DNA of 41,481 nt from an uncultured Pseudomonadota bacterium. Lineage in GTDB: Bacteria > Pseudomonadota > Gammaproteobacteria > Competibacterales > Competibacteraceae. The DNA is taken from assembly GCA_903844665.1 (NCBI GenBank), contig CAIMUS010000318.1, forward strand, positions 1 through 41,481, written 5' to 3'. How positions within the stretch are numbered: the first letter of the stretch is position 1; the number at the start of each line of letters is the position of its first letter. This document shows, piece by piece, positions 1 to 41,481 of this stretch. Position numbers and translations under genes: made by a program. Below the pieces are notes generated by a model. It made no database searches, was not told where the DNA came from, and saw only the letters and a list, made by a program, of their open reading frames with translations.

Positions 1-2479
1 CCACTCGGGTCGTCGGTTGTGTCAGCGGCTCGGGAAAGGGTTCCGGCGTAATGGTCAGCTTATTCTTATCCACCTCGGCGCCGGCGTGCTCCCGCTCCCG
101 CTCCCGCTCCTGCTCCTGCTCCTGCTCTGGCCGGGTCCTTGGCTGCGTCGGCGGTTCGGCGAAGGATCCCGCCGTAATGGTCAGCCTATCCAGATCGGCG
201 CCGGCTTGCTCCCGCTCCCGCTCCCGCTCCCGCTCCCGCTCCGGCCGGGTCCTTGGCTGCGTCGGCGGTTCGGCAAAGGATCCCGCCGTAATGGTCAGCT
301 TATCCACATCTGCAAGTTGCCAATCCAATCCGGCAAGGTTATCCCGTTGCTGCTCGTCGGAAACGAGCGTCGGCTCATTCAGCGTGGAAAATAAGGTCGT
401 ATCTGCCTGCTCATTCGCCGGGCTGTCTGGCCGTATGCCGTCAGGCTTGGCGGGTATCCCAAGCTCAGCGAGATCCGCTTTTATGGTCTTGGTCGCAATC
501 AGCAGTTCATCCACCTTACTGAATAACTCATGGCCTGGATAGAGCTTATGTCCCATTTGCGCCACCGGCAACCAGAGCGGATCGGTTTTGTCTTCCAACC
601 TTTCATGCAGCGCCTTGGCTTCCTGTAAGAACGCCTCGGCGTCATGATCGGCAAAATGCACATCCAATAATTTGACCCTTAGAGCGTTATTATCAGGCTC
701 CTCGCGCAAACCCTGGCGCAGGAGGTTTTCCGCTTCGGCATAATTACCGACGGCCAGCAGTAAATCCGCCCGCTCCAAAGGATTGGGCACTGTCCGGGTA
801 GTCCGATGCTCCGTTACCGGCGCCGCCTCCTTGCCGGCTGCCAGATCACTGGCGCCGCTCATCGGTCCGGGCGCTGTCTTCGTTTCCACAGGGATAACAT
901 CTTCGAACGCCAGTGCCTCCTCCTTGCCTTCTTCCGCCCGAAGCCGGCGCCGCCACCAGTACCACGAGCCGCCGCCCAGGAGTAATACCAGCCCTCCCAA
1001 CAGGGCCAGGCTGGCCGGATTGAGCCAGCCACTCAAGATACCACTGGTTTCGCTCTCCGCCTCGGGCAGGAATGGCCTGGCCAGGGTCTGACTCGGGGGC
1101 GCGGGGGCGGGAGACGGGACAGGAGCGGCAGCCGTCACCGGCGCTGGTGGTGACACCTCCGGCGTGGGCGGCGGGGTCGTACCGGCGGGCCGAACCGCGG
1201 CCGGCGGTGTGGCGGTTGGCGTCACCGTCGGTCCCGCTCCGGTTTCCCTGGAGGTTCCCGGCGGCGCCATGGTTTCAGGCAGGATCTCCTGCAGACGCGG
1301 TTCCGGCTGGGAACTGCTGGCGCCCGGAGGCGATTGAACTTCAGGCCGGGGTTGTAGGGTTTCCGCCGGCGGGATGGCAGCCGCCGACGGCCGGGTCGCC
1401 GCCCCCATGCCCTCCCCCGAGCTCGGTGCATTCATCCGCCGTCGCAGTTCGTCCAGACCGGCCACCCGCAGCGCCGGATGATTATCCTTCAGCTTAATCG
1501 GGAAAGACGGTGCACCTGTGGGAGCCAGCGTGACCCGTTCCGGGAGGGCCGCCGGCGCCGCCGGTTGCGGCTGTTGCAGTCTTTCCGCCGGCTCCGGTGA
1601 CACCAGTCTGACTTTCGGCTTGCTCTCGGGAGGGGGCGCCTCGGGCTTGGGAGTGACCGGCGCCACCGGAACCTGTTGGCGGCTGGCCAGTTGCCGGGAA
1701 ACCTGCTCGGGGAAACGCTGCGGATCGATTTCCTGAGCGCTGGGTATCCGCAGATTAACCCCCGCCCGCAAACCGTTGACAGTGGGCTTCCAAAACCCCC
1801 TGGGATTGGCCTCCAGCAAAGCCTGCATCATGCGTTGCACGCTGACGGAGGGATCCGGCCGTACCCGGCTGGCGATAGCCCATAAGGTTTCCCCGAACGG
1901 AACCGGACCATAGGTCGCGGCGCCGCGATGGGCTACCGGAGGCGGAGCGGGCTGTTCCGGGGTCACCGCTGCCGTCCGGCGTGGTGGACTGAGCCTGGGC
2001 GCCGCCGGCTGAGCGAGCGTAGGTATGGCCGGCACCGGCCGCTGCTTTGCCTTGACCGGCGGATCCAGCAACACGGCGACTTCCCGCACCACCTGCCCTC
2101 TGGGCCAATCCACCTGGATCAGAAAATTGAGCATGGGTTCGCGAATCGGCTGTTTGGAGGTCACCTTGATCAGGCCGCGACCATCGGCGCCCGTCTGCAC
2201 CGTAAAGACCAGATTCGATAACAGCGGCAGCCGGTCGATCCCCTTCTGGGCAAAAGTCTGGGCCGGCGCCAGCCTGGCGGTGATGCCGGCGGCTTCCCCC
2301 GGACCTGCAAGCAGCAGGGGGATCTCCGCATCGAATACCTGGTTTAGAGCCGAACGCACCTGAATTTGCCCTACCCCCAGGGCCACCGCGTTCAGGGGCG
2401 TGGAACAGGCCAGCGCAATCAGCAGCCGCAGTGGTTTCCTGGTCATCGGGGACCGTGTCTCAGTAACCCTGGTTGTCAT
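1..2479 (-). CDS. fimV: FimV/HubP-like cell-pole organising protein (C-terminus beyond window)
   Basis: Reading in from the right, an open frame of over 820 codons runs off the left edge. A signal-like N-terminus (MTRKPLRLLIALACSTPLNA) leads into a FimV N-terminal domain containing SALNQVFDAEIPLL. A LysM domain follows (about residues 188-230, FGETLWAIASRV...ALLEANP), then a long Pro/Ala-rich linker, one membrane segment (about residues 488-505, ASLALLGGLVLLLGG) followed by WYWWRRR, and a TPR-like acidic cytoplasmic part (NPLERADLLLAVGNYAEAENLL). In the family, such proteins bind peptidoglycan and organise pole, type IV pilus and chemotaxis machinery. ATG at 2479 is preferred because AGGGAG lies 11 nt upstream; an ATG at 2446 would also give a signal peptide. 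It follows asd on the same strand, a common gammaproteobacterial order. The distal part carries tandem repeats rich in Glu-Arg. Family call is firm; the end is not visible. Confidence 0.9.
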   Translation of the reverse strand, partial: MTTRVTETRSPMTRKPLRLLIALACSTPLNAVALGVGQIQVRSALNQVFDAEIPLLLAGPGEAAGITARLAPAQTFAQKGIDRLPLLSNLVFTVQTGADGRGLIKVTSKQPIREPMLNFLIQVDWPRGQVVREVAVLLDPPVKAKQRPVPAIPTLAQPAAPRLSPPRRTAAVTPEQPAPPPVAHRGAATYGPVPFGETLWAIASRVRPDPSVSVQRMMQALLEANPRGFWKPTVNGLRAGVNLRIPSAQEIDPQRFPEQVSRQLASRQQVPVAPVTPKPEAPPPESKPKVRLVSPEPAERLQQPQPAAPAALPERVTLAPTGAPSFPIKLKDNHPALRVAGLDELRRRMNAPSSGEGMGAATRPSAAAIPPAETLQPRPEVQSPPGASSSQPEPRLQEILPETMAPPGTSRETGAGPTVTPTATPPAAVRPAGTTPPPTPEVSPPAPVTAAAPVPSPAPAPPSQTLARPFLPEAESETSGILSGWLNPASLALLGGLVLLLGGGSWYWWRRRLRAEEGKEEALAFEDVIPVETKTAPGPMSGASDLAAGKEAAPVTEHRTTRTVPNPLERADLLLAVGNYAEAENLLRQGLREEPDNNALRVKLLDVHFADHDAEAFLQEAKALHERLEDKTDPLWLPVAQMGHKLYPGHELFSKVDELLIATKTIKADLAELGIPAKPDGIRPDSPANEQADTTLFSTLNEPTLVSDEQQRDNLAGLDWQLADVDKLTITAGSFAEPPTQPRTRPEREREREREREQAGADLDRLTITAGSFAEPPTQPRTRPEQEQEQEREREREHAGAEVDKNKLTITPEPFPEPLTQPTTRV
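6..311 (-). repeat. In-frame tandem minisatellite within fimV
   Basis: Three imperfect direct copies start near 6, 132 and 246 (spacing 126 then 114 bp). Each contains tcggcggttcgg followed by aggatcccgccgtaatggtc or a variant, then a run of ctcccg/ctcctg hexamers. Both spacings are multiples of three, so the frame is kept. On the coding strand each unit gives a (ER/EQ)n acidic-basic run, then DLDRLTITAGSFAEPPTQPR and a linker. Hexamer number differs between copies, which is typical of slippage. Confidence 0.85.
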
Positions 2480-2488
2480 CGGAATGCT

Positions 2489-2506
2489 CGCTCCCTACGG
2501 GGAGCG
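2489..2506 (-). promoter_or_regulatory. Hairpin enclosing the fimV ribosome-binding site
   Basis: On the fimV strand CGCTCCC-CGTA-GGGAGCG forms a perfect 7-bp stem with a 4-nt loop. Its 3' arm contains the AGGGAG that is the best ribosome-binding site for the ATG at 2479. If the stem forms, it would hide the site. Only the base pairing is seen; regulation is inferred. Confidence 0.5.
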
Positions 2507-2544
2507 GTCGGTCGCCCTTACATAGAGCGCTCAGGCGCCGACCG
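2505..2544 (-). other. Second inverted repeat in the asd-fimV gap
   Basis: CGGTCGG-CGCC near 2544-2534 pairs with GGCGACCGACCG near 2516-2505, with a one-base offset. It lies ten bases after the asd stop and shares two bases (2505-2506) with the fimV ribosome-site hairpin, so full formation of both competes at that point. No T-tract follows, so I do not call it a terminator. Confidence 0.35.
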
Positions 2545-2553
2545 AAACGTGGT

Positions 2554-3576
2554 TTATAAATAATCGCCGATCAGAAGTTCCGCAATCTGGATACTGTTCA
2601 GCGCCGCTCCTTTACGAAGATTATCCGCCACCACCCACAGATTCAAACCGCGCGGATGGGAAATATCCTCACGGATACGGCCCACATACACCGGGTCCGT
2701 ACCGGCCCCCTCGGTGACCGCGGTCGGATAACCGCCCGGCTCGCGCTCATCCAGCACGACCACACCGGGCGCCCGACGCAGCAGCTCGCGGGCTTCCTGG
2801 GCGGTGATTTTCTTGCGGGTCTCGATATGCACCGCCTCGGAATGACCGTAAAACACCGGCACCCGCACGGTGGTGGGATTGACCTGGATCGTTTCGTCTT
2901 CCATGATCTTCTGAGTCTCCCACACCATCTTCATTTCTTCCTTGGTATAACCGTTCGGCATGAAAATATCAATGTGCGGTAGCACATTAAAGGCAATCTG
3001 CTTGGGATAGACCTGGCACTCGATGGGCTTGCCGTTCAGCAGATTGGCTGTCTGCGTGGCCAACTCTTCGATGGCTTCCTTGCCCGTGCCCGATACCGCC
3101 TGGTAGGAGGCGACATTGATCCGCTCGATGCCGACGGCGGCGTGAATGGGTTGCAGCGCCACCACCATCTGGATGGTGGAACAGTTCGGGTTGGCGATAA
3201 TGCCCCGGTTGGTGTACCGGGCCACGGCATGGGGATTGACCTCCGGCACCACCAGCGGGATATCCGGCTCGTAGCGGAACTGGGAGGTATTATCGACCAC
3301 CACACAGCCGGCCGCGGCGGCTTTGGGGGCATATTCGGCGGAAACCGAAGCGCCGGGCGAAAACAGGCCGATCTGCGTTTTGGCAAAATCGAATTCGGCC
3401 AGATCCTCGATCACCAGTTCCCGGTCCCAGAACTTCACTTTGTTGCCCGCCGAGCGGCTGCTGGCCAGCGCATAGACCTTGCCCACTGGGAACTTGCGTT
3501 CCGCCAGGATCTCCAGCATGACTTCGCCGACCGCGCCGGTAGCGCCCACCACGGCCACATCGAATCGCTTACTCAT
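2554..3576 (-). CDS. asd: Aspartate-semialdehyde dehydrogenase
   Basis: 340 residues. It reduces aspartyl phosphate to aspartate semialdehyde with NADPH, the branch point to lysine/diaminopimelate, threonine and methionine. The N-terminal nucleotide loop is VGATGAVGEVM (residues 10-20). The catalytic cysteine is C132 in ANPNCSTIQMV, and GTGKEAIEEL follows. GAGG lies 9 nt before the ATG. It lies after leuB on the same strand, but a 129-bp mobile element separates the two, so co-transcription with the leu genes would have to pass through that GC-rich hairpin sequence. The dap genes at 20-22 kb use its product. Length and motifs are normal. Confidence 0.97.
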   Translation of the reverse strand: MSKRFDVAVVGATGAVGEVMLEILAERKFPVGKVYALASSRSAGNKVKFWDRELVIEDLAEFDFAKTQIGLFSPGASVSAEYAPKAAAAGCVVVDNTSQFRYEPDIPLVVPEVNPHAVARYTNRGIIANPNCSTIQMVVALQPIHAAVGIERINVASYQAVSGTGKEAIEELATQTANLLNGKPIECQVYPKQIAFNVLPHIDIFMPNGYTKEEMKMVWETQKIMEDETIQVNPTTVRVPVFYGHSEAVHIETRKKITAQEARELLRRAPGVVVLDEREPGGYPTAVTEGAGTDPVYVGRIREDISHPRGLNLWVVADNLRKGAALNSIQIAELLIGDYL

Positions 3577-3598
3577 CGATCACAACCTCAAGTTTAAG

Positions 3599-3727
3599 GT
3601 AACCGTTCAGCCCCCCCACCCCAACCCTCCCCCACAAGGGGGGAGGGAGTTTTTTGCGAAACAGCAGCTTAACCTATTCCCCCTCCCCTTGTGGGAGGGG
3701 GTTAGGGGGAGGGGTGTGAACGCTTAC
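3599..3727 (+). mobile_element. MITE copy 1, IS66-like ends, between leuB and asd
   Basis: A 129-bp element with ends GTAACCGTTCA and, inverted, GTAAGCGTTCA. It is flanked by the perfect 8-bp direct repeat agtttaag (3591-3598 and 3728-3735). Inside are two GC-rich hairpins (ccctcccccacaagggggga and the ccccctccccttgtgggagg type). It codes for no transposase. The GTAA ends and 8-bp target duplication fit IS66-family transposition, so the element is probably moved in trans. Confidence 0.85.
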
Positions 3728-3737
3728 AGTTTAAGGA

Positions 3738-4823
3738 TTAAGCTTGCTGACGTAGCGCCGCCACCACGGCATCGCCCATCGCCTGGGTACCCACCCGTTG
3801 CATTCCTTCAGCCATAATATCACCGGTACGCAAACCTTTATTCAGCACCGCGCCGACGGCCTGCTCGATGCGGTCGGCCAGTTCCACCTGGGCCAGGGTG
3901 TGGCGCAGCAGCATCGCCACCGACAGAATGGTGGCCAGCGGATTGGCTACGCCCTTGCCGGCGATATCCGGCGCCGAGCCATGAATCGGTTCGTACAATC
4001 CCTTACCGGCGGCGTCCAGGGAGGCCGAAGGCAGCATCCCGATGGAACCGGTCAGCATGGCGGCGCAGTCGGACAGAATATCACCGAACAGATTGCCGGT
4101 GACGACGACATCGAACTGCTTGGGTGCGCGTACGAGTTGCATGGCGGCGTTATCCACATAAAGATGACTCAGCTCCACCGCGGGATACTCCTTGGACACC
4201 CGTTCCGCCACCTCACGCCATAACTGGGAGACCTCCAGCACATTGGCTTTGTCCACCGAGCAGACTTGGCGGCGACGCCGGCCGGCGATGGTAAACGCCA
4301 CCCGCACGATGCGCTCGATTTCGGTTTCCCGATAGACCATCGTGTTAAAGCCTTCCCGCTCGCCGCTTTCCAGGGTGCGGATGCCGCGCGGCTGGCCGAA
4401 ATAGACATCGCCGGTGAGTTCCCGCACGATCATGATATCCAGGCCGGCCACCAGTTCCGCGCGCAGGCTGGAGGCCGCCGCCAGTTGTGGATAGAGGATA
4501 GCCGGCCGCAGATTGGCAAACAACCCCAGCTCGCCGCGGATCCCCAACAGACCCCGTTCGGGCCGCAACGACCACTCGATCCGGTCCCACTGCGGCCCCC
4601 CGACCGCGCCCAGCAGGACGGCGTCCGCCGCCCTGGCCAGCGCCAGGGTTTCATCCGGTAGGGGCTTGCCAGCGGCTTCATAGGCCGCGCCGCCGATCAG
4701 TCCCTGCTCCATCTCGACAGCCAGACCGTGGTCGCGGCGCAAGACCTCCAGCACCTTCAGCGCTTCCGTCACGATCTCGGGGCCGATGCCGTCCCCAGGC
4801 AATATCAGAATTTTCTTGCTCAT
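3738..4823 (-). CDS. leuB: 3-isopropylmalate dehydrogenase
   Basis: 361 residues. It oxidatively decarboxylates 3-isopropylmalate to 2-oxoisocaproate with NAD+, the third leucine-specific step. The sequence shows the N-terminal [11 protein letters not shown], the [11 protein letters not shown] loop, [14 protein letters not shown] with the active-site Lys, and the C-terminal [18 protein letters not shown] that closes over NAD and metal. The ATG overlaps the leuD stop by 4 bp (ATGA), so translation is probably coupled. The gene ends just before mobile-element copy 1. Nothing is missing compared with the family. Confidence 0.97.
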
Positions 4824-5473
4824 GCACTTTCCAGATCAACGAATAACCAGGGTGCTTCCTGGCGCCGGCGCGCCTCGTAAGCACGAATCTCCCCGCTATA
4901 TTGCAGGCTCAGACCGATTTCGTCGAGACCGTTGACCAGACAGTGTTTGCGGAAGGCGTCCACGCCGAAGGTGATGCTCTCGCCGGCTGGCGTGGTGATG
5001 GTCTGGGCTGGCAGATCGAGCAGCAGCCGATAGCCGGGGGTGACTTCCACCTTGTGGAACAACCGGTCTACACTGCCGGCATCCAGCACGATCGGCAGCA
5101 CCCCGTTTTTAAAGCAATTGTTGAAAAAGATATCGGCGAAGCCGGGGGCGATCACGCAGCGGAAACCCGCATCGGCCAGGGCCCAGACGGCATGCTCGCG
5201 GGAGGAGCCGCAGCCGAAATTATTCCTCGTCAGCAGGATGCTGGCGCCCTGATAGCGTGGCTGATTCAGCACGAACGCCGGATTCAACGGCCGCCCGCTG
5301 CAATCCTGCTCCGGCTCGCCGTGATCCAGATAGCGCCATTCGTCGAACAGATTGGGACCGAAACCGGAGCGGTGGATGGATTTGAGAAACTGCTTGGGAA
5401 TGATGGCGTCGGTATCGACATTGGCGCGATCCAGCGGCGCCACCAGACCCTGATGTTGGGTAAAGGCTTGCAT
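4820..5473 (-). CDS. leuD: 3-isopropylmalate dehydratase small subunit
   Basis: 217 residues, the normal size for proteobacterial LeuD. With LeuC it isomerises 2-isopropylmalate to 3-isopropylmalate. The swivel domain carries [19 protein letters not shown], the substrate-binding loop of the family, and the N-terminal [17 protein letters not shown] is typical. It starts 28 bp after leuC and overlaps leuB by 4 bp, all on one strand. The ribosome-binding site is weak, so it probably depends on leuC translation. Confidence 0.97.
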
Positions 5474-5501
5474 ACGGTTTACTCGGCTTTAAGAATAACG
5501 C

Positions 5502-6905
5502 TTACTCGAATTCCCGCACATCCACGAAATGGCCGGCGATGGCCGCCGCCGCCACCATGGCCGGGCTCGCCAGATGGGTACGGCCGCCCTGCCCCTGGCG
5601 CCCTTCGAAGTTGCGGTTGGAAGTGGAGGCGCAGTGTTCGCCCGGCTCCAGTCGGTCCGCGTTCATCGCCAGGCACATGGAGCAGCCCGGCTCGCGCCAT
5701 TCGAAGCCGGCTTCGATAAAGATCCGATCCAGTCCTTCGGCTTCGGCCTGTTGTTTGACCGGGCCGGAACCCGGCACCACCAGCGCCTGCTTTAAGGTGG
5801 GCGCCACTGTCCGACCCCGGACGACGGTCGCCGCCGCCCGTAAATCCTCGATCCGGCCATTGGTGCAGGAACCGATGAAGACCTTGTCCAGGGGAATCGC
5901 GCCGATCGGCATACCCGCTTGCAGGCCCATATAGGCCAAAGCCCGCTCCATCCCTTCCCGCCTGACCGGATCGGCCTCGGCGGCGGGGTCGGGAATACAG
6001 GCGTCCACGGGCGCCACCATTTCCGGCGAGGTGCCCCAGGTCACCTGCGGTTCGAGCGCCGCGGCGTCCAGGCGCACCACCCGGTCGAAGCGGGCGTCCG
6101 GGTCGCTGTGTAACTCCCACCAGGCGGCCACGGCCCGTTCCCACAACTCACCCTTGGGCGCAAAGGTACGGCCCTTGAGGTAGTCGATGGTGATGTCGTC
6201 CACCGCCACCATGCCGGCGCGGGCGCCCGCCTCGATGGCCATATTGCAAACCGTCATCCGGCCTTCCATAGACAAGGCCCGGATGGCCTCGCCGCCGAAC
6301 TCGATGGCATAGCCGGTGCCGCCGGCGGTGCCGAGCGCGCCGATGATGACGAGGATAATATCCTTGGCGGTAACGCCGGGACCGGTCCGGCCGTCCACGC
6401 TGACCAGCATGTTTTTGGATTTCGTGGTAACCAGGCATTGCGTGGCCATCACATGCTCCACTTCCGAAGTGCCGACGCCGAAGGCCAGGGCGCCGAAGGC
6501 GCCATGGGTAGAGGTATGGGAGTCGCCGCAGACCACGGTCATCCCCGGCAGGGTGGCGCCCTGTTCGGGACCGATGACATGGACGACGCCCTGGCGGCTA
6601 TCGTCCATGCGGAATTCGAGAATGCCCAGTTCGGCGCAGTTGGCGTCCAGGGTATCCACCTGCCGCCGGGAGACGGGATCGGCGATGCCGAGCCGGCGAT
6701 TGGTCGTCGGCACGTTATGATCCGGCACCGCCAGCATGGAGCGGGTCCGCCAGGGCCGGCGTCCGGCCAACCTCAGACCTTCGAAGGCCTGCGGCGAAGT
6801 CACTTCGTGCACCAGATGACGGTCGATATACAGCAAGGTCGTCCCGTCGGCTTCGGTCCGTACCAGATGGGCGTCCCAGAGTTTGTCGTACAGCGTTTTG
6901 GCCAT
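5502..6905 (-). CDS. leuC: 3-isopropylmalate dehydratase large subunit
   Basis: 467 residues from the ATG at 6905 ([15 protein letters not shown]). A second in-frame ATG three codons upstream (6914) has GAGAGG only 2 nt away, whereas it stands 11 nt from 6905, so 6905 is preferred. It is an aconitase-type [4Fe-4S] enzyme: the first ligand Cys is in [13 protein letters not shown] (about residue 345) and the other two in [11 protein letters not shown] (about 405-408). [26 protein letters not shown] is an aconitase signature region. It is first in the leuC-leuD-leuB unit. No leader peptide with leucine codons was seen upstream. Confidence 0.97.
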
Positions 6906-7057
6906 GTACTTCATTACCTCTCTATATCATGTACGGGCAAGATTACCCTCCAGACACAGACAATACAAACAGATATTTTCCATGATCTGCCGCGGGCGGG
7001 AAACCGGCGGCGGGATATACCATTGGCGCTGAGGGTCGATGTTGACGAACAGCAAGC

Positions 7058-7150
7058 GTAGGGCGCAATAGCGTTAGCGTATTGCGCCGCATGGAACGGC
7101 GAGCCAAAACCATGCGGCGGAATACGGCCTTGCGGCCTATTCCGCTCTAC
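7058..7150. repeat. Compound palindromic intergenic repeat in the 6906-7256 gap
   Basis: Several palindromes are nested here: GCGCAATA with TATTGCGC, CCGCATGG with CCATGCGG, GCGGAATA with TATTCCGC, and outer arms GTAGGGCG and CGCTCTAC (one mismatch). This resembles the GTAGGG...CCCTAC palindromes at 18262 and 32713 in general design. The rest of the 351-bp gap between leuC and the Uma2 gene shows no gene. It must hold both divergent promoters, which I cannot place with confidence. Confidence 0.6.
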
Positions 7151-7256
7151 GGGCTGGCGCCAGTTTCATAGGCGCATCACGTTGCGCTAATGCGCCCCAT
7201 GCAGGCTTTTTTGTGAAATACTTGGGTTAAACGGTTACGATGATAGTCTCGATTCG

Positions 7257-7964
7257 ATGGGTAACAGCACCATGACAATTGCTTCTTCAGCAGGCGCCCT
7301 CAGGCTGGCAATTCCACCCCTGGAAAACGGAGACAGGCTAAGCCGGGCGGAATTCGAGCGTCGTTATCACGCCTGGCCGCACCTGAAAAAAGCCGAATTG
7401 ATTGAAGGAATCGTGTACATGCCATCGCCTCTGCATGCGGAAAGTCATGCCAAACCCCATGCCATTATCATGACCTGGCTAGGCGTTTATACAGCGGCTA
7501 CCCCTGGAGTTAGCTGTTTCGATAATGCTACGGTTCGCCTGGATGCGGACAACGAGTTCCAACCTGATGCGCTCCTGCGGCTCGATCGGGGAGGGCAATC
7601 CCGTATCAGTGACGACGATTATATCGAGGGTGCGCCCGAACTGGTGGTTGAAATCGCCGCCAGCAGCGCATCCATCGATCGGCACGAGAAACTCAAGGTG
7701 TATCGCCGCAATCGGGTACAGGAGTATTTGGTATGGCGGGTGTATGATCGTCAATTTGACTGGTTTCAGCTTGAGGCGGAGGGGTATATTCAGCTTGAAG
7801 CCGATGCCGCCGAGATTGTCCGCTCCCAGCGGTTTCCAGGGTTGTGGCTCGCCCGGTCTGCCTTGCTGCAAGGTGATCTGGCGGAGGTGTTGGCAGTGTT
7901 ACAGCAGGGGATCGCCAGCTCGCAGGGCGGGATAGGCCACAAGGCCGTATTTCGCCGCATATAA
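7257..7964 (+). CDS. Uma2-family (DUF820) restriction-endonuclease-like protein
   Basis: 235 residues. The Uma2 fold is a PD-(D/E)xK nuclease-like domain found in many copies in cyanobacteria and some proteobacteria, with no settled role. Visible landmarks are the opening LSRAEFERRYHAWPHLKKAELIEGIVYMPSP with its conserved Glu, then FQPDALLRLD, and APELVVEIAASSASIDRHEKLKVYRRNRVQEYLVWR. The D of FQPD and the ExA of VVEIAASS match the expected catalytic arrangement. An internal ATG at 7272 could be the true start; neither has a clear ribosome-binding site. It stands alone between repeat-rich gaps. Confidence 0.82.
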   Translation: MGNSTMTIASSAGALRLAIPPLENGDRLSRAEFERRYHAWPHLKKAELIEGIVYMPSPLHAESHAKPHAIIMTWLGVYTAATPGVSCFDNATVRLDADNEFQPDALLRLDRGGQSRISDDDYIEGAPELVVEIAASSASIDRHEKLKVYRRNRVQEYLVWRVYDRQFDWFQLEAEGYIQLEADAAEIVRSQRFPGLWLARSALLQGDLAEVLAVLQQGIASSQGGIGHKAVFRRI

Positions 7965-7983
7965 GCCGACGGATTCGATAATC

Positions 7984-8090
7984 GGGTATCCACTTGAGCT
8001 GGGACACTTTGCAGGCTGACCGCAAAGGGCCGGCGAGGACGCCGGCGCTCCCAGGGTCGGATCGTCCCGCCTTAAGTGGGTAGCCCGATA
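7984..8090. repeat. Dispersed REP-type repeat, copy A
   Basis: The segment gccggcgctcccagggtcgg, then cgtcccgccttaagtgggta, recurs inverted at 32475-32530 with near identity. The flanking gggtatccac and ctttgcaggct recur at 32664-32697. It is a mosaic intergenic repeat with no coding sign and accounts for most of the 223-bp gap before the DsbA-like gene. Confidence 0.7.
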
Positions 8091-8187
8091 ATCCAACATA
8101 AGCAGGCGTTGTGATAGATAATGTCGGTTAGAGCGCAACGAAATCACCTGCTCCATCTACCGACCGGCAACCGATGAGGAATAAAGA

Positions 8188-9000
8188 ATGATTTGTACCA
8201 TTTTACAACGGCTAGCACGGCTGGCGGCCGCCCTTGGCCTGGCCATGGCCGCTGTCGCCTTTGCAGCCGACGACAACCCGCCGCCGCCGGGCCAGGAACT
8301 GGAAAGCCTGCGCCAGGAGATCAAGGACCTGAAAACGGGCCAGGAAGCGATTCAGAAACAGTTGGGAGAGATCAAGCAGCAGTTCCTCCAGGCGGCCCGC
8401 CAGCAGCCGGCTCGGCCACCGGCAGCGCAAACCATCGATGCGGTCGTCCCTATCGGCGATGCTCCCACGAAGGGCAAGGCGGACGCCAAGCTGGTCCTGG
8501 TCGAATTCTCCGATTATCAATGCCCCTTCTGCCAGCGGCATTTCCAGAGCGTTCTGCCGCAACTGGATAAAGATTATATCCAGACTGGCAAGCTGAGATA
8601 CGTCTTCCAGGACTTTCCCCTGGAAAGCCTGCATAAGAACGCCTTCAAGGCCGCCGAGGCCGCGCATTGCGCCGGCGACCAGGGTAAATACTGGGAGATG
8701 CACGACCGCCTGTTTGTCAATCAGCAGGCCTTGGCGCCGGAGAACCTGACGGCGCACGCTGAGGCCATCGGCCTCAACCGCGACGCCTTCCAGCAGTGTT
8801 TGGACGGCGGCAAATACACCGCGCAGGTGCGTGACAGCCTGGCCGCGGGAGAGCAACTCGGCGTCCAGGGTACGCCCAGCTTTTTCCTGGGAACCATGAC
8901 GGCCGACGGCAAAATCAAAGCCGTCCGGGTGATGCGGGGCGCTCTGCCTTACCCTGTGTTCAAAGAAACCATCGACAGCCTTCTGGCTACGGGGTCTTGA
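8188..9000 (+). CDS. Periplasmic DsbA-family thioredoxin-fold protein
   Basis: 270 residues. A signal peptide (residues 1-27, hydrophobic, ending AVAFA-A) comes first. A helical segment rich in Glu/Lys/Gln (37-72, LESLRQEIKDLKT...LGEIKQQFLQAA) is likely a short coiled coil that may mediate oligomerisation. The catalytic domain has C112-P-F-C115 in FSDYQCPFCQRHF and the cis-proline loop QGTPSFFLG. This layout matches Com1/ScsC/BdbD-like disulfide oxidoreductases of the DSBA family. The substrate is unknown. GAGG stands 8 nt before the ATG. It appears monocistronic, flanked on both sides by palindromic repeats. Confidence 0.88.
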   Translation: MICTILQRLARLAAALGLAMAAVAFAADDNPPPPGQELESLRQEIKDLKTGQEAIQKQLGEIKQQFLQAARQQPARPPAAQTIDAVVPIGDAPTKGKADAKLVLVEFSDYQCPFCQRHFQSVLPQLDKDYIQTGKLRYVFQDFPLESLHKNAFKAAEAAHCAGDQGKYWEMHDRLFVNQQALAPENLTAHAEAIGLNRDAFQQCLDGGKYTAQVRDSLAAGEQLGVQGTPSFFLGTMTADGKIKAVRVMRGALPYPVFKETIDSLLATGS

Positions 9001-9043
9001 ATCTTCGGGCGGCCAGCCGCTGGCCAAAGGTGCAGTAGACAGC

Positions 9044-9162
9044 CTGGGAGCGCCGGCGTCCCCGCCGGCAACGGGGAATAATTTACGGCCGGTCTGCCTC
9101 AAGCAGACCCCATCGTTTGTGATCGGTCCTGTTTAAGCCGGCGGGGACGCCGGCGCTCCCAG
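9044..9162. repeat. Inverted repeat pair, 26-bp perfect arms
   Basis: An arm starting ctgggagcgccggcgtcccc at 9044-9069 is repeated perfectly inverted at 9137-9162, with a 67-bp spacer. The same arm sequence occurs at 32504 and, in part, at 8031-8055. It lies between the convergent DsbA-like and EcsC genes and could end both transcripts, but it lacks T-tracts. Confidence 0.75.
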
Positions 9163-9172
9163 GGACCGATCC

Positions 9173-10009
9173 TTACCACCCCTCCAGGGGGCTATATTCC
9201 CTTTCGGCCTCGGTCTCGAACAAGCTCAAGCGCTCGTACTCGATTCTGATCGCCTCGGCGCCGTATTCCCGTTCCAGCCGGCGGACGATGAAATGCCCCC
9301 TGCCCACGTCCTGAAAATGCTGCATGAAGATCAGATTCAGCACCGACCCGCTGACGGCGCTCACCATCGGGACCAGTTGGGCCGCCACCTTATCCGAAAT
9401 CACCATACCGAAGCGGGCGGCGATGGCCTGGATCAGTTCGATGCCGGCCGGTAGCGCGACTCCTTTACCGCCGCTGTAATCGAGAAATTCCGCAAAGTGC
9501 AAGGCCAGAGTGGTGCGCAGACCGTAGTAACCGGTCTCCGCCGCATCATCTTCCTTGGAGCGTCCACCCAAAGCAAAGACTTCCAGGCAGGCGATTCGGG
9601 CTTCCGTCGTGTTCAGATCCTCGCCCTCGCTATGGGCGATAGCGGCGATGGAACGCAACATCAAAATCGTCGTTACCGGCAGTTCGACCACCAAACCCAG
9701 GGGACCGAAGAAGCCGCCCAGGGCGCCGCTGCCCAGCGCCAGCAACTGGTGCCAGCGGTCATGAGCGAGGGCGGCAGGAAGCGGCTCCATCGAGGCGATA
9801 GCGACTTCCGTCGCCCGCCGGATGCTGTACTCCGCGGTCGTCTGTAAGCGGCGGTACCACTCTTTAGGCAACAGCCCAAGCAATTGCTCGATGGGGGTAC
9901 CGATGACGCTGCACAAGCGCGCCGCGAAAGAAGGATGCTCAAGCTGTCGGTGCGCCCATTGGAGATCCGCCAGTTCTTCGGCGGAGAGGGTGAGTGGCGC
10001 TGTCTTCAT
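9173..10009 (-). CDS. EcsC-family protein
   Basis: 278 residues. EcsC proteins are named after the third gene of the Bacillus subtilis ecs operon; their biochemical role is unresolved. Recognisable features are the central glycine-rich amphipathic stretch ALGSGALGGFFGPLGLVVELPVTTILMLRSIAAIAHSEG, followed by ARIACLEVFALGGRSKEDDAAETGYYGLR. A second hydrophobic region (VSDKVAAQLVPMVSAVSGSVLNLIFMQHFQDVGRGHFIVRRLE) is also typical. It is probably membrane-associated, inferred from these segments. It is transcribed away from metK, so the gap 10010-10288 serves both. Confidence 0.82.
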   Translation of the reverse strand: MKTAPLTLSAEELADLQWAHRQLEHPSFAARLCSVIGTPIEQLLGLLPKEWYRRLQTTAEYSIRRATEVAIASMEPLPAALAHDRWHQLLALGSGALGGFFGPLGLVVELPVTTILMLRSIAAIAHSEGEDLNTTEARIACLEVFALGGRSKEDDAAETGYYGLRTTLALHFAEFLDYSGGKGVALPAGIELIQAIAARFGMVISDKVAAQLVPMVSAVSGSVLNLIFMQHFQDVGRGHFIVRRLEREYGAEAIRIEYERLSLFETEAEREYSPLEGW

Positions 10010-10080
10010 AGTGCTGAACCTGCTTTAAAAGTTACACAATGATTCAAGAAGTACGTGTCGATTCGAAGCGGCGGACTGGG

Positions 10081-10103
10081 AGTTGGATTGTAACAATCCA
10101 ACT
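10081..10103. promoter_or_regulatory. Perfect 10-bp inverted repeat upstream of metK
   Basis: AGTTGGATTG-TAA-CAATCCAACT is a perfect palindrome with a 3-nt centre, between the divergent EcsC and metK starts. It is AT-rich for a terminator and has no T-run, so an operator or an RNA stem are both possible. I know of no regulator with this site. Confidence 0.45.
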
Positions 10104-10131
10104 CTTATCGGTTATATTCATATACTCAACT

Positions 10132-10143
10132 TTTCACGTGAAA
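10132..10143. promoter_or_regulatory. 12-bp palindrome TTTCACGTGAAA upstream of metK
   Basis: A perfect palindrome about 145 bp before the metK start codon. It looks like a dimeric regulator site. It does not match the MetJ box (AGACGTCT). Function is inferred only from symmetry and position. Confidence 0.4.
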
Positions 10144-10288
10144 TCCTAAAATTTTCCAGGTAAACTGCGCCGCTACCATGCGCCTCAAGCCCTGAACAGC
10201 GTCAAGGCGGTCCGGGTATTCCGGCGGGCTGGCGCGGTGTTGTTAGTCCCCATATTCGTTCAAGTTTTAAGTTAAGAGATAAAGTGGA
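10144..10288 (+). other. Possible structured leader of the metK-ahcY-metF unit
   Basis: The GC-rich part can fold: CGCCT (10181) pairs with AGGCG (10205) and CCGG (10212) with CCGG (10221) around a GTATT loop. I looked for SAH, SAM-I and SAM-II riboswitch cores and did not see them. The bases just before metK (aagttaagagataaagtgga) give only a weak ribosome site. Confidence 0.3.
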
Positions 10289-11449
10289 ATGAGCCGTAGC
10301 TATCTGTTTACCTCAGAATCCGTTTCCGAGGGACACCCCGATAAAATCGCCGACCAGATCTCGGATGCCGTACTGGACGCCATCCTGGAGGCGGATCCCC
10401 GCGCCCGCGTCGCTTGCGAGACTCTGATCAAGACCGGGGTCGTGGTTCTCGCCGGCGAAATCACCACCTCCTCCTGGGTGGATTTCGATGAGATCGTCCG
10501 CCAGACGATCATCGACATCGGCTATAACAACTCCGATGTCGGTTTCGATGGCGCCACCTGCGCCGTCCTGTCCTGCATCGGCAAACAGTCGGGGGACATC
10601 GCCCAGGGCGTGGATCGGAGCAACCCCGAGGAGCAGGGCGCCGGCGACCAGGGCTTGATGTTCGGTTACGCCACCAATGAAACCGATGTGCTGATGCCCG
10701 CGCCGATCACCTACGCCCACCGGCTGGTGCAGCGCCAGGCCGCCATGCGCAAGACCCATGTCCTGCCCTGGCTGCGCCCGGACGCCAAGAGCCAGATTAC
10801 CTTCCGCTATGAGGATAACAAGATCGTCGGTGTCGAAGCGGTGGTGCTGTCCACCCAGCACGATCCCGATATTTCCTACGACCGGCTGCGGGAGGCGGTC
10901 ATGGAGAATATCGTTATCCCGGTGCTGCCGGCGGAATGGCTGGACAAACACACCAAATACCATATCAATCCCACCGGCAAGTTCGTCATCGGCGGACCGG
11001 TAGGCGACTGCGGCCTGACCGGGCGCAAGATCATCGTCGATACCTACGGCGGCATGGCCCACCACGGCGGCGGCGCCTTCTCCGGCAAGGATCCTTCCAA
11101 GGTGGATCGTTCCGCCGCCTATGCGGCGCGCTATGTCGCCAAGAACATCGTCGCCGCCGGTCTGGCCGACCGCTGCGAGATTCAGGTGTCCTACGCCATC
11201 GGCGTCGCCGAGCCCACTTCGATCAGCGTCAACACCTTCGGCGTCGGCAAGCTCCCCGAAGAACGGCTGGTGGAGATTGTCCGTGGCCACTTCGATCTGC
11301 GCCCTTACGGCCTGGTCAAGATGCTGAACCTGATCCGGCCGATCTACCGCAAAACGGCTGCCTATGGTCACTTCGGCCGTGAGGAGGAAGAGTTTAGTTG
11401 GGAGAGCACCGATAAGGTCGACGCTCTGCGCGATGCCGGCGGTTTGTAA
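10289..11449 (+). CDS. metK: S-adenosylmethionine synthetase
   Basis: 386 residues, the normal size. It makes S-adenosylmethionine from methionine and ATP. Motifs are [23 protein letters not shown] (residues 10-32), [16 protein letters not shown] (the ATP/Mg loop) and [29 protein letters not shown] (the phosphate-binding loop and K+ site region). It starts a same-strand run metK, ahcY, metF, with gaps of 57 bp and 71 bp. Together these cover methylation-cofactor synthesis, SAH removal and methyl-group supply. Two palindromes and a foldable leader precede it. No anomalies. Confidence 0.98.
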
Positions 11450-11506
11450 CTGAATTCAGTTTATCCTTAATACTATTTGCAATTATACGCACAGGAGCAT
11501 CCCTGG

Positions 11507-12820
11507 ATGAGCAGTCAACCGATCACTACGCTCAAGCCCGATTACAAAGTCGCCGATATCAAGCTGGCCGCCTGGGGCCGCAAGGAAATCGCCATCGCCG
11601 AAACGGAGATGCCCGGCCTGATGGCCATCCGCGAGGAATACCGGCGCAACCAGCCGCTCAAGGGCGCCCGCATCGGCGGTTGTCTGCACATGACCATTCA
11701 GACGGCGGTGCTGATCGAAACTCTGGTGGAACTGGGCGCCGAGGTTCGCTGGTCGTCCTGTAATATTTTCTCCACCCAGGATCATGCCGCCGCCGCCATC
11801 GCCGCCACCGGCGTCCCGGTATTCGCCTGGAAGGGCGAGTCCGAAGAGGACTACTGGTGGTGCGTGGATCAGACCATTTTCGGTCCCAATGGCTGGCTGC
11901 CCAATATGCTGATCGACGACGGCGGCGACCTGACACTGGTGCTGCACGAGAAGTACCCGGAGGTGCTCGAGCAGGTGCGTGGCCTGTCCGAGGAAACCAC
12001 CACCGGCGTCCATCGGCTCTATGAAATGGAAAAGAGCGGCAAGCTGGCGGTTCCGGCCTTCAATGTCAACGATTCCGTCACCAAGTCCAAATTCGACAAT
12101 CTCTACGGCTGTCGCGAGTCCCTGGTGGACGGCATCAAGCGCGCCACCGATGTGATGATCGCCGGCAAGATCGCCATCGTTTGCGGCTACGGCGAAGTCG
12201 GCAAGGGTTCGGCTCAATCCCTGCGCGGTCTGGGCGCCACGGTGTGGATCACCGAAATCGACCCGATCTGCGCCTTGCAGGCAGCGATGGAAGGTTACCG
12301 GGTGGTGACCATGGACGAGGCCGCTCCGCTGGCCGATATTTTCGTCACCGCCACCGGCAATCTTCATGTGATCACCCACGAGCACATGAAAGCCATGAAG
12401 AATCAAGCCATCGTCTGCAATATCGGCCATTTCGATTCCGAGATCGATGTCGCCTCGCTGCGGCAGTATCCCTGGGAAAATATCAAGCCCCAGGTGGATC
12501 ATGTCATTTTCCCGGACGGCAAGCGGCTGATCCTGCTGGCCGAAGGGCGGCTGGTCAACCTGGGCTGCGCCACCGGCCATCCCAGCTTCGTCATGTCCAA
12601 CTCCTTTACCAACCAGGTGCTGGCCCAGATCGAGTTATGGAACCATCCGGAGCGCTACGAGAAAAAGGTCTATGTGCTGCCCAAGCACCTCGATGAGAAA
12701 GTCGCCCGCCTGCATTTGCAGCGCATCAGCGTGCATCTCACCACGCTGACCGAGGAACAGGCCCGCTATATCGGCGTGGCGGTGGATGGCCCCTACAAGC
12801 CGGAGAATTATCGCTATTGA
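11507..12820 (+). CDS. ahcY: Adenosylhomocysteinase
   Basis: 437 residues from the ATG at 11507 ([28 protein letters not shown]). AGGAG stands 9 nt upstream; a longer frame opening at 11477 has no such site and adds residues foreign to the family. It hydrolyses S-adenosylhomocysteine to homocysteine and adenosine using bound NAD+. The sequence shows [40 protein letters not shown] (catalytic Lys/Asp region), the NAD loop [20 protein letters not shown] (about residue 225) and [11 protein letters not shown], and ends in PYKPENYRY. It sits between metK and metF, which act on neighbouring steps of the cycle. Confidence 0.98.
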
Positions 12821-12891
12821 GGCCAGGCGAATTCCCCCTGTTCCCCTCCCACCAGGGGGGACGGGGGTGGCGGATCAATCGAAACACAGCC

Positions 12892-13755
12892 ATGAATTCA
12901 CAACAGCAACATCCGCAAATCTTTAGCTGCGAGTTTTTTCCTCCTCATGACGAGGCGGGTCTGGCGCAATTGCGCCAGACCCGGGCGGAACTGTTGCGGT
13001 TGCGTCCGGCTTTTTTCTCGGTCACCTACGGCGCTGGCGGCTCGACCCGCGATCGCACCATCGGCACGATCCTGGAAATCCAACGGGAGGGAACCGTCCA
13101 GGCGGCGCCGCATCTGACCTGCATCGGCTCCACCCGGGAGAATATCCACGCCATCCTGGAACACTATCAGTCCCAGGGCATCCGTCGGCTCGTCGCCCTG
13201 CGCGGCGATCTGCCTTCCGGCGCCTATATTCCCGGCGAGTTCCGCCATGCCAATGAACTGGTGGCCTTCATTCGCGCCGAGACAGGCTCGCACTTTCATA
13301 TCGAAGTGGCGGCCTATCCGGAGCTTCATCCCCAGGCGCTCAGTGTCGAACAGGATATTCTGAACTTTCGCCGCAAGGTGGAAGCCGGGGCTAACAGCGC
13401 CATCACCCAGTATTTCTATAATTGCGACGCCTATTTCAGTTTCATCGACAGTTGCGAAAAGCTGGACATCGACCTGCCCATCGTGCCGGGCATTATGCCG
13501 ATCACCAATTACAAGCAACTGGCGCGTTTTTCCGATACCTGCGGCGCCGAGATTCCGCGCTGGATTCGCAAGCGCCTGGAAAGCTTCGGCGACGATCTGG
13601 CCTCGATCCGCGCCTTCGGCCTGGACGTGGTGGCGGACATGTGTCAACGCCTGTTGGAACAGGGGGCGCCGGGGCTGCATTTTTACACCATGAACCGGGC
13701 GGGACCGACCCTGGCTATCTGGGATCGGCTGGGGTTATCTCTGTCCAAGGTTTAA
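12892..13755 (+). CDS. metF: 5,10-methylenetetrahydrofolate reductase
   Basis: 287 residues from the ATG at 12892 (MNSQQQHPQIFSCEFFPPHDEAG). The frame stays open 25 codons further upstream but that part is intergenic in character. It reduces methylene-THF to methyl-THF with a flavin, feeding methionine synthesis. Motifs are FSCEFFPPHDE with the catalytic Glu, SVTYGAGGSTRDRT, LVALRGDLP, the EVAAYPELHPQ region and ITQYFYN. A second, truncated metF lies at 18511-19153. The opposite-strand glycosyltransferase gene ends inside the last 41 bp of this gene. Confidence 0.97.
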   Translation: MNSQQQHPQIFSCEFFPPHDEAGLAQLRQTRAELLRLRPAFFSVTYGAGGSTRDRTIGTILEIQREGTVQAAPHLTCIGSTRENIHAILEHYQSQGIRRLVALRGDLPSGAYIPGEFRHANELVAFIRAETGSHFHIEVAAYPELHPQALSVEQDILNFRRKVEAGANSAITQYFYNCDAYFSFIDSCEKLDIDLPIVPGIMPITNYKQLARFSDTCGAEIPRWIRKRLESFGDDLASIRAFGLDVVADMCQRLLEQGAPGLHFYTMNRAGPTLAIWDRLGLSLSKV

Positions 13756-15508
13756 TTCGGTACACACTGACACCTTGGCTCTCGAAAATCGTCTCGAAAT
13801 AGCGTAAGAAGTCTGGCTTTGCTGCAATCATTGGCCAGCGCAAATGATGAATTACCAGCGTATCAAACCCCATCTCTGCCAGCCTGCGAGCAAGACTCTC
13901 AGGCGGCAAATTAGCTAAGTCGCGATAGCGCCAAGGCCCAAAATGATCTCCATAGATCGGTTGCGGCGCATAGTAGATCGCATCCTCCAGGCCGAATTGA
14001 TAGACATGCACACTCGGCAGACGCTTCAGATACGTGATGACGTTGTAACCCGATATGCGCGATCGCAGATACATCTCGCGTTCTGCCTCTGTGACGGCAA
14101 TTTTCTTCCAGTTCGATTTCATCATCGGCACTGTAGTCCAGAAGAACGCAGCAACGCACAACAAGGTTACACTAACCTGGAGACTGCGCTTCCACGGATT
14201 AGGCAGGGAGAATTTAAGTCTTCCACCCAAACTGTCACGCAATGCTTCCAGTAACCACGCCCAACCACGCGCAGCAAGCAGTGCAAGTACCGGAAACGCC
14301 GGCATGAGATAACGAATATACCCTCCGGTCGTCGCGTACCACACCAAAATTGAATAGCCGCCGAAGCCTATTGCGAGCTTCCAATGTGTTGTGCGACGTA
14401 CCTCAGGAATTATCGGCACAAATAATGCTGGCCAGAGTAGCCACGGTAGTTTGCCTGCACGGCTACGAACGTCCGCGATCTGATACGCATAATCCTCCGT
14501 GTTCCAGTCACTGAAGCCGAATAAAGGCCCGCCCAACGGATTGAATGGATCACCCGTCATCATGGCGTTCCTTGCGTACCAATACACACACGGCACCAGA
14601 AATACGAATACTGTTAAACTTATCACCCGGATACGACGCTCGCGCATTAGCATTAAGCCGGTAAAGATCGGCAGAAAACTCAATGCCTGATACTTCACCC
14701 CTGCTGCGACGCCTAACAAAAAAGCAGCTCCGAGCAACCAACCAAACTGCGATTGCGCAGACCTCCACCACAACCACATAGCGACGCATGCACCGAATAC
14801 AAACACGGTGGTACCCATGTCAATGCACGCATTATCATATTGCTCCGCCGACAAGACAAGCCATATGAAGGCAGCAGATAGGGCCTGTGCCCTAGCTGCG
14901 AATTTCAGGCCAACCTGATACACAAGCAATGCACACAACCATCCTGCAAGCGCATGCAGCAAGTGCGTGAACACGTCGTCATATAATAACAGTGTGGCCG
15001 CATACAACAGTTCATAGTTGTATGGGAACCATGGATAACGTAGCCACAAATTGACTGTCAAACTTCCTGTTTCCATCCAATGCAAAGCATGCGGCAGGTG
15101 GTACATCAATTCGTCCCAAGCTTTTGGTGGACAAAACGGCGCAAGCAATATGCGCAGCATAGCCGCTATGAATAAGAGTAGGGCACCTTTCTCAGGTAAC
15201 AGCAGGGAGTGCCACGATAGATACGAAAATGAAATTTGACGCCGCTGCCTAACAGCAGCAAACACACCCAATAGCATTAGTATGACAACTGTCGTGATGG
15301 TCAACACGCCCAGGATTGCAAGAAATTGTAATGCCACGATGACAATGCCGAGTCCAAACGTGGCAGCTAATCCGAACCGCATTAATGGCTCAGAACCAAG
15401 GGAGTCGAGGATGCGTCTGAATACTATTGCCCCAAAACCAAAGCACACCACTACAAAGGCTAATAGCGCGACAAAATGCGAGCCAATAAAGATAAGTTTT
15501 AAGACCAT
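13715..15508 (-). CDS. Membrane glycosyltransferase, GT-C/family 39 (ArnT/PMT-like)
   Basis: 597 residues with roughly ten or more hydrophobic segments. The first luminal/periplasmic loop has APFCPPKAWDELMYHLPHALHWMETG, a version of the acidic loop with catalytic Asp seen in lipid-phosphate-sugar-dependent GT-C enzymes. Further on come GVAAGVKYQALSFLPIF, VYWYARNAMMTGDPFNPL and GGYIRYLMPAFPVLALLAARGW. It probably moves a sugar from a polyprenyl-phosphate donor onto a cell-envelope acceptor; the acceptor is unknown. Base composition is visibly poorer in GC than the flanking met genes. Its last 12 or so codons (KPWTEITPADPR) are antisense to the metF 3' end, so its natural C-terminus was probably lost or replaced at the junction. 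GtrA and GT2 genes follow upstream. Confidence 0.8.
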   Translation of the reverse strand: MVLKLIFIGSHFVALLAFVVVCFGFGAIVFRRILDSLGSEPLMRFGLAATFGLGIVIVALQFLAILGVLTITTVVILMLLGVFAAVRQRRQISFSYLSWHSLLLPEKGALLLFIAAMLRILLAPFCPPKAWDELMYHLPHALHWMETGSLTVNLWLRYPWFPYNYELLYAATLLLYDDVFTHLLHALAGWLCALLVYQVGLKFAARAQALSAAFIWLVLSAEQYDNACIDMGTTVFVFGACVAMWLWWRSAQSQFGWLLGAAFLLGVAAGVKYQALSFLPIFTGLMLMRERRIRVISLTVFVFLVPCVYWYARNAMMTGDPFNPLGGPLFGFSDWNTEDYAYQIADVRSRAGKLPWLLWPALFVPIIPEVRRTTHWKLAIGFGGYSILVWYATTGGYIRYLMPAFPVLALLAARGWAWLLEALRDSLGGRLKFSLPNPWKRSLQVSVTLLCVAAFFWTTVPMMKSNWKKIAVTEAEREMYLRSRISGYNVITYLKRLPSVHVYQFGLEDAIYYAPQPIYGDHFGPWRYRDLANLPPESLARRLAEMGFDTLVIHHLRWPMIAAKPDFLRYFETIFESQGVSVYRIKPWTEITPADPR

Positions 15509-15835
15509 GTAATCTCACTCAGTGGTTGAAAGCCTAACTTATAATTAGGCTCATTAATCGGCATGTTATAACAGGCATCTGCTCTCTTGAAAGGTATTAA
15601 ATTTTTTGCACATCAGAACCATCAGAACCCTGGTAAAATGCAAGAGACATATTACTACTTGAAAGACACAGGATAAAGGCGCCGCCTTGTCGCAATGCCA
15701 ACGATACATGTTATAGCACGCAGATAAGCCCACTGTTCTTTTTACTCGCGTAGCTTCGGATAAGGAACGAATCCTAATATATCGAGAAAAAGAGCAATTT
15801 GCTCTCCACCTATGCCTGATCGTCCGCAGGCTCTT
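15509..15835. other. Gene-free AT-rich gap between glycosyltransferase and gtrA-like genes
   Basis: No frame here looks real. It contains a small inverted repeat GCCTAA-cttataa-TTAGGC at 15531-15549, just upstream of the GT-C gene, and otherwise low-GC sequence with A/T runs. It probably carries the promoter of the GT-C gene, which I cannot place. Confidence 0.4.
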
Positions 15836-16333
15836 TCATTCGTCGAGCGTTTTGATGGCTTTGCCAAAGTTCTGCTGAATTTGCTTGTGCAGATGCGATG
15901 CAGAAAAATCTTCCGCCTCCGTCGTAATCCTTCTTAGGGTAGCGATAGCAGGAACCCGGAACACCAGCAGCCTCGACGTCGCAAAATTGACTCCTAGCCC
16001 AGCAAGTGAGCCGACGGCAACAGCCAGCCACGGTTGCGCGCGCGTCATCTCCCACCAGGCGATACAGCCAGCGAAGGCCCCGTAATTCATAAGCGCGCCG
16101 ACCATCATGAAAGCAACGTAGCGTGCCCACTCAGTGCGGTTCGCACGGTGACTGACTTGGAAAGTGTAATGCCGGTTTATCATCCAAGTGATGCTCGCGG
16201 CCACCAGGAAAGAAACCACACGCGCGGTATAGGGATTCGTTTGCATGCCGGTTACCAGCAGATGGAGAATGCTGGCGTCGAATACGAAACCGATGATGCC
16301 AACGATGCAAAAGCGTATGAACTGGAGATTCAT
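15836..16333 (-). CDS. GtrA-family membrane protein (putative lipid-linked sugar flippase)
   Basis: 165 residues with four predicted membrane helices: IRFCIVGIIGFVFDASILHLL, YTARVVSFLVAASITWMINRHYTF, ARYVAFMMVGALMNYGAFAGCIAWW and LAVAVGSLAGLGVNFATSRLLVF. The first helix with FxxVGxxG spacing and the NRHYTF and N-F-x-x-SR-x-LVFR signatures are typical. GtrA proteins are thought to flip or present undecaprenyl-phosphate-linked sugars. Its ATG overlaps the GT2 stop by 4 bp, so the two are probably translated together; the GT2 enzyme would make the lipid-linked sugar that GtrA moves. Confidence 0.87.
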   Translation of the reverse strand: MNLQFIRFCIVGIIGFVFDASILHLLVTGMQTNPYTARVVSFLVAASITWMINRHYTFQVSHRANRTEWARYVAFMMVGALMNYGAFAGCIAWWEMTRAQPWLAVAVGSLAGLGVNFATSRLLVFRVPAIATLRRITTEAEDFSASHLHKQIQQNFGKAIKTLDE

Positions 16334-17292
16334 TCGTTGTTTTCAGGGGCCTGGATTCCCAGGTAAAACAGCCGCTTCATTTCCTGCCGGCCGCGCGTAA
16401 CCGTGTCGAGGATCAATCCGCAGGCAAACGACAAGAACGCGGCCAGCATCATTCCAGTTACCAGGATCGCAGTCGGGAAACGCGGCACGAGACCGGTTTC
16501 CGCATAGGTCAGAAACAGCGGTATAGACAGCGCTAACGACGCCAAGCTCAGAGCGATGCCGATAGACCCGAAAAACGCTAGCGGCCGCTCCTGCCGGAAC
16601 AACTTGAGTATGGTCCAAAGTATCCGGATGCCATCGCGGTAGGTGTTCAGCTTGCTGGTTGAACCTTCCTGTCGGGACTTGTAGGGCGTGTCAATTTCCT
16701 CGATCGGCATGCGCAGTTCCAGTGCGTGCACGGTCAGTTCAGTTTCAATCTCGAAACCGGTCGCAAGTGCCGGGAACGACTTTACGAAGCGTCGCGAAAA
16801 CACTCGATAACCAGAGAGAATGTCGGTGAACGTGTGGCCGAACATCTGGGCGGTGATTTCGGTCAGCAACCAATTGCCGAAACGATGCCCGTGTCGGTAC
16901 GCAGTGGTTTCGTCGGTGACGCGCCGACCGACGACCATATCCATATTGCCGGCGAACAACCGGTCGATCATTATCCTTACGCTACCCGCATGATAGGTGT
17001 TGTCACCATCGACCAGCACATAGGCATCCGCTTCCACATCTGCGAACATACGTCGTACGACATTACCTTTACCTTGCAAGGATACATGGCGCACAATTCC
17101 GCCCGCGTTCCTGGCAACTTCGATGGTACGATCACAAGAGTTGTTGTCGAACACGTAGATGATCGCGTTCGGCAGTGTATCGCGAAAGTCGCGAATCACT
17201 GTGGGAATCGCGACTTCTTCGTTGTAGCAGGGGATCAAGACAGCGATACGGGGCTTGTTGTTCATTGACGTGGAGATGTGTGCGACTTGCAT
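16330..17292 (-). CDS. GT2 glycosyltransferase, polyprenyl-phosphate type (GtrB/DPM1-like)
   Basis: 320 residues, or 311 if translation starts at the internal ATG 17265 (MNNKPRIAVLIPCYNEE), which fits the family better; neither start has a clear ribosome site. The GT-A domain has IAVLIPCYNEE, YVFDNNSCDRT, the metal-binding DGD at residues 95-97 in YVLVDGDNTY, and DILSGYRVFSRRFVKSFP. Two C-terminal membrane helices (AFFGSIGIALSLASLALSIPLFL and AILVTGMMLAAFLSFACGLIL) anchor it. It likely transfers a sugar from a nucleotide donor onto polyprenyl phosphate. The 5' end abuts a transposase remnant. Confidence 0.88.
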   Translation of the reverse strand: MQVAHISTSMNNKPRIAVLIPCYNEEVAIPTVIRDFRDTLPNAIIYVFDNNSCDRTIEVARNAGGIVRHVSLQGKGNVVRRMFADVEADAYVLVDGDNTYHAGSVRIMIDRLFAGNMDMVVGRRVTDETTAYRHGHRFGNWLLTEITAQMFGHTFTDILSGYRVFSRRFVKSFPALATGFEIETELTVHALELRMPIEEIDTPYKSRQEGSTSKLNTYRDGIRILWTILKLFRQERPLAFFGSIGIALSLASLALSIPLFLTYAETGLVPRFPTAILVTGMMLAAFLSFACGLILDTVTRGRQEMKRLFYLGIQAPENNE

Positions 17293-17296
17293 TAAA

Positions 17297-17455
17297 AATG
17301 ATGAGATTGCTACCCGGGTGACCCCTCAAATACCGATCCGCCTCCTGCGCTACGTGGTCCAGTACCGCCCGCTCCTCCCAGGCTGACTCACTCAGCATGT
17401 GTTGTAAGGCTTGATGATCTACCTCCGGGACCACTGCTTGCATCCGTAACCCGGC
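17297..17455 (-). pseudogene. IS701-family transposase remnant
   Basis: About 50 codons read MQAVVPEVDHQALQHMLSES, then AWEERAVLDHVAQEADRYLR, then GHPGSNLII. This matches my recollection of the N-terminal part of IS701-family transposases (DHQALQHFLSES-WDERAVLDQVA type). The catalytic DDE part is absent, and the match ends within a few bases of the GT2 gene start. The 17456-17597 stretch upstream has an interrupted frame that I do not recognise. Confidence 0.65.
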
Positions 17456-17597
17456 TTGACCAGCCCGCCGATTACGCCGACTTCGGATCGATGCCGGCCA
17501 GCCGCGTGCCGATGATCCCGGCTTCTTCGTTGTCTTACAGGGTTCGCGAGTAACCTCGGTCGCGTAGGGTGTTGACGATGTCAATAAGCGGCACGGT

Positions 17598-17900
17598 TTA
17601 CAGCGTCCGCTTGATCGATTTGTTAGCCATCACATCATACAAGCCACCCGAGACATATTTATGCAAAATACTTGATACCAGCGTTTGGTAAGGAATACCT
17701 TCTTCTAATGCACGCTTTTGTATCGCATGTAAATCTCGAGCCGAGATTCGAATATTAATACGCTTATCTTTTTTAAATGTTTCTGCAGCAGCCTTTGCAA
17801 TTTCTTTTTTGCGATCTGGAGTTAAGACAGATCTAAATTCACCGGCTTCAAAATCCTTTAACAGTTCTTTTTCCTCTTTAGAAAGTTTTACTTTGTTCAT
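17598..17900 (-). CDS. CopG/BrnA-like antitoxin
   Basis: 100 residues. An acidic N-terminus (KEEKELLKDFEAGEFRS) precedes a ribbon-helix-helix-like segment RINIRISARDLHAIQKRALEEGIPYQTLVSSILHKYVSG. This resembles the CopG-type antitoxins that partner BrnT-like toxins. The order here is toxin then antitoxin, overlapping by 4 bp. It should bind the toxin and repress the shared promoter. Base composition is markedly AT-rich compared with the window. The fold call is from the pattern only. Confidence 0.78.
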   Translation of the reverse strand: MNKVKLSKEEKELLKDFEAGEFRSVLTPDRKKEIAKAAAETFKKDKRINIRISARDLHAIQKRALEEGIPYQTLVSSILHKYVSGGLYDVMANKSIKRTL

Positions 17901-18175
17901 GACTCATCTCCAAGATATAGCTTGGTAGCTTTACGACTCGGAATAATCGTTTTTAGAAAGATTTCCTCATCACTTTCGACATATGGCACCATATGGACAT
18001 ATCCATCAATATTAACTACAAACACTTTCTGGTTTGGATACTTTTTCTTATTGGGATGCTCAATATCATCGAGAAGACATCCTTGCTGCAAATAAAAAAG
18101 AATGTCCTCGAAAGAAACTTGCCGTTCTTCGATAAGTTGCTGATTCTTCCCAGGATCCCAGTTAAATGCTTTCAT
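17897..18175 (-). CDS. BrnT-like toxin
   Basis: 92 residues. It begins MKAFNWDPGKNQQLIEERQVSFEDILFYLQQG, the FxWDPxKxxxxxxxxxVSFED opening of BrnT-family ribonuclease toxins. It continues with QKVFVVNIDGYVHMVPYVESDEEIFLKTIIPSRKATKLYL, matching the strand order and the terminal SRKA-x-K-x-Y of related toxins. It probably cleaves RNA and is neutralised by the downstream gene. The pair is low in GC and lies in the accessory block, so transfer is likely. Confidence 0.78.
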   Translation of the reverse strand: MKAFNWDPGKNQQLIEERQVSFEDILFYLQQGCLLDDIEHPNKKKYPNQKVFVVNIDGYVHMVPYVESDEEIFLKTIIPSRKATKLYLGDES

Positions 18176-18182
18176 AAAAACA

Positions 18183-18202
18183 ATAATAGCACATCTGTGT
18201 GC
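18183..18202 (-). promoter_or_regulatory. Candidate promoter -10 and operator of the toxin-antitoxin pair
   Basis: Reading toward the toxin gene, the palindrome GCACA-CAGA-TGTGC (18202-18189) directly precedes TATTAT (18188-18183), a good -10 sequence. A repressor bound there would block the polymerase, as expected for antitoxin autoregulation. No clear -35 was seen. Confidence 0.4.
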
Positions 18203-18261
18203 CCATCGGCATCATTTTGAACGACTGAGGTTGGGCGTATCCGGTCCGTGCAGGCAGTTCC

Positions 18262-18326
18262 GTAGGGTGGGCATGGCCCACCTTCGCATCAAGTCGGTCG
18301 GTTAAGGTGGGCCGTGCTCACCCTAC
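18262..18326. repeat. GTAGGGTGGGC...CCCTAC palindromic repeat
   Basis: The arm GTAGGGTGGGCATGGCCCAC, then CTT, pairs with AAGGTGGGCCGTGCTCACCC, then TAC, across a short spacer with a few mismatches. It is a common type of intergenic palindrome. The stretch 18176-18901 as a whole holds no gene, only this repeat, the next one, a metF 5' remnant and two inserted elements. Confidence 0.65.
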
Positions 18327-18421
18327 CGGGCTGACGGGTGAAGTTCAGCCGCCGCTCCGTCAGGCGCGGCGGCTGGAGCGATTTGTTAAACCGCGTTTAT
18401 TTTGAGACCTGAAGTTTCTGC

Positions 18422-18507
18422 GCTGTGGGAGCGGCGCCCTCGCCGCGATCAACCCGGTAGTGCCACAGGTGCAGCCAGTTATCGCGGCGAGGGCGCCGCT
18501 CTCACAG
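18422..18507. repeat. TGTGGGAGCGGCG-type palindromic repeat
   Basis: gctgtgggagcggcgccctc followed by gccgcgat (18422-18449) is mirrored by atcgcggcgagggcgccgct followed by ctcacag (18481-18507). The same unit occurs at 25018-25114. It ends three bases before the 5' metF remnant. Confidence 0.7.
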
Positions 18508-18510
18508 GTT

Positions 18511-18535
18511 ATTCACAACAGCAACATCCGCAAAT
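18511..18535 (+). pseudogene. metF 5' remnant (second copy)
   Basis: Twenty-five bases (starting attcacaacagcaacatccg) are identical to 12896-12920, codons 2-10 of intact metF. The start codon itself is not retained. With the 3' fragment at 18902 it shows that a second metF once stood here and lost its middle. Confidence 0.7.
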
Positions 18536-18536
18536 T

Positions 18537-18906
18537 TTGGTGGTATCCCCCAGTTTACGTGATGAATTTAACTCAAACTGCCCTTATGTTGTAGTGATAT
18601 ATACACGTCATACTACATATAGTAAATTTCGACACGAAATATCCGATTCTCACGGTAAATTCAGTAATGTAAGCGTTCACACCCCTCCCCCTAACCCCCT
18701 CCCACAAGGGGAGGGGGAATAGGCTAAGTATCTGTTTTGCAATAACTCCCTCCCCCCTTGTGGGGGAGGGTTGGGGTGGGGGGTCTGAACGGTTACTCAG
18801 TAATAATTGGCTTCCAACTACTGCATCTATGCAATCCTCTGGATAGGAACACAACATCTAGATCTCAGTAAGTTAGTGCATCACGTAAACTGAGGGACAC
18901 TACCAA
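18537..18906. mobile_element. Inverted-repeat element inside the second metF
   Basis: The ends 18537-18564 and 18879-18906 are inverted copies matching at 25 of 28 positions, with core cagtttacgtgatg. Without the nested MITE and its duplicated 8 bp it is about 234 bp, AT-rich and non-coding. It replaces metF codons 11 to 204. I see no target duplication, so either its insertion came with a deletion or the remains of an IS were lost. The family is not assigned. Confidence 0.65.
18669..18796 (-). mobile_element. MITE copy 2, IS66-like ends (nested)
   Basis: A 128-bp inverted copy of the element at 3599. It is flanked by the perfect 8-bp repeat tcagtaat (18661-18668 and 18797-18804). It lies inside the element at 18537-18906, so it inserted later than that element. 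Confidence 0.87.
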
Positions 18907-19153
18907 CTATAAGCAACTGGCGCGTTTTTCCGATACCTGCGGCGCCGAGATTCCGCGCTGGATTCGCAAGCGCCTGGAAAGCTTCGGCGACGATCTGGCC
19001 TCGATCCGCGCCTTCGGCCTGGACGTGGTGGCGGATATGTGTCAGCGCCTGTTGGAACAGGGGGCGCCAGGGTTGCATTTTTATACTATGAACCGGGCGG
19101 GACCGACCCTGGCTATCTGGGATCGGCTGGGGTTATCTCTGTCCAAGGTTTAA
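18902..19153 (+). pseudogene. metF: metF 3' fragment (second copy)
   Basis: The last 84 codons including the stop match intact metF 13504-13755. I count eight base differences over 252 bp, and all are silent (AAT/AAC, TAC/TAT, GAC/GAT, CAA/CAG, CCG/CCA, CTG/TTG, TAC/TAT, ACC/ACT). The homology stops within a few bases of the stop codon. It has no start and no N-terminal half, so it cannot give a working reductase. Confidence 0.93.
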
Positions 19154-19239
19154 TTACCAAGCCCCTGCCGGCCTATCGGGGGAATCGTGCAGGTTTCAAA
19201 GCAGAACAACAATCGTCAACGGCTGAACACCCCGGTCAA

Positions 19240-19267
19240 TGAACTGGCGCCGTTAGGCGCCAGTTCA
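19240..19267. terminator. Perfect 12-bp hairpin between metF fragment and RRM gene
   Basis: TGAACTGGCGCC-GTTA-GGCGCCAGTTCA is a perfect stem between the convergent ends of the metF fragment and the RRM gene. No T-tract follows on either strand, so termination is inferred from position and strength only. Confidence 0.5.
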
Positions 19268-19288
19268 CATTAAACCGGATGTCAGGTG

Positions 19289-19564
19289 TTACCACCGTCT
19301 CGGCTTCGAGGGGGAACGCTCAGTGCGGGGACGGGCTACGTTAGCGGTGATATTCCTTCCATTTACCGAACGCCCATTTAACTCCTTGATGGCTGCTTCA
19401 GCCTCAGACTGCTTGTCCATTTCCACAAAACCAAAACCTTTCGACTGGCCCGTGTACTTGTCCTTGATAAGGCTGACACTCGTCACCTTTCCATGCTCTG
19501 CAAACAGAGCCTGAAGTTGGTCTTCTGTCACATCATACGGCAGATTGCCTACATAAATATTCAT
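19289..19564 (-). CDS. RNA-recognition-motif (RRM) RNA-binding protein
   Basis: 91 residues, a single RRM with a short basic tail (RPRTERSPSKPRRW). RNP2 is IYVGNL at residues 3-8 and RNP1 is KGFGFVEM at 42-49; the spacing and the beta-alpha-beta pattern are complete. Bacterial single-RRM proteins of this type bind single-stranded RNA and are often cold-induced; the target here is unknown. It stands alone, with a long structured upstream region, next to the second metF fragment. Confidence 0.93.
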   Translation of the reverse strand: MNIYVGNLPYDVTEDQLQALFAEHGKVTSVSLIKDKYTGQSKGFGFVEMDKQSEAEAAIKELNGRSVNGRNITANVARPRTERSPSKPRRW

Positions 19565-19739
19565 TCACATCTCTCATGATAATGTGGCGATTCTCTAACA
19601 CTATCGAGTAACTCGCCACCCATTCATCGATAGCCATCTGCCGTGACACGGCAAATTCCTGCGAACCGCACCTACGGGTGCAGTTCAAGGGATTCGCGCC
19701 AGCGCGTAACCCCTGCAATGTTCACCTTAGAGTTAGGCC
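19565..19739 (-). promoter_or_regulatory. Structured upstream region of the RRM gene
   Basis: On the gene strand, GAACTGCACC-CGTA-GGTGCGGTTC forms a 10-bp stem with one mismatch. It extends outward through AATCCC/GGAATT pairing (one wobble) around small bulges. GCCGTG-T-CACGGC forms a second perfect stem. Two hairpins within 175 bp upstream of an RNA-binding protein suggest a leader that could be autoregulated. The rest of the gap to dapE (19740-20009) shows no convincing gene. Confidence 0.4.
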
Positions 19740-20009
19740 ATGAATAGTCATTTATTACATGTCCTTTCGATGACTGGGGGACTCTATGCACCCCAGGATC
19801 ACAGGCATACGGCGCGGCTCAGCATTGATTCGTTCTGGCAACGATCCCAACCCGCGTCAAACCTGGATTCAGCAATCTGGCCTGCCAGAGATCTCTCGAA
19901 ACCGACAAAGGGTATGAGCACACGGTGCGTAAAAAACCCTTCGATGGTCGAAGAAACAACCAGAATTGACTATGAAAATATACATTTTCTATGACTATTT
20001 ATCAAGACC

Positions 20010-21170
20010 TCAGCGTAGCACCAATTTGCTTAAAACACACTCATACACCCGGCTCAGCCGGTCCAGATCCTCCACCGACACGCATTCATCCGCCTTATGA
20101 ATCGTGGCGCTCACCGGCCCTAACTCGACCACCTGAGCACCGGTGGGGGCAATAAAACGCCCGTCCGAAGTTCCGCCACCGGTGGAGGCTTGCGTCTCGA
20201 TACCCAATTCCGCGCGAACCGCCCCGGTCACCGCCGCCAGCAATTCACCGGGCGGCGTGATGAAGGGCAGGCCGGACACCTGCCACTCCAGGCTGTACTG
20301 TAACACATGACCGTTCCCGATTTCTTCGTTAAGTATTTGGGTATCGACGATCTGCTCGATCCGCGCCTGCAAACCCGGCGCCGTCACCGCCGGGGAAAAG
20401 CGCAGATTGAACAAAATCTCTACCGTATCGGGAACCACATTCACCGTGCCGGCGCCGGCATGAATATTGGAAATCTGCAACGAGGTCGGCGGAAAACAGT
20501 CATCGCCATGGTCCCAGACCTCGGTGACCAGGGCGGTAATGATCGGTCCACAGGCATGAATCGGATTCTTGACCCGGTGTGGATAGGCCACATGCCCGCC
20601 CACGCCCCGCAGAATCAACCGGCCGTTCAGCGAACCTCGCCGGCCGTTCTTGACTTCATCACCCAACCGGCTATGGCTCGACGGCTCGCCGACCAGGCAA
20701 TAATCCATCCGCTCGCCGCCCGCTTGCAGATACTCCACGACTTTGACAGTGCCGTCCCTCGCCTCGCCTTCTTCATCGCTGGTGATCAGCAAGCCGATGG
20801 AACCCACGGGATGAGGATGCGCCGCCAGAAAACGTTCGCAGGCGGTGATCATGGCCGCCAGACCGCCTTTCATGTCCGCCGCGCCGCGTCCGTACAGGTA
20901 ACCGTCCCGAACGGTGGGCGTGAACGGGTCGGAATGCCATTGTTCCAAGGAACCCGGCGGCACCACGTCGGTATGGCCGGCAAAGACCAGCAACGGTTCC
21001 GTCTCACCAAGGCGCGCCCAGAAATTATCCACCGCGCCGAAGCGCAGGCGCCGCACCCGAAAACCCAGCTTTTCCAGCCGGGCGATCATGATCTCCTGGC
21101 AGCCGGCATCGGTTGGCGTCACCGATGGGCAGCGCAGCAACTCACAGGCCAGTTCCAGCGTGGCGGACAT
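20010..21170 (-). CDS. dapE: Succinyl-diaminopimelate desuccinylase
   Basis: 386 residues from the ATG at 21170 (MSATLELACELLRCPSVTP), 8 bp after the dapD stop; a TTG at 21182 is a possible but unneeded earlier start. It removes succinate from N-succinyl-LL-diaminopimelate with two zinc ions. M20-peptidase motifs are FAGHTDVVPPG (zinc His and Asp), GRGAADMKGGLAAM, ITSDEEGEARDGT with the catalytic Glu pair, LVGEPSS, and the late His ligand in VSATIHKADECV. Coupled with dapD, it supplies diaminopimelate for peptidoglycan and lysine. Confidence 0.97.
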   Translation of the reverse strand: MSATLELACELLRCPSVTPTDAGCQEIMIARLEKLGFRVRRLRFGAVDNFWARLGETEPLLVFAGHTDVVPPGSLEQWHSDPFTPTVRDGYLYGRGAADMKGGLAAMITACERFLAAHPHPVGSIGLLITSDEEGEARDGTVKVVEYLQAGGERMDYCLVGEPSSHSRLGDEVKNGRRGSLNGRLILRGVGGHVAYPHRVKNPIHACGPIITALVTEVWDHGDDCFPPTSLQISNIHAGAGTVNVVPDTVEILFNLRFSPAVTAPGLQARIEQIVDTQILNEEIGNGHVLQYSLEWQVSGLPFITPPGELLAAVTGAVRAELGIETQASTGGGTSDGRFIAPTGAQVVELGPVSATIHKADECVSVEDLDRLSRVYECVLSKLVLR

Positions 21171-21178
21171 GGCCGCTG

Positions 21179-21997
21179 TCAATCCCGCAGCAGTTCGTTC
21201 AGGCCGACCTTGCCACGGGTCTTCTCATCCACCTGCTTGATGATGACGGCGCAGTACAGGCTATGGCTGCCGTCGGCGGCCGGCAGTGCTCCCGGCACCA
21301 CCACGGAACCGGCGGGAACGCGGCCAAACAGAATTTCGCCGGTGGCGCGGTTATAGATCTTGGTGCTCTGGCCGAGGTAGACGCCCATGCCGATGACCGC
21401 GCCTGCCTCGACGATCACGCCTTCCACGACCTCCGAACGGGCGCCGATGAAACAATTATCCTCGATGATGGTGGGACTGGCCTGCACCGGTTCCAGCACG
21501 CCGCCGATGCCGACGCCGCCGGACAGGTGAACATTCCTGCCGATCTGGGCGCAGGAACCGACCGTCGCCCAGGTATCCACCATGGTGCCTGAATCGACGT
21601 AAGCGCCGATATTGACATAAGAAGGCATCAACACCACGCCGGGGGCGATGTATGATCCTCGGCGGACGCTGGCCGGCGGTACGACCCGCACCCCGGCAGT
21701 CTGAAAGTCGCTTTCGCCGAATTCCGTATACCTGACAGGCACTTTGTCGTAGTAATTGGTGTAACCACCGCGAATCACAGCATTGTCATGGATACGAAAA
21801 TACAGCAGCACCGCTTTTTTCAGCCACTGATTGACCCGCCACGCGCCATCGCGTTTTTCCGCCACCCGGGCTTTGCCCTTTTCCAGCAGCCCGAGCGCCT
21901 CTTTCACGGCTTCGACAACGCCGCCGGGGACATTGCCGGGATTGAATTCGAGCCGGCGCTCGAACGCCTCTTCGATGATGGTAGCCAGTTCAGTCAT
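21179..21997 (-). CDS. dapD: Tetrahydrodipicolinate N-succinyltransferase
   Basis: 272 residues from the ATG at 21997 ([22 protein letters not shown]), the usual length; the frame is open 25 codons further upstream without family likeness. It succinylates tetrahydrodipicolinate using succinyl-CoA. The C-terminal half shows left-handed beta-helix hexapeptides ([58 protein letters not shown]). The order mutY-yggX-dapD-dapE on one strand suggests co-transcription. Confidence 0.97.
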
Positions 21998-22052
21998 GGT
22001 TAAATCCTGCGGTAGCGGTTTTGGCAAGCTGTAGTCCGATGGTCGGGACGTT

Positions 22053-22325
22053 TCATTGCCGGGGTGGCACATAACCCTGGGGCGGCGCGGAACCGGGACC
22101 GAAGAAAAACAACTCCATCTGTTGTTCCAGGAACTTGCGCGCCTGAGGTTCGATCGGCGTCAGCCGGTATTCATTGATCAACATGGTCTGCTGCCGCAGC
22201 CATTGCTGCCAGGCATCCTTGGAGACATTGAGATAAATCCGTTTGCCCAGTTCACCGGGATAGGGCGGCCTGTCCAGCCCTTCCGCTTCTCTGCCCAGTT
22301 TAATGCATTTCACCGTTCGAGCCAT
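22053..22325 (-). CDS. yggX: YggX-family Fe(2+)-trafficking/oxidative protection protein
   Basis: 90 residues: [30 protein letters not shown], then a conserved [22 protein letters not shown] and a C-terminal [12 protein letters not shown]. Cys7 is the conserved cysteine. YggX protects iron-sulfur enzymes from oxidative damage and may carry labile iron. It follows mutY by 14 bp; mutY-yggX adjacency is usual in gammaproteobacteria and makes functional sense because MutY has an iron-sulfur cluster. Confidence 0.96.
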
Positions 22326-22339
22326 CGTCCGCTCCTTCT

Positions 22340-23422
22340 TTAAGGATCGTTTGCCAATAAGTTCACCAAGCGCTGTACCGGCGCCGCCAGACCCCGTTTA
22401 TCGGGTTGGCGGATGTTATACCAGACAACTCGTTCTGCTTCCATGATAGCCGGCCTGGGGTTTTGCACCCTGATGTGCACCGGCGTGATGTCCAGATGAA
22501 AGTGACTGAAGGTATGCCGCACGATTCTCCAGGGCTGAATGGCCACTGTCTCCAGATTCAGGCGGTCGCGACACCAGGCGCTGAGGTCCGCTTCCGGCGG
22601 ACATTCCGGCAAGCTCCAGAGACCGCCCCAGACGCCGGTGGGTGGACGCTTTTCCAGCAATACCTCGCCGGCGGATGTGCACAACAGCAGCATCCGGGTG
22701 GCCCGCACCGGTAGTTCCCGTTGCGGCCGCGGCGTGGGAAATTCCATCTGCCTGCCGGCCCGATGGGCCAGGCAATCTTCGGCCACGGGGCAGGCATGAC
22801 AGCGGGGACGGCTGCGGCTGCACAGCAGGGCGCCCAGATCCATCATGGCCTGAGTGTATTCGGCCACGCCCTGCGTGGGGGTATAACGTTCCGCCAGTTC
22901 CCACAAGGTGGTGAGCGCCTCGGCCCGGCCCGGCCAGCCCTCGATGGCGTGAAAGCGGGCCAGCACGCGCTTGACGTTGCCGTCCAGAATGGGATGGCGC
23001 TGCCCGGCGGCCAGTGCCAGAATGGCGCCCGCGGTGGAGCGGCCGATACCCGGCAGTTGCGCCAGCGCGGCGAAGTCCAGCGGCATTGCCCCGCCGTAGC
23101 GGTCGCGGATGATACCGGCGGCTTGATGCAGATGCCGGGCGCGGGCATAGTAACCCAATCCCGACCACAGATGCAGTACCTCGTCCAGCGGGGCATCCGC
23201 CAGCGTCCGTACTTCGGGAAAACGGGCCAGAAAGCGGTCATAATAGGGAATGACCGTGGCCACCTGGGTCTGCTGCAGCATGATTTCCGAGACCCAGATG
23301 CGGTATGGTGTCGGCTGCTGCTGCCAGGGTAAATGCTTGCGGCCATGCTCGACGAACCAGCACAATAGCCGGCGGCTGAATTCCTCGGGAGAGATGGTTG
23401 GTTTCAGGTCGAGCGTTGACAT
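22340..23422 (-). CDS. mutY: A/G-specific adenine DNA glycosylase
   Basis: 360 residues. It removes adenine mispaired with 8-oxoguanine. It shows the catalytic Glu46 in [13 protein letters not shown], the helix-hairpin-helix [14 protein letters not shown] (123-136), Asp147 in [13 protein letters not shown], and the [4Fe-4S] loop C201-x6-C208-x2-C211-x5-C217. A C-terminal NUDIX-like domain ([35 protein letters not shown]) reads 8-oxoG. It is divergent from the SDR gene, with only 18 bp between start codons. Confidence 0.97.
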
Positions 23423-23440
23423 AGCGGGAGTACCGATGCG

Positions 23441-24289
23441 ATGGCGCGTATTTTGATCGCCGGTTGCGGCGATGTGGGCACAACTTTAGGTCTTATGCTA
23501 CAGCAGGCCGGCCATGAGGTGTGGGGACTGAAACGCCATCCCGCCACCCTGCCGCCGGCAATTCGGGGACTGGCCGCCGATCTGGGTGATCCGGTCGGCC
23601 TGAAAAATTCGCTGCCGCCCGACCTGGATTATGTCTTCTACACCGCCGCGGCGGATGGCTTCAGCGAGGAGCGCTACCGGGCCGCCTACGTGGACGGCGT
23701 GGCCAGGCTGTTGGACGCTTTGCAGGCCGGCGGCCAGCAACCCCGCCGGCTGTTTTTTACCTCCAGCACTTCGGTCTATGCGCAGTGTCATGGCGAATGG
23801 GTGGACGAAGACTCGCCGGCCGAGGCGGGCGGTTTCGCCGGTCGCTGTCTGCGCCAGGGTGAGCAGATATTCTGGAACGGCCCCTATCCCGCCAGCGTGA
23901 TCCGTTTCGGCGGCATTTATGGACCGGGGCGCACCCGGCTGATCGACAGTCTGCGCCAGGGGAGCGCCTCCTGCGTGGACAATCCACCGGTTTATACCAA
24001 CCGTATCCATCGGGACGATTGTGCGGCCGCCTTGCAGCACCTGATGAATCTGCCCGCTCCACAAATGCTGTATCTGGGTGTCGATGATGAGCCGGCGCCG
24101 CAGTGTGAGGTACTGCGCTGGCTGGCCGGGCGCCTGGGTGTTCCTGGACCCACCGTGGTCGGCGCCGCTGTCGCCTCGGAGGCGATGCTGCGGGCCAACA
24201 AGCGCTGCCGCAACGCGCGGCTGCGGGCCAGTGGTTTCCAGTTTCGCTATCCCGGCTACCGCGAAGGCTATGCCGCTTTGCTGGAGTAA
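23441..24289 (+). CDS. NAD(P)-binding SDR/epimerase-like protein (YeeZ type)
   Basis: 282 residues. The N-terminal Rossmann loop is ILIAGCGDVGTTLGLML (GxGxxG), followed by LAADLGDP and DYVFYTAAADGFSEERY. The active-site region reads RLFFTSSTSVYAQCHGEWVDED; after the Tyr the usual YxxxK pairing is not seen, as in atypical SDRs such as YeeZ. VIRFGGIYGPGRTRLID and YTNRIHRDDCAAALQHLM are extended-SDR features. The substrate is unknown. It runs opposite to mutY. Confidence 0.85.
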   Translation: MARILIAGCGDVGTTLGLMLQQAGHEVWGLKRHPATLPPAIRGLAADLGDPVGLKNSLPPDLDYVFYTAAADGFSEERYRAAYVDGVARLLDALQAGGQQPRRLFFTSSTSVYAQCHGEWVDEDSPAEAGGFAGRCLRQGEQIFWNGPYPASVIRFGGIYGPGRTRLIDSLRQGSASCVDNPPVYTNRIHRDDCAAALQHLMNLPAPQMLYLGVDDEPAPQCEVLRWLAGRLGVPGPTVVGAAVASEAMLRANKRCRNARLRASGFQFRYPGYREGYAALLE

Positions 24290-24389
24290 GATGTTGAATA
24301 TTCTGTTGCCCTGGCTGCATAGCCTTGTAAAATACCCGCAGCATTATCCATCTGAAAAATAACTTCCGATCCACGCGATTGAGGAAAGC

Positions 24390-25004
24390 ATGTATACCAA
24401 GACCTTAATGAAAATTGTCATCGGGGGCGCCTGCTGGGCCCTGGTCGCTACCGCCCAGGCCGCCGGCAATCCAGAGAATGGCAAGCTCAAGTTCAATACC
24501 TGCACCGGCTGTCATGGCATCCCCGGTTACACCAGTGCCTACCCGACCTATCATGTGCCTCGCCTGGGGGCCCAAAACGCGGATTACATCGTCGCCGCCC
24601 TGAATGAATATAAGGCAGGTGACCGCAAGCATCCCACCATGCACGCCAACGCCTTCAGCCTGAGCGATCAGGATATGGCCGACATCGCCGCCTATGTGGC
24701 CAGCATCAAGCCGAATGAGGAATCGCATCCGATCAAGGGCGATGTGGCGGCGGGTCAACAGAAAGCGGAAGCTTGCGCTGCCTGCCATGGCAAGGAAGGC
24801 AACGCCCCTACCACGTCTCTTTTCCCCAAGCTGGCCGGTCAGCACGAGGATTATCTGGTGAAAGCGCTGCACGATTACAAGGCGGGAAATCGCAAGAACG
24901 CCATCATGAGCGGGATGGCGACGCCCCTGTCCGATAAGGACATCACGGATCTGGCGGCGCATTTCGCCAGTCAGCCGAACGGCGTGTATGTGGTAAAGGA
25001 TTAA
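24390..25004 (+). CDS. Diheme cytochrome c4-type protein
   Basis: 204 residues. A signal peptide ends near AQAA-G26. Two class I cytochrome domains follow, with heme motifs C38-T-G-C-H42 and C129-A-A-C-H133. Candidate axial methionines are in HPTMHANAFSLSDQDM and NAIMSGMATPLSDKDI. The domains are clear duplicates (YIVAALNEYKAGDRK versus YLVKALHDYKAGNRK). Such periplasmic proteins pass electrons to terminal oxidases. The gene appears monocistronic; a palindromic repeat follows at once. Confidence 0.95.
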   Translation: MYTKTLMKIVIGGACWALVATAQAAGNPENGKLKFNTCTGCHGIPGYTSAYPTYHVPRLGAQNADYIVAALNEYKAGDRKHPTMHANAFSLSDQDMADIAAYVASIKPNEESHPIKGDVAAGQQKAEACAACHGKEGNAPTTSLFPKLAGQHEDYLVKALHDYKAGNRKNAIMSGMATPLSDKDITDLAAHFASQPNGVYVVKD

Positions 25005-25017
25005 TTCGCCCGGTTCG

Positions 25018-25114
25018 CTGTGGGAGCGGCGCCCTCGCCGCGATGCTTGGCCGCTGTGGGAGCGGCGCACTCGCCGCGACGAACCAAATATCGCGGCGGG
25101 GGCGCCGCTCCTAC
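25018..25114. repeat. TGTGGGAGCGGCG repeat cluster
   Basis: Two direct copies of gctgtgggagcggcg[cc/ca]c, then tcgccgcga (25018 and 25053), are followed by an inverted copy tcgcggcgggggcgccgctc, then ctac (25091). It shares its unit with 18422-18507. It lies between the convergent cytochrome and erpA genes. Confidence 0.75.
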
Positions 25115-25161
25115 CGGTTATGCCGCAAGTGGGCGCAGCGTGGCGAAATCCACGACCCAGC

Positions 25162-25542
25162 TTAGGCCGAGAACGAGGAGCCGCAGCCGCAGGTCGTGGT
25201 GGCGTTGGGATTGCGGATAACGAACTGGGCGCCTTCCAGACCTTCGGTGTAATCGATTTCGGCCCCGACCAGATACTGGAAACTCAGCGGATCGATCAGC
25301 AGCTTGACCCCGCAATTCTCCACCACGGTATCGCCCTCGTCGAGATTTTCGTCGAAGGTGAAGCCATACTGAAAGCCCGAACAACCGCCACCGCTGACGA
25401 ATACGCGCAGCTTCAGATCGGGATTGTTCTCTTCTTCGATCAGTTCCTTGACCTTGAGGGCGGCGGCTTCGGTGAAAAGCAAGGGAGGGGGAATATCGTC
25501 AAAAATGGCCTCGGCAACGGTATTCTCCAGGACGGCACTCAT
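25162..25542 (-). CDS. erpA: Iron-sulfur cluster insertion protein ErpA
   Basis: 126 residues from the ATG at 25542 ([16 protein letters not shown]), with AGGAG 7 nt upstream; upstream in-frame starts lack this spacing. It is an A-type carrier that delivers [4Fe-4S] clusters to apo-enzymes. The three ligand cysteines are C54 ([12 protein letters not shown]), C118 and C120 ([11 protein letters not shown]). The N-terminus [18 protein letters not shown] is typical. Client proteins in this window could include LeuC and MutY, an inference only. Confidence 0.96.
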
Positions 25543-25737
25543 AAGCATTCTCCTGCAAGGATCACGGCACAGCAATAAGTTGCTTCACAGTATGCTTTTC
25601 TTGACCATTTCGGTCAAGAATAGTTTGCCTTCTGCCCAATCGGATCGAGCGATCGGGTTGTCCAAACTCAATCAGGAAGCCGCTGCTCCCGGCGGGAGCG
25701 GGTAAGTCATCCATCGCCGCCAACCGAATCCCTGCCC

Positions 25738-26157
25738 ATGATCAGCCAACAACGCTTTACTGTCGCCACCTCGCGGGGACGCGGCACCTACGAGATTACC
25801 GCCGAGGTTCAGACCATTGCCCGCGCCGCCGGCCTGACCACCGGGCTGGTTCATGTTTTCGTCCATCACACCAGCGCCTCGCTGATCCTGTGTGAAAACG
25901 CCGATCCCGCGGTGCGCCGCGATCTGGAAACCTTCATGGCCCGGTTGATACCCGACGGCGCCGCCTGGTTCGAGCATAACGACGAAGGTCCCGACGACAT
26001 GCCTGCCCATGTGCGCACGGTCCTCACCCAGAGCAACCTGACCCTTCCACTTACCGAAGGACGCTGCGCTCTGGGAACCTGGCAGGGGATTTATCTCTGG
26101 GAACATCGCCGCAGTCCGCATCGCCGTCAGATCACGGTAACCGTGCAAGGCGCATAA
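25738..26157 (+). CDS. YjbQ/UPF0047-family protein
   Basis: 139 residues. It carries the family pattern VHVFVHHTSASLILCENADPAVRRDLETFM (residues 38-67), EHNDEGPDDMPAHV and LGTWQGIYLWEHRRSPHRR. The family has been annotated as a secondary thiamine-phosphate synthase from complementation; the physiological role is uncertain. The conserved His/Glu/Asp set suggests a metal or phosphate site. It lies 65 bp before the carboxypeptidase gene, on the same strand. Confidence 0.93.
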   Translation: MISQQRFTVATSRGRGTYEITAEVQTIARAAGLTTGLVHVFVHHTSASLILCENADPAVRRDLETFMARLIPDGAAWFEHNDEGPDDMPAHVRTVLTQSNLTLPLTEGRCALGTWQGIYLWEHRRSPHRRQITVTVQGA

Positions 26158-26222
26158 AGACGGATTAGACTAAGCAGTAAAGACCATTCGGCGGTGATCG
26201 CTTTGCAGAGGAGTCGACAATC

Positions 26223-27179
26223 ATGTTCAACAAGGCTTTGGCAGCCGGCGGTAAACCGGCTATCCGGCAGGGCTGTTATCGGGTGCTGGTCGCCTTACTG
26301 GTGCTGCTGGCCAGCGCCGCCTGGGGACAGACTCCGGCGCCGGTGCTGCTGACCGCCGATGCGGTGGTGCTGATGAATTCCAACTCAGGGGATATTCTGT
26401 TCGCCAGGCAGCCACACGAGCACTTGCCGCCGGCCAGCACCACCAAGGTGCTGACAGCGCTCGTCGCCCTGGAAAAGTTGAACCTGGATGCAAAAATCCC
26501 GGTCAGCGCCAAAGCCGCCAATGTGGCGCCCAGCCGCGTCGGTTTACAGCCTGGAGACAGGCTCCAGGCGCAGGATCTGCTCTATGGCCTGTTGCTCAAA
26601 TCCGGCAACGACGCCGCCGAAACGCTGGCCGAAGCGATCGGCGGCTCGATTGAGGGATTCGCCCAATTGATGAATGCCAAAGCCGCCGAACTGGGTGCCC
26701 GCGACAGCCATTTCGTCAATCCCCATGGTCTGCACGATAGGGAACATTACACCAGCGCCTACGATCTGGCGCTGCTCTTCCGCCAGGCGATGACCCAGCC
26801 GCTGTTTGCGGAGATCGTCCGCACCCATAACGCGGAGCTGCGCATCGAGTCGCAGAACGATCCCGCTGGCGGCTGGCGGCTGGTGCCGATCCATAACACC
26901 AACCGGCTGTTGACCGGCTATGAAGGCGCCCTGGGCGGCAAGACCGGCTTTACCCGCGCCGCCAAGAACTGCTTTGTGGGTGAGGCCAGCCGTGGTGGCG
27001 TCAGCCTGATCGTGGCTGTTCTGGGGAGCGCCGGCAAGGTTGCCGTGTGGCGGGATGTCAAGATGCTGCTGGATTACGGTTTCTCCCGCTACGGTCTGGC
27101 GCCGCCGATAGCGATTGTGACGGTGGCGCCGCCTTCAAATCCTATCTCTCCTCAAGCTTCGCAGCAGGGGGATGAGTAG
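26223..27179 (+). CDS. D-alanyl-D-alanine carboxypeptidase (low-molecular-weight PBP)
   Basis: 318 residues. A hydrophobic signal (20-35) is followed by a penicillin-binding domain with S72-T-T-K75 (SxxK), S127-G-N129 and K240-T-G242. It trims the terminal D-Ala from peptidoglycan stem peptides. The protein stops about 60 residues after the KTG box, so the C-terminal beta domain and amphipathic membrane anchor found in PBP5 are missing or very short; it may be soluble in the periplasm. GGAG stands 9 nt before the ATG. Confidence 0.93.
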   Translation: MFNKALAAGGKPAIRQGCYRVLVALLVLLASAAWGQTPAPVLLTADAVVLMNSNSGDILFARQPHEHLPPASTTKVLTALVALEKLNLDAKIPVSAKAANVAPSRVGLQPGDRLQAQDLLYGLLLKSGNDAAETLAEAIGGSIEGFAQLMNAKAAELGARDSHFVNPHGLHDREHYTSAYDLALLFRQAMTQPLFAEIVRTHNAELRIESQNDPAGGWRLVPIHNTNRLLTGYEGALGGKTGFTRAAKNCFVGEASRGGVSLIVAVLGSAGKVAVWRDVKMLLDYGFSRYGLAPPIAIVTVAPPSNPISPQASQQGDE

Positions 27180-27305
27180 AGGACAGGCATACCAAGCGGG
27201 TTGGAGCGGGGATGAAGGTAGTAAATGCCTCCGGCGGGTTCGACACTGTCGCCAGCGGGCCGAATGCAGACTTTTTTATTGTGGCCTCCATGAGGATCTT
27301 TCAGC

Positions 27306-28577
27306 ATGGATTTCAAATTTCTGATCGCTGCCGACGTGCATCTGGACAGCCCGCTCCACGGCCTGTCGCAATACCCCGGCGCCCCTGTCGACCTGCTGCG
27401 GGGCGCCACCCGTGAGGCGCTGAAAAACCTGGTCCGGCTGGCCCTCGAGGAGCAGGTCTCCCTGGTGCTGCTGGCAGGGGATCTGTACGACGGCAACTGG
27501 CGGGACTACAACACCGGCCTGTTTCTGGCGCAGCAACTGGCCCGTCTGCGGGAGGGCGGCATCAGGGCCTTCGTCATCCACGGCAACCATGACGCCGAGA
27601 ACCGGATGACCCGCAGCCTGAATCTGCCTGATAACGTGACCGTCTTCAAAACCCGCCGTGCCGAGACCATCCGCCTGGAGGATCTCGGCGTCGCCATCCA
27701 CGGCCAGGGATTCGCCCGCAAGGACGTGATGGACAATCTCGCCGAACACTACCCCGCCGCCCAGGCGGATTTCTTCAATATCGGCATGCTCCACACGGCG
27801 CTGTCAGGAGGCTATCAAGGCCATGCGCCCTACGCTCCGTGCACCCTGGGAACGCTGCAATCTAAAGCTTACGACCTGTGGGCCTTGGGCCATGTCCATA
27901 CTCCGGTTGTTCTATGCGAGGAGCCGCTGATCCTGTTCCCCGGCAACATCCAGGGCCGCCACGTCCGCGAGACCGGTCCCAAGGGGTGCGCGCTGGTGGC
28001 CGTCGAGGATGGCAAAGTCGTGTCCCATGAGCAGCGCAACCTCCACGTCCTGCGCTGGGAAATCATCCGGGTGGACGCCACGGAAGCCTCCGATCCGGAC
28101 AGCGTGGTGGAGATGGCCGCCGCTGCGGTAGCGACGGAGGTCGAGCGCGGAGGCGGCGAGTTCGTGGCCACCCGGCTGGCGATCACGGGAGACAGCCGGG
28201 CCCACCGCCGCCTGCTGGAGAATCCCGAGCACTGGACAGCAGGGATTCGAGCCACGGTCGCCGCCACCACCGCCGAGGCCGCCTGGGTGGAAAAGGTGCA
28301 GTTCCTGACCAAGCCGGGCGTCGACCCGGAGGACAGACTGCCTGGCAGCGGTCCGCTGGCCGATCTGCTGCGCTATGTGGATGGATTGTCGGCGGACGAC
28401 CAGTTGCGCGCACTTCTGGCCGAAGATCTGCAAACGCTTAGGGAGAAATTGCCAGCGGAAATCTTCCTGGGGGATGAGGGCATCACACCGGATTCGCCGC
28501 ACGATCTGGCCCGCACCGTCGCCGACGTCAAGGGGATGCTCATTCCCCGGCTGCTGGCGTCGAGGGTGACGAAATGA
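27306..28577 (+). CDS. SbcD/YhaO-like metallophosphoesterase (DNA exonuclease subunit)
   Basis: 423 residues. Calcineurin-type metal motifs are D10-V-H12, G58-D-L-Y-D62, G93-N-H-D96, then MLHTAL and GHVHTP. The YhaO-like C-terminal part (WEIIRVDATEASDPD onward) replaces the SbcD cap. With the next gene, which it overlaps by 4 bp, it should form a nuclease-ATPase complex similar to SbcCD/Mre11-Rad50 acting on DNA ends. AGGA stands 9 nt before the ATG. Whether it repairs the chromosome or acts on foreign DNA cannot be told from sequence. Confidence 0.92.
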   Translation: MDFKFLIAADVHLDSPLHGLSQYPGAPVDLLRGATREALKNLVRLALEEQVSLVLLAGDLYDGNWRDYNTGLFLAQQLARLREGGIRAFVIHGNHDAENRMTRSLNLPDNVTVFKTRRAETIRLEDLGVAIHGQGFARKDVMDNLAEHYPAAQADFFNIGMLHTALSGGYQGHAPYAPCTLGTLQSKAYDLWALGHVHTPVVLCEEPLILFPGNIQGRHVRETGPKGCALVAVEDGKVVSHEQRNLHVLRWEIIRVDATEASDPDSVVEMAAAAVATEVERGGGEFVATRLAITGDSRAHRRLLENPEHWTAGIRATVAATTAEAAWVEKVQFLTKPGVDPEDRLPGSGPLADLLRYVDGLSADDQLRALLAEDLQTLREKLPAEIFLGDEGITPDSPHDLARTVADVKGMLIPRLLASRVTK

Positions 28578-31500
28578 GATTCCTCGCCCTGAATCTGATC
28601 GCCTTCGGGCACTTTCACGACAAATCTCTCGAATTCCCCGAGGACCGGGGCTTGTTCCTGATCTACGGCCCCAACGAGGCCGGCAAAAGCACCTGCCTGC
28701 GGGCTTTGCGGGGCCTGCTCTACGGCATCGAGGAAAGAACGGTCGATGATTTCCAACACGAGGCCAGGAGACTGCGGGTGGGCGCCAGCCTGGCGTTCGC
28801 CGGCCAGCGCCTTGCCATTGTCCGTCGCAAGGGCAGAAAGAACACCCTGCTCGATCCCGCGGAGAATCCGCTGCAGGAGGATATCCTCCAGCCCTTGCTG
28901 GGTGGAATCAGCCGGGAGGTCTACGAACGCCTGTTCGGGATGACCCGTGACGAACTGGTCGAAGGCGGTAAGGCGTTGCTCAGCGGTAAGGGCGGCGTCG
29001 GGGAGAGCCTGTTCGCGGCGGGGCTGGCTGGCGCCGACCTGCAAGGCGTCCTGGAGACCCTGAAACAGGAAGCCGACAATCTGTTCAAGCCGGCGGCATC
29101 GAATCCGACATTGAACAGCCTTACCCGGCAGTACCGGGAGCTGAAGAAGCAGAGTGATACCTCCACCCTGTCGGTGAAGGACTGGGAGAAGCTGGAGACC
29201 GAACTGACCGGCTTGTCCTCCAGGGCGGAGGCATTGAAAACGCGCATCGGCCAGTCCCTGGAAGAACAATCCCGTCTCGAACGGGTGCTGCAGGCTCTCC
29301 CGCTGGTGGCCCGGATCAAGGAACGCCGCCGCGAGCGCGCCGGGCTGGAAGTAACGACCCTGCTGCCGGAAGGATTCACCCAGGAGCGCGAGTCGGCGCA
29401 GGCGCAACTGGCGCGGGCGCGGGCCGAGGCGGAAAAAGCGCAGCAACGGATCGCGCAGCATGAGTCGCAGTTGGCCGGCCTCTCGGTCCCCGATGAACTG
29501 CTGGCGCAGGAGGCTACGATCAATGAGTTGATCAAGGAGTCCGGCAGCGTCCGTAAGGCCAGACAGGATCTCCCCCGCGTCCAGCAGCAGGTACATGAAG
29601 CGCGGGAAGACGCCCGGGAAATTCTGGCGGAGCTGCGGCCGGATCTGGAACTCGAAGCTGCAGAGACGCTACGGCTGCCGCTGGAACAGCGGGAGCACAT
29701 CCGGCGGCTGGCCGAGCAGTACGGCCCCTTGGTGGAGCGGGGCAGAGGCGCGGCGCAACGCGAACAGGAATATACGACCAAACACGCCGAGGCGGAGCGG
29801 GAACTGGCCACGCTGCCGCCGGCCCGCGACGTGTCCGAGCTGAAGCGGACGGTGACGCAACTGCGCAGGAAAGGCGATCTGGAGACGGGCTACAGAAACG
29901 CCGACGGCGAAGCGCAAGCCGCCCGGCGGAAGGCCGGCGATTCGCTTCAGCGTCTGCCGCTGTGGACCGGCGTTCTCGAAAGTCTCATGGCGTTGCCGGT
30001 TCCGTCCGACGAAACGGTCAACGAATTCGAGCAACACTACGATAACAACGGACGCGCCCTGGAGCAGGCGCGGCAGGCGCTGGCCGAGGCACGGGCAAAA
30101 ATCGGCGAACAGGAAGGCAAGCTGGAGCGGCTGCGCCTGTCCGGGGAGATCCCGCTGGAGGAAGATCTGGCAACCGCCAGGGAAAAGCGGGACCGTGGCT
30201 GGGCACTGGTCCGGCAGACCTGGCTGGGAGGGAGTCGAGACGAAGAAGCGGAGCAGGCTTTCGATCCGCTGTTGCCGCTCGACCGGGCCTATGAAAACAG
30301 CGTCCAGGATGCCGATACGGTAGCCGACCGGATTCGGCGCGAGGCCGACGCCGTCGCCCGGAAAGCGGAGTATCTGGTGGAGAAACAGGTCCAGGAAGGG
30401 CGGGTGGCGGACCTTAGCGACCAACTTAAGCGGCTCGAAGCCGGGCGGCAGGCCATCGCGGAAGCATGGCGGGCGCGCTGGAGCCCGGCGGGTATCGACC
30501 CACTGTCACCTCGCGAGATGCGAGGCTGGCTCGTTAATTATAAAGACCTGGTCCGCCAGGCCGGCGAGGTGCAGACTCTCGAGGGCAAAGCGCAGGCGAT
30601 CTTGCAAGATCTGGAGCAAAGCCGCCGCCTGCTGCGCGAGCGTCTGGCCCTGCCGGACGAGTCGGCGCCGCCCCATGAAACCACGCTCACTGAATTACTG
30701 GAACGGGCGGATGCGATCGTGTCGCGGCAGGAGGCGCTGCAGACGCGGCGCAAGACCCTGGAACAGCAGGTTCATACCGCCCACGGCGAGTTGACCAAAG
30801 CGCGGGCCGAACGCGAGCGGGTGAGTCAGGAACTGCAGGATTTCAAGACGGCCTGGACTGAAGCGGTGCGCGGGATCAACGCTTCCCTCGCTGTGTCGGC
30901 GGCGGCGGGTTTTCTGGAAAATATTCAGAAACTGTTTGCAAAGCTGAAGGCGGCCGAGAAAGATCAGGAGCGGGTCAAAGGAATGGACCGGGATATCGGA
31001 GTTTTTGAAGAGAAGCTGCGTGGATTCCTTCCCAAGTTCGCCCCGTCATTGCTTGGGCTTCCTCCGGAGCAGGCGGTCGACGCCCTGAAAGAGGCTATCG
31101 CCAGAGGACGGACGGATAAGGCCACCCGCGCCAGCCTCCGCTCTCAACTGGACGAGTGGCGGGAGAGCCTGGTCCGGGCGCAGGATGACAGCCGGGCATT
31201 GGAGTCGCAACTGGCGGCCCTGCTCGAAACGGCAGGGTGCGTCACTCTCCAGGAATTGACCGCCCTGGAGAGCCGGTGTGCGGGGGCGCGGCGTCTCGAT
31301 GCAGACACCAAGGCGCTCGCCGACCAAATCGCGGTGTTGGCGGGCAACCGTCCCTTGCCCGAATTCATGGTGGAAGTGGAAAACGAGGATCCGGATAAAG
31401 CCGCCGCCTGTCTGGCCAGGGTGAGCGGTGAACTCCGCGACATCCAGGATGAATACGCCCAGGTTGCCCAGCAGGTCGGCGCCTGCCGGGAGCAGCAGCG

Positions 31501-32062
31501 CGCCATGGACGGGCGGGCGGGTGCTGCCGAGGCCGCGCAGCAAGCCCTGGAGGTTCTTGCCGAACTTCGCGACGGCGTCGAGAAATACCTGCGGTTGCGG
31601 CTGGCCGCCAAAGTGCTCAAAGCCGAGGTCGAGCGCTATCGGGAGCGCAATCAGGGGCCTCTCCTCAGGCACGCTGGGGATATCTTCGCCATCGTGACCG
31701 AAGGCAGGTTCTCGGGTTTGGAGGCGAGTTATGAAGCCGGCGACGAGCCGGTGCTGGTGGGAATCCGGGGCAATGGTGACAAGGTCGAGGTCGACGGCAT
31801 GAGCGACGGAACCCAGGATCAGCTCTATCTGGCGCTGCGCCTCGCTTCTTTGGAACGACATCTGGAGGAGAATACGCGACTTCCCTTCGTGGTGGATGAC
31901 GCGCTGGTCAATTTTGACGACGACCGGGCCAAAGCGGCATTGAGGGTGATAGAGAAGTTGGCCACCAAGACCCAGGTGCTGTTTTTCACCCATCACCGGC
32001 ATATAGTGGACCTCGCCAGGTCTGCGGTGGACGGTGGGATCTTACATGTGCAGGACCTTTAA
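28574..32062 (+). CDS. SbcC/YhaN-like SMC-type ATPase
   Basis: 1162 residues. Walker A is G32-P-N-E-A-G-K-S-T40. Long coiled-coil arms rich in Glu/Arg/Ala/Leu fill the middle. The C-terminal ATPase half has the signature MSDGTQDQLYLALRLASLE and Walker B LPFVVDDALVNFDDDRA, then a switch His in FFTHHRH. I see no CxxC zinc hook at the arm apex; the few cysteines (ETAGCVTL, SRCAGA, AACLAR, GACREQ) are isolated. This places it with YhaN rather than classical SbcC. It is translationally coupled to the YhaO-like gene. Confidence 0.92.
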   Translation: MRFLALNLIAFGHFHDKSLEFPEDRGLFLIYGPNEAGKSTCLRALRGLLYGIEERTVDDFQHEARRLRVGASLAFAGQRLAIVRRKGRKNTLLDPAENPLQEDILQPLLGGISREVYERLFGMTRDELVEGGKALLSGKGGVGESLFAAGLAGADLQGVLETLKQEADNLFKPAASNPTLNSLTRQYRELKKQSDTSTLSVKDWEKLETELTGLSSRAEALKTRIGQSLEEQSRLERVLQALPLVARIKERRRERAGLEVTTLLPEGFTQERESAQAQLARARAEAEKAQQRIAQHESQLAGLSVPDELLAQEATINELIKESGSVRKARQDLPRVQQQVHEAREDAREILAELRPDLELEAAETLRLPLEQREHIRRLAEQYGPLVERGRGAAQREQEYTTKHAEAERELATLPPARDVSELKRTVTQLRRKGDLETGYRNADGEAQAARRKAGDSLQRLPLWTGVLESLMALPVPSDETVNEFEQHYDNNGRALEQARQALAEARAKIGEQEGKLERLRLSGEIPLEEDLATAREKRDRGWALVRQTWLGGSRDEEAEQAFDPLLPLDRAYENSVQDADTVADRIRREADAVARKAEYLVEKQVQEGRVADLSDQLKRLEAGRQAIAEAWRARWSPAGIDPLSPREMRGWLVNYKDLVRQAGEVQTLEGKAQAILQDLEQSRRLLRERLALPDESAPPHETTLTELLERADAIVSRQEALQTRRKTLEQQVHTAHGELTKARAERERVSQELQDFKTAWTEAVRGINASLAVSAAAGFLENIQKLFAKLKAAEKDQERVKGMDRDIGVFEEKLRGFLPKFAPSLLGLPPEQAVDALKEAIARGRTDKATRASLRSQLDEWRESLVRAQDDSRALESQLAALLETAGCVTLQELTALESRCAGARRLDADTKALADQIAVLAGNRPLPEFMVEVENEDPDKAAACLARVSGELRDIQDEYAQVAQQVGACREQQRAMDGRAGAAEAAQQALEVLAELRDGVEKYLRLRLAAKVLKAEVERYRERNQGPLLRHAGDIFAIVTEGRFSGLEASYEAGDEPVLVGIRGNGDKVEVDGMSDGTQDQLYLALRLASLERHLEENTRLPFVVDDALVNFDDDRAKAALRVIEKLATKTQVLFFTHHRHIVDLARSAVDGGILHVQDL

Positions 32063-32087
32063 CTTACGTTGAGATTTTCCAACTACC

Positions 32088-32282
32088 ATGACCGATTACG
32101 ACAGCCCCTGGAAAGACCTGCTGAACGACTACTTTCAGGATTTCATGGCGTTCTTCTTTCCCGAAACCCACGCCGACATCGACTGGTCGCGTGGTTATGA
32201 AAGCCTGGACAAGGAACTCTCCCAGATCGTCCGCGATGCCGAATTGGGCAAACGGCTGGCCGATAAGGTGGTGAAGGTCTAG
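32088..32282 (+). pseudogene. Truncated N-terminus of a transposase-like/Rpn-type (PD-(D/E)xK) protein
   Basis: 64 codons read DSPWKDLLNDYFQDFMAFFF, PETHADIDWSRGYESLDKEL, SQIVRDAELGKRLADKVVKV and then TAG. The opening is that of a widespread protein family (often annotated as transposase or cytosolic protein) in which a Trp and a further 150 or more residues normally follow KVVKV. TAG in place of TGG followed by RKAEK suggests a nonsense change, and the rest of the gene is absent. Confidence 0.6.
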
Positions 32283-32298
32283 CGCAAGGCGGAAAAAC

Positions 32299-32487
32299 AT
32301 GAAATCAGACGTTACATCGCGGAAATTTCCCGCTAGTTCTGAGGAGTGGGAGGCGATTATTGCCGAGGCTCCTGGTGAAGATCGTCCGCCCACCCCGGAA
32401 GAAGAGGCTGCCTGGTCCAGTGGGGTCGTGGTGAAAGAAGGTGGATACCCTGCTGTACGCGCGGCCCTGGCGGGGCTACCCACTTAA
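32299..32487 (+). CDS. Small hypothetical protein, 3' end formed by a repeat
   Basis: 62 residues, acidic in the middle (EEWEAIIAEAPGEDRPPTPEEEAAW), then SSGVVVKEGGYPAVRAALAGLPT. I do not recognise a function. The last codons (GLPT and the stop) lie in the dispersed repeat that also occurs at 8030-8085, so the original C-terminus was probably cut off. It may be a fragment of a small antitoxin-like protein; this is a guess. Confidence 0.4.
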   Translation: MKSDVTSRKFPASSEEWEAIIAEAPGEDRPPTPEEEAAWSSGVVVKEGGYPAVRAALAGLPT

Positions 32488-32580
32488 GGCGGGACAATCC
32501 GACCCTGGGAGCGCCGGCGTCCCCGCCGGCTTCAGGGTATCGACGCCAGTCAACAGCCGGCAAAATGCCGGCGCTCCCAG
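32475..32580. repeat. Dispersed REP-type repeat, copy B
   Basis: 32475-32530 is an inverted near-copy of 8030-8085. The arm ctgggagcgccggcgtcccc (from 32504) and its partial mirror gccggcgctcccaggg near 32567-32582 repeat the unit seen at 9044-9162. Part of it codes for the tail of the small hypothetical protein. The whole 32488-32952 stretch is gene-free and made of four repeat types. Confidence 0.7.
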
Positions 32581-32603
32581 GGAATCCCCGTAGGGGCGGT
32601 TCG

Positions 32604-32663
32604 CGAACCGCCCCTACCGGCTCAGAACCGTCCCTACCGGCTCAGAACCGCCCCTACCGGCTC
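32604..32663. repeat. 20-bp tandem repeat, three copies
   Basis: gaaccgcccctaccggctca is repeated three times in direct contact, with one base change in the middle copy (gaaccgtccc). The first copy is also the right arm of a GTAGGGGCGGTTCGCGAACC-type palindrome that begins at 32590. Confidence 0.85.
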
Positions 32664-32712
32664 AGCCTGCAAAGCGTTCCGGCTTAATGGTGGATACCCG
32701 GTGGTAAAGCCC

Positions 32713-32791
32713 GTAGGTTGGGGTGAGGAACGAACCCCAACGTTAACCCCCGAACGGAAAATGTTGGGGTTCGTTCCTCACCCCAACCTAC
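32713..32791. repeat. Perfect 29-bp inverted repeat
   Basis: The arm starting gtaggttggggtgaggaacg (32713-32741) is mirrored without error at 32763-32791 around a 21-bp spacer. Perfect arms of this length suggest recent formation or active maintenance. No coding sign. Confidence 0.85.
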
Positions 32792-32819
32792 ACGCTGCCC
32801 GTATAGGCGTTCCAGCCCG

Positions 32820-32913
32820 TAGCCCGATAGGGTCGGGCACAGGACGTGCCCGACACGCACCGCGCCGAACCGGCGAAATGTCGGGCAACGCTGGCGCTTT
32901 TGCCCGACCTACG
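32820..32913. repeat. TCGGGCA-type palindromic repeat
   Basis: TCGGGCAC-aggac-GTGCCCGA forms a perfect stem (32833-32853). A further TCGGGCA (32881) pairs with TGCCCGA (32901), and the outer ends read tagcccg and cgacctacg. It is the last repeat before the HigB-like toxin gene. Confidence 0.55.
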
Positions 32914-32915
32914 TC

Positions 32916-32944
32916 TTGAAATTATGTCTATTTTGACATATATT
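32916..32944 (+). promoter_or_regulatory. Promoter of the HigB/Xre toxin-antitoxin pair
   Basis: TTGAAA (32916-32921), exactly 17 bp, then TATATT (32939-32944), both near consensus for sigma-70. ATTTTGAC occurs twice (32930 and 32942 region), a possible operator. The toxin ATG at 32953 would lie within a few bases of the transcript start. Confidence 0.55.
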
Positions 32945-32952
32945 TTGACCTT

Positions 32953-33285
32953 ATGAATCCCAAAGATAAGCCCTTGGTATGGCTTCACGGCGAGATCAAA
33001 ACCCCACCTTTCTCGCCGTCCGCCCGGATTGAGGCGGGCGTATTACTTCGGCAATTACAGCGAGGCGAGTCATTATCCATGCCTCACTCAAGACCGATGC
33101 CTATCATCGGACCACGGTGTCATGAACTTCGCATTAACGATGCCGAAGTTACTTGGCGGATTATCTACCGACTCGATGCCGATGCCATTATCATTGGAGA
33201 AGTTTTTAGCAAAAAAACAGGTAAAACACCGCAGAAGGTCATTGACATCTGCAAAAGACGGTTCCGAGATTATGATGATGTATGA
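32953..33285 (+). CDS. RelE/HigB-type toxin (phage Gp49-like)
   Basis: 110 residues. It begins KPLVWLHGEIKTPPFSPSARIEAGVLLRQLQRGE and continues SRPMPIIGPRCHELRINDAEVTWRIIYRLDADAIIIGEVFSKKTGKTP, the Gp49-like HigB pattern (PLvwLhg-ikTPPfs, G-r-HELRi-d, wRi-Yr-d). Members are ribosome-dependent mRNA-cleaving toxins. Toxin first and Xre antitoxin second, overlapping, is the usual higBA order. No ribosome site is seen; the messenger may be nearly leaderless. Confidence 0.9.
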   Translation: MNPKDKPLVWLHGEIKTPPFSPSARIEAGVLLRQLQRGESLSMPHSRPMPIIGPRCHELRINDAEVTWRIIYRLDADAIIIGEVFSKKTGKTPQKVIDICKRRFRDYDDV

Positions 33286-33610
33286 ATCGAAGCGAAAGCA
33301 GCTTGAGGCAAAAGGTTGGAAGGTTGGCGGCGTGGAAGAATTTCTCCAGCTTTCACCCGAGGAGGCGGCTTATGTCGAACTCAGGTTGAAATTAAGTGAC
33401 GGTCTTAAAAAACAACGGCAACAGCATAACCTGACTCAAGTTGAATTGGCGAAGCGGGTTAAATCGAGCCAATCGCGAGTGGCGAAAATGGAAGCAGGTG
33501 ATCCCTCTATTTCACTCGATCTCCTGATCCGCTCGTTGCTGGCATTGGGCGTTTCTAACCAGGATCTAGCCAGGATTATCTCGCCGTCTCACCGCACTAC
33601 GCCACCCTGA
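33272..33610 (+). CDS. Xre-family (HigA-like) antitoxin
   Basis: 112 residues from the first of three consecutive ATG codons (33272, 33275, 33278), overlapping the toxin gene by 14 bp; which ATG is used cannot be decided. The helix-turn-helix is at about 54-76 (LTQVELAKRVKSSQSRVAKMEAG), followed by SISLDLLIRSLLALGVS. It should bind the toxin and repress the promoter at 32916. The 3' end overlaps the convergent DUF433 gene by 45 bp. Confidence 0.9.
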   Translation: MMMYESKRKQLEAKGWKVGGVEEFLQLSPEEAAYVELRLKLSDGLKKQRQQHNLTQVELAKRVKSSQSRVAKMEAGDPSISLDLLIRSLLALGVSNQDLARIISPSHRTTPP

Positions 33611-33814
33611 CACCGGCGAGGCAAATAAGAGACAAGCCTGAATATCTTCCTGGGTAAGCCCATCGTACTCTTCCAGGATCTCGGCCACGGTCGCACCATA
33701 AGCCAGCAGATTCAGGATATATTCAACCGTCAGGCGGGTACCCCTGATGACAGGTTTCCCGACCATGATTCTTGGGTCAAGTGTAATCCGTTCGAGTAAC
33801 TGCTGATCTGTCAT
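33566..33814 (-). CDS. DUF433-domain protein (antitoxin-like), possibly truncated
   Basis: 82 residues. RITLDPRIMVGKPVIRGTRLTVEYILNLLAYGATVAEILEEYDGLTQEDIQACLLFA is a full DUF433 domain, a helix-turn-helix-like fold often paired with a DUF5615 PIN-like toxin. After ACLLFA the sequence (SPVSGWRSAVRRRDNPG) is unlike the family and antisense to the end of the Xre gene, so the tail is probably foreign. No partner toxin gene follows, so it looks like an orphan. Confidence 0.72.
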   Translation of the reverse strand: MTDQQLLERITLDPRIMVGKPVIRGTRLTVEYILNLLAYGATVAEILEEYDGLTQEDIQACLLFASPVSGWRSAVRRRDNPG

Positions 33815-33905
33815 GAGTTTGGTCTCCTGGTTGCTTCTGTGACTTGACTAATATCATATCTGGATGGCGAACAACAGGGTGCTGAATCCCACCCTTGTCC
33901 AAAGG

Positions 33906-33934
33906 TTGACAAAACCCCCGTCGCACTATTAGAT
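33906..33934 (+). promoter_or_regulatory. Candidate promoter of the corrin operon
   Basis: TTGACA (33906-33911), 17 bp, TTAGAT (33929-33934). The -35 is perfect and the -10 weak. It overlaps an ATG at 33933, which favours the ATG at 33966 as the cbiX start with a leader of about 25 nt. No B12 box or cobalamin riboswitch was seen. Confidence 0.45.
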
Positions 33935-33965
33935 GCATCGCTACCAGTCCAGACCGTCGCTCGCC

Positions 33966-34841
33966 ATGAACAACAATCCTCAACCCCCTGCCCTGCTGCT
34001 GATCGGCCACGGTTCGCGGGATGCCGACGGGATCGGGGAATTCCACCGGATGGCCGAACGTCTGTTCGCAGCCCTGCCGGGGCGGCTGTGCGTCAGCAGC
34101 TTTCTGGAATTGACCGAGCCCTCGTTGCGGGAAGGCGTGGCGCAGTTGTCGCGCCGGGGCGCCACCACCATCACCGCCCTGCCGGTGATGCTGATGGCCG
34201 CCGGTCATATCAAGAACGATATTCCCGCCGAACTCGAAACCATCCAGGCCGAACATCCCGAAGTCAGCATTACCCTGGGGACGGAACTGGGGGTTCATCC
34301 CGCCTTGCTGCAAGCGGCCAGAGAACGGATCGAAGCCGGCGAGGCGGCTTTTGGGTCCGGCTATTCCCGCCGTGACGCCCTGTTGCTGGTCATCGGTCGG
34401 GGTTCCTCGGACCCGGACGCCAATTCCAACCTGGCGCAGATCACCCGACTGCTTTGGGAAACGATGGGCTTCGGTTGGGCGGAGACGGCTTATTGCGCGG
34501 TCACGCCGCCCTCGGTGGCCGCCGCCCTGGAGCGGGTCCACGGCCTGAACTTTAACTACCGGCTCGTCTTTCCTTATGTGCTGTTCGGCGGGCGGGTGAT
34601 CCAGCAAATCTGCACCGCTATAGGCGACTACCGGCGCCTGCATCCGGAGATTCAGGTTGCAATGGCGCCCTATCTCAACGATCATCCACTGGTTGTCCAA
34701 GCACTCATCGAGCGCCTGCGTCAGGCCGAAGCCGGTCAGGGCGTGATGAACTGCCCGCTTTGCCAGTATAAAGAACCGATCATCGGCTACGAACACCGCT
34801 ATCGCATGCCCCGAGCCGGGCAACATCACCACGACGCCTGA
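33966..34841 (+). CDS. cbiX: Sirohydrochlorin cobaltochelatase, CbiX type (two-domain)
   Basis: 291 residues from the ATG at 33966. It has two CbiX halves: the first with LLLIGHGSRDADG (H15), the second starting LLLVIGRGSSDPDANSN, in which the usual His is replaced by Arg. It inserts cobalt into sirohydrochlorin. The C-terminal tail has CPLCQYKEP and ends RAGQHHHDA, a Cys pair plus a His run that may bind cobalt. It is the first of five same-strand corrin genes; 16 bp separate it from the CbiC gene. Confidence 0.93.
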   Translation: MNNNPQPPALLLIGHGSRDADGIGEFHRMAERLFAALPGRLCVSSFLELTEPSLREGVAQLSRRGATTITALPVMLMAAGHIKNDIPAELETIQAEHPEVSITLGTELGVHPALLQAARERIEAGEAAFGSGYSRRDALLLVIGRGSSDPDANSNLAQITRLLWETMGFGWAETAYCAVTPPSVAAALERVHGLNFNYRLVFPYVLFGGRVIQQICTAIGDYRRLHPEIQVAMAPYLNDHPLVVQALIERLRQAEAGQGVMNCPLCQYKEPIIGYEHRYRMPRAGQHHHDA

Positions 34842-34857
34842 GTCCGCCAGATCAATC

Positions 34858-35505
34858 ATGATGCAATTCGATTACCCGACCGATCCCCAGGAGATAGAAA
34901 GGCGTTCCTTCGCCCAAATCCGTGAATTGACCGATCTGAGCCGCTTCGACCCGGAGCAGCAGCAGGTGGCCATGCGGCTGGTGCATACCAGCGGCGACCC
35001 CGGCATCGTCAACGATCTCCAGTTCAGTCCGAACGCGGTAATGGCTGGCATCGAAGCGCTGCAACGCGGCGCGCCGGTGCTCTGCGACGTGGAAATGGTG
35101 CGCCAGGGCGTCAGCCGCCGTTATCTCAAGGGCGAGGTGCTGTGCTTTATCAACAGCGAGACGGTAAGCGAACGGGCCAAACAAAGAGGCGAAACCCGCA
35201 ATATGGCGGCCATGGCGGAATGGAGCGGGCATCTGGCGGGCAGCGTCGTCGCCATCGGCAACGCGCCTACCGCCCTGTTCCGCCTGCTGGAACTGCTCTA
35301 TGCCGGCGCGCCGCGGCCCGCCCTGATCATCGGCATGCCGGTCGGATTTATCAGCGCCCAGGAGTCCAAGCAGACCCTGTTCGAACACGCTCCCGTACAG
35401 CTCGATACGCCCTGCATCACCCTGCTGGGCCGGCGGGGTGGCAGCACGCTGACTGCCGCCACCGTCAACGCTCTGGCCCGGCTGACCCAGGGTCTGCGCT
35501 ACTGA
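34858..35505 (+). CDS. cbiC: Precorrin-8X/cobalt-precorrin-8 methylmutase
   Basis: 215 residues. It moves the C-11 methyl group to C-12 to make (cobalt-)hydrogenobyrinate. The catalytic His43 is in RLVHTSGDPGIVNDLQFSP. RGAPVLCDVEMVRQGV, NAPTALFRLLEL and IIGMPVGFISAQESK are family regions. Two ATG codons stand side by side at the start. Also called CobH; the CbiX upstream suggests early cobalt insertion, so the Cbi name is preferred. Confidence 0.95.
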   Translation: MMQFDYPTDPQEIERRSFAQIRELTDLSRFDPEQQQVAMRLVHTSGDPGIVNDLQFSPNAVMAGIEALQRGAPVLCDVEMVRQGVSRRYLKGEVLCFINSETVSERAKQRGETRNMAAMAEWSGHLAGSVVAIGNAPTALFRLLELLYAGAPRPALIIGMPVGFISAQESKQTLFEHAPVQLDTPCITLLGRRGGSTLTAATVNALARLTQGLRY

Positions 35506-35506
35506 G

Positions 35507-36211
35507 ATGGCGGCTACCGGCACTCTCTACGGCGTCGGCCTGGGTCCTGGCGATCCGGAACTGCTGACGCTGAAAGCCGTGCGTATCTTGCAGACAGTCC
35601 CGGTCGTTGCCTATCTGGCGCCGCCCGACAGCCGTTCCCAGGCCCGCGAGATCGCCGCTTCATGGCTCGGCGGCCAGCGCGAGGTACCGATTCCGGTGTC
35701 CTGCCAGGCCGACCGCAGCCAAGCCAATCAGGCCTATAACGAAGCCGCCCTCATTCTGGCCCAGGAGTTGGAAGCCGGCCGGGACGTGGCCCTGCTGTGC
35801 GAGGGCGATCCCCTGTTCTACGGCAGCTTCACCTATATGATGCAACGCCTGGCCGGGCGTTTTCCCTGCGTCGTGATCCCCGGCATCAGTTCGGTCAATG
35901 CGGTGGCGGCGGTCACCGGCAGACCGCTGGTCACAGGCAATGAGCGAATCGCGGTTATCCCGGCCACTGTCGGCGAGGATGCCCTGCGGCAGGCGCTCGC
36001 CGGGTACGACAGCATCGCCATCATGAAACCCGGCCGCCGCCGCGCCCGGATCGTGGAACTGCTGCAGGAAACCGGCCGGCTCGCCGATGCGGTCTATGTA
36101 GAACAAGCCACCCGCCCGGAACAGCGAATCGTCACCGATATCACCACGCTGGAACCGACTCCTGGTCCTTACTTTTCCTTATTTTTAGTCAGCCGGGGAA
36201 TCGCCGCGTGA
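35507..36211 (+). CDS. cbiL: (Cobalt-)precorrin-2 C20-methyltransferase
   Basis: 234 residues. It transfers a methyl group from S-adenosylmethionine to C-20. The SAM-binding GVGLGPGDPELLTLKAVR (9-26), the second loop CEGDPLFYGSFTYM and the third VIPGISSVNAVAAVTGRPL mark the tetrapyrrole methylase superfamily with CobI/CbiL features. It starts one base after the cbiC stop and overlaps cbiG by 4 bp. Confidence 0.95.
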   Translation: MAATGTLYGVGLGPGDPELLTLKAVRILQTVPVVAYLAPPDSRSQAREIAASWLGGQREVPIPVSCQADRSQANQAYNEAALILAQELEAGRDVALLCEGDPLFYGSFTYMMQRLAGRFPCVVIPGISSVNAVAAVTGRPLVTGNERIAVIPATVGEDALRQALAGYDSIAIMKPGRRRARIVELLQETGRLADAVYVEQATRPEQRIVTDITTLEPTPGPYFSLFLVSRGIAA

Positions 36212-36990
36212 TGCCGGTCACCGTGGTCAGTCTGACCGAACCGGGACGGGCGCTGGCGGCGCGTCTGCTGCCGAATCTGCCGGAAGCGGAATATCTGCAC
36301 TGTCCACCGTCCTTTACAACGGCCGTGCAACAGCGCTTTCTGGCCGGCCGCCGGCTGATATTGATCTGCGCCATGGGCATCGCGGTCCGTACCCTGGCGC
36401 CGGTGTTGCGCGATAAATATCGGGACTCCGCCGTGCTGGTAATGGACGAGTATGGCCGTTTTGTAATCCCTTTGCTGTCCGGACATGAAGGCGGCGCCAA
36501 CGAGTGGGCGCGGCAGTTGAGCGAACGGTTGGAGGCGCAGTGCGTGATCACCGGCGCCCAACGTTATACCCATCCCCTGCTGGTTGCCGGCATGGGCTGC
36601 GAACGTCACTGTGCGCTCGCCGCGCTAAGCCGGCTCATGGATGAGACGCTGGCCGGTCACGGCTTGAGCCGCCGCGATCTGCATGCGCTCGCCAGTATCG
36701 AGCTTAAGCGCGACGAATCGGGGCTGCTGGCATTGGCGGAGCAACTGGGCATTCCCATCGCCTTTTATCCAGCCGGCGTGCTGCATCATTACAGTGAGCG
36801 CCTGAGCCGGAAATCCGAACTCGTGTTTCGCGAGACCGGCTGTTATGGCGTCGCCGAGGCTGCTGCGCTGGCACACGCCGAACAACTCAGCGCCGGACGG
36901 GCGGAGCTGATCATTCCCAAACAGAAAAATCCCCACGCCACCTTTGCCGTAGCGCGGGTTTATGCCGATCCCGAGCCATCCTCACCATGA
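36208..36990 (+). CDS. cbiG: Cobalt-precorrin-5A hydrolase CbiG (compact form)
   Basis: 260 residues. It opens the ring A lactone and releases the C-20 fragment as acetaldehyde. N-terminal part: LICAMGIAVRTLAPVLRDKYRDSAVLVMDEYGRFVIPLLSGHEGGANEWAR. C-terminal CobE-like part: LVAGMGCERHCALAALSRLM with ASIELKRDESGLLALAEQLGIPIAFYPA. The central domain of longer (about 350-residue) CbiG proteins is missing, as in many fused forms. It overlaps both neighbours by 4 bp. Confidence 0.92.
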   Translation: MMPVTVVSLTEPGRALAARLLPNLPEAEYLHCPPSFTTAVQQRFLAGRRLILICAMGIAVRTLAPVLRDKYRDSAVLVMDEYGRFVIPLLSGHEGGANEWARQLSERLEAQCVITGAQRYTHPLLVAGMGCERHCALAALSRLMDETLAGHGLSRRDLHALASIELKRDESGLLALAEQLGIPIAFYPAGVLHHYSERLSRKSELVFRETGCYGVAEAAALAHAEQLSAGRAELIIPKQKNPHATFAVARVYADPEPSSP

Positions 36991-37739
36991 AGCGACTCTT
37001 TATCATCGGCGCCGGTCCCGGCGGCCTGGAGCATCTCAGTCCCGCCGCTCAGGCGGCCATCGCCGCCAGCAGTGAGTTGGTCGGACACGGCCTGTTTCTG
37101 AATCTGCTGGGCGAATTGAAAGCGGGCAAGACTCTCCATAAACCGCCGATGGGAGAGGAGATCACCCGCGCCCGGCTGGCGCTGGATCTGGCCGCCGGCG
37201 GTCATACCACCTCGTTGATTTCCAGCGGTGACGCCGGCATTTACGGCATGGCCACCGTCGTATTCGAATTGCTGGACCGACAACCGCAACCGGAATGGAG
37301 CGCAGTGGATATCGAGGTGATACCCGGCATTTCCGCTGTGCAGGCCACCGCCGCCCGGGTCGGCGCGCCGCTGGCCAACGATTTTTGCGTTATTTCCCTG
37401 TCAGATTTACTGACTCCCTGGGAAACGATCGAGCGGCGGGTGCGCGCCGCGGCGCAGGGGGATTTCGTGATCGCGTTTTACAATGCGGTTTCCAAACATC
37501 GCGACTGGCAGTTGCAGCAGGCCAGAGACATTCTGTTACAGTACCGCAGCGCCGATACGCCGGCTATCGTGGCGTTCAACGTGACCCGCAAAGGCGAGGA
37601 TATCACGCTGACCCATTTGGGCGAACTGGACCCCAAGGCCATGAATATGCTGACTTTGGTGGTGGTAGGCAACAGCGTGACCCGGCGGGTAGGCAACTGG
37701 ATCTATACCCCAAGGGGCTACGAGAAAAGGCTAAGCTAA
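36987..37739 (+). CDS. cbiH: (Cobalt-)precorrin-3B C17-methyltransferase
   Basis: 250 residues. It methylates C-17 with ring contraction. SAM loops are FIIGAGPGGLEHLSPAAQAAI, SLISSGDAGIYGMATVVFEL and VIPGISAVQATAARVGAPLANDF. CVISLSDLLTPWETIERRV and FYNAVSKHRDWQLQ are specific to the CobJ/CbiH group. It is last of the five coupled genes; the other corrin steps (CbiF, CbiE/T, CbiD, CbiJ) are not in the window. A palindrome follows the stop at once. Confidence 0.95.
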   Translation: MKRLFIIGAGPGGLEHLSPAAQAAIAASSELVGHGLFLNLLGELKAGKTLHKPPMGEEITRARLALDLAAGGHTTSLISSGDAGIYGMATVVFELLDRQPQPEWSAVDIEVIPGISAVQATAARVGAPLANDFCVISLSDLLTPWETIERRVRAAAQGDFVIAFYNAVSKHRDWQLQQARDILLQYRSADTPAIVAFNVTRKGEDITLTHLGELDPKAMNMLTLVVVGNSVTRRVGNWIYTPRGYEKRLS

Positions 37740-37743
37740 TTCG

Positions 37744-37802
37744 TGTCTGACCGAAAACCTCTTTCGGGGACGCCAACCTTGTAGGGTTTTCGGCCAGACA
37801 CT
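37744..37802. repeat. Inverted repeat after the corrin genes
   Basis: GTGTCTGACCGAAAACC pairs with GGTTTTCGGCCAGACAC (one mismatch) across a 25-bp centre. It could terminate the operon, but no T-run follows, so it may equally be an intergenic repeat. Confidence 0.5.
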
Positions 37803-37829
37803 AATTCGACAATTACCGAGGCTTTAACC

Positions 37830-38249
37830 ATGCAGCAAACAGTCAAAACAACGGTGGGAGCTATTATCACCCGACGGGACGACGGAGTGGAAAAGCTGCT
37901 GTTGACCCGGCGCACCATAGAACCTTTCCGCGATCGTCTCTGTCTTCCGGGTGGTCATATCGACCGTTTCGAAACCGCCAGAGACGCCATCATCCGCGAG
38001 GTTAAGGAAGAGGTCGGATTGGACTTCGTACCGCGGTTCTTCAAGTACGTCGATGAAATCATTCCCGAACGCGACTGGCATGCCGTCGTTCTGGTGTTCA
38101 CCGGTACCGCTACGGGCGCCCTGCAACCCCAGGCCGCCGAGGTCTCCGAGATCTGCTGGCTCTCTCCCGCCAAGGCCCTGACGCAACCGTTGGCTTTTCG
38201 GCATCATGAAATTATCGCCGCTTACGCCAATCAGAATTCCGCTTCCTGA
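37830..38249 (+). CDS. NUDIX hydrolase
   Basis: 139 residues. The complete Nudix box runs from G42 to L64: G42-x5-E48-x7-R56-E-V-K-E-E-V-G63-L. A beta-strand KLLLTRRTIEPFRDRLCLPGG precedes it. It should hydrolyse a nucleoside diphosphate linked to another group using Mg2+; the substrate cannot be told. It is followed by sohB at 99 bp on the same strand. Confidence 0.95.
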   Translation: MQQTVKTTVGAIITRRDDGVEKLLLTRRTIEPFRDRLCLPGGHIDRFETARDAIIREVKEEVGLDFVPRFFKYVDEIIPERDWHAVVLVFTGTATGALQPQAAEVSEICWLSPAKALTQPLAFRHHEIIAAYANQNSAS

Positions 38250-38348
38250 ATGGGAACAGTGTCTGTTCGTAACCTCCTGGCGGCGCGCTACGGGCGGATC
38301 GATAAATCATAATCCCATCTCCATCAATCACCGCTTGGGAGTTGTTTA

Positions 38349-39344
38349 ATGGAGTTTTTGAGCGAATACGGTTTATTTCTGGCAAAGACCATCACCATCG
38401 TGGTGGCGACGCTGGCCATTATCGGCGGGATTGTCGCGCTGCTGTTCCGCAGCCAGATAAAGCCCAAGGAACACTTGGAGATCAAGCACCTCAACCGGGA
38501 CTATGAGGCGATGGCGAACGCCCTGCAGTCCGCCATGCTGTCCAAGAAGGAATTCAAAGCCAAACTCAAAGCGCTGAAAAAGCAGCATAAAGCTGAAGAG
38601 CGCGGGAACGCGCCGCCACACCGGAAGATCTTCGTGTTGAATTTCCATGGGGATATCCGCGCCACGGAAGTGGCCGAACTGCGGGAAGAAATCACCGCCG
38701 TGCTGACGGTGGCCGCGCCGGAAGACGAAGTCCTGCTGCGCCTGGAAAGCCCCGGCGGCGTCGTCCATGCCTACGGTTTGGCCGCTTCGCAATTGCTGCG
38801 CCTGCGCGAGCAGAAAATCGGTCTGACCGTGGCGGTGGACAAGGTCGCCGCCAGCGGTGGCTATCTGATGGCCTGCGTGGCTGACCGCATCATTGCTGCG
38901 CCCTTCGCCGTGGTCGGCTCCATCGGCGTGGTGTCGCAACTGCCCAACTTCAACCGGCTGTTGAAGCGAAACGATGTCGATTTCGAGCAGTTTACCGCCG
39001 GGGAGTACAAGCGGACCGTCACTCTGTTCGGAGAGATTACGGAAAGGGGCCGGGAAAAGTTCCAGCAGGAGATCGAGGAAGTCCATGAACTCTTCAAGGA
39101 CTTCGTCAAGGAACACCGCGGCAAGATGGATATCGACAAAGTCGCCACCGGCGAGCACTGGTACGGCGCCCAGGCGGTGGCGCTCGATCTGATCGACGAA
39201 CTGCGCACCAGCGATGATTATCTGCTGGCCGCCAGCAAAACCGCCGATCTGTTCGAGGTCAACTATGTCGGCAAAAAGCCCCTGATGGCCCGTCTGCTGT
39301 CCCTGGGTACGCGCGCCCTGGGGCTTCCCGGAGCCGGGGGATAA
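38349..39344 (+). CDS. sohB: S49-family membrane protease SohB
   Basis: 331 residues. One N-terminal membrane helix (about 10-33, LFLAKTITIVVATLAIIGGIVALLF) is followed by a SohB N-terminal region rich in Lys, then the peptidase S49 domain. The nucleophile is Ser169 in DKVAASGGYLMACVAD and the general base Lys221 in GEYKRTVTLFGE. PGGVVHAYGLAASQL forms the oxyanion region. SohB is an inner-membrane protease related to signal-peptide peptidase. The length is near the family norm. Confidence 0.95.
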   Translation: MEFLSEYGLFLAKTITIVVATLAIIGGIVALLFRSQIKPKEHLEIKHLNRDYEAMANALQSAMLSKKEFKAKLKALKKQHKAEERGNAPPHRKIFVLNFHGDIRATEVAELREEITAVLTVAAPEDEVLLRLESPGGVVHAYGLAASQLLRLREQKIGLTVAVDKVAASGGYLMACVADRIIAAPFAVVGSIGVVSQLPNFNRLLKRNDVDFEQFTAGEYKRTVTLFGEITERGREKFQQEIEEVHELFKDFVKEHRGKMDIDKVATGEHWYGAQAVALDLIDELRTSDDYLLAASKTADLFEVNYVGKKPLMARLLSLGTRALGLPGAGG

Positions 39345-39364
39345 AGATCATCAACACCCGGCTT

Positions 39365-40066
39365 TCAAGCCAGATCGAACAGCAGCACTTCGGCTGATTC
39401 TTCGGCGCCGGCCAGCGCTATCTCCGCCTCGTCTTCGATCCTGGCGCCGTCGCCGGCTTGCAAGCGTTGACCGTTAACCGTCACCGCTCCACGGGCGACC
39501 TGCACGTAGGCGCGGCGACCGGACGCCAGCGGATGCGCGACCGTCTCGCCGGGTTCCAGCACCGTGACATAGACCGCGGCGTCCTGATGGATCGTGACGC
39601 TGCCCTCCCGGCCGTCGCCGGAAGCGACCAGCCGCAGCCGGCCGCTTTTCTCTTCAGGGGCGAAGAATTTCTGCTCATAGTCCGGCTGGATGCCGGTAAC
39701 GTTCGGCTCGATCCAGATTTGCAGCAGATGCACCGGTTCGGTCTGCGAGGGATTGAACTCGCTATGCAGCACGCCGCTGCCGGCGCTCATCCGCTGCACC
39801 TCGCCGGGGCGGATGACGGCGCTGTTGCCCATGCTGTCCTTATGCTGTAAAGCGCCGCCGAGGATATAGGTGATAATTTCCATGTCGTTGTGGCCGTGCA
39901 TGCCGAAGCCCTGGCCGGGCTGCACGCGATCTTCGTTGATGACCCTTAAATCGCCCCAGCCCATCTGGGTGGGATCGTAGTAACTGGCAAAGGAAAAGGT
40001 ATGAAAAGTATCGAGCCAGCCGTGATTGGCATGGCCCCGGTCGCCGGCATAACGTGGTTGCAGCAT
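39365..40066 (-). CDS. Pirin-family protein (YhhW-like)
   Basis: 233 residues of two cupin domains. Metal ligands expected from the family are seen: H57 and H59 ([12 protein letters not shown]), H101 and E103 (GVLHSEFN). The opening [39 protein letters not shown] is a pirin signature. E. coli YhhW has quercetin 2,3-dioxygenase activity in vitro; the physiological substrate is unknown. It converges on sohB with a 20-bp gap. Confidence 0.95.
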
Positions 40067-40155
40067 GATCAGCCTCCGTCGAAGGGTGAGTCTTAAGCGA
40101 TTGAACAGACTGATGTGGTGCTGAATTTGGGAATTTCCAGTGGTTGCCGCGATCT

Positions 40156-41283
40156 TTAGTCGGGTGAGAACTTTGTTATCCCACCCTGATGCTGACTCGT
40201 TAAAGCATCCCCGGCTTCCGCCGTTGGCGTCAACTCTTCGTAGAGCCAGGTATAGAGCAGCGTATAACCGACCGCCAATAGGGTTGCGCCCAGAAAGATG
40301 CCGATCAGCCCCCAGGCCAGCAAGCCCCCCAAGACGCCCGCGAAAATCAGCAGCAGCGGCAGCCGGGACCCGTGGCTGATGAAATAGGGTCGCAAAAAGT
40401 TATCCACCGTACCGACCACCAGCAGCCCCCAGGCGGCGGTGAAGATAGCCCAGCCCATCTGGTCCTCGTAACCGAGCCACAGTGCCGCCGGCACCCATAC
40501 GAGGAAGGTTGGCAACTGCATGACGGCCAGCAGGAAGGTCAGAAAACCGAGCAACGGACTGCCCGGCACACCGGCAACGATCAAGCTGAATTCGATCAAC
40601 AGACCCTGGAGCACGGCGGTGCCGATCACGCCCTGCGCCACGCTACGGATGGTGCGCTCGGCGACATCGACTAAAGTGAGGCCCCGCTCGCCGGCGGTGC
40701 GCAGCGCAAAGCGCTGGGTCGCCTGCGCCAGGGTCTCGCCGCCGGCGTACAGAAATCCCGAAATAATGACCGCCACCAGAAACTCCAGCAAGGCCGTGCC
40801 GAATGTTGCCGCCTGCTTCAGTATCCAGGTTGCGGTCTGCTCGATGTAGGGTCGGACCTGTTCGAGCGTCGCCGACATATCGACCATCGCCTTGTGCCAT
40901 TGCGCATCGAGGTATGTACCCAGCAACGGAATATTGGCCAGCCAGGTCGGCGGCTCGCCGAGTTTAAGCGAAGTCAGATCGCGCAACAGCGTGACGACGC
41001 CGGCCACGCTTTCGGAGAGCGAGGCGACGAGCAAGACGATGGGGACTACGAACAGACAGGCCAGGACGATGGTCATCAGTGTGGCGGCCAGCTTGCGCCG
41101 TTCCCCCAGGGCTGTGCGCAGACGCACGAACAGCGGCCAGGTCGAGACCGTGATAATGATCGCCCAGAGCAGCGGGCCGATAAAGGGAGCCATGATTTGA
41201 AGGCAGGCGAAAGAGAGTATCGCCAGGATGGCGATGCCTACGATCCGCTGGATGAAGAGTTGATCAGACGATAGATCGATCAT
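40156..41283 (-). CDS. AI-2E/PerM-family membrane permease
   Basis: 375 residues from the ATG at 41283 ([14 protein letters not shown]), with GGTGG 6 nt upstream; the frame is open 18 codons further, but those codons enter a mobile element. About eight membrane segments are visible, e.g. [54 protein letters not shown] and [36 protein letters not shown]. The late GVLGGLLxxGxIGxFLG motif is diagnostic. Transport roles vary (autoinducer-2 export, Na+/H+ exchange); none can be assigned here. Confidence 0.9.
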
Positions 41284-41300
41284 GCGCATCCACCCGTAAA

Positions 41301-41428
41301 GTAACCGTTCAGACCCCTCTCCCCGACCCTCCCCCACAAGGGGGGAGGGAGTTATTGCAAAACAGCTACTTAGCGTATCCCCCCTCCCCTTGTGGGAGGG
41401 GGCTAGGGGGAGGGGGGTGAACGCTTAC
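41301..41428 (+). mobile_element. MITE copy 3, IS66-like ends, upstream of the PerM-like gene
   Basis: 128 bp, same orientation as copy 1, with ends GTAACCGTTCA and inverted GTAAGCGTTCA. It is flanked by the perfect 8-bp repeat cccgtaaa (41293-41300 and 41429-41436). It begins 17 bp before the permease start codon and so separates that gene from its former upstream sequence. Confidence 0.87.
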
Positions 41429-41447
41429 CCCGTAAAATCAGAGTTGG

Positions 41448-41479
41448 AAAGCCTGACGGAACAGGGCCGCCAGGCTTTT
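41448..41479. terminator. Hairpin terminator at the right edge
   Basis: AAAGCCTGACGG pairs with CCGCCAGGCTTT (one mismatch) around a 7-nt loop, followed on the plus strand by one more T and AG. The A-run and T-run on both sides suit a bidirectional terminator. The gene it ends probably lies beyond the window. Confidence 0.5.
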
Positions 41480-41481
41480 AG

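Follow-up and report, generated by a model that had tools for sequence, protein, structure and literature searches.

The window analysed here was a stretch of 41,481 nt from an uncultured member of the Competibacteraceae. It contained an intact metF gene (12892-13755, forward strand, 287 aa; PF02219, E 2.1e-89), third in the gene order metK-ahcY-metF, which is kept in relatives. The part of this gene from codon 205 to two nucleotides past the stop codon (13504-13757, forward strand) recurred on the same strand at 18902-19155 with 97% identity, as the 3′ remnant of a second metF without an internal stop codon. The first three bases of this remnant, ACC, also fitted the end of the adjoining mobile element (the outer element described below).

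Part of the 5′ end of the second metF was found as well, at 18511-18538 on the forward strand. It began at the second base of codon 2, stopped within codon 11, lacked the start codon, and was the same as 12896-12923 at 27 of 28 nt. The sole difference (ATC/ATT) was silent in frame. Its first four bases, ATTC, doubled as the tail of a neighbouring REP-like repeat. The remaining 24 bases matched only metF when the whole window was searched on both strands with up to six mismatches permitted. A stretch of 580 bp of metF (the equivalent of 12924-13503) was missing between this piece and the 3′ remnant. Since remnants of both ends survive around this deletion, the second metF was formerly near full length. 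Homology between the copies set in close to the start codon, spanned the coding sequence and ended two nucleotides past the stop; neither flank was shared. A preliminary description of the window had recorded a second metF fragment. The 3′ fragment is indeed there, but it is not all that is left of the gene, as 28 nt of the start survive.

Nested repeats in the broken copy

The REP-like palindromic repeat occupied 18398-18514, with arms at 18423-18449 and 18481-18507. Its tail, GGTTATTC, shared ATTC with metF nucleotides 5-8 at the joint. The palindrome (18423-18507) had many copies elsewhere in the genome. Next to the 5′ remnant lay an outer, MITE-like element (18539-18904) with 26-bp terminal inverted repeats, replacing metF 12924-13503. 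It was 366 bp long as found and 230 bp long once an inner element and one target duplication were subtracted. One further complete copy, uninterrupted and 230 bp long, was present in contig C181 of the same genome, with seven differences, all of them transitions. The inner element, a MITE of 128 bp at 18669-18796, was nested within the outer one and flanked by an 8-bp target duplication, TCAGTAAT, at 18661-18668 and 18797-18804. It had terminal inverted repeats (50-nt arms, 82% complementary) and a high copy number, with at least 37 other places in the genome at 91-100% identity among the 40 of 192 candidates that were scored. One other copy was identical over 129 bp. Given these copies and this identity, the inner MITE was probably active until recently.

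Bacterial MITEs are short elements with terminal inverted repeats, present in several or many copies. Both elements resembled them in being short, in having terminal inverted repeats and in having further copies, and the inner one also in its target duplication. Unlike typical MITEs, the outer element stood in for 580 bp of its target, and a clear target duplication was seen at neither of its complete copies. Its inverted repeat, with up to three mismatches, occurred in eight places: two in the window, two in C181 and one each in contigs C130, C117, C327 and C172. The elements in C117 and C327 would be short, as a second arm lay about 110 nt away at six mismatches. By eye, no transposase of a parent insertion sequence was seen among the ORFs around the arms in C130, C117, C327 and C172. 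In the literature collection searched, no paper dealt with miniature inverted-repeat elements in Competibacter. Elsewhere in the window, a perfect 27-bp inverted repeat (9043-9069 and 9137-9163, arms 67 nt apart) directly followed the ORF at 8188-9000. The ORF at 51-542, at the start of the window, was repetitive and rich in Ser, Arg and Cys, and is perhaps a repeat rather than a gene.

The outer element preceded the inner MITE, because the C181 copy was uninterrupted while the copy in the window was split, with TCAGTAAT on both sides. The uninterrupted C181 copy and the perfect 8-bp target duplication also speak for a correct contig at the nested elements. This bears on the possibility that the assembler fused the metF loci of two strains at a repeat. 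The genome is in 348 contigs, and multi-copy REP-like and MITE repeats lie between the metF copies, as such a chimera would need. However, the 5′ and 3′ remnants flanked the MITE in the same order and on the same strand, the 8-bp duplications of the inner element matched, and the halves of the outer element joined up as they do in C181. The metF copies were identical over 125 bp at most. We therefore regard a chimeric contig as very improbable.

The block between the metF copies

The sequence between the copies (13758-18510) had a GC content of 42-56% in 500-bp windows, against 56-67% in most flanking windows. The flanking exceptions were 10000-10499 (52%) and 18500-19999 (48-55%), the latter consisting of the MITEs and an intergenic stretch. 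The largest ORF described here (13715-15508, reverse strand) encoded a membrane protein of 597 aa with a weak, below cut-off NCBIfam match (NF047510); GT39 served as a working label for it. Its last 14 codons overlapped the 3′ end of metF, and the joint at 13757/13758 therefore trimmed or extended its C-terminus. Among 38 other family genomes, one contained a relative, whose 29% identity made it too distant to judge a C-terminal cut. In 368 other genomes of the class there was none at E <= 1e-30. The protein had a single place in its own genome, and a protein search of phages and plasmids found none. In viral contigs, eight stretches fitted its peptide pattern and none was a relative.

Next on the reverse strand were a GtrA-like membrane protein (15836-16333; PF04138, E 5.4e-21; phrog_2224, E 4.3e-6) and a GT2 glycosyltransferase resembling GtrB and AglJ (16330-17292; PF00535, E 1.1e-13; phrog_841, E 2e-14). 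The glycosyltransferase also matched TIGR04182 (E 4.8e-60, below the equivalog cut-off). In a gtrABC-type cluster, a GtrA flippase and the glycosyltransferase GtrB are accompanied by a third, specific membrane transferase. The ORFs could be considered a gtr-like trio, with GtrA- and GtrB-like members matched and a third, the 597-aa protein, only weakly like any model. A CopG-like antitoxin (17598-17900, reverse strand; PF12441, 27.9 bits, cut-off 28) and a BrnT-like putative toxin (17897-18175, reverse strand; PF04365, 30.6 bits, cut-off 34.5) adjoined and overlapped, both scoring below the Pfam gathering score. The pair matched phrog_38250 and phrog_4399 and had no match in PADLOC. Pairs of the BrnT/BrnA type combine a BrnT toxin with an adjacent antitoxin of the CopG/BrnA type. 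By its AT-richer composition and its rare main gene the block looks foreign.

One explanation for such a block is a gene-restoring integrative element, which would have rebuilt metF with a 3′ end of its own and displaced the native 3′ end. In E. coli K-12, a 165-bp segment is duplicated at icdA/e14/icdC with 12 differences, 10 of them silent, according to the accounts in PMC4759930 and PMC11148124. As far as those accounts describe that locus, the picture is the same: an intact gene, an inserted foreign block and a displaced remnant with mostly silent differences. The 3′ end of the target gene was here, too, duplicated on both sides of the insert with silent differences, homology stopped just past the stop codon, and the GtrA- and GtrB-like proteins matched phage families classed as morons in PHROGs. 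One departure from the e14 type stands against this explanation. The displaced remnant of an e14-type insertion has no 5′ end, and a 5′ end is not expected to be displaced from an attachment site at the 3′ end, whereas the displaced metF retained its 5′ remnant at 18511-18538. A further difference from the e14 locus is that all of the changes in metF were silent. The metF case thus departs from the e14 type in one defining feature. In addition, no integrase was detected with Pfam, NCBIfam or PHROGs in the five block ORFs scanned, and no attachment site was found. A decayed element could have lost its integrase gene. The region matched no plasmid or phage record by DNA, and the 597-aa protein none by protein. 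An insertion of this type is unlikely.

Divergence of the two copies

Repeat search and direct alignment gave the same ungapped repeat of 254 nt (13504-13757 against 18902-19155). All eight differences in it were transitions and all eight were synonymous. Given as intact/broken codons, they were AAT/AAC at 13509, TAC/TAT at 13512, GAC/GAT at 13638, CAA/CAG at 13647, CCG/CCA at 13671, CTG/TTG at 13675, TAC/TAT at 13686 and ACC/ACT at 13689. Read from intact to broken, six of the eight were GC-to-AT. Similarity between the copies stopped 2 nt past the stop codon. GC3 was 0.76 in the intact and 0.72 in the broken copy over 83 codons, a comparison uninformative on origin.

The silent-only pattern exceeds chance. 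The probability that all eight changes were silent was 1.6e-5 from the silent share of all possible single changes (188/747), 2.9e-4 from that of possible transitions (90/249) and 1.5e-3 from that of GC-to-AT transitions (68/153). The preliminary description had counted eight differences over 252 bp without an amino-acid change and had reasoned that a broken copy drifting after duplication should gather replacements too. The count was reproduced, and the reasoning is borne out by a neutral probability of about 0.0003 for random transitions. The dN/dS-type comparison that it proposed as a check gave pS = 8/62.7 silent sites = 0.128 (Jukes-Cantor dS 0.14) and no replacement over 186 sites.

Two further processes could in principle produce the same pattern: neutral decay in which every change happened to be silent, and gene conversion with the intact copy as donor, erasing all other changes. 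The excess of GC-to-AT changes from intact to broken would suit decay. A run of 44 unchanged silent-transition sites between the copies was longer than expected by chance at p = 0.03, and the clustering of the silent differences that it reveals is a weak hint at conversion or a mosaic origin. Decay has to contend with the probabilities given above, even at the GC-to-AT share, and conversion would not be expected to spare silent changes. We consider both extremely improbable.

The pattern supports divergence of the copies under selection at the protein level, with the second copy broken recently relative to that divergence. With silent changes taken as a clock, 14 replacements would be expected had the whole divergence been neutral. 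For a neutral share of the path of 50%, 25% or 20%, the probability of seeing no replacement was 0.0009, 0.03 or 0.06, respectively. The lack of any amino-acid change thus limits the neutral period of the second metF to some 20-25% of the divergence at most. The outer element offers a second clock. It differed from its C181 copy at 7 of 230 bp, and at 1.5% per copy the probability of no replacement in the remnant was 0.06. The two clocks are just compatible, assuming that both element copies began alike. The statements in the preliminary description that both alleles were selected while diverging and that the break is recent are therefore supported, the latter relative to the divergence.

Relatives and the proposed history of the locus

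Of 54 metF matches outside the genome itself, 20 were fetched for comparison of their neighbourhoods. ahcY was found in 19 of these loci, with a gap to metF of less than 300 bp in 14 and of 1.2-7 kb in five. The left, intact metF of the window thus lies in the conserved metK-ahcY-metF operon. To the right of the broken copy are an RRM gene and dapE, and neither was beside metF in any of the 20 fetched loci. In 24 dapE loci of relatives, neither an RRM gene nor metF came closer to dapE than about 1.5 kb. One relative (G012) had metF and dapE on one contig, 17.5 kb apart. By eye, the gene after metF encodes a lipoprotein in several relatives, and the nearest counterpart of that gene here was a 42% match with one stop on another contig (C239). 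With the RRM gene and dapE never beside metF and the lipoprotein gene on another contig, the gene order on the right-hand side of the broken metF differs from that of the family.

Inserted DNA may have a hotspot at the ahcY-metF junction of this family, where gaps exceeded 1 kb in five of 19 loci. One relative (G021, locus L139) had an IetA/IetS-like defence pair there (E 8.6e-136 and 2e-285), and ORFs resembling this pair by eye lay between ahcY and metF in two others (G026, L135; G010, L140). A 7-kb insert in a fourth (G011, L136) encoded DndC-, DndD/PbeC- and SspH-like proteins and weakly AriA/PtuA- and AriB-like ones. Repeats of metF or ahcY in the five relatives with inserts did not exceed 39 nt, the best having E 0.002 over 20 nt. 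Two relatives had two metF places each (G010 on C7 and C102, G023 on C53 and C137), in each case with one on a contig starting inside ahcY. These may represent a second operon or mixed bins.

We built a tree of the metF 3′ region from both copies and 29 relatives, in which the genus was represented by this genome alone. The two copies were sisters with support of 100/99, and the nearest other row had 79% DNA identity to the intact copy. All change was assigned to the branch of the broken copy (0.037 against 0). Relatives agreed with the intact copy at five of the eight differing sites and with the broken copy at three. The rooting of the two copies is weak, because silent sites were saturated against the other rows. 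No closer homolog of either copy was found in 58 other genomes, among the 80 of 126 loci retained from the species collection, by peptide patterns in viral contigs, or by DNA in plasmids and phages. The best full-length match was in G027 (74% protein identity), with a partial match over residues 120-283 in G034 (77%).

The preliminary description had proposed that one metF was imported from a relative, together with the block or by recombination around it. It had named as contrary evidence a tree in which the copies are recent sisters with no closer homolog for either. This is the topology recovered, in a genus sampled by one genome, and it counts against import on those terms. With this genome as the only representative of its genus, a donor from inside the genus is neither identified nor excluded by the tree. 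The foreign look of the block and the selection on both copies stand from that proposal; import from a relative is no more than plausible.

Duplication of metF within this genome is the alternative to import that we take most seriously, although the balance is clearly tilted against it. Both copies would have long been functional, diverging silently until the right one was broken by a MITE, and metF would not have been imported. The sister position of the copies without a closer homolog is as this explanation predicts, and change confined to the broken branch would also be expected of a copy made inside this genome. The doubled metF of G010 and G023, if not due to mixed bins, would be a precedent. 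Against it, both copies would have had to remain under selection up to a silent divergence of 0.14 without collapse or homogenisation; moreover, they have no common flank and are separated by the foreign-looking block. We prefer two alleles to duplication because of this silent divergence at a distance of 5 kb, the homology limited to the coding sequence and the foreign look of the block. Homology confined to the coding sequence fits two alleles from different settings.

Observed at the locus are copies that differ at silent sites only, remnants of both gene ends in their original order, nested elements and a block of odd composition. Our favoured account, held at a little better than even confidence, is that an incoming allele and the block displaced an older metF through recombination with DNA of a close relative, and that the old copy was then gutted. 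This recombination would have placed in tandem two metF alleles that had separated while both were functional, with a silent divergence of about 0.14 and no replacement. The incoming piece would have consisted of the intact metF and the foreign glycosylation and toxin-antitoxin block, and would have recombined by homology on the native ahcY side. At the other end, its REP-like repeat would have been fused to codon 2 of the resident metF by an illegitimate joint, perhaps via the 4-bp ATTC, an overlap short enough that it may have arisen by chance. The resident gene would thereby have been deprived of its start codon and promoter. After the displacement, the 580 bp from the middle of the resident gene would have been lost, either in a deletion next to an incoming MITE or when two MITEs recombined, and as the last step the second MITE would have inserted into the first. 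We prefer the left copy as the newcomer because the right copy has no start codon and the REP-like tail is joined to its codon 2 via ATTC. This direction, with the left copy new and the right one old, is suggested by structure alone and is the least certain step.

A parallel to the displacement of a resident allele is found in the T6SS clusters of V. cholerae, for which PMC5361080 describes ancestral immunity genes shifted downstream of incoming modules and proposes homology-facilitated illegitimate recombination as the cause. As in that description, a module would have entered beside homologous DNA and the old gene would have moved downstream. Unlike there, where many strains document the steps, a single genome is available here, and displacement would have affected a housekeeping gene, which was later broken. 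Such recombination involves one homologous anchor and one illegitimate joint with microhomology, for which the ATTC common to the repeat tail and metF nucleotides 5-8 is a candidate. A mobile glycosylation cassette that targets metF, carries its own complete and silently recoded metF and displaces the host gene at each entry would go further than this. We think it quite unlikely; if true, it would be a whole-gene version of the icd/e14 strategy.

In our best reading, the metF case is a cousin of icd/e14/icdC and of immunity-gene displacement in V. cholerae, and an instructive example of ordinary genome wear. The two copies show cleanly how divergence at silent sites only, seen between a gene and its wreck, distinguishes the meeting of two alleles from the decay of a duplicate, and the nested elements supply an order of events. 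The biology of metF itself is unchanged by the finding. As the ahcY-metF junction repeatedly holds inserted DNA, including defence genes, the neighbourhood of metF may be a general entry point.
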